40,450 nucleotides of DNA from the NCBI GenBank assembly GCA_017462485.1, contig JAFTRA010000049.1, positions 1 through 40,450 on the forward strand, given 5' to 3'. The notes under the pieces were generated by a model. That model did no database searches. It was not told the origin of the DNA and was given only the letters and a program-made list of their open reading frames with translations. The stretch comes from Clostridia bacterium (GTDB taxonomy: Bacteria; Bacillota; Clostridia; Oscillospirales; CAG-272). How positions within the stretch are numbered: the stretch's first letter is position 1; every line of letters begins with the position of its first letter. A program made the translations under genes and the position numbers. This document shows positions 1-40,450 of the stretch, one piece after another.

Positions 1-118
1 CGTATGGCATCACCAAAGGTGCATTTTTCTGCGGCTTGATTCCATACGATTGCTTTGCAATCAATTCCATACCGCAACAAGTTGCGGATTCCATGCACGG
101 CTCCGCCGTGATTGAGTA
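1..118. repeat. Array of four short hairpins separated by an ATTCCAT(A/G) linker
   Basis: Four perfect stem-loops follow one another: CACC/GGTG (11-21), GATTGC/GCAATC (48-62), CCGCAAC/GTTGCGG (72-87) and CACGGC/GCCGTG (96-110). The linker ATTCCATA occurs at 39-46 and 64-71, ATTCCATG at 88-95, and a diverged ATTGAGTA at 111-118. CGTATGG at 1-7 also pairs with CCATACG at 42-48. The stems differ in sequence while the linker is kept, which is the reverse of ordinary repeats. The array is cut by the window edge. Its function is unknown to me; a structured transcript or a REP-like mobile relic are both possible. Confidence 0.7.
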
Positions 119-141
119 CGCGCGGGTTCAAATCCATCGAT

Positions 142-170
142 AAAAAGGTAAAATATCTTTTTTATTTTTG
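142..170 (+). terminator. Probable intrinsic terminator
   Basis: AAAAAGGTA (142-150) pairs with TATCTTTTT (154-162) through one G-U pair around a 3-base loop, and the run of T continues to about 169. It lies just after the first hairpin array and could end a transcript coming through it. Confidence 0.5.
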
Positions 171-459
171 CTCTATCACAAAGTTCGACCTTTCGCGCAT
201 TGATAGCGGCAGGCAATAGAAGCTACTATAGCTATTCCAAAAGCAAAAACGAGGCTGTCTTGATAGCGTTGTACTCTAAAGGACAGTTTTTAGATCCGAT
301 AGAATATGATACCTATCGACAGGAAAAGGACGAAGAGCGAATCAAAGCTCCTCGTCCTCTTTTCTTTACAAGCACTGTATTTGTGTCCACAGATGTTATT
401 TGTTGATATGCCTCGCTTCGCTCTTCTCTCGCTTCGGCATATACAAACGTGTTACAGTC
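171..459. other. Gene-poor stretch with no supported gene
   Basis: No convincing coding region is visible. The only plus-strand reading frame here would use a TTG codon at 200, has no ribosome binding site, and runs straight through a terminator-like hairpin before stopping at 406. It could be a decayed gene end, but I do not annotate it. Confidence 0.5.
329..367 (+). terminator. Probable intrinsic terminator
   Basis: GACGAAGAGC (329-338) pairs with GCTCCTCGTC (347-356) apart from one mismatch, with an 8-base loop and a following T-rich tract (ctcttttcttt). No gene clearly ends just before it, so the transcript it stops is unknown. Confidence 0.6.
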
Positions 460-619
460 TTGCTATTTCATTTTCAATGTGATATAATATACGAAGTTCG
501 CATCTGTCGGCTTGCCAGCAAGTGCGAACGACTATATTTCAAGGAATGTGCGAAAATCTCTGATTTTCGACGTGGTGCCGTGAGGCAACACTGTTAATTT
601 TTGTTTGAACAAAATTAAC
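406..619. repeat. Cluster of inverted repeats (hairpin-rich segment)
   Basis: Five inverted repeats lie in about 210 bases: ATATGCC/GGCATAT (406-442), GTTCGCA/TGCGAAC (496-529), CGAAAATC/GATTTTCG with a 3-base loop (551-569), GTG-TGCC/GGCA-CAC around GTGA (572-91), and GTTAATTTTTGTT/AACAAAATTAAC (593-619, one bulge). A promoter-like sequence at 460-488 would start transcription close to the second one. It resembles the arrays at the two window ends in density but has no clear constant linker. Confidence 0.55.
460..488 (+). promoter_or_regulatory. Candidate sigma-A promoter inside the hairpin-rich segment
   Basis: TTGCTA at 460-465, a 17-base spacer, and TATAAT at 483-488. Transcription would begin near 495, at the GTTCGCA hairpin. 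It may drive a non-coding transcript or the beta-helix gene at 743. A second TATAAT at 631-636 has no well-spaced -35 box. Confidence 0.5.
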
Positions 620-742
620 GACACATAAATTATAATGAGGTAACAAAAACAAACCTTTTGAAAAGAAATCAGACGTAGCGGTTTAAGCCATAAAAACGTC
701 TTGTTCTAAAAAAGGAAGAACGCCTATTTGCAGGAGATTAAA

Positions 743-2965
743 ATGCACGTAAAAAAAACAATTACCCCCAAAAAAGTGATAATTGCTTCTCTTTGCCTCT
801 TGCTTTTGATTGCTTTGAGCTTGGCATTTTTGAAAACACCCATATTGCAGGGGATTTATAGAGATTTTAAGGCTCCTTCGCCAAACGTTTCAAGCGCATG
901 GGAAGGCAAAGCCGATTTAATCTTTGAAGGCGACATTTACGTTAGCAAAAACGGCTCTGATACTAATGATGGGACGAAAGAAAATCCGTTTTTGACGATT
1001 GAACGAGCTATCAATGCCGTTGAGCTTTTTGACAGAACGAACAAGTCGGAAATCGTCGTTTGCATTGAAGAGGGAATATATAATATTGAGCCGGTCAGTA
1101 TTTCGGGAAGCCGCGGCGGCACTGAAGCTTGCAGAGTTGTTTACAGCTCATACGGCGACGGAGAGGTCGTTTTGAACCTTGGCATAAGCATCAATCCCAA
1201 TGATTTTGCCGAATCAAGAAGCTATCCCGAAATTGAAAAAAGATTATCTTCCTCGTCAAAGGAAAAGGTTTACGTTTTGGATTTAACAAAAGCTCCCTAT
1301 AACCTCACGCAAGACGATTGGGGGAAGCTGTATCCGATAGGTACGTATAATACTGCCGACAGATACCGCGGCGATACTACCGGAGCTATGTATAGCGAGC
1401 TGTTTATAAACGGAGCAAGGCAGACGCTTGCGCGCTATCCGAATAACGATTATATATATACCGATGCGGTTATATCGTCAGGAAAAGAACTTGAAAACAA
1501 ACCGAACGGCGATCCTGCCGGTGACGTTTTCGAAGTGAACGAGGAGCTATCGGCAAAAATACAGTCCTGGCAAAATATTGAGGATGTTTGGACGTACGGA
1601 TTCTGGCAATACGATTGGGCGGACGGCTCGTCACCTCTGGAGTCATTCGATAGTGAAACCAACCGATTGATGACAAAGTACCAAAGCTTTTTTGGAATAA
1701 AGGAAAACGCTCCGTATTTCTTCTATAACTGCTTAGAGGAATTGGATACCGACAACGAATGGTATTTGGATAGAGAAAACGGTCTTTTGTGTATTTACAG
1801 CTCCTCGGAGCTTGAGAACGCAGAGATAAGTATGTCGATTTCAGCAGATACCGCAATTTCTGTAAACTCAAGCTACGTAACGTTAAATAACCTGATTGTA
1901 ACGGGTACGCGCGGTAACGGAATTTTTATTAACGGAAACAACAACGTTATATCGGGCTGCAAGGTCGCCAATATTGGCGGACACGCCATACAAGCTTTCG
2001 GGCTTGAGAACTTGATAACGAAAAATGAAATTTTCGGTACGGGAAAAGGCGGAATATCCGTACTTGGCGGTGATAGAGCTACTCTGCTTCCCGGAAATAA
2101 CGTTGTTTCAAACAATTTAATCCACGATTGGTCGCAAATATATAAAACTTACCAAGCAGGTATCAATATCGGCGGTGTTGGAAATATTTGCGCAAACAAC
2201 GAGCTTTTTGACAGTCCGCATCTTGCAATCGCATATGACGGCAACAATCATATATTTGAGTACAATCTGATTCACAGCGTTTGCCTTGAAACTGACGATG
2301 CGGGAGCAATATATTCAGGAAAGTCTTGGTCATCGTACGGCAATAGCATAAGATATAATCTGATATACGATATAGGCAGTGACGGTTATTCTCCTAACGG
2401 AATATATATGGACGACGCTTTGTCAGGGCAAAACGTTTACGGAAATCTTCTTATAAATATTCCCAAGCACGCAATATTTATTGGCGGCGGACGGGATATG
2501 AACGTATATGATAACGTAATCATAAATTCGGGTGACGCCGCCATAAGATACGATGCCAGAGCGAGAGACGCAATATTAGAAGAAACTTGGTTTTCAGAGG
2601 ACGTTGATAATTTATGTAAAAGCCTTCAAGGCTCACCTTGGAAAAGCGAAATATGGCAAACGGCATTCCCGGAGTATCAAACGATATCCATTGACCGCGA
2701 AAACACAAATGACTCCGCCTTTGTTGCAAATCCCGCGAACAGCTCTATCAGGAATAATATAATTTTTGATAAGTGCGCGTCGATAGGATACTTTAATAAA
2801 GCCGTTCTTGATTACAGCACAGTATCCGACAATAAGCCGTATTATCTCTTCAGGCTTAATAACGTATTCAAAAACTGTAAAGAGGGGAATTATTTTGTTG
2901 ATGAAAAATCCCCGATTTATGAAAAGAAGCTTAACGACTTGCTGAAAAAGGTCGGAAGAAATTGA
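743..2965 (+). CDS. Membrane-anchored right-handed parallel beta-helix protein, possible glycoside hydrolase
   Basis: About 740 residues. A hydrophobic N-terminal segment (about residues 12-30) after a Lys-rich start suggests a signal anchor or uncleaved signal peptide, so the body is outside the cell. Residues about 64-90 have the YVSKNGSD...DGT..NPF.TI..A pattern that opens many pectate-lyase-like beta-helix proteins. An insert containing LFINGARQTLARYPN (about 225) recalls GH141/GH120-type helix enzymes. From about 370 to 610 there are repeated V.NN.I...G..GI coils typical of PbH1 repeats. I chose ATG 743 because AGGAG at 732-736 precedes it; a TTG at 728 is possible but has no site. The substrate cannot be read from sequence; a plant or host polysaccharide is likely. 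It converges on the GH20 gene. Confidence 0.8.
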   Translation: MHVKKTITPKKVIIASLCLLLLIALSLAFLKTPILQGIYRDFKAPSPNVSSAWEGKADLIFEGDIYVSKNGSDTNDGTKENPFLTIERAINAVELFDRTNKSEIVVCIEEGIYNIEPVSISGSRGGTEACRVVYSSYGDGEVVLNLGISINPNDFAESRSYPEIEKRLSSSSKEKVYVLDLTKAPYNLTQDDWGKLYPIGTYNTADRYRGDTTGAMYSELFINGARQTLARYPNNDYIYTDAVISSGKELENKPNGDPAGDVFEVNEELSAKIQSWQNIEDVWTYGFWQYDWADGSSPLESFDSETNRLMTKYQSFFGIKENAPYFFYNCLEELDTDNEWYLDRENGLLCIYSSSELENAEISMSISADTAISVNSSYVTLNNLIVTGTRGNGIFINGNNNVISGCKVANIGGHAIQAFGLENLITKNEIFGTGKGGISVLGGDRATLLPGNNVVSNNLIHDWSQIYKTYQAGINIGGVGNICANNELFDSPHLAIAYDGNNHIFEYNLIHSVCLETDDAGAIYSGKSWSSYGNSIRYNLIYDIGSDGYSPNGIYMDDALSGQNVYGNLLINIPKHAIFIGGGRDMNVYDNVIINSGDAAIRYDARARDAILEETWFSEDVDNLCKSLQGSPWKSEIWQTAFPEYQTISIDRENTNDSAFVANPANSSIRNNIIFDKCASIGYFNKAVLDYSTVSDNKPYYLFRLNNVFKNCKEGNYFVDEKSPIYEKKLNDLLKKVGRN

Positions 2966-2992
2966 CGGTATAAGGTCTATGTCTTGATGCTA

Positions 2993-4603
2993 TCAAACCA
3001 CGTTAGGCGACACTATATAGGTCCAATTATTCCTTGCGGGATAAGCGTTTTCCTTATATTCCTTGCCGTTCCCAAACCAATCAAGAATCTCCTCTTCAAG
3101 CTCGGGGATAGAATTAAGCTCGCCCGAAAGATATGCAATGATACGCTTGCGGCATGATTTTAATCTCATAATAAGTCCGCCAATGCGCTGGTCCTGCACC
3201 TCGAAGCCGTGAGGCTTGTTCTCCTTGTGCCATAAAAGCGAGAACTTCTCGTGGAAGAGCTTAAGCTTATCTTGTGCCGTGAGGTATTCCTCTGCAATCA
3301 CGGCAAGCTCTTCGCGGCTGCCTTTGCGGTAGGACTCTCGCGTTCTTGCTCCAAGGTCGTACTTGATAGCAAGCACGTCGCAAAGGGCGGCGCTCATTTC
3401 AAATACGTAGCCGTAATTCTTGCTTGCGTCAGCGTGTTTCCAAAGCTTTTTTGCGTGCTCCGCGTATTCTGCCGCTACGCCGGGCTTCACACCGGAATCT
3501 AAAAATCCGAGAAAGGCGTCGTTGTAGAGCATAGACTTGGCGATACATTTTTGTCCGTCGGTGTTTTCGCCAACAAAATTTACGAGGTCAAGGTCAAACA
3601 TAGCGTCAAAGCTCTCGCCCGTGATTTTCTCAAATTCGGATTTTATCTTCGCCATATCGCTCTCGCCGTCGTAGAATTTGCGTATAGCGAAAAGAGAGGG
3701 GAGTACCGAATAGAAGGAGCATTCCTTGCCGTTGTCACCCCACATAGTGAGGAATATATTCTCAATATTATGCTCTTTTGCCGAAAGTATAGCGGGAATC
3801 ATTGTGTCCATCGTCTTTTTGTTTCCCGAGGAAAGACCAGCCCAGGTCCACGCTCCGCCCGCAAACCAAATCTCGTTCTTAAATTTCTTATGAGCGTCAA
3901 ACATAGAGTCGTAGAGCGCCTTATCGGTATGATAGTAGTCCCAGAATACGAGCCCGACCTCGCTTGGCGTAATATTCACGACCGACTCGGGTATAACGGG
4001 ATTCATCAAAGCGTATTTACCGCCGTTGCCAAGACGGAAGAACATATCCGACCACATAATAGGCTTGAAGCCGTATTTTTTAGCAATATCTATAACTTTT
4101 TCGAGGTGACGGCTTAAGATTTCGAAGCGGTTAGTGTAGCCGTGCTTGTCAAGATATTTGCCAAGTCCCAGCATATGCGCTTCGTCCATACCTATATGCA
4201 CGTATTCACTCTTAAAGCTCTCCCTTAACGAGATAAACATCTTTTCGATAAGCTCGTATGTGGCAGGCTCGTCGCAAAGAAGAATGTCGCCCGTGTCCTT
4301 CACCCGATAATACACGTTATCCCACTTGAGCATCTGATTTAAGTGCGCAAGCGTCTGAATGCAGGGAATTACTTCAACTCCAATAGAGTCGCAGTACGCT
4401 ACGAGGTCGGAAAGCTCCTCTTTTGAATATCTTCCACGAAGATAACCGAAATACGCCTCACCTTCAATCTCGTAGGTGTCCTCGGTGTAGAGCTGAATCA
4501 TATTGTAGCCAAAGCTCCTTATTATCCTTGCAAAATTCTTAATTTCCTCGGGCTTCATTACCGCATTTCTTGACATATCAAGCATAACGCCAAAACGTTT
4601 CAT
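2993..4603 (-). CDS. GH20 family beta-N-acetylhexosaminidase
   Basis: 536 residues, no signal peptide, so probably cytoplasmic. It would release terminal beta-linked GlcNAc or GalNAc from oligosaccharides. The family's catalytic Asp-Glu pair is in HIGMDEAH (D140-E141), within a TIM-barrel region covering roughly residues 1-330; WSDMFF and FWDYY further on fit the sugar-binding pocket. The helical C-terminal part resembles the compact GcnA-like GH20 branch. The frame is open to 4684, but that extension would overlap the promoter at 4637-4665. ATG 4603 has AAAGGCGG about 8 bases upstream, so I use it. The kinase-fusion and NagB genes at 14460-17288 could process the released sugar. A beta-glucosaminidase specificity is not excluded. 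Confidence 0.85.
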   Translation of the reverse strand: MKRFGVMLDMSRNAVMKPEEIKNFARIIRSFGYNMIQLYTEDTYEIEGEAYFGYLRGRYSKEELSDLVAYCDSIGVEVIPCIQTLAHLNQMLKWDNVYYRVKDTGDILLCDEPATYELIEKMFISLRESFKSEYVHIGMDEAHMLGLGKYLDKHGYTNRFEILSRHLEKVIDIAKKYGFKPIMWSDMFFRLGNGGKYALMNPVIPESVVNITPSEVGLVFWDYYHTDKALYDSMFDAHKKFKNEIWFAGGAWTWAGLSSGNKKTMDTMIPAILSAKEHNIENIFLTMWGDNGKECSFYSVLPSLFAIRKFYDGESDMAKIKSEFEKITGESFDAMFDLDLVNFVGENTDGQKCIAKSMLYNDAFLGFLDSGVKPGVAAEYAEHAKKLWKHADASKNYGYVFEMSAALCDVLAIKYDLGARTRESYRKGSREELAVIAEEYLTAQDKLKLFHEKFSLLWHKENKPHGFEVQDQRIGGLIMRLKSCRKRIIAYLSGELNSIPELEEEILDWFGNGKEYKENAYPARNNWTYIVSPNVV

Positions 4604-4636
4604 AAAACAGACCGCCTTTCCAGTATTCTTGATGTG

Positions 4637-4665
4637 ATTATAGCAAAGGAAACTTTGAAAGTCAA
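4637..4665 (-). promoter_or_regulatory. Sigma-A promoter for the GH20 gene
   Basis: On the minus strand TTGACT (4665-4660), a 17-base spacer and TATAAT (4642-4637). The predicted start, near 4630, leaves a leader of about 27 bases before ATG 4603, which supports that start codon. Confidence 0.75.
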
Positions 4666-4774
4666 TATCAGGTCTTAAATTCAACGTTTGTTTTTCCTTG
4701 CTCTATGGGCATTTTGAACGAAAACCTTTTAATTATTTTTAATAATTTTCCCTCGCTTTTTTTGAAGAAAAGTA

Positions 4775-4803
4775 GTGACAAAATAAAAACGATATGATAT
4801 AAT
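4775..4803 (+). promoter_or_regulatory. Sigma-A promoter for the small lipoprotein gene
   Basis: GTGACA at 4775-4780, a 17-base spacer, TATAAT at 4798-4803. It is followed about 45 bases later by AAGGAG (4846-4851) and ATG 4859. Confidence 0.75.
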
Positions 4804-4858
4804 TACTATACAAAAGCAATTTGAGTGCTTTTTAAAAACACTAAAAAGGAGACAAAAA

Positions 4859-5230
4859 ATGAAAAGAATCATTTCCACACTTCTCGTATGCGTACTTCTT
4901 CTTGGATGCGTATTCACCCTTGCTTCTTGCGGCAAAATGCTTAGCGGTAAGTATGAGGCATCTATTTCGGATGAAAACAAGACAACTTACGAGTTCTCTA
5001 TGAACAAGGTTACAAAAACCACTTCCATAGGCGCTTTTGGTTTTGCAAAGACAACTACTACCGAAGGTAAGTACAAGATCACCGAGAACGATGAAGGTAA
5101 GCTTAAGATTACTTTCACTTGGGAAGTAGATGGCGCTGAAGAGTCCGAAACCTTCAATTTCGATAAGGTTGAGACGAGCGATAGCGAGTACATTGAGCTT
5201 AATGGAATTAAGTTCACTAAGGTTGACTAA
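4859..5230 (+). CDS. Small predicted lipoprotein of unknown function
   Basis: 123 residues. A lysine/arginine start, a hydrophobic stretch and a lipobox LASC with Cys24 mark it as a lipoprotein held on the outer face of the membrane. The mature part of about 100 residues alternates charged, Thr-rich and hydrophobic positions (TYEFSMN, TTTTEGKYKI, KITFTWEV, TFNFDKVE), which suggests an all-beta small barrel or lipocalin-like fold built of paired strands. It forms its own transcription unit, with promoter 4775-4803, AAGGAG 4846-4851 and terminator 5244-5271. I do not recognise a named family. The lipoprotein call is secure; the fold is my inference. Confidence 0.75.
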   Translation: MKRIISTLLVCVLLLGCVFTLASCGKMLSGKYEASISDENKTTYEFSMNKVTKTTSIGAFGFAKTTTTEGKYKITENDEGKLKITFTWEVDGAEESETFNFDKVETSDSEYIELNGIKFTKVD

Positions 5231-5243
5231 TTTCATAAAAACG

Positions 5244-5271
5244 AAAAAGGAAGTCGTGAGACTTCCTTTTT
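5244..5271. terminator. Bidirectional intrinsic terminator
   Basis: AAAAAGGAAGTC (5244-5255), loop GTGA, GACTTCCTTTTT (5260-5271), a perfect 12-base-pair stem. T runs follow on both strands, so it can end both the lipoprotein gene (plus) and the YwaF-like gene (minus). Confidence 0.9.
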
Positions 5272-5316
5272 TTATCGCATTTTTGCGGTGACTATTTAGT
5301 ATTAGAATAAAGCGGT

Positions 5317-6216
5317 TTAAGAATCTTGATTTAAGTCCTTTTTCTTTCCTTTTGAATTCAAAAGCGTCTTGCATTTTCCGAAGAGTGATTTGACGTCGCT
5401 TGCAAACTGCTTATGGTCGAATATCATAGAAAGCAGGAACGAAAGAATCGGAACTATAAGATATACGGGAACGATAAGCCAGAACCAAGGCCAGTACTTT
5501 TCCTGCCCCGCAAACTCTCCAACGGGAACGGTCTTGAAGAATTTGGGTGTGAAGAGAGCGAGGAAACTGCCTATTGCGTCATTTGTTCCGGGGCCCCATA
5601 TGTACGAGGAATTTTTGTAGCCAATGCCGAAGAAATCCCCTTGATTACGCAAAGGAATAAATCCAAGCTCGGATTGGAATATCTGATTCAGTATAATGAA
5701 GAGCATAAGCAGAAGAAGTCCCGTAGGAGCGCTGAAAACTCTTTTGTATGACGGCTTATGGTGACCGAAGAGCGCGGAAAGAAGCGGAACGGCAAGGAGC
5801 ATCCAGTGGTGATAATAAAATCTTATTATGTCGAGCGTTTCTGCGAGCTGATCGACCTTTGCAAGCGGCTCTTGAGGATAAAAAATCGCTATAAGTCCGC
5901 TTATAACTCCTATATAAAACATATAGTCTTTTACGTTTTTGTTTTTGGAGAAGAAAAAGAAGGGGAAGAGCGCGATATTAGCTCCGCAAATGTTTACAAA
6001 CCAAGAGTCACGCAGCATTCTCGCTTCATCAACCGAATACGGTGGGATATAAGCTTTTAAAAAGTGGAATAGCAATCCAAGCGCAAGCAAAGAGAAGAGA
6101 ACTGCTTTTTGCGTCCTCTCGCTTTTATTGCGAAGCAAGAAATACAATCCCGCAGTTATACCGCCAAGCAGCAGTACCCAGAAAAAATACCAACCGTTAA
6201 ACATTTGAATATACAT
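5317..6216 (-). CDS. YwaF-like (TIGR02206/TMEM164-type) multispanning membrane protein
   Basis: 299 residues with about seven hydrophobic segments and a Lys-rich cytoplasmic C-terminus. The region with FYYHHWMLLAVPL (a conserved His pair within a helix) followed by a second long helix ending LNQIF resembles the YwaF/TP0381 integral membrane family. No biochemical role is established for that bacterial family to my knowledge. ATG 6216 has CGGAG about 8 bases upstream; its own promoter is at 6291-6320 and it ends toward the shared terminator at 5244-5271, so it is probably monocistronic. The membrane location is certain; the family assignment is moderate and rests on topology and the His-rich helix. 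Confidence 0.6.
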   Translation of the reverse strand: MYIQMFNGWYFFWVLLLGGITAGLYFLLRNKSERTQKAVLFSLLALGLLFHFLKAYIPPYSVDEARMLRDSWFVNICGANIALFPFFFFSKNKNVKDYMFYIGVISGLIAIFYPQEPLAKVDQLAETLDIIRFYYHHWMLLAVPLLSALFGHHKPSYKRVFSAPTGLLLLMLFIILNQIFQSELGFIPLRNQGDFFGIGYKNSSYIWGPGTNDAIGSFLALFTPKFFKTVPVGEFAGQEKYWPWFWLIVPVYLIVPILSFLLSMIFDHKQFASDVKSLFGKCKTLLNSKGKKKDLNQDS

Positions 6217-6290
6217 AGCTAAACTCCGAATTTTGTTTCAATCAGACGATTGTTACGACGAAGGACACTAAAATTTACCGTCGCAAGCAT

Positions 6291-6320
6291 ATAATAGCAC
6301 TTGAAATAATACAAAATCAA
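6291..6320 (-). promoter_or_regulatory. Candidate promoter for the YwaF-like gene
   Basis: On the minus strand TTGATT (6320-6315), an 18-base spacer and TATTAT (6296-6291), about 75 bases before ATG 6216. Confidence 0.6.
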
Positions 6321-6357
6321 CAGAATTCGAGTTTTTTAATATTTTTTCATAATTTAA

Positions 6358-6396
6358 GCCGATGGCATATCACCCGAGAGGATAAATGTCATCGGC
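6358..6396 (-). terminator. Probable terminator of the lysine transporter operon
   Basis: GCCGATG (6358-6364) pairs with CATCGGC (6390-6396), extended after one mismatch by CAT/ATG. On the minus strand it follows the ATPase stop at 6405 and leads into an A/T-rich tract. The T run is weak, so termination efficiency is uncertain. Confidence 0.5.
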
Positions 6397-6404
6397 TATC
6401 TGAA

Positions 6405-7151
6405 TTAAAGAACTCTTGATAAGAATTCCTTTGTTCTTTCCATTTTAGGACTGGAGAAGATTTCTTCGGGGGTGCCTTCCTCGACGATGTATCCACCGTC
6501 CATAAAGATTACCCTATCGGAAACCTCACGTGCAAATCCCATCTCGTGAGTAACGACTATCATAGTATAACCCGCTTTGGCAAGGCTCTTCATAACCTCG
6601 AGAACCTCTCCGACCATCTCGGGATCGAGTGCCGAGGTAGGCTCGTCAAAGAGGATAACGTCGGGATTCATCGAAAGTGCGCGTGCGATTGCTATTCTTT
6701 GCTTCTGTCCTCCCGAGAGCTGCGAGGGCTTTGCGTTTCTGTATGCGCTCATACCAACCTTTTCGATGTACTCAAGCGCAATTCTTTCAGCCTCCTCACG
6801 TGTTCTTTTCAGAACTATCATCTGGGGCTTTACGCAGTTGTCAAGCGCTGTCATATTGTTAAAGAGATTGAACTGCTGGAACACCATTTCAACCTTTGCG
6901 CGATATGAGGTAAGCTTAATCTCCTTGCTCTCGATATCCGTACCCTCGTAGTATATTTTACCGCCGGTGGGTATCTCGAGAAGATTTATACAGCGGAGCA
7001 TCGTGCTCTTTCCCGAGCCCGATGAACCGATAACAGATATAACCTCGCCCTTATGCACCGAGAGGTTTATATCCTTAAGGACCTCGTGGTCGCCGAAGGA
7101 CTTTTCAAGGTGGCAAAGCTCAACCACGGTCTGTGTGCTTTTATTTTCCAT
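6405..7151 (-). CDS. Amino-acid ABC transporter ATP-binding protein (lysine, by riboswitch)
   Basis: 248 residues, the usual length for polar amino-acid uptake ATPases (GlnQ/HisP type). It hydrolyses ATP on the cytoplasmic side to power import. It shows Walker [10 protein letters not shown], a Q-loop (VFQQFNLF), ABC signature LSGGQKQR, Walker [13 protein letters not shown] and the H-loop THEMGFA. It is the last gene of the three-gene operon: its ATG is separated by one base from the permease stop (TAAAATG), with AAAGGAGG inside the permease end, so translation is probably coupled. Specificity comes from the binding protein and the lysine riboswitch upstream, not from this subunit. Confidence 0.92.
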
Positions 7152-7152
7152 T

Positions 7153-7917
7153 TTACTCTGCCTCCTTTACGTGAATTTCAGCTGAAGGGTCTGACTGCGA
7201 GCCGCAAATAGTGTATGAATTTTTACCTGCAAGCTTCTTTTCGCAAAGTCTGAGGAGTCTTGTAATCGAATAGGTCATAATGAAGTACATTACGCATATG
7301 ATAAGGTAGGTTTCGAATATTTTCCAGGTCATTGACTGCACCTTGCTTGCCATATAGTAAAGCTCCATAACGCCTATAACGTTAAGAACCGAGGTATCCT
7401 TGATATTTATAACGAACTCGTTACTGATAGAGGGAAGTATGTTTCGGAGCACCTGGGGGATGATTACGTGTATCATAGCCTGCCAGTGAGTCATACCAAC
7501 CGAGTACGCGCCCTCGAACTGTCCCTTATCAATAGAGATAATACCGCCGCGCACAATTTCTGCCATATATGCGCCGGTGTTGATAGAAACAATGAAAATA
7601 CCTGCAGGGATAAGGGGAAGAGTATTTCCGCCGTTCATAAAGGCGTATCCCCAATAAATAACCATAGCCTGAACCATCATAGGCGTTCCGCGGAATACTT
7701 CAACGTAGATCGCTATAATAACGTTAACCGTTTTCTGTATGTAGTAAACTACCTTTTTTTTCGATAGCGGAATCGTTCTTATAATACCGGTGAGAAGACC
7801 TATAAGAAGACCTATAACAGTACCGATAAGGGCGATAAGCATAGTCAAGCCGAGACCCTTTAAAAAATAGGGCCAGTATTTCGTTATTATGTTGCCGACG
7901 TTTTCAAAAAACTGCAT
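7153..7917 (-). CDS. Amino-acid ABC transporter permease (lysine, by riboswitch)
   Basis: 254 residues of the HisM/GlnP family with about five membrane helices. The cytoplasmic EAA loop that contacts the ATPase is seen in [14 protein letters not shown]...IIPQ, and [10 protein letters not shown] is the typical family motif after the second helix. The frame is open to 7947, but ATG 7917 has AAGGAAAG (7932-7925) at 7-8 bases, whereas 7947 has no site, so I use 7917. A stable hairpin (7954-7983) lies between it and the binding-protein gene and may lower permease expression relative to the binding protein. The tail of about 25 polar residues is longer than usual. Confidence 0.9.
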
Positions 7918-7953
7918 ATCAAATCTTTCCTTAAATATATTATACATAACAAT

Positions 7954-7983
7954 AGGTTTCGGCCGCTTTGGCGACCGAAACCT
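7954..7983 (-). other. Intercistronic hairpin between binding protein and permease
   Basis: AGGTTTCGG (7954-7962) pairs with CCGAAACCT (7975-7983), a perfect 9-base-pair stem. No T run follows on the minus strand. Position and form fit an mRNA-stabilising or attenuating element that lets the first gene (binding protein) be made in excess. Confidence 0.65.
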
Positions 7984-7996
7984 TATTCAGATTAAA

Positions 7997-8872
7997 TTAG
8001 TTAGACTTCTTGTAGATAATAACGAGATTGGAGTTGTAGTAGCAATCCGTGAAGTCAACAACTTCTTCTCTGTCTGCCGTGGGGCTCATACCTGCGATAA
8101 TGCCGTCGTAAGTACCTGCCTCAAGTCCTGTGATAAGGCTATCCCACTCAACAGCGTGGATCTCAAGCGCCATACCGAGCTCAGCTGCAATATACTTTGC
8201 TATCTGAACGTCGTAGCCGTTAGCGTAAAGGTCGGAGCCCTGAATCTTAACTGCGCCGTTCGCAGAAGTGGTCTGCGACCAGTTGAAAGGCTTGTAAGCG
8301 CATTCCATAGCTATCTTGAGGGTGCCGTTTGAGGTATTTGTGTTGCTTGAAACAAGCACGGGAGCATCGTTGCTTACGGTATCGGGATCTACGCTCAATG
8401 CAACTGCCTGCTGCATAAGAGCTGCGCGGGTCTGTTCGGAAATTCCGGCAAGAATCGTATTAACGGTTGCAACGTAAGCGCTGCCGGTCTTAAAAGCAAC
8501 TGCAATACCGGTATCAGCATCGGTAGCCGTAAAGCCGGTGTCATTATTCTTAAGAGCGATGTACGCAAGGTCTGCGTTCTGAGCTATAACAGCGTAAGCG
8601 GTAGGCTCTTCCGCAACGTAACCGTCGATTGCACCGTTGTTAAGAGCTACGAGAAGCTGGTCGAAATCGGGATATTCCTTAACGGTAACACCTTCGGTCT
8701 GACCCTCGAGAGCTTCAAGGTGGAAGGTACCGGTCTGAGCGGCAATGGTTGCGCCCTTGAGATCGTCAAGATTTGTCGCAGAGGAAAGGTCAACCTTATC
8801 TCTGCCGCCGCAGGATGCGAGGCAGCCTACGAGAAGTACTGCTGTGAGAATGAGTGCGAGGATTCTTTTCAT
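7997..8872 (-). CDS. Lysine-type substrate-binding lipoprotein with circularly permuted lobes
   Basis: 291 residues. Signal peptide and lipobox LASC (Cys21) make it a lipoprotein that would hand lysine to the permease. The order of the two lobes is reversed compared with family 3 (SBP_bac_3) binding proteins. Residues about 27-168 (LDDLKGATIAAQTGTFH..., DGYVAEEP, DTGIAVAFKTGS) match what is normally the second lobe. Residues about 183-291 (LKIAMECAYKPFNW, GYDVQIAKYIAAELG, YDGIIAGMSPTADREEVVDF, NLVIIYKK) match the normal first lobe. A Ser/Asn/Thr linker (about 161-182) joins them, and the new ends fall at the usual hinge. RBS AAGGAG lies 7 bases before ATG 8872. An assembly rearrangement is the main alternative, but the frame, signal peptide and linker are intact. 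Confidence 0.9.
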   Translation of the reverse strand: MKRILALILTAVLLVGCLASCGGRDKVDLSSATNLDDLKGATIAAQTGTFHLEALEGQTEGVTVKEYPDFDQLLVALNNGAIDGYVAEEPTAYAVIAQNADLAYIALKNNDTGFTATDADTGIAVAFKTGSAYVATVNTILAGISEQTRAALMQQAVALSVDPDTVSNDAPVLVSSNTNTSNGTLKIAMECAYKPFNWSQTTSANGAVKIQGSDLYANGYDVQIAKYIAAELGMALEIHAVEWDSLITGLEAGTYDGIIAGMSPTADREEVVDFTDCYYNSNLVIIYKKSN

Positions 8873-8886
8873 GATTTTCTCCTTGT

Positions 8887-8901
8887 GCCGTATTTTACGG
8901 C
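8887..8901 (-). other. Small hairpin just before the binding-protein RBS
   Basis: GCCGTA, 3-base loop, TACGGC: a perfect stem between the riboswitch terminator and the AAGGAG of the binding-protein gene. It may keep the RBS exposed or stabilise the mRNA end; no direct evidence. Confidence 0.45.
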
Positions 8902-8918
8902 TTTTAAAATAATTATTT

Positions 8919-8952
8919 AAAACAGAACGGTCGAAGCAAGTGCTTCGACCGT
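8919..8952 (-). terminator. Expression-platform terminator of the lysine riboswitch
   Basis: ACGGTCGAAGCA and TGCTTCGACCGT form a perfect 12-base-pair inverted repeat (8927-8952), followed on the minus strand by TCTGTTTT. It lies between the aptamer and the binding-protein gene, where a transcriptional riboswitch puts its terminator. Confidence 0.85.
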
Positions 8953-8982
8953 GTACTATGCAAATAAATGCAAAATATCTTC

Positions 8983-9169
8983 AATCGAATATAGCACTCC
9001 ACAAGGAACCCTGTGACAGTCGAAGAGATATTATCTCAACGCCCAACGAAAAGACTCTTAAAAATCCTTTCGTTTCGGCGGTAACACCTTTTGCCACATC
9101 CTTATCAACGTTTAAGCGTCTGAAATGGGCTACTTTTTATCACCGCGCCTCTAATTCTTTGATTCGATT
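8983..9169 (-). promoter_or_regulatory. Lysine riboswitch (L-box) aptamer
   Basis: Read on the minus strand, all five helices can be drawn. P1 is AATCGAAT (9169-9162) with ATTCGATT (8990-8983). P2 begins at AGAGGCGCGG and closes with TTACCGCCGAA. P3 is AACGAAAGGA with TCTTTTCGTT. P4 is GAGAT/ATCTC and P5 is CACAGGG/CCTTGTG. The conserved core segments AGAGG.GCG, AAAGTAG, AAGGATG, GCCGAA, CTGTCA and GGAG.GCTAT follow the order of known L-box leaders such as Bacillus lysC. Lysine binding should favour the downstream terminator and shut off the ABC operon. This is the main evidence that the transporter carries lysine. Confidence 0.94.
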
Positions 9170-9187
9170 ATTCAGTTTTATGCGAGT

Positions 9188-9216
9188 ATTATAGCACTAT
9201 AAAACCGACTTGTCAA
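9188..9216 (-). promoter_or_regulatory. Consensus sigma-A promoter of the lysine riboswitch operon
   Basis: On the minus strand TTGACA (9216-9211), exactly 17 bases, TATAAT (9193-9188). It begins only 15 bases after the TetR gene stop, so the transporter operon has its own promoter. Confidence 0.92.
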
Positions 9217-9230
9217 GTGCTTTTTGAAAT

Positions 9231-9800
9231 TTATACAAAAAATTTTTCGAGCAGCTCCTGTATCTCGGATATGAGCGCCTCCTCCGAGATATGCTTCGTT
9301 CTGAACCAGGACAAGAGAAGAGTAGCAATACCGCCGTTTATAAAGCTTGCCGTGATTTCGGTATCCGTATGGATATCCGCACCCTTTATCTTAGCATCGT
9401 TTATATTGCTTATAAGAGATACGTGCGTGCAGGATGTAATGATATCAAATATCACGTGAAAGGCAGAGCTTTCCAGAATGTTTGAAAGTATTTCCGGGCG
9501 ATCCTCAAAGTATTTTATTACTCCCTTTACGTAGAGAACGAAATACTCAACGGGGTTGCTTAAATCGCACTTTGAGGAAAGCTCGCTTGCGATATTCGCA
9601 ATTTGTTTATTAACGATAGACTTCAAAAAATCATATTTGTCGTTAAAATGCTTGTAGAAGGTGGCGCGTCTGACACCCGCATTTTCGCAAAGCTCGAAGA
9701 CGGTTACGTCGTCAAAGGGCATCTCCTTCATCATAGAGCCGAGAGCATCGGTTAGTTTTGCTTGAGTTTTAATAATTCTTAAATCAACCTTTTTTTCCAT
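9231..9800 (-). CDS. TetR/AcrR family transcriptional regulator
   Basis: 189 residues. The N-terminal helix-turn-helix is clear: IIKTQAKLTDAL...FDDVTVFELCENAGVRRATFYKHFNDKYDFL (about residues 8-55), with the TetR hallmark of a Phe/Tyr-Tyr-Lys-His-Phe turn. The remainder is an all-helical ligand/dimerisation domain resembling the TetR_C group found in many Firmicutes. I use ATG 9800 because AGGAC (9811-9807) sits 6 bases before it; ATG 9806 is too close. A palindrome over its own -10 box suggests autoregulation. Its ligand and other targets are unknown. The adjacent lysine operon has a separate promoter and riboswitch. Confidence 0.85.
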   Translation of the reverse strand: MEKKVDLRIIKTQAKLTDALGSMMKEMPFDDVTVFELCENAGVRRATFYKHFNDKYDFLKSIVNKQIANIASELSSKCDLSNPVEYFVLYVKGVIKYFEDRPEILSNILESSAFHVIFDIITSCTHVSLISNINDAKIKGADIHTDTEITASFINGGIATLLLSWFRTKHISEEALISEIQELLEKFFV

Positions 9801-9825
9801 TATCATGTCCTAAATCTTAAAAATA

Positions 9826-9862
9826 ACAATACTATTGTAACTCTAAATCCAATATATGTCAA
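9826..9862 (-). promoter_or_regulatory. Promoter of the TetR gene with overlapping palindrome
   Basis: On the minus strand TTGACA (9862-9857), 17 bases, TACAAT (9839-9834). ACAATA-C-TATTGT (9826-9838) is a palindrome over the -10 box and start site, well placed as an autoregulatory operator; that role is inferred. Confidence 0.7.
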
Positions 9863-9939
9863 TAATATAAAAGCTTAATTTAATACTGCTTAACAATTAA
9901 TCTAATAATTTATAACATAAGGAGTAATAAGCCGAAAAA

Positions 9940-12402
9940 TCACTTTGCCCGTCTTGATTTAGAGCAGGTGAAGTAGAATATCTGCCTGTCGGAAGCGAGT
10001 TTTTTGACAACCGCTAAGGCACGCTCTGCGCGTCTGTCGTCAAATGAGATGAACGGGTCGTCAAGAATAATAGGCGGCTTTTCTCCCTCGTAAAGAGCGT
10101 CAACGAGAGACAGACGTATAGCGAGCGAATGCAAATCTCTCGTGCCGCGGCTGTAAGCCTCCTGCTGCCTTGATTTTCCCATATCGTTCTTCGTAACGTT
10201 AAAGGACGTGTCGATAGTGAAGTCTCCAACCTCGTTTTCGATAAGGGAAATGTATTTTTCAAATCCCATCTTCGTTGAATCGAGATATCTTGCCGTCATA
10301 TTATCCTTGGATTTTGCGAGTAGGTCCTTTGCCTTGTTAATTACCGATAGATTATCTAAGAACAGCTCCACCTGCTCAACTCTTTCACGAAGCTTTTCTT
10401 CAAGCTCGTCGATTTTCTCGATATCGCGTACTGTACTGTTGTAATCCGATTCAAGCTTCGTTTTGTGCTTTTCAAGTGAGAGAAGCTCCTCGTTAATTGC
10501 AGACAATTCGTGCGAGAAGTTACTACCCATGGTAAGTTTTTCGCTTATGGTTTGCACCTCTTCGCTTATACCGTGTGAAGCTGCAAATCGTTTTGCGTCG
10601 CCTCTGCGCCTCGAAAGAGAAGCCACAAGAACCTCGTATTCGGCAAGATTTCTGCGTATCTCGTTTATAGGCTCGGCTGTGGTTGTAGGGAAGAGAGAAA
10701 GGAAATCTCTAACTTTAGCTTCGCAGTCGTGTATTCTTTGATAGCAAAGCGTACGTCTTGTATCCCGATCCGCCTCGTATTCACAGAGAAGCTCAAAGCG
10801 GCGGAAAAGACGTAATATCTCGAGTGTTTCTTCTTCAAGGGTGAGAGCGTTCGTTTTTGGGAATTTTCCAACAAATTCGCGTACCTCACGCTCAAGACGA
10901 AGCGTATTTTCCGTAAAAATCTCACGCTCTCTTACAGAAGCTAATGCTCTTTCGCATTCAAGCTTGTATTTTTCAAGCTCGGCACGCATAGTGAAAAGTC
11001 CGGCAAGCTCGGATTCGAACGTTCTTTTGTCTCCGTAAATTTCGGATATAAAGAACTGAACTTTCTTTGCTGTGTCAAGTGATTCCTTGTTTGATTTTGA
11101 GCGCATTAACGCAATTATGCCAACTAAAGTTAGCAAAAAACCGATAATTGCTATTGAAAACAGCGCTGTATGAGAGGAAATTCCCAAAATAATTCCCGAT
11201 GCAAAAAGAAGAAATCCGATGAGCAAGGTGACAAGTCCGCCGTGCGACGACGAGCCTTTTACCCCCGATAGCTTCATGGAGTACTCGTCGATTTCACTGA
11301 CAGATGGCTCACGCAGGAAGGGGGAATCTGCTTTTTTCTCGGGTGCGGAATAAAAATCAGCCTTGTTTTCGGCAATTCTTTTTGAAAGAGCCGCCATTCT
11401 TTCGCATTCTGCGGCATCTGTTCCTGCCTTGAAAAATTCCTTAAGCGATGAAAGCTCGTGATTTTCACCGATACTCAGAAGCTCTTGCTTCAGTCTTTTT
11501 AGCTCGGACTCACTTTCGGCTGCTGCCGCTATCTCGGAATTTGAGGGAAGCTTTTTTGCGAAAAATTCACCGAGCTTTTCTTCACGCGCCTCGTCGTTTT
11601 TTAAAGCACCGAGCATTTGAGCGTATTGAATCTCATAGCCGCGCCTCTCGTTTTCAAGCATTTCACGTCGCTCCTTTGCGAGAACGACTTCTTTTTTTGC
11701 CTTTATATCCTGTATTTTTTCGGCAGCGTTTGCGATTTCCTTTTCAATATCGCTTGCCGTATCTTTTCTTTCGTTAAGTCTCTTTATTTCGTCTTCTATT
11801 TCGCTGATTTCACGCTTTAAATCCTGAATTTCGCCCGCTCCGCCTTTTTTCTGATAGAAGCGTCTTCGGTCATCAAGAAGCTTTATCGCAGCATCAAATC
11901 CGCCAATGTCACCCTCTGTACCGACCAGGTTTGAAAGCTTTGCGGAAATCGACTGATTGGTGTTTTTACCCGAGAGATTTTTTTCGGAGAGAAATACCGT
12001 TCTCTCAAAGCCGTCGGCATCAATTCCGAAAAGCTCCTCACCGAGAGAAGATGTGTAATCGCCCGAAATACTGCCGGTGTCGAGGTCGTAAAGCAAAAAC
12101 GTGTCGTCCGTGCCTTTTGTCTGGAAGCTTCTTTCTATTCTGTAAGTTTTTCCGTTAGCCTCAAAAATAAGCCAACCGCCAAAGGCTCCGCCCTGCCAGG
12201 GAATATACTTCTTCCTGTCGTTTTCGTCAAGGCTCTGGCGTCTGGTTTCGTCAAAGCCGTAAAGCATGGCTTTTATGAACACGGTAAGCGTGGTTTTTCC
12301 ATATCCGTTGTCCTCTATGAAAGCGTTAAGTCCGTCTGAAAAGACGCGTCTGTATTTGGAGAGCTTGCCGAAATTTTCTACGTACAGTTCTTTGATTTTC
12401 AT
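9940..12402 (-). CDS. SbcC/YhaN-like SMC-type ATPase with central membrane hairpin
   Basis: 820 residues. Walker A variant DNGYGKTT (about 31-38) opens an N-terminal half-ATPase domain. Long Lys/Glu-rich coiled coils (about 190-350 and 440-700) flank two membrane segments (about 389-410 and 413-433). Near the C-terminus come the ABC-like signature YSRGTRDLHSLAIRL and Walker B PIILDDPFISFDD (about 777-789). This layout matches Bacillus YhaN rather than soluble SbcC, and the upstream neighbour is the YhaO/SbcD-like nuclease, the usual partner. Together they probably form a membrane-tethered DNA end-processing complex. AGGAGG precedes ATG 12402 and lies at the end of the nuclease gene, 12 bases away, so they are cotranscribed. 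The specific repair role is inferred. Confidence 0.85.
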   Translation of the reverse strand: MKIKELYVENFGKLSKYRRVFSDGLNAFIEDNGYGKTTLTVFIKAMLYGFDETRRQSLDENDRKKYIPWQGGAFGGWLIFEANGKTYRIERSFQTKGTDDTFLLYDLDTGSISGDYTSSLGEELFGIDADGFERTVFLSEKNLSGKNTNQSISAKLSNLVGTEGDIGGFDAAIKLLDDRRRFYQKKGGAGEIQDLKREISEIEDEIKRLNERKDTASDIEKEIANAAEKIQDIKAKKEVVLAKERREMLENERRGYEIQYAQMLGALKNDEAREEKLGEFFAKKLPSNSEIAAAAESESELKRLKQELLSIGENHELSSLKEFFKAGTDAAECERMAALSKRIAENKADFYSAPEKKADSPFLREPSVSEIDEYSMKLSGVKGSSSHGGLVTLLIGFLLFASGIILGISSHTALFSIAIIGFLLTLVGIIALMRSKSNKESLDTAKKVQFFISEIYGDKRTFESELAGLFTMRAELEKYKLECERALASVREREIFTENTLRLEREVREFVGKFPKTNALTLEEETLEILRLFRRFELLCEYEADRDTRRTLCYQRIHDCEAKVRDFLSLFPTTTAEPINEIRRNLAEYEVLVASLSRRRGDAKRFAASHGISEEVQTISEKLTMGSNFSHELSAINEELLSLEKHKTKLESDYNSTVRDIEKIDELEEKLRERVEQVELFLDNLSVINKAKDLLAKSKDNMTARYLDSTKMGFEKYISLIENEVGDFTIDTSFNVTKNDMGKSRQQEAYSRGTRDLHSLAIRLSLVDALYEGEKPPIILDDPFISFDDRRAERALAVVKKLASDRQIFYFTCSKSRRAK

Positions 12403-12414
12403 ATAAGCCCTCCT

Positions 12415-13485
12415 TTATTCGTCAAACGCTTCGCCCATAAGAGCCGAAAGTCCGCAGTGTATTATTTTTTCCTTTTCCTCGTCGGCGAGGGTCTCGTCGG
12501 CAAGGCAAAGTCTTATGAATTCGCCCTTTAAGGACTTGTCGTACCTGTAGTCTTCTGTACGAGTCAGAAGCTTGCTCGAATCCTTGATTTCAAAATAATA
12601 AAATTTATCCGAGAAGCTCCTTTTCAGAAAGTCCTTGTCGCAACGCAGCTCAAGCTCTCTTTCTCCGACGAAATTGATTCGAACGAGGTTTTCCCCGGGC
12701 TCGTCTTTAAGAGCCTCTCTAATAAGAGCTTCAACGTCGTGAGTACGCATAGCTCCGCTTATATCAACGTTCTTTATGACGAGCTTCCTTTTTGCGAAAG
12801 GAATAAACTTGTGCATAACGGAGCTTTCGGTAATGCTTACGAGAGAAAATCCAAGCTCGCCCGTCTCGTCAAAGCCTCGTCCCTCGGGAGCGCCCGAGTA
12901 AGCGTACGTTCCGCGCTTATCAATAGCGCCTGACGAATAGGTATGATAATGTCCGAGCGCAAGGTAATCTATATTCTTTCCCTCGGCATCACGAAGCCCT
13001 ATAACTCCGCCCTCACGGCTTTTCTCACGAAGCTCACCGTGAAGAACGACTACGTTTTTATCGCCCGCACTCAGCGTAAGCGTGTCAAACATATCGGGTG
13101 AGGTCTCGCTTCTTCCCGCAACCGTGATGTTTCCGAGCTTGAAATAGGTCCATTCCGCGCCGAAAATAAAGAGATTTTTAGGAATAGCCTCGCCCGAGCT
13201 TAAAAGTAGATTTCTCTCGTGGTTTCCGGGGAGATAGAAGAAAGCTATGCTCTCGGCTCTCTCGATAATTGCGAGCGCGGAGTCAAGCTCCTTTCTCGTT
13301 ATCTTTTCGCTGTCAAAAAGGTCGCCTGCGATAATCATAGCCGAAGCACCGAGGTTCATTCCCTCGCGGCACATTCTGAAAAAGCTTTCGGTGATTTCTT
13401 TCCTTCTTGAAGCCACCTTTGAAGAGGGAAGACGCGCCGTGAGCTTTGAGGCTAAATGTATATCCGACGTATGTATGATTTTCAT
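12415..13485 (-). CDS. SbcD/YhaO-like metallophosphoesterase (DNA nuclease subunit)
   Basis: 356 residues. The five metallophosphoesterase motifs of SbcD/Mre11 proteins appear in order: SDIH (7-10), GDLFD (54-58), GNHE (87-90), VLHGE (147-151) and GHYH (178-181). They bind two metal ions, usually manganese, for exo- and endonuclease action. The C-terminal part (about 235-356) is a capping and partner-binding region. The gene starts one base after the AraC stop (TAAAATG) with GGGAG just upstream, so the two are translationally coupled, and it is followed by its ATPase partner. Its length is typical of YhaO/SbcD. Confidence 0.88.
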   Translation of the reverse strand: MKIIHTSDIHLASKLTARLPSSKVASRRKEITESFFRMCREGMNLGASAMIIAGDLFDSEKITRKELDSALAIIERAESIAFFYLPGNHERNLLLSSGEAIPKNLFIFGAEWTYFKLGNITVAGRSETSPDMFDTLTLSAGDKNVVVLHGELREKSREGGVIGLRDAEGKNIDYLALGHYHTYSSGAIDKRGTYAYSGAPEGRGFDETGELGFSLVSITESSVMHKFIPFAKRKLVIKNVDISGAMRTHDVEALIREALKDEPGENLVRINFVGERELELRCDKDFLKRSFSDKFYYFEIKDSSKLLTRTEDYRYDKSLKGEFIRLCLADETLADEEKEKIIHCGLSALMGEAFDE

Positions 13486-13486
13486 T

Positions 13487-14302
13487 TTATTTCTCCCTTC
13501 TGTATTCGGTAGGCGTCATTCCGTATTTTGCTGAAAATACCTTTGAGAAATAGGATTGGTCGGAAAATCCGCAAGCCAAGGCTATCTCGTTTATTGTGCT
13601 GTCGTCATTCTCGAGCATTTTCTTCGACCTTTTCAGTCGCATATCGGTAAGATAAGTGTTGACCGTGGTTGAAAATTCCTTTTTGAATGCCGAAAGAACG
13701 GTCGATTTCGAGTAGCCCACGGCATCACAGATATCCTTTACAGTTATATGCTCGGTAAAATTCTCCGAAATATATCGCATAGTCAACTGACCTATCGTAG
13801 CCTTCGTAGAGGTTACAGCATTTGAAAGCGTGAGATAGCTTGCGCAGACCGTCATAATGTTGACGTAGGATTTTATCATATCGTTTTTTACAGAGGGAAT
13901 TGAGGCGCATATCTCTCTTGCCTCAAAATCCTTCTTGCCTAATTTCGCAAGCGCTATAAGCATAGGGTCTATGCCCTCGCCCTCGACTCTCACTTGCCCC
14001 ATCATAAGAAAGCCCGTAAGAACGCCAAAATTATAAAGAGGGCTTATCGCCTCAACGAGATTATGCCTGCATCTGTAAATGATAGGCTCTCCCGATTTTA
14101 AAACCTGCTCGCAAACACTTCTGTCGCACCTATGGCACGACTCAAGCTCGCGCTCGCTTTTGCGTTGAATGTACGAGCAGAATCCAAGCTTTTCCTCGGG
14201 ATATGCGGCAATCTCTTCAAAATTCGTATTATGCAGAGATATTCTGAAGCCTGATATCGCATAAAGCTCTCTGAGTATTGAAATGATTTTTTCCTTGTTC
14301 AT
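13487..14302 (-). CDS. PocR-domain AraC family transcriptional regulator
   Basis: 271 residues. Residues about 1-165 form a PocR-type sensory domain with the family's cysteine cluster (C-x-x-C and a second pair in CHRCDRSVCEQV, and YRCRHNLVEA). The last 100 residues hold two helix-turn-helix motifs of the AraC type (ITVKDICDAVGYSKSTVLSAF and STINEIALACGFSDQSYFSKVFSAKYGMTPTEYR). PocR domains are known to sense small hydrocarbon or metabolite ligands in some regulators. It is divergent from the amino-sugar kinase operon and shares a promoter region with an inverted repeat, so control of that operon is likely. It also heads the SbcCD-like operon, an odd partnership. Confidence 0.88.
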   Translation of the reverse strand: MNKEKIISILRELYAISGFRISLHNTNFEEIAAYPEEKLGFCSYIQRKSERELESCHRCDRSVCEQVLKSGEPIIYRCRHNLVEAISPLYNFGVLTGFLMMGQVRVEGEGIDPMLIALAKLGKKDFEAREICASIPSVKNDMIKSYVNIMTVCASYLTLSNAVTSTKATIGQLTMRYISENFTEHITVKDICDAVGYSKSTVLSAFKKEFSTTVNTYLTDMRLKRSKKMLENDDSTINEIALACGFSDQSYFSKVFSAKYGMTPTEYRREK

Positions 14303-14363
14303 AACTTCAACTTCCGGAATTGAATTTGTAAAATATTAAAGAAAACGCACTATTATACAAATT

Positions 14364-14392
14364 ATTATACTATTTTACCTTGCAATTGTCAA
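14364..14392 (-). promoter_or_regulatory. Consensus promoter for the AraC-SbcD-SbcC operon
   Basis: On the minus strand TTGACA (14392-14387), 17 bases, TATAAT (14369-14364). It is the mirror partner of the plus-strand promoter, and the two -35 boxes overlap. Confidence 0.85.
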
Positions 14393-14402
14393 TAGAACAA
14401 TT
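14384..14402. promoter_or_regulatory. Candidate operator between divergent promoters
   Basis: AATTGT (14384-14389) and ACAATT (14397-14402) form an inverted repeat with a 7-base gap. It covers the overlapping -35 regions of both promoters, where a dimeric regulator could control both directions. The regulator is not identified. Confidence 0.45.
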
Positions 14403-14413
14403 TAAAATATATA
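14386..14413 (+). promoter_or_regulatory. Candidate promoter for the amino-sugar kinase-nagB operon
   Basis: TTGTCA (14386-14391), a 16-base spacer, TATATA (14408-14413). Weaker than its divergent partner, which would suit an activator-dependent promoter. Confidence 0.5.
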
Positions 14414-14459
14414 CGTAGCATATAAAAGAATTTTCTTTTTTTGAGAAAACGGAGATTTT

Positions 14460-16526
14460 ATGGAATATTGCATAGGAGTTGACCTCGGCGGTACGAGCAT
14501 TAAAGTCGGTATCGTTGATAAAAGAAACGTAAAAATCATAAATTCGGGAAGTATCCCTACGAAAGCTCCGAGAGCTGCCGAGGATATTTCAAAGGATATA
14601 GTCAGACTTATAAACGGTCTTCTTGATGAGTGCGGGTACAGTATCAAGGATGCGCTTTGGATAGGCGTCGCAACACCCGGGATAGTTAAAAACGGCACCG
14701 TTATTTCGGCGGCTAATCTCGGTTGGAGTAACGTTCCGTTCGGAATGCTTCTTTCGAGAATGCTCGGAAGACCCGTTTTTCTTGCCAATGATGCAAACGC
14801 TGCCGCATACGCAGAGGCTATCGCGGGCGTAGGAAAGGGGAGGTCAACTCTCGCTATACTCACGCTTGGAACGGGAGTTGGCGGCGGTCTCGTTATAAAC
14901 GGAAAAATATTCGACGGATTTAACGGCTTTGCGGCTGAAATCGGTCATATGGTGATAAACGCGGAGGGAAGAGCGTGCGCCTGCGGAAAGCGCGGATGCC
15001 TTGAGGCGTATTGCTCGGCAACCGCTCTCGTAAAGGAAAGCCGACGCATAATGGGGCTTTACCGTGACAGTCTTATGTGGCAAATGTGCGACGGGGACGT
15101 GTCAAAACTAACAGCAAAAATGCCCTTTGACGCTAAGGCGGCAGGAGACGTTGCCGCAAGCCTTGTCGTAGATGATTTTATAGAAAATCTCGCTGTTGGA
15201 ATTTCCAACGTAATCAATATTTTTCAGCCCTCAGTCATTTGCATCGGCGGTGGAATCTCCGGGCAGGGAGATGCCTTGATGAAGCCTCTCTCGGATAGGG
15301 TTGAAAGACTTTCGTTCGGGCTTGCGCAGGGAAGAACCAAGGTAACCGTGGCTAAATTCAAAAACGATGCGGGTATTATAGGAGCGTCGCTGCTCGGCTT
15401 GCAGGAAAAGGATAGAAAGAATATGAGCTTTGCCGAAAAAATAAGCACTCATTTTAAAATAGAGGGTGAAATCGTATCCGCCGCTCCTTACGGAAACGGG
15501 CATATCAACGATACGTTTCTCATAAAAACGAGAGTAAACGGCGGCGATAGGCAATACATATTGCAGCGTATAAATAAAAACGTCTTTAAGGACCCCGAAA
15601 GTCTTATGAAAAATTTTGCCGTAATTACGGAATATCTTTCGGGCGTAATAGAAAAGGCGGGAGGAGATGCCGATAGGGAAACGCTTAGTCTTGTAAAGAC
15701 CTTTGACGGTAAGAATTACCTCTTGACGCCCGACGGGGACTTCTGGAGAATGATGCCGTATATAACCGACAGCGTTTGTTACGATAAGGTAGAGCGCCCC
15801 GAGCAGTTTTACGAAAGCGCCGTCGCATTTGGCAGATTCCAGCGTATGCTTGAGGGATTCCCGGCAGAAACTCTATATGAAACCATACCGAATTTCCATA
15901 ATACCCCAGATAGATATAATAAGCTTATGGAAGAGGTAAAAAGCAATAAGCTGAAAAGGCTCTCGTCGGCTCTTCCCGAGGTTGAGTTTGCAAAGGAGAG
16001 AGAGGAGTTTTGTAAGACGCTCGAGGTAGAGCGTAGAGAGGGAAGGCTTCCTATCAGGGTTACACATAACGACACGAAGCTTAATAACATACTGTTTGAT
16101 AAAAACACGGATAAGCCCATATGCGTGATAGATCTTGATACTATAATGCCGGGATATTCGGTAAACGATTTCGGAGATTCGATAAGATTCGGAGCCTCTA
16201 CCGCCTCAGAGGATGAGAGAAATCTTGACCTCGTGGATTTTGATATAGAGCTTTACGAGCTTTACGTTAAGGGCTTTATCGAGGGCTCCGGCGGAGCACT
16301 TACTGAGGGCGAGCTTAAGATGCTTCCCATAGGCGCGATTATGATGACACTTGAGTGCGGTATGAGATTCCTTACCGACTATCTTGCAGGAGATACTTAC
16401 TTCAAAACAAGCCGTCCGGGTCAGAATCTTGATAGAGCAAGAACGCAGTTCAAGCTCGTCGCTGAAATGGAAAAGAATCTAGATAAAATGCACGAAATTG
16501 TAAATAAATATAGTCGAAAGGTGTAA
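14460..16526 (+). CDS. Fusion of ROK sugar kinase and NahK-like N-acetylhexosamine 1-kinase
   Basis: 688 residues in two complete enzymes. Residues 1-317 are a ROK kinase: DLGGT (8-12), catalytic Asp111 in NDANAAA, LGTGVGGG, and the zinc site H163, C173, C175, C180 in EIGH...CACGKRGCLE. ROK kinases phosphorylate glucose, GlcNAc or ManNAc at C6. Residues about 322-688 are an aminoglycoside-phosphotransferase-fold kinase resembling bifidobacterial NahK: HNDTKLNN with catalytic Asp538 and DLDT (558-561). NahK phosphorylates GlcNAc/GalNAc at C1. GGAG precedes ATG 14460. NagB follows 3 bases later, so the operon is for amino sugars. An internal ATG at 15423 with AAGGA upstream might also make the second half alone. 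The exact substrates are inferred. Confidence 0.88.
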   Translation: MEYCIGVDLGGTSIKVGIVDKRNVKIINSGSIPTKAPRAAEDISKDIVRLINGLLDECGYSIKDALWIGVATPGIVKNGTVISAANLGWSNVPFGMLLSRMLGRPVFLANDANAAAYAEAIAGVGKGRSTLAILTLGTGVGGGLVINGKIFDGFNGFAAEIGHMVINAEGRACACGKRGCLEAYCSATALVKESRRIMGLYRDSLMWQMCDGDVSKLTAKMPFDAKAAGDVAASLVVDDFIENLAVGISNVINIFQPSVICIGGGISGQGDALMKPLSDRVERLSFGLAQGRTKVTVAKFKNDAGIIGASLLGLQEKDRKNMSFAEKISTHFKIEGEIVSAAPYGNGHINDTFLIKTRVNGGDRQYILQRINKNVFKDPESLMKNFAVITEYLSGVIEKAGGDADRETLSLVKTFDGKNYLLTPDGDFWRMMPYITDSVCYDKVERPEQFYESAVAFGRFQRMLEGFPAETLYETIPNFHNTPDRYNKLMEEVKSNKLKRLSSALPEVEFAKEREEFCKTLEVERREGRLPIRVTHNDTKLNNILFDKNTDKPICVIDLDTIMPGYSVNDFGDSIRFGASTASEDERNLDLVDFDIELYELYVKGFIEGSGGALTEGELKMLPIGAIMMTLECGMRFLTDYLAGDTYFKTSRPGQNLDRARTQFKLVAEMEKNLDKMHEIVNKYSRKV

Positions 16527-16529
16527 AAA

Positions 16530-17288
16530 ATGATTAAAATTTACTATTCAAAGAATAAAGAAGAAGCAGGAATGAAAGCGGCGCGCTGCGTAGCCGAAAT
16601 CGTAAATAGGAAAAAGAATGCGGTGCTTGGTCTTGCTACGGGCTCCTCTCCCGAGGATATGTATCTTGAGCTTGCGGCGATGTATCAGCGCGGTGAGGTT
16701 TCTTTCCGCGACGTAAGAAGCATAAATCTTGATGAGTATATCGGGCTTGACAAAAATCACGACCAAAGCTATGCGTATTTTATGCGCCACCACCTCTTTG
16801 ATAAGGTGGATATTGATATAAAAAATACTTATTTGCCTAATGGACTTGAAGCCGATTATGAGTACGAGTGCCGCCGTTACGATGAGCTTTTCAACTCTCT
16901 TGGCGGAGTTGACGTTCAAGTGCTGGGAATAGGTCTTAACGGGCATATCGGCTTTAACGAGCCGTCGGACTCCTTTACCGTTGGCACGTCAGCCGTAAGG
17001 CTTACCGATTCCACTATAAAAGCGAATTCAAGATTCTTTGAATCCGAAACGGACGTGCCAACTATGGCATTCTCTATGGGTATAGGTCAGATTATGGAGG
17101 CAAAGAAGATAATTCTTCTTGCAAATGGTGAGGCAAAAGCAGAAATACTTGAGCGCGCTCTTTTCGGTCCGGTTACACCAAAAGTTCCTGCGTCAATCCT
17201 GCGCTTCGCAAAGGACGTAGAGGTATATGCCGACGAAAAAGCGCTTTCGGTAATACTCGAAAAGCATTCGGAAAACGTAATACGGTAA
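16530..17288 (+). CDS. nagB: Glucosamine-6-phosphate deaminase
   Basis: 252 residues, normal for NagB. It converts glucosamine-6-phosphate to fructose-6-phosphate and ammonia in the cytoplasm. Conserved parts are LATGSSPEDMY (35-45), the catalytic base region SINLDEYIGL (64-73, with Asp68), GIGLNGHIGFNEP (133-145, His139) and SMGIGQIM. It lies 3 bases after the double-kinase gene with AAAGGTG as RBS, and its transcript ends at the hairpin 17297-17332. NagA, needed to deacetylate GlcNAc-6-phosphate, is not in this window. Confidence 0.95.
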   Translation: MIKIYYSKNKEEAGMKAARCVAEIVNRKKNAVLGLATGSSPEDMYLELAAMYQRGEVSFRDVRSINLDEYIGLDKNHDQSYAYFMRHHLFDKVDIDIKNTYLPNGLEADYEYECRRYDELFNSLGGVDVQVLGIGLNGHIGFNEPSDSFTVGTSAVRLTDSTIKANSRFFESETDVPTMAFSMGIGQIMEAKKIILLANGEAKAEILERALFGPVTPKVPASILRFAKDVEVYADEKALSVILEKHSENVIR

Positions 17289-17296
17289 ATTTCAGT

Positions 17297-17332
17297 GCGG
17301 GTTGACCGAAGGGTAAGGTCAGCCCGCGTTTT
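17297..17332 (+). terminator. Intrinsic terminator of the kinase-nagB operon
   Basis: GCGGGTTGACC (17297-17307) pairs with GGTCAGCCCGC (17317-17327) with one G-U pair, followed by GTTTTATG. It starts 9 bases after the nagB stop codon. Confidence 0.88.
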
Positions 17333-17406
17333 ATGTTTGAAGAAGCTTTTAGTTTTTACCCGATATGCTCCATTCTGAAAATATTTTTTAAAAAGTTTTA
17401 TAAATG

Positions 17407-17436
17407 TTAACACAAACCGCAAAAAATATGTTATAC
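17407..17436 (+). promoter_or_regulatory. Candidate promoter for the DUF5685 operon
   Basis: TTAACA (17407-17412), an 18-base spacer, TTATAC (17431-17436). It lies 38 bases before ATG 17474, which has AGGGAG upstream. Confidence 0.55.
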
Positions 17437-17473
17437 TTATTTGTAGTGTGAATATTTTGAAGGGAGACGCTGT

Positions 17474-18367
17474 ATGTTCGGTTACGTAAAGCCAAATCAC
17501 GCTGAGCTTTTGGTAAAGGAATACGAATTTTACAAGGCCGTGTACTGCGGTGTCTGCCGTTCTCTGAAAAAATGCACGGGTACTTTTTCAAACGTTCTTC
17601 ATAGCTATGACAGTGTGTTTCTGGCGCTCGTGAGAATGTTATATATTCCCGATTCGCAGATAGGCAGAGAAAAGCGCAGGTGCATAGCGCACCCCATAAA
17701 GCGCAAAAATATGCTAAAGCGTAACGACGCCACCGATTACACCGCAAAGGCATTTGCGATTTTAACCTATTATAAAATCAAGGACGATATATCCGACGAA
17801 AAGCTTTTAAAGAAAATGGCAACGGGTATCTTGAATCCGATATTTGCTTCCGCGAAGAATAAGGCTTCAATGAAAGAGCTTGCCGATACCTGCCGTGAAA
17901 AGCTTAATGCTATAACCGAGCTTGAGAAAAAGAAAACGGCAAGCGTAGATGAGCCCGCAAAGCTTTTCGGAGAGCTGCTCGGAGCGGTATTTTCGGGAGA
18001 GCTTTCGGGTGACGATAAGCTCATAACCTATACGCTCGGCTTCCACCTCGGTAAGTTTATTTACGCTGCCGATGCGGCGGAGGACTATGATAAGGACAGG
18101 CGCCGGGGTAGCTATAACCCTTACGTTGAAATGTACGGTGGGGCGGAGCTGTCCGACGAAAATAAAAGCACTATAAAATGCGCTCTCTTGCTCGAATGCA
18201 AAAAAATAGAATCGGCGGTAAATCTTTTGCCGTTCGGCAGACGCGCGATAATTGAGAACATAATAAACAATATAATATATCTTGGACTTCCGAAGAGAAT
18301 CGAATTTCTTGACGCCAAGGGCAGCGAGGATTCGGCAGCGGAAGAAGAGGGAAAGGTTTCAAAATGA
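17474..18367 (+). CDS. DUF5685 family protein
   Basis: 297 residues. It opens with MFGYVKP and the family pattern EYEFYKAVYCGVCRSL, whose C25-x-x-C28 looks like a metal or redox pair, followed by DSVFLALVRM. The rest is predicted helical, with acidic and Asp-Asp-like clusters (YAADAAEDYDKDRRRGSYNPY) that faintly recall diphosphate-binding helical enzymes. No signal peptide is seen. The stop overlaps the start of the J-domain gene (ATGA), so the two are translationally coupled, and this pairing is common in Clostridia. Function is unknown. Confidence 0.75.
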   Translation: MFGYVKPNHAELLVKEYEFYKAVYCGVCRSLKKCTGTFSNVLHSYDSVFLALVRMLYIPDSQIGREKRRCIAHPIKRKNMLKRNDATDYTAKAFAILTYYKIKDDISDEKLLKKMATGILNPIFASAKNKASMKELADTCREKLNAITELEKKKTASVDEPAKLFGELLGAVFSGELSGDDKLITYTLGFHLGKFIYAADAAEDYDKDRRRGSYNPYVEMYGGAELSDENKSTIKCALLLECKKIESAVNLLPFGRRAIIENIINNIIYLGLPKRIEFLDAKGSEDSAAEEEGKVSK

Positions 18368-19035
18368 GTAAACATACACACAAGGATCCCTTTGAGGTAC
18401 TCGGCATACAAAGAGGAGCTACCGACGAAGAGGTAAAGAATGCGTACAGAGCTCTTGCGAGAAAGTATCATCCCGATAATTACGATGACGGCAATCCTTT
18501 AAAAGAGCTTGCGAACGAAAAAATGCAGGAGATTAACACTGCGTACGATGAAATTCAGGAGATGCGCTCGTCTAACAAGGACGCATATCGCGGAAATAAT
18601 ACCTATTATCAGAATTACAGCGGAAGCAATTCGGGCTCGGGCGACCCTATATACGCAGAAATACGCACCGATATAAACAAACATCGCTTTGCAGACGCTG
18701 AAAGAAAGCTTCTCGATATTCCGTTCGCTTCAAGACCTGCGGAGTGGCATTATCTTATGTGCCTTGTCCTTATGAGCAGAAATAACGTAGGGGACGCTAT
18801 GCGTGAGCTTGAGGTTGCTTGCAATATGGAGCCTGCTAACGCAGAATACCAGAGAGCAAAGGAAATGTTTAATACCAATGCGCGCGGATACGGAAGCACG
18901 TATTACGGCTCAGCGTCGGGCGGAAGCTACCGCAGGAGAACAAGCAGCGACGAGGCTTGTGACTGCTGTGCTAACCTTATCTGTCTTGACTGCCTTTGCG
19001 AGTGCATGGGCGGTGACCTTATAGCCTGCTGCTAA
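18364..19035 (+). CDS. J-domain (DnaJ-like) protein with Cys-rich C-terminus
   Basis: 223 residues. Residues 8-70 form a J domain with the diagnostic His-Pro-Asp (36-38) that activates Hsp70 ATPase. After a Ser/Asn/Gly linker comes a helical repeat of TPR type (about 100-175: RFADAERKLLDI, EWHYLMCLVLM, GDAMRELEVACNMEP). The last 35 residues hold a dense cysteine cluster (CDCC, CLDCLCEC, CC) that may bind metal or sit at a membrane. It lacks the zinc finger and client domains of full DnaJ, so it is a specialised co-chaperone. It overlaps the DUF5685 gene by 4 bases and precedes a membrane protein by 4. Confidence 0.85.
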   Translation: MSKHTHKDPFEVLGIQRGATDEEVKNAYRALARKYHPDNYDDGNPLKELANEKMQEINTAYDEIQEMRSSNKDAYRGNNTYYQNYSGSNSGSGDPIYAEIRTDINKHRFADAERKLLDIPFASRPAEWHYLMCLVLMSRNNVGDAMRELEVACNMEPANAEYQRAKEMFNTNARGYGSTYYGSASGGSYRRRTSSDEACDCCANLICLDCLCECMGGDLIACC

Positions 19036-19039
19036 AGCT

Positions 19040-19591
19040 ATGAAACAGACTAAAAAAATAACCATCAGCGCTATGTGTATTGCGCTCGGGGTTTTGTTTA
19101 TGGCGCTTGGCTTCTTTATAGAGGTTCTCGATTTGACCGTGGCTGCGCTGTGCTCCTGCCTTATGGCGTTCGTCTTTATAGAGGTAGGCGATAAATACGC
19201 TATTGCCGTTTGGCTTGCGACGTCGATTCTCGGACTCGTATTCTTTACCGGGAGTCTCGTATGGGTTACCTACCTTTTGATTTTCGGTATCTACCCCATA
19301 CTCAAGGCGTATATAGAGAAGCTTAAGCGTCCGTTCTGGATACCGCTTAAGCTTGCGCTCTTTACCGTCTCTGCGCTTATCGTTATTCTTGCCTCGGAGC
19401 TTTTGCTCGGAATTCCTTTCTTTGGGGATACCGCGGGAATTCCTTTCTTTGAAAGTCATACAGACTTATTCAAGGTAATCGTTGTTATAGGTCTGATACT
19501 AGCTCTTTACGTTTACGATATCTTTATGACCGTAATGATAAGAGCCTATTTTTCGAGCTTCCGCAAGAGAGTTCAAAGCTTGTTGAAATAA
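19040..19591 (+). CDS. Predicted membrane protein, ECF S-component-like topology
   Basis: 183 residues with five or six hydrophobic helices and basic ends. The start KKITISAMCIALGVLFMALGFF followed by LDLTVAALCS resembles the first helices of ECF-type S components and YybS/DUF2232-like proteins, which carry a short amphipathic N-terminus and then small-residue helices. No substrate can be named. It follows the J-domain gene by 4 bases and is probably in the same transcript. Membrane location is safe; the family is not. Confidence 0.6.
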   Translation: MKQTKKITISAMCIALGVLFMALGFFIEVLDLTVAALCSCLMAFVFIEVGDKYAIAVWLATSILGLVFFTGSLVWVTYLLIFGIYPILKAYIEKLKRPFWIPLKLALFTVSALIVILASELLLGIPFFGDTAGIPFFESHTDLFKVIVVIGLILALYVYDIFMTVMIRAYFSSFRKRVQSLLK

Positions 19592-19594
19592 TCG

Positions 19595-19620
19595 AATGCG
19601 GAGTTCTTAAAACGCATTTT
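19595..19620 (+). other. Intergenic hairpin before rimO, weak terminator at best
   Basis: AATGCG (19595-19600) pairs with CGCATT (19613-19618) followed by TTG. A second overlapping pair, CATTTTG/CAAAATG, follows. Partial termination between the upstream genes and rimO is possible. Confidence 0.35.
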
Positions 19621-19659
19621 GTTCAAAATGTAAACTAAAGTATTAAAAAGGAAATAAAA

Positions 19660-20985
19660 ATGACGAAAGTTGGATTTGTTTCTCTCGGTTGCTCTAAAAA
19701 TTTGGTTGATACCGAGGTTATGCTTCGTACGCTTCACGATGCGGGCTTTGAATTAACGCCCGATGAGGCCGAGGCTGAAATAATCGTTATAAATACCTGT
19801 GGCTTCATAGAGAGCGCAAAGCAGGAGGCTATTGACAATATACTTGATTTGTCGGCTCTTAAAGCGGAGGGAAAATGCAAGTATATTATAGCGACGGGCT
19901 GCCTCGTTGAAAGATATCGGGAAGAGGTAATGAAAGAGCTTCCCGAGGTTGACGCGCTTATAGGAGTCGGAAGTCTTTCTCATATTGCCGAGGCATGCGA
20001 AGCTGTTATGAGGGGCGAAAAGTACGTATCCTTTGACGACAAGGAAAAATCGAAGCTCGGGGGGGAGAGAATTCTTACCACCGAAGAGCATACGGCTTAT
20101 CTCAAGGTCGCCGAGGGGTGTGACAATAAGTGTACCTACTGCGCAATACCTCTTATAAGAGGTAAGATGCGTTCAAGAAGCATCGAGGATATAGTTAATG
20201 AGGCAAAGGACCTCGAGGCACTTGGCGTTAAGGAGCTTAACCTTATAGCGCAGGACACATCACGTTACGGACTCGATTTATACGGAGAGTACAGTCTTGC
20301 AAAGCTCGTCAGAGCAATATGCGATAATACGTCTATACCGTGGATAAGGCTTCTTTATTGCTACCCCGATAAAATTACCGACGAGCTTATAGAAGAGATG
20401 CGTACTAACGACAGACTTCTTAAATATATGGATATCCCGATTCAGCACATATCCGATAAGGTGCTTTTGGGAATGAACCGCCACGGCGGCTCGGAGCTTA
20501 TAAGAAGCACTGTAAAGAAGCTTCGTGAAAGAGTTCCCGGAATAGTTTTGAGAACTACGGCTATGGTTGGCTTCCCCGGTGAGACCGAGGAGGATTTCGC
20601 AGAGCTTTGCGAGTTCTTAAAGGAAGCTAAGTTTGAGCATTTCGGCGCGTTTACATATTCTGCCGAGGAGGGTACTGTTGCGGCGACCTTTGAGGAAACC
20701 GCAGACCCCCAGACGAAGCAGGACAGATACGATATTCTTATGCAAACCCAGCTCACGATAAACGAGGATATCATAGAAAAGCAGGTAGGCAAGACTCTTA
20801 CCGTGCTTTGCGACGGATTTGATACCATAGCGGATATCTACTACGGCAGAACGTATGCCGATGCTCCCGACGTTGACGGAAGAGTATATTTCAAATCGGT
20901 AAAAAGAGTTAATCCGGGTGACTTTGTAGAGGTTGAAATTCACGAGGCTCTCGATTATGATTTAGTCGGTCAAGCTGTAAAATAA
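19660..20985 (+). CDS. rimO: Ribosomal protein S12 methylthiotransferase RimO
   Basis: 441 residues. A radical-SAM enzyme that adds a methylthio group to an Asp of ribosomal protein S12. The N-terminal UPF0004 domain has C11 (SLGCSKNLVD), C47 (NTCGF) and C81 (TGCLVE) for one iron-sulfur cluster. The radical-SAM cluster is in C154-x3-C158-x2-C161 (CDNKCTYC). A TRAM domain ends the protein (about 375-441). SLGCSKNLVDTE and AIPLIRGKMRSR are characteristic of RimO rather than MiaB. It is followed closely by pgsA, an order common in Firmicutes. Confidence 0.95.
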   Translation: MTKVGFVSLGCSKNLVDTEVMLRTLHDAGFELTPDEAEAEIIVINTCGFIESAKQEAIDNILDLSALKAEGKCKYIIATGCLVERYREEVMKELPEVDALIGVGSLSHIAEACEAVMRGEKYVSFDDKEKSKLGGERILTTEEHTAYLKVAEGCDNKCTYCAIPLIRGKMRSRSIEDIVNEAKDLEALGVKELNLIAQDTSRYGLDLYGEYSLAKLVRAICDNTSIPWIRLLYCYPDKITDELIEEMRTNDRLLKYMDIPIQHISDKVLLGMNRHGGSELIRSTVKKLRERVPGIVLRTTAMVGFPGETEEDFAELCEFLKEAKFEHFGAFTYSAEEGTVAATFEETADPQTKQDRYDILMQTQLTINEDIIEKQVGKTLTVLCDGFDTIADIYYGRTYADAPDVDGRVYFKSVKRVNPGDFVEVEIHEALDYDLVGQAVK

Positions 20986-21007
20986 TAAGACGATAAGGAG
21001 AAAGACA

Positions 21008-21610
21008 ATGAAAAAATCACCTATTCTGAACGTACCAAATATTCTTTCATTTATAAGAGTACTTTTAGTGCCCGTATTTGTGGCTACTATCCTCTTTATG
21101 AAGAACGTAAAAATCTGGGGCTTTATAGTTCCCGCGGTAGTTTATGCTCTTACCGCTCTTACGGATATGCTCGACGGTAAGATAGCGAGAAAATACAATC
21201 TCGTTACCGACTTCGGCAAATTCATTGACCCCCTCGCAGATAAGTTTATGGTTCTCGGCTCAATGCTCGCAATACTTGCGTGGATGTTTGAGAGAGGTCA
21301 GCATACTCAGGGTATGATATTCGTATGGCTTGTCCTTGTAATTCTGTTCCGTGAGCTTGCCGTAACCAGCTTAAGACTCGTTGTTGCAGGCAAAAAGGTA
21401 AAGGTTGACCTTGCGGCAAATATGATGGGTAAGCTTAAAACGGTTTCGCAGATGGTAGGCACGGTGCTTATCATTATAGAGCCTCTTATCTTCGGTAATA
21501 ATCACGTTATGTCCTACGTATGTATGGCAGTTATGGCGTTTACGACGATAGTTTCCGGCTGGAATTATCTTATGGGCTATCTTCCTCATATCGTGGCAAG
21601 CGAGGAATAA
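21008..21610 (+). CDS. pgsA: CDP-diacylglycerol-glycerol-3-phosphate 3-phosphatidyltransferase
   Basis: 200 residues, a membrane enzyme making phosphatidylglycerophosphate for phosphatidylglycerol synthesis. The CDP-alcohol phosphotransferase motif is complete: D53-x2-D56-G-x2-A-R-x8-G70-x3-D74-x3-D78. The start NVPNILSFIRVLLVP is typical of PgsA. About five membrane helices are visible. AAGGAG stands before ATG 21008 and rimO ends 22 bases earlier, so they are probably cotranscribed. Confidence 0.93.
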   Translation: MKKSPILNVPNILSFIRVLLVPVFVATILFMKNVKIWGFIVPAVVYALTALTDMLDGKIARKYNLVTDFGKFIDPLADKFMVLGSMLAILAWMFERGQHTQGMIFVWLVLVILFRELAVTSLRLVVAGKKVKVDLAANMMGKLKTVSQMVGTVLIIIEPLIFGNNHVMSYVCMAVMAFTTIVSGWNYLMGYLPHIVASEE

Positions 21611-21749
21611 GCTGCCGGAATAAAAACGAGATAGATATTGCATTTTGTCATTTTTTGCCTATTTGTTTTTTTCTTCTTTGTGAATAACTTTCTTTTCTTT
21701 TGTGGAAAATACAAGCAGTATTTCATATGAAAGGAAAGTTAAATTCAAA

Positions 21750-22457
21750 ATGGAAAAGAAATTTAAGTTCAGTGACAAAAACGCAGTTTCCAAGATAGTT
21801 TATCTTACGGTGATTGCAATACTCTGCGTCAGCGCTATCGTTATCGGTATCGTTGCGGCAAACAGCAGAAAGAAAACCGAGACGCCCGAGGAGCCTGACA
21901 CAAATCAGGGAACAAACGATGAAACGAACAGCGGAAATAACAACCAGGGCTCAACCGACGACAGCGGTAATAAAGAGGAGAACAAAACGCCCACCCTTAC
22001 CTTTGTAAGCCCCGTGACAGGAACTGTAATCAAATCTCACAGCACCACGGTTCCCGTATTTTCTAACACTCTCGACGAGTGGAGAATCCACACAGGCCTT
22101 GACATTTCCACCGAAGACGGAGCAGCGGTATCCGCTGCGGCAGACGGAGAGGTAACGAACGTCTATAACGACCCAATGCTAGGTCAGACTATCGAAATCA
22201 CTCATAGCGACACTCATAAGAGCTATTACTCGAATCTTTCCAGAGAAAATATCGAGTGTGCCGTTGGAGATAAGGTCACGGGCGGTACAGTCATCGGCTA
22301 CGTAGGAGATACAACAATCTCCGAGCTTGCCGACGAGCCTCATCTTCACTTTGAAATGAAGGTGTCGGGAGCATCGGTAAATCCTCTTGATTATTTCACC
22401 GAGGAGTCGAAGCTTGCATCACTCGGTATCGTATCGGGTGAGGAATCTGAGGTATAA
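21750..22457 (+). CDS. M23 family (LytM) peptidase, SpoIIQ-like
   Basis: 235 residues. One N-terminal membrane anchor (about 15-37), a low-complexity linker rich in Asn, Thr, Gly, Asp and Glu (about 42-80), then an M23 endopeptidase domain. The zinc ligands are present: H114 and D118 in HTGLD, and HLH (198-200) in PHLHFE. The anchor, linker and domain length match SpoIIQ of sporulating Firmicutes; the intact site is like Clostridioides SpoIIQ and unlike the degenerate Bacillus one. The frame is open to a GTG at 21702, but ATG 21750 has AAGGAAAG upstream and begins a typical anchor. It has its own terminator at 22494. The sporulation role is inferred. Confidence 0.8.
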   Translation: MEKKFKFSDKNAVSKIVYLTVIAILCVSAIVIGIVAANSRKKTETPEEPDTNQGTNDETNSGNNNQGSTDDSGNKEENKTPTLTFVSPVTGTVIKSHSTTVPVFSNTLDEWRIHTGLDISTEDGAAVSAAADGEVTNVYNDPMLGQTIEITHSDTHKSYYSNLSRENIECAVGDKVTGGTVIGYVGDTTISELADEPHLHFEMKVSGASVNPLDYFTEESKLASLGIVSGEESEV

Positions 22458-22493
22458 TTTTTAGTACTCGGCAAATATTTTAAGCCAAGCGAG

Positions 22494-22536
22494 ATGGGGA
22501 AGCAAGAACAACTCTTGTTTTCCCATTTTTTATTTT
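22494..22536 (+). terminator. Intrinsic terminator of the M23 peptidase gene
   Basis: ATGGGGAAGCAAGA (22494-22507) pairs with TCTTGTTTTCCCAT (22513-22526) with G-U pairs, followed by a long T run (TTTTTATTTTT). Confidence 0.9.
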
Positions 22537-22573
22537 TCGTCTAAATAGAGCGTCCGCAATTTGTAAATTTAGC

Positions 22574-22602
22574 TTGATTTTTGTCTTAGTATGTGTTAAA
22601 AT
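22574..22602 (+). promoter_or_regulatory. Promoter of homoserine dehydrogenase gene
   Basis: TTGATT (22574-22579), 17-base spacer, TAAAAT (22597-22602), 45 bases before ATG 22647. AAAGGAAAA is the ribosome site. No riboswitch-like structure is visible between them. Confidence 0.7.
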
Positions 22603-22646
22603 AAGATATTATAAATTTATGTCTTTTCAAAGAAAGGAAAATTAAA

Positions 22647-23843
22647 ATGACTAATATTGCAATACTTGGCTTCGGTGTCGTAGGAAGCGGAGTCGCAAAG
22701 CTTATTACCGATAATAAGAATGAGGTTGCGAAGCTCGGCGGTGACGAAATCAATATAAAATACATTCTCGACTTGAGAGATTTTCCCGACTCTCCCTTTG
22801 CTGATAAGGTTATCCATAACTACGATAAAATAGTAAACGATCCCGAGATTTCGGTCGTTGTTGAGGTTATGGGCGGCTCTCATCCGGCTTACGAATATAC
22901 GGTAGCGGCGCTTAAAGCGGGAAAGAGTGTTATTACCTCTAATAAAGAGGTGGTTGCTAACTTCGGTGACGAGTTCCTCGCACTTGCTAAGGAGTGTGGC
23001 GTATGCTATCGCTTTGAAGCATCTGTCGGCGGTGGAATACCCGTTATATCACCCATTATCTCTTGTATAAAGCACAATAAGGTTTCGGAGGTGCGCGGTA
23101 TACTCAACGGAACGACTAACTATATTCTCACCCAGATGTTTACCTACGGTCAGAGCTTCGAGTCTGCCCTTAAAGATGCGCAGAAAAAGGGATATGCCGA
23201 GAGCAACCCCGATGCAGATATACTCGGTACCGACGCTTGCCGAAAGATAGCTATTTTGACGGCTCTCGTGTCGGAGAAGCTCGCCCCCGTGTCCGATATT
23301 CACACCGAGGGAATTACAAAAATACGTGATAACGACGTCAGCGCGGCAAACAAGATAGGAGCAACTATAAAGCTCGTCGGCAGAGGTATAATAAAGAACG
23401 GTAAGCCTATGGCTATGGTAGCTCCGTTTATCGTACCCACCGATATGCCCTTATCCCAGGTAAGCGGAGTTTATAACGCTGTCGAGGTAGTTGCGGAGCC
23501 TCTTGGAAACGTAATGTTCTACGGTCAGGGCGCAGGCGCGGGAGCTACGGCATCAGCAGTTGTCAGCGACCTTATGCAGATTATGACCACAGGTACGGCT
23601 TACCCGGCGCCCGTGTTCGAAAAGTGCGGAGACTTCGCTTCGTTTGATAACTTCTCGTGCAAGCGCTACCTTGCTCTCTCGAAGAGTGACGTCGAGGCTG
23701 TCTTAAAGACGCTTATCGAGAATTCCGACGTAATATACGACGGCGAGGACGAAGTTCAGCTCATCACGTCTGAAATGACGGAAGCCGAGCTTACCAAGAT
23801 GCTTGGAGATACAAAGCCTCTTTCTCATATAAGAATGCTTTAA
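22647..23843 (+). CDS. hom: Homoserine dehydrogenase
   Basis: 398 residues. Reduces aspartate semialdehyde to homoserine, the branch point to threonine and methionine. The NAD(P)-binding loop is GFGVVGSG (8-15), the SNKE Lys is present, and the signature ILNGTTNYILT and the substrate-binding stretch with Asp (GYAESNPDADILGTDACRK) are clear. At about 398 residues it is shorter than the usual 430; the C-terminal part (CKRYLALSKSDVEAVLKTLIE...QLITSEMTEAEL) looks like a reduced or diverged ACT domain, so threonine feedback may be altered. It forms a single-gene unit with promoter 22574 and terminator 23885. Confidence 0.95.
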   Translation: MTNIAILGFGVVGSGVAKLITDNKNEVAKLGGDEINIKYILDLRDFPDSPFADKVIHNYDKIVNDPEISVVVEVMGGSHPAYEYTVAALKAGKSVITSNKEVVANFGDEFLALAKECGVCYRFEASVGGGIPVISPIISCIKHNKVSEVRGILNGTTNYILTQMFTYGQSFESALKDAQKKGYAESNPDADILGTDACRKIAILTALVSEKLAPVSDIHTEGITKIRDNDVSAANKIGATIKLVGRGIIKNGKPMAMVAPFIVPTDMPLSQVSGVYNAVEVVAEPLGNVMFYGQGAGAGATASAVVSDLMQIMTTGTAYPAPVFEKCGDFASFDNFSCKRYLALSKSDVEAVLKTLIENSDVIYDGEDEVQLITSEMTEAELTKMLGDTKPLSHIRML

Positions 23844-23884
23844 TCAATTTGTAGATAAGAATACTTTAATAAATTCGTAAATGT

Positions 23885-23945
23885 AAAACAGAGAGGTAAC
23901 GGTAAACGCCTTTATGAAGCACGTACCGCAGGCCTCTCTGTTTTT
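23885..23945. terminator. Long-loop bidirectional terminator
   Basis: AAAACAGAGAGG (23885-23896) and CCTCTCTGTTTT (23933-23944) form a perfect 12-base-pair stem with a 36-base loop and T runs on both sides. It ends hom (plus) and can also stop readthrough from the convergent AGCS gene (minus). Confidence 0.75.
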
Positions 23946-24004
23946 ATTTGTTTTTGAGGAATATTATTCGTCTCTGATTTTGAGAGCGCTATTGATAGTT
24001 TTTA

Positions 24005-24033
24005 CATAAGGTGATAAAAAAAGTTACCTTATG
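24005..24033. repeat. Inverted repeat downstream of the AGCS gene
   Basis: CATAAGGT (24005-24012) and ACCTTATG (24026-24033) with an A-rich 13-base loop. On the minus strand the loop reads as a T run. It may help end the symporter transcript, but no U tract follows the stem. Confidence 0.4.
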
Positions 24034-24043
24034 GAGCGTACTG

Positions 24044-25327
24044 TTAAGGACACCCATCTAGTTTTGAGCTTTCCTTTATTACGGCTGTAAGCGTAATTAG
24101 AGAGAGGAGAAAGAGCGTCGTGTCTATAATAAAGAGCGTTTGAGATATTTTTCCGAAAAGTCCTGCGGTAAAGAGTGTGAAAAAGGCAGTGGCATAAACA
24201 AACAGAAGCCTTTTCCCGAATAAATGCTCAAAAGAAACTCTTCCGTAATAGTACCAGCATAGAACCGTGGATATCGCAAAGGCGAGGATAGAGAATAGAA
24301 GTAAAAACGGTGCGCTGGCGCCTAAATAGCGGGAGAATATATCGGTTATTTCCTTTAAGCTTAAAAGACCCACGCCGTCATAACCGCCGAGAAGCACCGC
24401 AAAAGCGGTGAGAGGGCAGAGAAAGAGCGTGTCAAAGAAAACCTCTATAATGCCAAATACGCCTGCCGCCCTTGCTTCATCCGGGCTTGCTTCGTCGTAT
24501 GGGGAGGCGGTGTCTTTTTCGGACTCTCTGTGCGAGGTGTGAGAAAAGGAAGAGGTGCCTGCTCCCGCTTCGTTGGAAAGAAGTCCTCTCGCAAAGCCTT
24601 CCTTTATGCCAGAGGCGCTGATAAATCCAAGCACTCCACCCGATATGCTACCGAAATTGAAGGCGTTTTTCATAACTGCCGAAATCACTTCCGCAAGCCT
24701 TTCAATTTCGCTCAAAATGATAATCAAGCACATACCCGTGTAAACTAAAGCGGCCGTGGGAATAATCAGCGCAACCGCCCCCTTTATACGCTCCTTGCCC
24801 AAAATACATATAATTACCGTAAAAACTATTATCGGTATAAATAAGAGTCTTGCTCTGGCAAAAAAAACAGTCTCGGCGCTGTCCCTTATAGCTTCGGCTT
24901 GGAAAACAGAGCCCATAAAAAACGCAAGTATAAGCGCAAGCGCGGCATACGTCTTGCCGATAAGCTTTCCAAAAGCTCCAAAGGCTCTTTCAAGAAGCCC
25001 TATAATGCCCTTACTGCTATGGCAGAGGGTGGAAAGGTACACCTCAGAGTATTTTATTACCGAGGAAAAAAGCGCTGAAGCGATGAGCCAAAAAACACTT
25101 CCCGCTCCGCCGATGGATATTCCCACGGCAACTCCAACTATGTTTCCGACACCGAGTGTTCCCGCAAGCGCAAGCATCAAAGAAACCACCGATTTTTTTG
25201 AATTTTTACCCGAAAATGCAAACTTAAGTGTTCTTTTTGGGTGCAAAATGAAAAAGAATTTAGTTTTAATTAGTAAATACGTACCGCTGGTTATTATTAA
25301 AAACGGCAAGAATGAAAGTAGTGACAT
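24044..25327 (-). CDS. AGCS family sodium:alanine/glycine symporter
   Basis: 427 residues with about ten membrane helices. Sodium-driven uptake of small neutral amino acids. Family motifs are GTLGVGNIVGVA (about 56-67), GSVFQAEAIRDS and GFARGLLSNEAGAGTSSFSH. It is somewhat shorter than the usual 450-480 residues, with reduced N- and C-termini and a Ser/Glu-rich loop (HRESEKDTASPYDEAS). GGAGG precedes ATG 25327 but lies in the 3' arm of a hairpin (25336-25357), which may restrain translation. It converges on hom. The exact amino acid is not readable. Confidence 0.85.
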   Translation of the reverse strand: MSLLSFLPFLIITSGTYLLIKTKFFFILHPKRTLKFAFSGKNSKKSVVSLMLALAGTLGVGNIVGVAVGISIGGAGSVFWLIASALFSSVIKYSEVYLSTLCHSSKGIIGLLERAFGAFGKLIGKTYAALALILAFFMGSVFQAEAIRDSAETVFFARARLLFIPIIVFTVIICILGKERIKGAVALIIPTAALVYTGMCLIIILSEIERLAEVISAVMKNAFNFGSISGGVLGFISASGIKEGFARGLLSNEAGAGTSSFSHTSHRESEKDTASPYDEASPDEARAAGVFGIIEVFFDTLFLCPLTAFAVLLGGYDGVGLLSLKEITDIFSRYLGASAPFLLLFSILAFAISTVLCWYYYGRVSFEHLFGKRLLFVYATAFFTLFTAGLFGKISQTLFIIDTTLFLLSLITLTAVIKESSKLDGCP

Positions 25328-25335
25328 AAAAAATC

Positions 25336-25357
25336 CTCCGCTAAAATTTATGCGGAG
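25336..25357 (-). promoter_or_regulatory. Hairpin masking the ribosome binding site of the AGCS gene
   Basis: On the minus strand CTCCGC pairs with GCGGAG, and the latter contains the AGGAGG-like site for ATG 25327. A run of T (GGATTTTTTATG) follows, so the same hairpin also resembles a terminator. Translational control is inferred. Confidence 0.5.
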
Positions 25358-25361
25358 AATT

Positions 25362-25389
25362 TTTAAAATATGAAGGCTAATCCTTCATA
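25362..25389 (-). terminator. Intrinsic terminator after the zinc-ribbon gene
   Basis: TATGAAGG (25369-25376) pairs with CCTTCATA (25382-25389); on the minus strand TTTTAAAAATT follows. It lies between the zinc-ribbon gene (ends 25430) and the AGCS start. A further inverted repeat TAAGCG/CGCTTA spans 25388-25421. Confidence 0.65.
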
Positions 25390-25429
25390 AGCGCCGCTCG
25401 CTTTTTAATGCGTCGCTTAGAGGAGTAAA

Positions 25430-25909
25430 TTAAATGACGAATTTAATGATAAAGAAAATAACAGCTCCGAGAAGAATTATGCCTGCCGCCCAAGAGGTTA
25501 TTGTATCGAAGAGCTTCATTACCTTTGCTTCCTTTTCATCTTTAGCTCGGTCCTCTTCGGTTTCTTCGAGGTCCTCGGTGATTTCGAACTCTTCCTCGTC
25601 CTCTTTTTCGTCAATGCTGAAATCATACGTGCCGTCATTGATTTTCTCGGCTCTGTCCTTTGCCTCGGAAATAATGGAGTTCACAGTGTTTATAACCTGA
25701 ATATCACCCGTATCTCCTCGAGTTAGGGCATCTCCGAGAGATTGGCAGGAATTTATGATTTCCTCATAGTCTCTTGATGCGGTCGCACGCTCTACCGTGT
25801 CCGCGCATTCGTCACATAAGCATTTTGGAGAGCCGTAAGCACTCATAGTTAAAATGGGAGCATCGTCGCGCTCAAGCATTCTTTTGCAGACGCAGCAATA
25901 TTTAGCCAT
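25430..25909 (-). CDS. Zinc-ribbon protein with C-terminal membrane anchor, unknown function
   Basis: 159 residues. The N-terminus has a four-cysteine site (YCCVCKR ... CLCDEC, about residues 5-35) typical of a small zinc ribbon. The middle is helical and very acidic (EEEFEITEDLEETEEDRAKDEKEAK), and one hydrophobic helix (about 138-157) ends the protein, so the zinc domain should face the cytoplasm. It starts 8 bases inside the DUF896 gene (ATGGCTAA overlap) with GGAGG upstream, so the two are translationally coupled. I do not recognise a named family. Confidence 0.7.
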   Translation of the reverse strand: MAKYCCVCKRMLERDDAPILTMSAYGSPKCLCDECADTVERATASRDYEEIINSCQSLGDALTRGDTGDIQVINTVNSIISEAKDRAEKINDGTYDFSIDEKEDEEEFEITEDLEETEEDRAKDEKEAKVMKLFDTITSWAAGIILLGAVIFFIIKFVI

Positions 25910-26072
25910 TCTTGTTTCCTCCGTTCTGTATTTCTCCGCGAAGTCCCGCGCGGAAGAACTTTAAATATTCTTCCCTGAGAGCCTGTCTTTCAGCCGTTTC
26001 CTCGGGGGTGAGCTCACGAGTCTTTGCGATTCTTCCGAGCTCGTTTATTCTGTCAATCTTTTTTCTGTCCAT
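25902..26072 (-). CDS. DUF896 (YnzC-like) small protein
   Basis: 56 residues, beginning MDRKKIDRINELGRIAKT. It has the DUF896 pattern: a helix with RINELGR.AKT, then LTPEE.AE..ALR.EYL..FRAGLRGEI. Bacillus YnzC and YneA-operon relatives are of this family, some linked to the SOS response. GGAG lies 8 bases before ATG 26072. The stop codon overlaps the next gene's start by 8 bases. Too short to be seen in a long-ORF search; the start, motif and coupling all agree. Confidence 0.85.
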   Translation of the reverse strand: MDRKKIDRINELGRIAKTRELTPEETAERQALREEYLKFFRAGLRGEIQNGGNKNG

Positions 26073-26088
26073 TTTAATCTCCGTTCTG

Positions 26089-26101
26089 CCGCTTTAAGCG
26101 G
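26089..26101. other. Perfect short palindrome between bioY and the DUF896 gene
   Basis: CCGCTT-T-AAGCGG. On the minus strand it is between the bioY stop and the DUF896 RBS and has no T run. Likely an intercistronic RNA hairpin. Confidence 0.4.
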
Positions 26102-26126
26102 ACACAAAAATTGTCTTTGAATCAGT

Positions 26127-26660
26127 TTAATAAAGGTTTATGATTTTTTTAATCCTTTTCGATAGGTAAAAAGCGAGGAGTATCTTTATCACGTCGGGAA
26201 TTATATAGGGGATAACGCATACCGTGAGTGCGGCAATAAAGCCAGAGCCGCCCGAATAAACGTAGGAAAACCAAAGCGCTCCCGAAAGATATATGAAGAC
26301 CATGGCTATGAAGGAATAAACAAGACCTTTTCTCTCGCCTTTTCCAAATGCCGCTTCAAGAGAAAGAAATATAAGAGAAGCCGGCGGAAATGCGATAATA
26401 AAGCCGCCGCTCGCGCCGAGGATATAACCGAATCCCGAGCCGAAGCCCGCAAAAACAGGAAGCCCTATGACGCCAAGCGCTACGTAAAGCGTAACCGAAG
26501 CTGCTCCCGAAGCACCGCCAAGGAGCATAAGCGCGAGAAAAATTCCGAAAATTTGCAAGGTCAAGGGAATAGGAAAGGGAATGGCAATCAGCGAGAAAAC
26601 CGAAATCAGCGCTGCAAAAAGCGCTATATAAAGAATTTTCTTGATTTGCTTGATTCTCAT
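26127..26660 (-). CDS. bioY: Biotin transporter BioY (ECF S component)
   Basis: 177 residues with six membrane helices. Binds biotin and works alone or with the ECF ATPase module (EcfA, EcfA', EcfT), none of which is in the window. Family motifs are the basic start KKILYIALFAALISVFS, IPFPIPLTLQIFGIFLA..LLGG..G, the substrate-loop region GVIGLPVFAGFGSGFGYILGASGGFIIAFP, and the last helices. AAGGA is upstream of ATG 26660. A strong promoter (26739-26767) precedes it with about 75 bases of leader. Confidence 0.93.
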   Translation of the reverse strand: MRIKQIKKILYIALFAALISVFSLIAIPFPIPLTLQIFGIFLALMLLGGASGAASVTLYVALGVIGLPVFAGFGSGFGYILGASGGFIIAFPPASLIFLSLEAAFGKGERKGLVYSFIAMVFIYLSGALWFSYVYSGGSGFIAALTVCVIPYIIPDVIKILLAFYLSKRIKKIINLY

Positions 26661-26738
26661 TCGTCCGTCCTTTTCGTTATTCCTTACTTTCGTCTTTGCT
26701 TCGATAATATTTTAGTTCTTTTCGAGTACTTTCAATAC

Positions 26739-26767
26739 ATTATACATTACGGAAAAGTTTTTGTCAA
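26739..26767 (-). promoter_or_regulatory. Consensus promoter of bioY
   Basis: On the minus strand TTGACA (26767-26762), 17 bases, TATAAT (26744-26739). Divergent from, and back-to-back with, the plus promoter at 26774. Confidence 0.88.
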
Positions 26768-26773
26768 GAAATA

Positions 26774-26802
26774 TTGACTTTTTTAAAATAATAGGATATA
26801 AT
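26774..26802 (+). promoter_or_regulatory. Near-consensus promoter for the cytidylate-kinase-like gene
   Basis: TTGACT (26774-26779), 17 bases, TATAAT (26797-26802), followed by CCGGAGG and ATG 26842. Confidence 0.88.
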
Positions 26803-26841
26803 ATTTAGGTTAAAGTAAAAGTTTTCTCCCGGAGGTTCGCT

Positions 26842-27660
26842 ATGAAAGAAAAAATTTCGCTTGCTGGCGATTTGGGAAGCGGAAAAAGCACGGTGTCCGA
26901 TATACTTATAAAAAGACTTGACGCGGAGTATTACTCTACGGGAAAAATCGTAAGAGCCGTAGCTGAAAAGCGCGGTATGACTGTCGTTGAGCTTAACAAG
27001 TATATGGAAACCCACCCGGAGCTTGATAAGGAAATTGACGATGGCTTGGTCGAGCTTTCTAAGGTGGACAGGCGTTTGATAATAGACTCAAGAATGGCTT
27101 GGCACTTTACCGAGGGTACTTTTAAGGTTTATCTTTCGGTTGATATTGAAACCAGTGCGCTTCGAATTATGGGAGCTAACCGCAAGGGAGAGCACGCTGC
27201 CTCTCTTGAAGAGACGGTAAGAGATACGAAGGCTCGCCGTGAGAGCGAGAAGAAGCGTTATCTCGAGCAGTACGGCGTGGATATCAAGGACTTGACCAAT
27301 TACGACCTTATAGTAGATACCACGGTTGCTACTCCCGAAGAGGTCAGCGAGTGTATAGCAGAGAGCTTCGAGACGTGGCTTCGTGATAAGAGCTTTTCCA
27401 AAGCTTATATATCGACGGAAAGACTTAATTTCCCCGACGAAGAGCTGAATGCGGAGCTTATTGCGAGCCTTGCGGCAAGGCTTGAGGCGGGTGAGGAAAT
27501 TCCATTTGCCGAAATTGTCTTGCACGACGGAGAGTTCTACGTAGTGTCGGGAGCAGAGTCCGCTATGGCGCATACCTTCTCATTTGCGCCCTTTATTCCC
27601 GCAAAGCTCGTAAAAGGCGAGCCTTCCGGAAAATTCGTTAAAATGAGAAATTCACTTTGA
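26842..27660 (+). CDS. Cytidylate-kinase-like P-loop protein with extra C-terminal domain
   Basis: 272 residues. The P-loop GDLGSGKST (9-17), YYSTGKIVRAVAEKRGMTVVELNKYMETHPELDKEID and the DSRMAWH segment match the short archaeal-type (d)CMP kinases more than classical bacterial Cmk. Residues 1-180 form the kinase; about 185-272 are an additional region with no family I recognise (LNFPDEELNAELIASLAARLEAGE... VLHDGEFYVVSGAESAM). RRESEKKRYLEQYG fits the LID arginine region. It has its own promoter, CGGAGG as RBS, and argS follows 21 bases later. CMP kinase activity is likely but not certain. Confidence 0.7.
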   Translation: MKEKISLAGDLGSGKSTVSDILIKRLDAEYYSTGKIVRAVAEKRGMTVVELNKYMETHPELDKEIDDGLVELSKVDRRLIIDSRMAWHFTEGTFKVYLSVDIETSALRIMGANRKGEHAASLEETVRDTKARRESEKKRYLEQYGVDIKDLTNYDLIVDTTVATPEEVSECIAESFETWLRDKSFSKAYISTERLNFPDEELNAELIASLAARLEAGEEIPFAEIVLHDGEFYVVSGAESAMAHTFSFAPFIPAKLVKGEPSGKFVKMRNSL

Positions 27661-27681
27661 TTTTATAAACGGAGAATTGCT

Positions 27682-29433
27682 ATGTTAAAATTAAAGAAAA
27701 AGACGGCGTCTCTTCTTTCAGAAGCGGTTGAAAAGCTTTTTGGCGAGGGGCTTCTTTCATCTGATGAAATATTTGAAATGCTTGAGTATCCCCCGGATAG
27801 AAGCATGGGAGATATTGCTTTGCCCTGCTTCCGTCTTTCGAAGGCTTTAAGAAAAGCGCCCCCCGTAATAGCTTCATCGCTCGCTACTGAAATTTCCTGC
27901 GATGAGTTTTCCGAAATAAACGCTATGGGCGGATATCTTAACTTCAAAATAAGCCCTACTGCTTTTGCGGCAAGAGTTGTATCCGATATTGATGCGTCGG
28001 GTGATAAGTACGGCTCTCCTATGACGGGAGAGGGAAAGACGGTTGTTCTCGACTATTCGTCTCCCAACGTTGCAAAGCCCTTCCATATAGGTCACCTCGG
28101 TACGACGGTTATAGGTCATTCCTTGAAGCTTCTTCACGAGTTTGCGGGATATAAATGCGTAGGCATAAACTACCTCGGAGACTGGGGAACTCAGTTCGGT
28201 AAGCTTATAGTAGCTTATAAGAGGTGGGGAAATAAAGAGGTAATAGAAGAGGGCGGCGTTGACGAGCTTGTAAAGCTTTACGTCAAGATAAACAACGCTA
28301 TAAAGGAAGAAGAGGAAGCGAGCCTTTTAAAAAATCCCGACGCAAAAGCGTCATCGGCTCTCGGTGACGAGTCCCGTAAGGAGTTTACGAAGCTCGAGCA
28401 CGGCGACGAGGAAAACCTTGAGCTTTGGCGCTGGTTCGTATCCGTCAGCCTTGCGGAGTATGAGAAAACATATAAGATGCTCGGCATAAGCTTCGATAGC
28501 TATAAGGGAGAGTCCTTCTACACCGATAAAATGCCAGCCCAGGTTGAAAAGCTTCGCAATATGGGACTTCTTGAAATAGACGACGGCGCATCAATAGTAA
28601 ACCTCGATAAATGGAATATGCCCGTATGCCTTATACTCAAGCGTGACGGTTCAACCCTCTATCCCACAAGAGATATAGCGGCAGCGGTTTACCGCAAGGG
28701 CGAGTATAACTTCGATAAAGCAATTTACGTAACGAGCGCAGCGCAGTCGCTTCATTTTGCGCAGTGGTTCAAGGTCGTGGAGCTTATGGGCTACGATTGG
28801 TACGATAAGCTCGTTCACGTGCCTTACGGAACTGTAAGCATCAACGGAGCAAAGCTTGCGACGAGAACGGGTAACGTAATACTTCTCCGTGACCTCTTCG
28901 ACGAGGCAATAAAGAGAGTTTACGAGATAACCAAGGAGAAGCATCCCGACGAGGCTGAATGCCGTGAAATTTCCGAAAAGGTCGGTGTTGGCGCGGTAAT
29001 CTTCTACTATCTCTCGAATAACAGAATCAGAGATATCAACTTCGTTATGGAGGAGGCTCTGTCCTTTGACGGTAACACGGGCCCCTACGTTCAGTACACC
29101 TATGCGCGTACCTGCTCGATTCTTGAGAAGGCAGGGGAAAAGGGCAAGATGACCGACGCTCCTCTTACCGAGGTTGAGTTCGAGCTTGCGAAAACGCTCT
29201 CAATCTTCCCCGAGAGAATCAAGAGCGCTATTGCGGACTATGAGCCGAGCGTTGTAACGAGATATATTCTCGACCTTGCAGCAGCGTTTAACCGCTTCTA
29301 TCACGACTGCAAAATTGCAGCCTGCGAGGACGAAAAGCTTCGTTCAAGCCGTCTTGCTTTGACTGCGGCAACCAGTCAGGTGCTTAAGACCGCATTAAAG
29401 CTTATCTGTATGCAAACACCTGAAAAAATTTAA
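27682..29433 (+). CDS. argS: Arginyl-tRNA synthetase
   Basis: 583 residues, class I. Charges tRNA-Arg in the cytoplasm. The N-terminal additional domain (1-100) is followed by the Rossmann fold with the HIGH motif in PFHIGHLG, and LGDWGTQFGKL, an ArgS hallmark. The second signature is the variant KLATRTGN in place of a full KMSKS, as usual for ArgS. The helical anticodon-binding (DALR-type) domain is at the end. GGAG precedes ATG 27682. Confidence 0.95.
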   Translation: MLKLKKKTASLLSEAVEKLFGEGLLSSDEIFEMLEYPPDRSMGDIALPCFRLSKALRKAPPVIASSLATEISCDEFSEINAMGGYLNFKISPTAFAARVVSDIDASGDKYGSPMTGEGKTVVLDYSSPNVAKPFHIGHLGTTVIGHSLKLLHEFAGYKCVGINYLGDWGTQFGKLIVAYKRWGNKEVIEEGGVDELVKLYVKINNAIKEEEEASLLKNPDAKASSALGDESRKEFTKLEHGDEENLELWRWFVSVSLAEYEKTYKMLGISFDSYKGESFYTDKMPAQVEKLRNMGLLEIDDGASIVNLDKWNMPVCLILKRDGSTLYPTRDIAAAVYRKGEYNFDKAIYVTSAAQSLHFAQWFKVVELMGYDWYDKLVHVPYGTVSINGAKLATRTGNVILLRDLFDEAIKRVYEITKEKHPDEAECREISEKVGVGAVIFYYLSNNRIRDINFVMEEALSFDGNTGPYVQYTYARTCSILEKAGEKGKMTDAPLTEVEFELAKTLSIFPERIKSAIADYEPSVVTRYILDLAAAFNRFYHDCKIAACEDEKLRSSRLALTAATSQVLKTALKLICMQTPEKI

Positions 29434-29494
29434 TAAATGTTAACAAATATTTGCATTTTGGTGCAAAAATACGAAATAAAGCAGGGAGAAAACA

Positions 29495-30220
29495 ATGTCA
29501 GGACATTCAAAGTGGAACAATATTAAACACAAAAAAGAGAAGTCAGATGCCGCAAAGGCAAAAATCTTTACTAAGATAGGTAAGGAGATGGCGGTTGCCA
29601 TAAAAGCAGGCGGACCCGACCCGAACAATAACAATAAGCTTCGTGACCTTATCGCAAAGGCTAAGGCAAACAACGTGCCTAACGACAATATTCAAAGAAC
29701 TATCAAAAAGTTCACCGACAACAACGATATCAACTACGAGGAAATCACCTACGAGGGCTACGGCCCTTCGGGAGTTGCTATCATAGTTGAAACCTCTACC
29801 GATAACAGAAACCGTACCGCAGGAAACGTTCGCGCGGCGTTCAACAAGTATGGCGGAAATATGGGTCAGAGCGGCAGCGTTTCATTTATGTTTGAGGAAA
29901 AGGGCGTTATCACCATAGTTGACGAGGACGAGGAGATAGACGAGGATAAGATTATGGAGGATTCGCTCGAGTGCGGCGCAGAGGATATCAAGTGCGAAGA
30001 GGGCGAATATACCATTTATACCGACCCTGCCGAGCTTGACTCCGTAAGAGACGCAATCATCTCTCTCGGATATAAGATTGACACGGCTGACGTTGCAAAG
30101 GTTCCCTCGACCTACGTTGAGCTTACGAATGAGGAAGATATCGAGAATATGGAAAAAATGCTCGATAAGTTCAATGAGGACGACGACGTAAACGCAGTTT
30201 ATCACAACTGGGATAACTAA
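29495..30220 (+). CDS. yebC: YebC/PmpR family protein
   Basis: 241 residues. MSGHSKWNNIKHKK, the universal start of the family, is perfect. The rest includes GGPDPNNNNKLRDLIAKAKANNVPNDNI, GGNMGQSGSVSFMF and acidic patches. YebC-type proteins act as transcriptional regulators in some bacteria and, in more recent work, as translation factors that help ribosomes through proline-rich stretches. GGGAG is upstream of ATG 29495, and argS ends 61 bases before. Its transcript ends at 30237-30283. Confidence 0.95.
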   Translation: MSGHSKWNNIKHKKEKSDAAKAKIFTKIGKEMAVAIKAGGPDPNNNNKLRDLIAKAKANNVPNDNIQRTIKKFTDNNDINYEEITYEGYGPSGVAIIVETSTDNRNRTAGNVRAAFNKYGGNMGQSGSVSFMFEEKGVITIVDEDEEIDEDKIMEDSLECGAEDIKCEEGEYTIYTDPAELDSVRDAIISLGYKIDTADVAKVPSTYVELTNEEDIENMEKMLDKFNEDDDVNAVYHNWDN

Positions 30221-30236
30221 TTGAATAATTATAAAG

Positions 30237-30283
30237 CGCTGAGAGCGAGCCTTGATTTTAAGGTATGTTCTCGGCGTTTTATT
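30237..30283 (+). terminator. Intrinsic terminator after yebC
   Basis: CGCTGAGA (30237-30244) pairs with TCTCGGCG (30269-30276) with one G-U, plus inner CCTT/AAGG, followed by TTTTATTG. Confidence 0.82.
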
Positions 30284-30312
30284 GTATAATTATAAAAACT
30301 TTGCCAAGCATA

Positions 30313-30341
30313 TTTACAAAACTCGAAAATTGTGATATAAT
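30313..30341 (+). promoter_or_regulatory. Promoter of the structured RNA
   Basis: TTTACA (30313-30318), 17 bases, TATAAT (30336-30341). The expected start about 7 bases later falls on G30348, the first base of a 12-base-pair closing stem. Confidence 0.82.
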
Positions 30342-30347
30342 GAAAAT

Positions 30348-30520
30348 GCGAAACAAACCGAATATGGCATTAGGAGTATTTTTTTGTATGGGGGTACTCT
30401 GCCTTTTTGCGTCCGCAAAGATTTGAATTTGGTAAAAAGTACAAGTTCCGTCTTTGCGGATACGGATATTCTCCTATTTGTCAAAGGTTTGTTTCGCAGC
30501 AATAGGGGCTTGCGCTTTTT
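30348..30520 (+). ncRNA. Structured non-coding RNA, rod-like and possibly 6S RNA
   Basis: No ORF fits, but the RNA folds as a rod. GCGAAACAAACC (30348-30359) pairs perfectly with GGTTTGTTTCGC (30486-30497). Then come an internal loop, TAGGAG/CTCCTA, a large central bubble, TCCGCAAAGA/TCTTTGCGGA, and GAATTTG/CAAGTTC with an A-rich end loop. A GCTTTTT tract (30514-30520) and a second hairpin with TTTTT follow. A closed stem starting at the transcript start, a central bubble and a length near 170 bases fit 6S RNA, which binds RNA polymerase. The bubble is very asymmetric, however, and I cannot match the consensus. A cis-regulator of the next gene is the alternative. Confidence 0.5.
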
Positions 30521-30521
30521 C

Positions 30522-30550
30522 GGTGCGTGACCTCGGTTGCGCACCTTTTT
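30522..30550 (+). terminator. Intrinsic terminator after the structured RNA
   Basis: GGTGCG (30522-30527) pairs with CGCACC (30540-30545), followed directly by TTTTT. It lies only 20 bases before the ATG of the next small gene, so that gene needs readthrough or regulated antitermination. Confidence 0.8.
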
Positions 30551-30570
30551 GTTTATGGGGGTATATACGT

Positions 30571-30936
30571 ATGAATAAGTCCAAAAAGATTATAGATATT
30601 ACCGGCGTAGAGCTTACGCCGGGGAAGCCTGACGTATGTCTCGGCAACGGGAAGTTGGGCTTTGAGTGTTGCTGTGACGAGTGCGACTATTATTTGATTT
30701 GTTTTCCGGACTTTGATTTGATAAACGAAGAAGAAATTGATGATACAGAAGTACATCAGCCAAGTAAACGGTACAAGATACGAATGAACCGTCTGTTCCG
30801 TGAGCGTGTTGGTAGCTCGTTTCTTCCGTTCCCCGAGGTAGATTGTGTTTATGAAAGAATACGAAGCAAGATTGTTGTAAAACTCAAGGTAAATGAGCTT
30901 TTGGATAAATGTAAAAAACGCAGACGAAGCAGATAA
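30571..30936 (+). CDS. Small Cys-rich protein, unknown function
   Basis: 121 residues. It has a compact cluster CCCDECDYYLICFPDF (about 31-46) after GVELTPGKPDVCLGNGK, so up to six cysteines could bind a metal, and a very basic C-terminus (DKCKKRRRSR). Neither a signal peptide nor a membrane segment is seen. Upstream in-frame codons belong to the RNA and terminator region; ATG 30571 is preceded only by a weak GGGGG. The gene follows the structured RNA's terminator by 20 bases and has its own terminator (30942). I recognise the cysteine cluster from unnamed proteins of gut Clostridia but no function. Confidence 0.65.
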   Translation: MNKSKKIIDITGVELTPGKPDVCLGNGKLGFECCCDECDYYLICFPDFDLINEEEIDDTEVHQPSKRYKIRMNRLFRERVGSSFLPFPEVDCVYERIRSKIVVKLKVNELLDKCKKRRRSR

Positions 30937-30941
30937 AAAGA

Positions 30942-30982
30942 AAAAATGCGAGAAATGCAGTAAAGTTTCTCGTATTTTTCTT
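30942..30982 (+). terminator. Intrinsic terminator of the Cys-rich gene
   Basis: AAAAATGCGAGAAA (30942-30955) pairs with TTTCTCGTATTTTT (30966-30979) with one G-U, followed by a T-rich tract. Confidence 0.85.
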
Positions 30983-31012
30983 TTTCATTTATATTATTTA
31001 AAATATGTTTTC

Positions 31013-31042
31013 TTGACAAAGGCATATCACGTATGTTAAAAT
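31013..31042 (+). promoter_or_regulatory. Promoter of the YdjI-YdjG-YdjH operon
   Basis: TTGACA (31013-31018), 18 bases, TAAAAT (31037-31042). TAGATAT-AA-ATATCTA (31047-31062), a perfect palindrome at the start of the leader, could be an operator or an RNA hairpin. Confidence 0.75.
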
Positions 31043-31082
31043 AAAATAGATATAAATATCTATTTCCGAAAGGGGACAAATT

Positions 31083-32345
31083 ATGGGAATTATTAAAGCT
31101 ACGTTTAATGCTATCGGAGGAAATCTCGCTGACTCGTGGGCAGAGGTTATCGAGGCCGATAATATGAGCGATACCACCGTCTTTACAAAGGGCGTCAAGG
31201 TTCGTTCGGGTGACAAAAGAAATAACAATAAAAAGGGCACGGAGGACGTTATATCAAACGGCTCTGTAATTCACGTTTATCCCGGTCAGTTTATGCTTCT
31301 CGTTGAGGGCGGCAAGGTTATAGATTTTACCGCCGAGGAGGGATACTACAAGGTAGATAATTCCGCAGCTCCCTCGCTTTTTGCCGGGCAGTTCGGAAAG
31401 TCATTGATTGACGCATTCAAGCGTATCAAGTTTGGCGGAGTTCCGTCCTATTCGCAGAAAGCGTTCTTCGTGAATTTGCAGGAAATAAAGGGTATTAAGT
31501 TCGGAACGAGAACCCCCGTGAATTATTTTGACAGCTTCTATAACTCGGAGCTGTTCTTGCGTGCGCACGGTAATTATTCGATAAAGATTTCGGACCCCTT
31601 GAAGTTCTACACCGAGGCTATACCGAAAAATGCGAACAGAGTTGATATTGCCGATATTAACGAGCAGTATCTTTCCGAATTCCTCGAGGCTCTTACCGCC
31701 GCGATAAACAGAATGTCGGCAGACGGAATCAGAATTTCATACGTTGCGAGCAAATCGAGAGAGCTTTCGCAGTATATGGCAACAGAGCTTGATTCGGCTT
31801 GGCGTGAAATGCGCGGTATCGAGGTTCAGTCGGTAGGTATCGCAAGCGTTTCTTACGACGAGGAGTCGAAGGAGCTTATCAATATGCGTAACCGCGGTGC
31901 TATGCTAAGTGACGCCACCGTCAGAGAGGGCTACGTTCAGGGCTCGGTTGCGAGAGGTATAGAAGCGGCAGGCTCGAATTCCGCAGGCTCGGCTCAGGGC
32001 TTCTTCGGAGTCGGTATGGGAATGAGCGGCTCCGCAGGATTTATGGGCGCGGCTACCGAAACCAACCGTCGAGCTATGGAAAACGATGCCGCAAAGAAGG
32101 CTTCAGCTAATAGCTGGACTTGCGCTTGCGGAAATGAAAACACGGGCAAATTCTGTTCCGAGTGCGGAAAAGAGATGCCCTCAAAGAAAGAAAAATGGGT
32201 ATGCTCCTGCGGCGCTGAAAACAGCGGAAAATTCTGCTCCGAGTGCGGAGCGGCAAAGCCTGCTTCCGAATGGGTATGCGAATGCGGAAACGTAAATTCG
32301 GCATCCTCTAAATTCTGCTCCGAGTGCGGAAAACGCAAGGCATAA
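31083..32345 (+). CDS. YdjI-like SPFH-domain protein with three zinc ribbons
   Basis: 420 residues. Residues about 1-300 match the SPFH (virion-core-like) domain of YdjI proteins, with conserved FKRIKFGG.PSYSQ, VNLQEIKGIKFGTRTPVNYFD and the FYNSELFLRAHGNYSIKI segments. A Gly/Ala/Ser-rich hinge leads to three tandem zinc ribbons at about 345-418, each CxCGx(n)GKFCSECG or similar, so 12 zinc ligands. SPFH proteins scaffold membrane microdomains. In Bacillus YdjI works with YdjG and YdjH to hold a PspA-like protein at the membrane. The next two genes are YdjG-like and YdjH-like. AAAGGGGA precedes ATG 31083. No PspA gene is nearby. Confidence 0.82.
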   Translation: MGIIKATFNAIGGNLADSWAEVIEADNMSDTTVFTKGVKVRSGDKRNNNKKGTEDVISNGSVIHVYPGQFMLLVEGGKVIDFTAEEGYYKVDNSAAPSLFAGQFGKSLIDAFKRIKFGGVPSYSQKAFFVNLQEIKGIKFGTRTPVNYFDSFYNSELFLRAHGNYSIKISDPLKFYTEAIPKNANRVDIADINEQYLSEFLEALTAAINRMSADGIRISYVASKSRELSQYMATELDSAWREMRGIEVQSVGIASVSYDEESKELINMRNRGAMLSDATVREGYVQGSVARGIEAAGSNSAGSAQGFFGVGMGMSGSAGFMGAATETNRRAMENDAAKKASANSWTCACGNENTGKFCSECGKEMPSKKEKWVCSCGAENSGKFCSECGAAKPASEWVCECGNVNSASSKFCSECGKRKA

Positions 32346-32353
32346 TAGGGCTT

Positions 32354-33403
32354 ATGGACAAAACTGTAACCTATAAATGTCCGAACTGTGATGCCGGCTT
32401 ACTCTTTGACCCGCCAAAGCAGAAATTCGTGTGCGAATTCTGCATATCCGAATTTACCGAAGAGGAGCTTCTCTCCAAGGAAGACGTCGGTGCAAGAGAG
32501 GAAGAAGAAAAGGAAAACGAAGAGTTTTCAAGTCGGATAAACGAATATAACTGCCCAAGCTGCGGCGCTGAAATTATCACTGACGCTAATACGGTTGCGG
32601 ACACCTGCTTTTACTGTCACAATCCGATAGTTCTTTCGGCAAAGGTTTCGGGAAATCTCAAGCCGTCTAAAATAATTCCTTTCAAGTTTGATAAGGAAGA
32701 GGCAAAGAATATTTTCCTAAGATTCGCAAAGAAGAAAAAATTCACGCCAAAGGACTACGCAAGCGTTGAAAACGCTGAGAAAATCAGCGGAGTTTATTAT
32801 CCATTCTGGGTGGTTGACGCTGATACGGTCGCAGATGCCGATTATAAGGCAAAAAATATAAGGACCTGGCGCGCGGGTAACTACCGTTATACCGAGGTTT
32901 CGCACTACGAGCTTATGCGCGGCGGAAATATTCATTTCGAGGATATAACAACCGCTGCGATAAGTGAAGAGGATAAGGAAATGCTCGAGGGCGTTTTACC
33001 TTACCCTATTGATTCGCATAAGGATTTTGCAATGCCTTATCTTCAAGGCTTCGTTGCGAAAAAGAAAAATATTGAAAGAGAAATGCTCACCCCCGAGGTT
33101 AGAGCGAAAATGGACTCATATGTGGCAGAGCTTCTTCGAAGAACTGTCAGAGGCTACGAGAGCGTTGACGAAAGAGGTCTTTGCGTTAAGGTCGGCAGCT
33201 CTCATTGGGAATACACTCTTATGCCGATTTGGATTTTAACCTATAAGCATAAGGATAAAAATTATACATACGCCATGAATGGCTATACGGGAAAGGTTTA
33301 CGGCAAGCTTCCTTTAAGCATACCTAAGCTTCTTCTCCTTGCAGGAGGAGTGTTCCTTTTCTCGCTTGTCATTTGTATGCTGTTTGGCTTTTTTGCCTTA
33401 TAG
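32354..33403 (+). CDS. YdjG-like zinc-ribbon membrane protein
   Basis: 349 residues. Two zinc ribbons stand at the N-terminus (CPNCD/CEFC at about 9-32 and CPSCG/CFYCH at about 65-88), followed by a beta-rich domain with FWVVDADTVADADYKA and WRAGNYRYTEVSHYELMRGG, and a single membrane helix near the end (about 322-345). This is the layout of YdjG. I use ATG 32354, nine bases after the YdjI stop, with a weak AGGG; an upstream GTG at 32324 overlaps the previous gene. It lies between YdjI-like and YdjH-like genes as an operon. Confidence 0.78.
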   Translation: MDKTVTYKCPNCDAGLLFDPPKQKFVCEFCISEFTEEELLSKEDVGAREEEEKENEEFSSRINEYNCPSCGAEIITDANTVADTCFYCHNPIVLSAKVSGNLKPSKIIPFKFDKEEAKNIFLRFAKKKKFTPKDYASVENAEKISGVYYPFWVVDADTVADADYKAKNIRTWRAGNYRYTEVSHYELMRGGNIHFEDITTAAISEEDKEMLEGVLPYPIDSHKDFAMPYLQGFVAKKKNIEREMLTPEVRAKMDSYVAELLRRTVRGYESVDERGLCVKVGSSHWEYTLMPIWILTYKHKDKNYTYAMNGYTGKVYGKLPLSIPKLLLLAGGVFLFSLVICMLFGFFAL

Positions 33404-33411
33404 GAGGGTGT

Positions 33412-34158
33412 ATGAAAAGCAAAATAATACTGTTTTTGTCAACTGTTATTTGCATAATTGCTCTATTTTGCCTAAATGCAAGCGCAGCGGAGAATAGATA
33501 CAATGATTATGTGATAGATGACGGTGGGCTGCTTTCTTACAGTGAAGAGCTCGAAATCAGCGAAGCCTTAGCCGATGTTGAAGAGGCTACGGGAATATAC
33601 GTTCGACTTTATTTACACAACTATGAATACACGCGTATAGATATATACGACTATCAACAAATAGCGGGCAAGAGCTTTGACAATCTCGTTCTTCTCGTCG
33701 TTTCCTACGAGTATGGCGAGTATTATTACGAGCTTTTTACAAATGGCTCGCCCGACGTGGATATAACCGACAGTGAGGCTGACAAAATTCTTGATAACAA
33801 CGAGGTTTATGATAATATAAAATCGGGAAACCTATATGAAGGAATTTCAGCGTGCATTCCGCTTTTAAAAACGGCGCTTCTTGGAACACTCAGAAATGGC
33901 TTTTCGGAAGTTTTCGTTCCGTCGCTCATAATAGCGATTATAGTAGCCGTTGTAGCGTGTGTTATCGTAATAGCAAAATACAACAAAAAGCTACATTCAC
34001 CGAGCTATCCGCTGGATAAATACGCAAGACTCGATTTGAACGTTTCGAAGGATACGTTTATTACGAGAACTGTCACCAGAGTCCGTGTCTCAAGTCCGTC
34101 AAGGCGAAGCGGAGGCGGTGGCGGCGGGCGAGGCGGCGGCTCAAGAGGCAGAAGATAG
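33412..34158 (+). CDS. YdjH-like TPM-domain membrane protein
   Basis: 248 residues. Signal peptide (1-25, ending NASAAE), a TPM/Repair_PSII-type domain (about 30-155: NDYVIDDGGLLSYSEELEISEALADVEE and VYLRLY-like strand, LLVVSYEYGEYYYE), a membrane helix (about 172-195), then a basic tail that ends in RRSGGGGGGRGGGSRGRR. TPM proteins form thiol- or phosphatase-like folds outside the cell; in the Ydj group the domain is thought to anchor the complex. GGAGG precedes ATG 33412, 8 bases after the YdjG stop. The glycine-rich end is typical of the family. Confidence 0.8.
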   Translation: MKSKIILFLSTVICIIALFCLNASAAENRYNDYVIDDGGLLSYSEELEISEALADVEEATGIYVRLYLHNYEYTRIDIYDYQQIAGKSFDNLVLLVVSYEYGEYYYELFTNGSPDVDITDSEADKILDNNEVYDNIKSGNLYEGISACIPLLKTALLGTLRNGFSEVFVPSLIIAIIVAVVACVIVIAKYNKKLHSPSYPLDKYARLDLNVSKDTFITRTVTRVRVSSPSRRSGGGGGGRGGGSRGRR

Positions 34159-34188
34159 CAAAAATACCGAGGAAAAGGAGGAGCAAAG

Positions 34189-36165
34189 ATGAGAGATTGC
34201 AAAAGAGCCGAATTTAAGCTTGTAAGCGAGTTTCAGCCGACCGGCGATCAGCCTGCAGCGATAGAAGCGCTTGTCAGCGGTCTTGAGGGCGGCGAACGCG
34301 CCCAGACTCTTATAGGAGTAACGGGCTCGGGTAAAACCTTTACTATGGCAAACGTCATAGCAAGACTCGGAAGACCTACTCTCGTTCTTGCTCATAACAA
34401 AACTCTTGCGGCGCAGCTTTGCACCGAATTCCGTGCGTTTTTCCCCGAAAACGCGGTAGAATATTTTGTTTCGTATTACGACTATTATCAGCCCGAGGCG
34501 TATATACCGGGTAAGGATATGTATATCGAAAAGGACGCTATGATAAACGACGAGATAGATATGCTCCGTCATAGCGCAACCTCGGCTCTTTTTGAGAGAC
34601 GTGACGTCATCATCGTAGCCTCGGTATCCTGCATATACTCGCTTGGAGACCCGCTTGAATATCAGGATCTCTTGGTTTCCGTGCGTCCGGGTATGGAGAT
34701 GTCGAGAGACGAGCTTCTGGCAAGACTTGTTTCAATAAGCTACGAGCGAAACGATATGAATTTCATCAGAGGAAAGTTCAGAGTCAGGGGCGATGTCGTC
34801 GAGATATACCCCGCAAGCAATCGTGACGAGGCTATCCGTGTTGAGTTTTTCGGTGATGAGATTGACAGAGTGTCGAAAATAAATACGATAACGGGTGAGG
34901 TTATCGAAAGACTTGCTTACGCTGCCGTCTTTCCCGCTACTCACTACGCCGTATCTGACGACAGACGCGAGGCGGCTCTTATGGAAATAGAGAGGGAGAT
35001 GCGTGATCGTGTCGAATATTTCAAGGCTAATAATCAGCTCATCGAGGCTCAAAGAATAGAGGAGCGAACAAAATACGATATTGAAATGCTTCGTGAGGTA
35101 GGCTTCTGCTCGGGCGTAGAAAATTATTCGAGAGTGCTTTCGGGCAGACCAGCAGGCTCAACTCCTTACACGCTTCTTGATTATCTTCCCGATGATTATA
35201 TTCTCTTCGTCGATGAGTCGCACGTAACTCTTCCGCAGGTACGAGGTATGAGCGGCGGTGACTATGCAAGAAAAAAGAACTTGATAGACTTCGGCTTCAG
35301 ACTTCCGTCAGCGTTTGATAACAGACCGCTGTTCTTCGACGAATTCCTTGAAAAAATACGTCAAGTCGTTTTCGTCAGCGCAACGCCGGGGGACTTTGAG
35401 AGGGAAGAAAGCTCGAGTATGGTCGAGCAGCTTATACGTCCTACGGGGCTTATTGACCCCGAGGTTATCGTTCGTCCGATTGAGGGGCAGATAGATGACC
35501 TTATAGGTGAAATAAGAACAACTGTCGAGCGCGGTGAAAAGGTGCTTGTCACTACTATGACCACGAAAATGGCGGAAGACCTTACCGAGTATCTTGCGAC
35601 GCACGGTATAAAGGTAAAATATATTCACCACCGAGTTGAAACCATTGAGAGAATGGAAATAATAAGAGACTTGCGTCTCGGAGAATTTGACGTTCTTATC
35701 GGAATAAACCTTTTGCGAGAGGGACTTGATATCCCTGAGGTGTCCCTTGTGGCTATTCTCGATGCGGATAAAGAGGGCTTTTTACGCAGTGAAACCTCTC
35801 TTATTCAGACGATAGGACGCTCGGCAAGAAACGTTAACGGACACGTTATAATGTATGCGGACAGTATTACACGCTCTATGAGGGGCGCAATTGATGAGAC
35901 TAACCGCAGAAGAAAGATACAGATGGCTTATAACGAGGAGCACGGAATTACTCCCGAGAGCGTCAAGAAAAAGGTAATGGATATAATTGAGATAGGCAAG
36001 AAGCCCGAGGAAGAGAAGCGTAAGGATAAAAAGCTTACCAGACCCGAGCGTGAGAAGCTTATCGAAAAGCTTACGGCAGAAATGCGCGAGGCTGCCAAAA
36101 TGCTTGAATTTGAAAAGGCAGCATTCTTGCGCGATAGGATAAGGGATTTGAAAACCACGAAATAA
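34189..36165 (+). CDS. uvrB: UvrABC excision repair subunit B
   Basis: 658 residues, the usual length. Damage verification helicase of nucleotide excision repair. Walker [10 protein letters not shown] (about 43-51), the beta-hairpin [21 protein letters not shown] region used to clamp DNA, LFVDESH (motif II), the helicase motifs [17 protein letters not shown] and QTIGRSARN, and the C-terminal UVR domain that binds UvrC ([24 protein letters not shown]). AAAGGAGGAGC precedes ATG 34189. uvrA follows after about 110 bases; uvrC is not in the window. Confidence 0.97.
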
Positions 36166-36173
36166 TCCCCGGT

Positions 36174-36238
36174 CAAGAGAATACGACTTGTGAAGACTTG
36201 CGAATAATTTCGCTGTGTTCTTCGCCGAAGCTCTCTTG
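36174..36238 (+). other. Nested inverted repeats between uvrB and uvrA
   Basis: CAAGAGA (36174-36180) pairs with TCTCTTG (36232-36238). Inside are GAAGA/TCTTC (36192-36223) and GCGAA/TTCGC with a TAAT loop (36200-36213). Only TTGTTAAC follows, so it is a poor terminator; an RNA-stability or attenuation element is possible. Confidence 0.4.
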
Positions 36239-36273
36239 TTAACAGATAATAAAAACACAGGAAATAACGAAAA

Positions 36274-39102
36274 ATGTCAAGAAATATTGTCATTAAGGGC
36301 GCAAAAGTTAATAATTTAAAGAATATTGATTTGACCATTCCAAGAGACAAGCTTGTGGTATTGACCGGTCTTTCGGGAAGCGGAAAATCTTCTCTTGCGT
36401 TTGATACTCTTTACGCCGAGGGGCATAGAAGATTCGTTGAGAGTCTCTCTACGTATGCGAGAATGTTTCTCGGTCAGATGGATAAGCCTGAGGTTGACCT
36501 TATCGAAGGTCTTTCTCCCTCAATTTCCATAGACCAGAAAACCACATCTAAAAACCCGAGGTCAACGGTTGGAACGGTTACCGAAATATACGACTATATA
36601 AGACTTTTGTACGCAAGAGTAGGTAAGCCTCACTGCCCGGTATGCGGAAAGGAAATTTCCCAGCAGTCGCAGGACCAGATAGTTGATAAAATTCTTTCTC
36701 TTGAAGAGGGCGAGCGTATTATGGTGCTTTCTCCTATCGTAAGGGCGGAGAAGGGTATGCACGAAAAGATTTTTGCCGATGCGCGAAAGAGCGGCTACGC
36801 AAGAGTCCGTGTTGACGGAAATATGTACTCTCTTGAAGAGGAGATAACTCTTGATAAAAATAAAAAGCACACGATAGATATAGTTGTAGACAGACTCGTT
36901 ATCAAGGAGGATATTCGTTCGCGCCTTTCCGACTCGGTGGAGAGCGCCTTAAAGGCAAGCGGCGGTCTTGTAACCGTGGTTACAGTACCGAGAGGCGAGG
37001 GCGAGGAAAAAGAGCTTGAGTTTTCTCAAAAATACGCTTGCGAGGAGCACGGAATAAGCTTCTCAGAGCTTGAGCCGAGAATGTTTTCGTTTAACAATCC
37101 TATAGGCGCTTGCCCCGAATGCTCGGGAATTGGAAATATGCAGAGAATTTCCGTAAGAAAGCTTTTGCCTCATAAGGAGCTTTCGTTAAGAGATGGCGCA
37201 ATAGCTGCTAACGGCTTTAAAACTATGACGGAGGATTCATGGACCGGTCCTCTTCTTGCCGAGGTCGGAAAGGACTACGGCTTCACGCTTGATACTCCGA
37301 TTTCAGAGTTTTCCGAAAAAGCGCTCGACGTGCTTATGTACGGAACCCGTGACGGCAAAAAATATGACGTAGTACGTTACTTCGGCGGTGCGGGAAAGCG
37401 TCAGCTTGCTTCCTTTGACGGAATAGTTCATATAATCGAAAAGCGTATGCGTATGGCGGGCGGTGACTACTATCAGGAGTTCGTCGAAGAGGTAGCGTGT
37501 CCGAGGTGTCACGGCAGAAGGCTTTCGGATATGGTACTTGCGGTAACTGTCGGTGGACTCAATATTGACGAGCTTTGCAAGCTGCCCATTGGCAAAGCGA
37601 TAGATTTCGTGAGCTCGCTTGAGTTTACCGAATCGGAGGCAAAAATCGCCAAAGAAATTATAAAGGAAATAAACGCGCGTCTTAACTTCCTTAAGAGTGT
37701 CGGACTCGATTATCTCAACCTTTCGAGAACGGCGGGTACTCTTTCGGGCGGAGAAGCGCAAAGAATACGACTTGCAACACAGATAGGCTCGGCTCTTACA
37801 GGAGTTCTTTATATACTCGACGAGCCAAGCATAGGTCTTCACCAAAGAGACAATGGAAAGCTTATCGGAACTCTCAAAAATTTGAGAGACTTAGGTAATA
37901 CCGTTATCGTCGTTGAGCATGATGAGGATACTATGAGAGAGTCAGACTTCATAGTTGATATAGGGCCCGGCGCGGGTATTCACGGCGGTGAGGTCGTTGC
38001 CGTTGGTACGCCCGATGAGGTTGCGGGGTGCGAAAGCTCAATAACCGGCGCGTATCTTTCGGGAAGACGTAAGATAGAAGTCCCCTCTGTAAGACGCAAA
38101 GGAAACGGCAGCTTCTTAAAAATCATCGGCGCAGAGGAAAACAATCTGAAGAAGCTTAACGTGGATATTCCACTCGGATGCTTTATTGCCGTAACGGGTG
38201 TGTCTGGAAGTGGCAAATCCTCGCTCATAAACTCGGTTTTATACAATACTCTCGCAAGAGATTTGAACAGAGCTATCACTTATCCCGGAAAGGTTGAGCG
38301 CATAGAGGGACTCGAGCATCTTGATAAGGTAATAGCGATAGACCAAAGTCCGATAGGAAGAACTCCTCGTTCAAACCCCGCAACCTATACGGGACTCTTT
38401 ACTGATATAAGAAACCTCTTCGCAAAAACGAGAGACGCAAAGGCGAGAGGCTTTGACGCAGGCAGATTCTCATTCAATATAAAGGGCGGAAGATGCGAGG
38501 CGTGCGAGGGTGACGGTGTTAAGTGCATCGAAATGAATTTCCTGCCCGACGTTTACGTTAAGTGCGACGTATGCCAGGGTAAAAGATACAACAGAGACAC
38601 CCTCGATATAAAGTACAAGGGAAAGAATATATATGACGTTCTTGAGATGTCGGTTGAAGAGGGACTCTATTTCTTTGACGGACTTCCTCAGCTTCAAAGA
38701 AAGCTTCAGACGCTCTTTGACGTTGGACTCGGATATATAAAAATCGGTCAGTCCTCTACTACGCTTTCGGGCGGTGAGGCTCAAAGAGTTAAGCTTGCGA
38801 CAGAGCTTTCCAAGCGCTCGACGGGTAAAACGATTTATATTCTCGATGAGCCTACGACGGGGCTTCACACCGAGGACGTGTCAAAGCTTATAGGTATTTT
38901 GCAGCGTCTTGCCGACGGCGGAAATACGGTGATAACGATAGAGCATAACCTTGACCTTATAAAGACGTGCGACTATATAATCGACCTTGGTCCAGAGGGA
39001 GGCGACGGAGGCGGAACGCTCGTTGCCAAAGGCACTCCCGAAGAGGTTGCGCAGTGCGAGAAATCTTACACGGGTCAGTTCCTTAAGGATAAATTAAAGT
39101 AA
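36274..39102 (+). CDS. uvrA: UvrABC excision repair subunit A
   Basis: 942 residues, the full length. Dimeric ATPase that finds DNA damage and loads UvrB. Two ABC modules: Walker A GLSGSGKSS (about 32-40) and GVSGSGKSS (about 644), signature LSGGEAQR twice (about 488 and 829), Walker B with LDEPSIGLH and LDEPTTGLH. Zinc-finger cysteines are at CPVCGKEIS, CPECSG, CPRCHG and CEACEG...CDVCQG. AGGAAA is upstream of ATG 36274. It follows uvrB in the usual order. Confidence 0.97.
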   Translation: MSRNIVIKGAKVNNLKNIDLTIPRDKLVVLTGLSGSGKSSLAFDTLYAEGHRRFVESLSTYARMFLGQMDKPEVDLIEGLSPSISIDQKTTSKNPRSTVGTVTEIYDYIRLLYARVGKPHCPVCGKEISQQSQDQIVDKILSLEEGERIMVLSPIVRAEKGMHEKIFADARKSGYARVRVDGNMYSLEEEITLDKNKKHTIDIVVDRLVIKEDIRSRLSDSVESALKASGGLVTVVTVPRGEGEEKELEFSQKYACEEHGISFSELEPRMFSFNNPIGACPECSGIGNMQRISVRKLLPHKELSLRDGAIAANGFKTMTEDSWTGPLLAEVGKDYGFTLDTPISEFSEKALDVLMYGTRDGKKYDVVRYFGGAGKRQLASFDGIVHIIEKRMRMAGGDYYQEFVEEVACPRCHGRRLSDMVLAVTVGGLNIDELCKLPIGKAIDFVSSLEFTESEAKIAKEIIKEINARLNFLKSVGLDYLNLSRTAGTLSGGEAQRIRLATQIGSALTGVLYILDEPSIGLHQRDNGKLIGTLKNLRDLGNTVIVVEHDEDTMRESDFIVDIGPGAGIHGGEVVAVGTPDEVAGCESSITGAYLSGRRKIEVPSVRRKGNGSFLKIIGAEENNLKKLNVDIPLGCFIAVTGVSGSGKSSLINSVLYNTLARDLNRAITYPGKVERIEGLEHLDKVIAIDQSPIGRTPRSNPATYTGLFTDIRNLFAKTRDAKARGFDAGRFSFNIKGGRCEACEGDGVKCIEMNFLPDVYVKCDVCQGKRYNRDTLDIKYKGKNIYDVLEMSVEEGLYFFDGLPQLQRKLQTLFDVGLGYIKIGQSSTTLSGGEAQRVKLATELSKRSTGKTIYILDEPTTGLHTEDVSKLIGILQRLADGGNTVITIEHNLDLIKTCDYIIDLGPEGGDGGGTLVAKGTPEEVAQCEKSYTGQFLKDKLK

Positions 39103-39116
39103 AGAAAGGAGCCAAA

Positions 39117-39674
39117 ATGTATTTTGGCGCAATAAAGAAAAGCGATATAGCAAACGGAGAGGGAATCAGAACTACGCTCTTTGTGAGCGGGTGCAGAAAC
39201 AAGTGCAAAAATTGCTTCAACCCTGAAACCTGGAGCTTTACCTACGGTAAACCGTTTACCGAAGAGGTGGCAGAGGAGGTGCTTGCCACATTTAAATCTC
39301 CGTTCGTTGCGGGACTTACCATTCTCGGCGGCGAGCCCATGGAGCCCGAAAATCAAAGAGAGCTCTTACCTCTCATCAGAGAATTTAAAAGAAGATACCC
39401 GGATAAAACGCTTTGGGTATATACGGGAAATCTATATGAAGAGCTTACGGCAGGCGTTGGAGAGCATTTTAAGTGCATAGACGTAACCGAGGAACTGCTT
39501 TCGTATATCGATATTCTGGTTGACGGAAGATATGAGGAAGAAAAGAAAAGCCTTGGAATACGCTTCCGCGGCTCTACCAATCAAAGAGTTATAGATATGA
39601 ATAAAACCCGAAAAGAAAATAAGGTTGTAATCTGGGACGGCTGCAAGCAAGATAAGGTTTATAGTATAAAGTAA
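39117..39674 (+). CDS. nrdG: Anaerobic ribonucleotide reductase activating protein
   Basis: 185 residues. A small radical-SAM enzyme that makes the glycyl radical in NrdD, so anaerobic dNTP synthesis is expected. The cluster site is C26-x3-C30-x2-C33 (CRNKCKNC) in the start GIRTTLFVSGCRNKCKNCFNP, followed by GGEPME and a DGRYEEE segment typical of NrdG. AAAGGAG precedes ATG 39117, 14 bases after uvrA, so it is probably cotranscribed with it. nrdD is not in the window. Confidence 0.92.
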   Translation: MYFGAIKKSDIANGEGIRTTLFVSGCRNKCKNCFNPETWSFTYGKPFTEEVAEEVLATFKSPFVAGLTILGGEPMEPENQRELLPLIREFKRRYPDKTLWVYTGNLYEELTAGVGEHFKCIDVTEELLSYIDILVDGRYEEEKKSLGIRFRGSTNQRVIDMNKTRKENKVVIWDGCKQDKVYSIK

Positions 39675-39759
39675 CCTCTTTTAAAAATGCAGGTTTTGTA
39701 AACTATTATTCTCAAATTATATGCAAAAACGCATTTATCTTTTGAAAGGAACTCTAAAA

Positions 39760-40200
39760 ATGACAAATATTAAAATAAAGAAACTCAACGAAGAAGCGAT
39801 AATACCAACCTATGGAACTGAGTTTTCGGCGGGAGCAGACCTCTATATGCTCCCCGGCGAGTCGGTAACTATCAATCCGCACGAAACCGTTATGATACAT
39901 ACAGGTCTTGCTATGGAAATTCCCGAGGGATATGCAGGGCTAATCTTCGCAAGAAGCGGTCTTGCGTCAAAGAGAGGACTTGCGCCCGCAAACAAGGTTG
40001 GCGTGGTTGACCCCGATTACAGAGGCGAATTTATGGTTGCGCTACATAATCATACCGACGAGCCTAAGGTCGTTGATGGCGGTGAGCGTGTAGCCCAGCT
40101 CGTTATAGTTCCTTTCCTCAAGGCTTCTTTTGAAGAGGCTAGCGAGCTTTCAGACACCGTAAGAGGAGAGTGCGGCTTCGGCTCAACGGGTAAGAAGTAA
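39760..40200 (+). CDS. dut: Deoxyuridine 5'-triphosphate nucleotidohydrolase (dUTPase)
   Basis: 146 residues, a trimeric dUTPase. It hydrolyses dUTP to dUMP and diphosphate and keeps uracil out of DNA. All five motifs are present: AGADLY (1), ARSGLA (2), GVVDPDYRGEFMVALHN (3, catalytic Asp), GERVAQLV (4) and RGECGFGSTG (5). I use ATG 39760 with AAAGGA about 10 bases upstream; the frame is open to ATG 39721, which has no site. Fits the nucleotide and repair genes before it. Confidence 0.95.
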   Translation: MTNIKIKKLNEEAIIPTYGTEFSAGADLYMLPGESVTINPHETVMIHTGLAMEIPEGYAGLIFARSGLASKRGLAPANKVGVVDPDYRGEFMVALHNHTDEPKVVDGGERVAQLVIVPFLKASFEEASELSDTVRGECGFGSTGKK

Positions 40201-40205
40201 GAGAG

Positions 40206-40230
40206 ATTAACAAAAAGCGTTAATTACTTT
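40206..40230 (+). terminator. Weak terminator-like hairpin after dut
   Basis: ATTAAC (40206-40211) pairs with GTTAAT (40219-40224), followed by TACTTTT. A TATAAT at 40254-40259 lies just beyond, with no properly spaced -35 (TTTACG is 19 bases upstream; TTGACA is only 7). Confidence 0.4.
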
Positions 40231-40282
40231 TACGTGGCTTTTGACATTGAAGATATAATGAAAAAAGAAGCTACCTTGGCAT

Positions 40283-40450
40283 ATGCGTGATGTCCTTAAC
40301 GGACAAATCGCGCATCGAGATAAATCCCTTGTGGGATTTTCGATATGTTGCTAACGCAACTCGATATGCCTACGGCTCGATATGTTTGCTCCGCAAACGA
40401 GGGATTTATCTCATATCGAATTGGAGCGTAGCGACAATATATCGAGCTTA
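40283..40450. repeat. Array of hairpins separated by TCGATAT linkers, nested in a long inverted repeat
   Basis: Hairpins: TGTCC/GGACA (40291-40305) inside ATGCG/CGCAT; AAATCCC/GGGATTT (40322-40339); GTTGC/GCAAC (40347-40360); GCC/GGC (40368-40376); GTTTGC/GCAAAC (40384-40398). The linker TCGATAT is at 40340, 40361 and 40377 (TCGAGAT at 40315) and in inverted form ATATCGA at 40413 and 40439. A 12-base perfect outer pair, GAGATAAATCCC (40317-40328) with GGGATTTATCTC (40401-40412), encloses the inner ones. Cut by the window end. Function unknown; similar in design to the array at the window start. Confidence 0.75.

Follow-up and report, generated by a model that had tools for sequence, protein, structure and literature searches.

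A circularly permuted family-3 amino-acid-binding lipoprotein encoded behind a lysine riboswitch in Clostridia

The window, a 40,450-nucleotide stretch from the genome of a Clostridia bacterium, carries on its reverse strand a lysine riboswitch aptamer, followed by genes for a substrate-binding lipoprotein, a polar amino acid ABC permease, and an ABC ATPase (Table 1). A previous sequence-only reading had proposed that the binding protein is a lysine-type, family-3 protein that is circularly permuted at the hinge. Family-3 binding proteins have the type II fold. To describe the order of their parts, we divided the canonical chain into three segments: I_N (the N-terminal part of lobe I plus the first hinge strand), II (lobe II), and I_C (the second hinge strand plus the C-terminal helices). 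The canonical order is I_N-II-I_C. Register A refers to the order II-I_C-I_N, and register B to I_C-I_N-II, which is cut at the second hinge strand. Segment profiles were made from 72 canonical ORFs, including some duplicates, and segment residue numbers were converted from open-frame numbering with an offset of 36.

Table 1. Features of the locus, with a register-B homolog from the same genome.
Feature	Coordinates	Strand	Basis or remark
ABC ATPase, GlnQ/TcyN-like	6405..7151	-	profile matches
Polar amino acid ABC permease (BPD_transp_1; HEQRo_perm_3TM)	7153..7947	-	profile matches
Register-A (II-I_C-I_N) circularly permuted family-3 substrate-binding lipoprotein	7997..8872	-	291 aa; coordinates include the stop codon
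I_N, N-terminal part of lobe I, residues 184-291, here last	8000..8323	-	profile 150 bits over 184-290
First hinge strand LVIIYK, residues 283-288	8009..8026	-	model E283-288 versus E141-146 in canonical sister model
Linker from old C-terminus to old N-terminus of lobe I, residues 162-183	8324..8389	-	linker length across permutants; model pLDDT
I_C, second hinge strand and C-terminal helices of lobe I, residues 102-161	8390..8569	-	profile 51 bits over 102-159; model E126-128, H133-142, H146-161
Lobe II, residues 30-101, here first, canonically the middle segment	8570..8785	-	segment profile 73 bits
Lipoprotein signal peptide, residues 1-21	8810..8872	-	lipobox read from sequence; Cys21 invariant in 44 aligned permutants
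Lysine riboswitch aptamer RF00168	8984..9161	-	106.2 bits; sole match found in the genome
Register-B family-3 binding protein (L002), permease and ATPase downstream	window's genome, G000:C11, 1219-2094	-	segment profiles

Aligned with PDB sequences (phmmer), the window protein matches family-3 proteins in two stretches, which it carries in reversed order. In the three alignments shown, residues ~182-291 correspond to the first halves of the chains and residues ~32-130 to the second halves; for 4ymx, query residues 209-289 align with chain residues 54-134, and 32-129 with 138-228. The unrotated protein gave two separate profile matches of 109 and 164 bits. When the chain was rotated back at the linker, a single collinear match of 284 bits was obtained, spanning profile positions 1-241, whereas a control with a deliberately wrong rotation fell into three pieces. 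Hence, the order is far beyond chance and reflects a full rotation, and the two parts do join end to end as a normal protein, as had been claimed.

The same order was found at 58 loci of the close kind. Removal of 13 repeat copies of identical sequence reduces these to 45 distinct proteins (here called close permutants). In one search for relatives, 40 loci comprised 37 with the permuted order, two canonical ones, and one that was truncated. A third segment restoring the usual topology was absent from all 45 close permutants; beyond the three segments, their profiles gave just weak cross-matches of 4-10 bits. Such cross-matches of the I_N and II profiles (4-12 bits overall) reflect the likeness of lobes I and II and were disregarded, since only the strongest match of each segment was used. 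The linker is 20-26 residues long among the 45 proteins (median 23). The Ser/Asn/Thr linker that had been suggested to replace the natural ends is one instance of these linkers. Lobe II indeed comes first, but it does not directly follow the signal peptide: the conserved Cys21 is separated by about 8 residues from the position at which the lobe II profile starts to match.

The window protein scores 76.3 bits against PF00497 (SBP_bac_3; curated cutoff 26.4; E = 2.5e-21), and all 44 aligned permutants match this family at E ≤0.001. While the profile score is that of a family member, the segment order is II-I_C-I_N rather than I_N-II-I_C; we therefore class the protein as a permuted derivative of family 3 instead of a regular member. 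Against TIGR01096, the NCBIfam subfamily of Lys/Arg/Orn-binding proteins, it scores 99.4 bits in two stretches, which is below the curated cutoff of 256.35, as is the score of the canonical sister L024 (106.7 bits). The stretches reported by Pfam, NCBIfam, and phmmer are not in normal order.

An AlphaFold2 model of the window protein is confident (pLDDT 93.3, pTM 0.85), also in the linker region, where ten-residue blocks over residues 161-190 have pLDDT values of 90, 95, and 97. Comparison of the two predicted structures indicates that the window protein has the same elements as the model of the canonical sister, in rotated order and with slight differences in short elements. With VIA-align, lobe II maps to residues 98-195 of the lysine/arginine/ornithine-binding protein LAO and lobe I to residues 2-94 (domain A); the single lobes are 20-39% identical to LAO, TmArgBP, and 4ymx. 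Residues E190, Y193, R268, and E88 are invariant in the 44 aligned permutants, and would correspond to the LAO pocket residues D11, Y14, R77, and D161.

The protein is thus predicted to fold like any ordinary family-3 binding protein with two lobes, but with a circularly permuted chain. Its new ends would be at the point of entry of the first hinge strand into lobe II, and a linker of ~20 residues would seal the old ends, both of which belong to lobe I. Canonically, the first hinge strand runs on into lobe II; in the window protein, the chain stops three residues past the strand. One of the two covalent crossings between the lobes would therefore remain, the other hinge strand being kept as a C-terminal strand that does not continue into lobe II. 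The membrane tether would enter at lobe II beside the hinge, instead of at lobe I, and the lobes would close over the ligand as usual. The two-strand hinge of binding proteins is thought to set their closing and signaling to the permease. The profile order, the rotation control, the structure prediction, and the 45 distinct proteins of the same order confirm that the protein is a circular permutant, at the hinge, of a family-3 amino-acid-binding protein.

A lysine riboswitch precedes all 42 close permuted loci searched, including that of the window; among the 45 close permutants, L020, L023, and L066 were left out of this search. At canonical loci, the riboswitch was found in 10 of 15 cases and not in the other five, and none was found ahead of the three distant permutants (described below) that were searched. 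A permease gene lies within 600 bases downstream of every one of the 45 close permutants. Among the matches listed, the permeases are 67-90% identical to that of the window in permuted loci and 63-69% identical in canonical L024, L026, L073, and L071, and the order of binding protein, permease, and ATPase is common to permuted and canonical lysine-type systems; at L024, L027, and L030 no ATPase match was found within the sequence stretch examined. Riboswitch-controlled ABC lysine transporters (LysX-LysY, COG0834) have been described (PMC5584792), and the window locus has two features of such importers, an upstream lysine riboswitch and an adjoining polar amino acid permease and ATPase.

Because the riboswitch precedes all 42 permuted loci searched, the window's among them, the window protein most likely serves a lysine importer as its binding protein, together with the permease and ATPase encoded downstream. 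The riboswitch would place the importer under control of lysine, with the binding protein being made together with the permease and ATPase. The label "lysine-type" given on first inspection is supported by the riboswitch directly upstream, and the riboswitch and the relatives suggest lysine as the ligand. Overall, we hold it to be very probable that the gene encodes a lipid-anchored binding protein of a riboswitch-controlled lysine ABC importer, with a family-3 fold whose chain is circularly permuted.

To trace descent, trees were calculated after the segments had been put in a common order. For a tree of 158 rows, 25 duplicate rows were dropped, and the truncated L070 and the multi-unit L098, L099, L102, L114, and L120 were left out; a tree of 100 rows was thinned by hand, through removal of eight long or odd rows, 28 near neighbors, and 22 of the 45 close permutants. 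In the 158-row tree, the 45 close permutants form one clade (SH-aLRT 99) with the canonical L024, L026, and L073 as sisters (95), and this group sits within a 78-row clade (99), the other 33 rows of which are canonical. In the reduced set, bootstrap support was 100 both for the permutant clade and for the permutants together with L024, L026, and L073.

Permutation is not confined to this clade. The same segment order and cut recur in distant permutants (L100-L147), which are mostly of ~260-300 residues and share ~29-36% identity with the window protein. In the tree, they are placed elsewhere, next to canonical relatives of their own. Among them is a tandem pair of adjoining register-A binding proteins, at L117 (3873-4775(+) and 4949-5797(+)), on a long branch. 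Register B was found by segment profiles in all 11 loci picked by match shape (L002, L152, L153, L155, L157, L158, L159, L163, L164, L166, and L167). By match shape (E ≤1e-20, one distant query), register A occurs in 14 and register B in 20 of 196 genomes of the class; segment profiles verified 10 register-A and 11 register-B loci among these, besides that of the window. The window's genome itself contains three PF00497 proteins, as far as found, one in each arrangement: L003 is canonical, L002 is in register B, and the window protein is in register A.

A single clade of register-B rows was rejected (p = 0.009), as was a single clade of canonical rows (p = 4e-37), and in the 100-row tree the three register labels need six changes. 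With these rejections and that of a single register-A clade (below), it is firm that more than one register change took place. In the 158-row tree, long branches meet (L106, L117, L183b, L130, and others), and the placements of these rows are unsure. One might suppose that all family-3 permutants go back to one ancient permutation and that the canonical lysine-type relatives were later permuted back: the cut point recurs in the distant permutants, a single clade uniting the distant register-A and register-B permutants was not rejected (p = 0.189), and the trees count register changes without giving their direction. However, forcing all register-A rows into one clade made the tree 355 log units worse (p-AU = 1.3e-6), and the close permutants are nested among canonical rows. 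We consider this scenario very unlikely.

Trees of single segments bear on whether the protein is one permuted unit or the product of two unrelated binding-protein genes whose lobes were fused by chance. The lobes do differ in their identity to the canonical sisters (62% for lobe I and 45% for lobe II in the case of L024), as a fusion might give. Yet, in the I_N-only and II-only trees alike, the 23 sampled permutants form a clade, to which the same three canonical sisters are added. This agreement points to one whole-protein permutation event in one gene lineage, and a chance fusion is very unlikely. The permeases agree with this in part. In their tree, all 45 permuted and four canonical systems make up a 49-row set (support 95) in which the permuted ones are not a clade; the permuted systems require two changes in this tree, still two when L024, L026, and L073 are counted with them, and one when L071 and L072 are added as well. 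At the level of sequence, these data establish that both lobes descend in common with those of the canonical lysine-type relatives, with which the riboswitch and operon are shared. Most likely, a single event permuted an entire canonical lysine-type binding protein, and most likely it did so within the operon of that protein.

Such a permutation probably started from a tandem duplication of the gene, or from fused domains, (I_N-II-I_C)(I_N-II-I_C), from which the first I_N and the last II-I_C were then lost. No tandem intermediate was found within the lysine-type lineage. Elsewhere in the family, larger proteins were encountered. L098 (2083-5484(+)) and L120 (2263-5697(+)) are single-chain ABC importers with open frames of 1134 and 1145 residues, in which two phase-shifted binding units are followed by a permease (by eye) and an ATPase (by a profile match for L098). 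Residues 173-393 of L098 are collinear with TIGR01096 positions 21-250, and these chains may be read either as a pair of register-A units or as a canonical unit with a half unit on either side, for which reason they were not counted as permutants. In L099, L102, L106, L121, and L145, with open frames of 510-796 residues (537 in L145), lobe II precedes lobe I; the first four run on into permease-like sequence (by eye), such that lobe I is joined directly to the membrane domain, and L099 and L102 have II-I_C-I_N twice, followed by the permease. In some of the fused proteins, individual segments give weak profile scores or none. L098, L099, L102, and L120 look like phase-shifted tandems.

The SBD1-SBD2 tandem of GlnP (6h30) offers a comparison. 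The distant register-A protein L107 is collinear with residues 97-326 of this tandem, from SBD1 lobe II through SBD2 lobe I, and the register-B protein L153 with residues 187-402, whereas GlnP itself, unlike the permutants, has two canonical domains. That both registers are collinear with frames of this tandem suggests the tandem-duplication route. On balance, we lean toward the view that permutation of family 3 has recurred in Clostridia, in all cases found here at one of the two hinge strands (giving A or B), with each register representing a shifted frame of a tandem array that lacks a different covalent crossing and has its lipid tether moved to the hinge. Fusions of the type II-I_C-I_N-II-I_C-I_N-permease-ATPase would then be surviving intermediates.

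Compared with known systems, the window protein is closest to the canonical lysine-riboswitch systems (L024, L026, and L073, and LysX-LysY of PMC5584792), which have the same riboswitch, homologous lobes and permease, and the same gene order, but the segment order I_N-II-I_C. In LAO (1lst) and other family-3 amino-acid-binding proteins, too, the lobes follow each other in the opposite order. In relation to other betaine-binding proteins, OpuAC of Bacillus subtilis (2b4l/2b4m) is a circular permutant (PMC2395249); it is two-lobed, is collinear with the window protein over the full chain, and may have a similar lobe order. It is nevertheless extremely unlikely that the window protein belongs to the OpuAC glycine-betaine family, which differs in ligand: the identity is 12%, Pfam assigns SBP_bac_3 at the E-value given above, with OpuAC absent from its matches at E ≤0.01, the single lobes match amino-acid-binding proteins, and the riboswitch upstream is one for lysine. 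TpMglB-2, a Treponema glucose-binding protein of "Cluster Bc", is likewise a naturally permuted, tethered binding protein, which still binds and closes; it differs in having a type I fold, a sugar ligand, three N-lobe strands that have moved, and an added fourth lobe crossing (PMC4990184). The window protein matches family-3 profiles and single-lobe folds and not the permuted type I sugar-binding fold of Cluster Bc.

Natural permutation of binding proteins was already known (OpuAC, TpMglB-2), and the case in the amino-acid family is new as far as our literature search shows. No report of natural permutants in this family was found in the open-licence literature, seen mostly as titles and the openings of abstracts; PMC7683729 has the permutation term in its reference list only, and PMC9732360 applies it to GFP.

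The permuted order is carried by many separate assemblies from several animal hosts, as judged by record titles, nearly all loci coming from metagenome-assembled genomes. The register-A match shape occurred in 21 of the 295 genomes searched in the window's family, in three of the 394 genomes of an order sample, all from that family, and in one of the 398 genomes of a phylum sample, namely the window's own. One carrier, L068, has the permuted lysine-type system and the riboswitch in a metagenome-assembled genome labeled Erysipelotrichaceae, a name remote from those of the other carriers, through either horizontal transfer or a binning error. The reading frames of the 45 distinct proteins are open, that of L023 being cut at a contig end, and dN/dS was 0.09-0.20 in all six comparisons of the window gene with relatives, these values being approximate since dS is near or above 1. 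The permuted gene is under purifying selection, and a pseudogene, which we also considered, is rejected on the same data. Although the source assembly consists of 49 contigs (98.02% completeness), misassembly of a canonical gene or a binning artifact is in practice refuted and its probability negligible, since independent loci share one order and the open frame is continuous and under selection.

What is surprising is the recurrence of the permutation and the presence of three registers side by side in one genome. With natural homologs in all three, the question of whether both covalent crossings, or the position of the membrane tether, matter can be addressed directly. The permutation is invisible to routine annotation because the current PF00497.25 profile (132 positions) reports only its positions 20-93, at residues 216-290 of the window protein (8000-8227(-)). 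Profile-based annotation thereby hides topology: permutants receive the scores of family-3 binding proteins, and any model, docking argument, or sensor design built on the canonical order could mislead.
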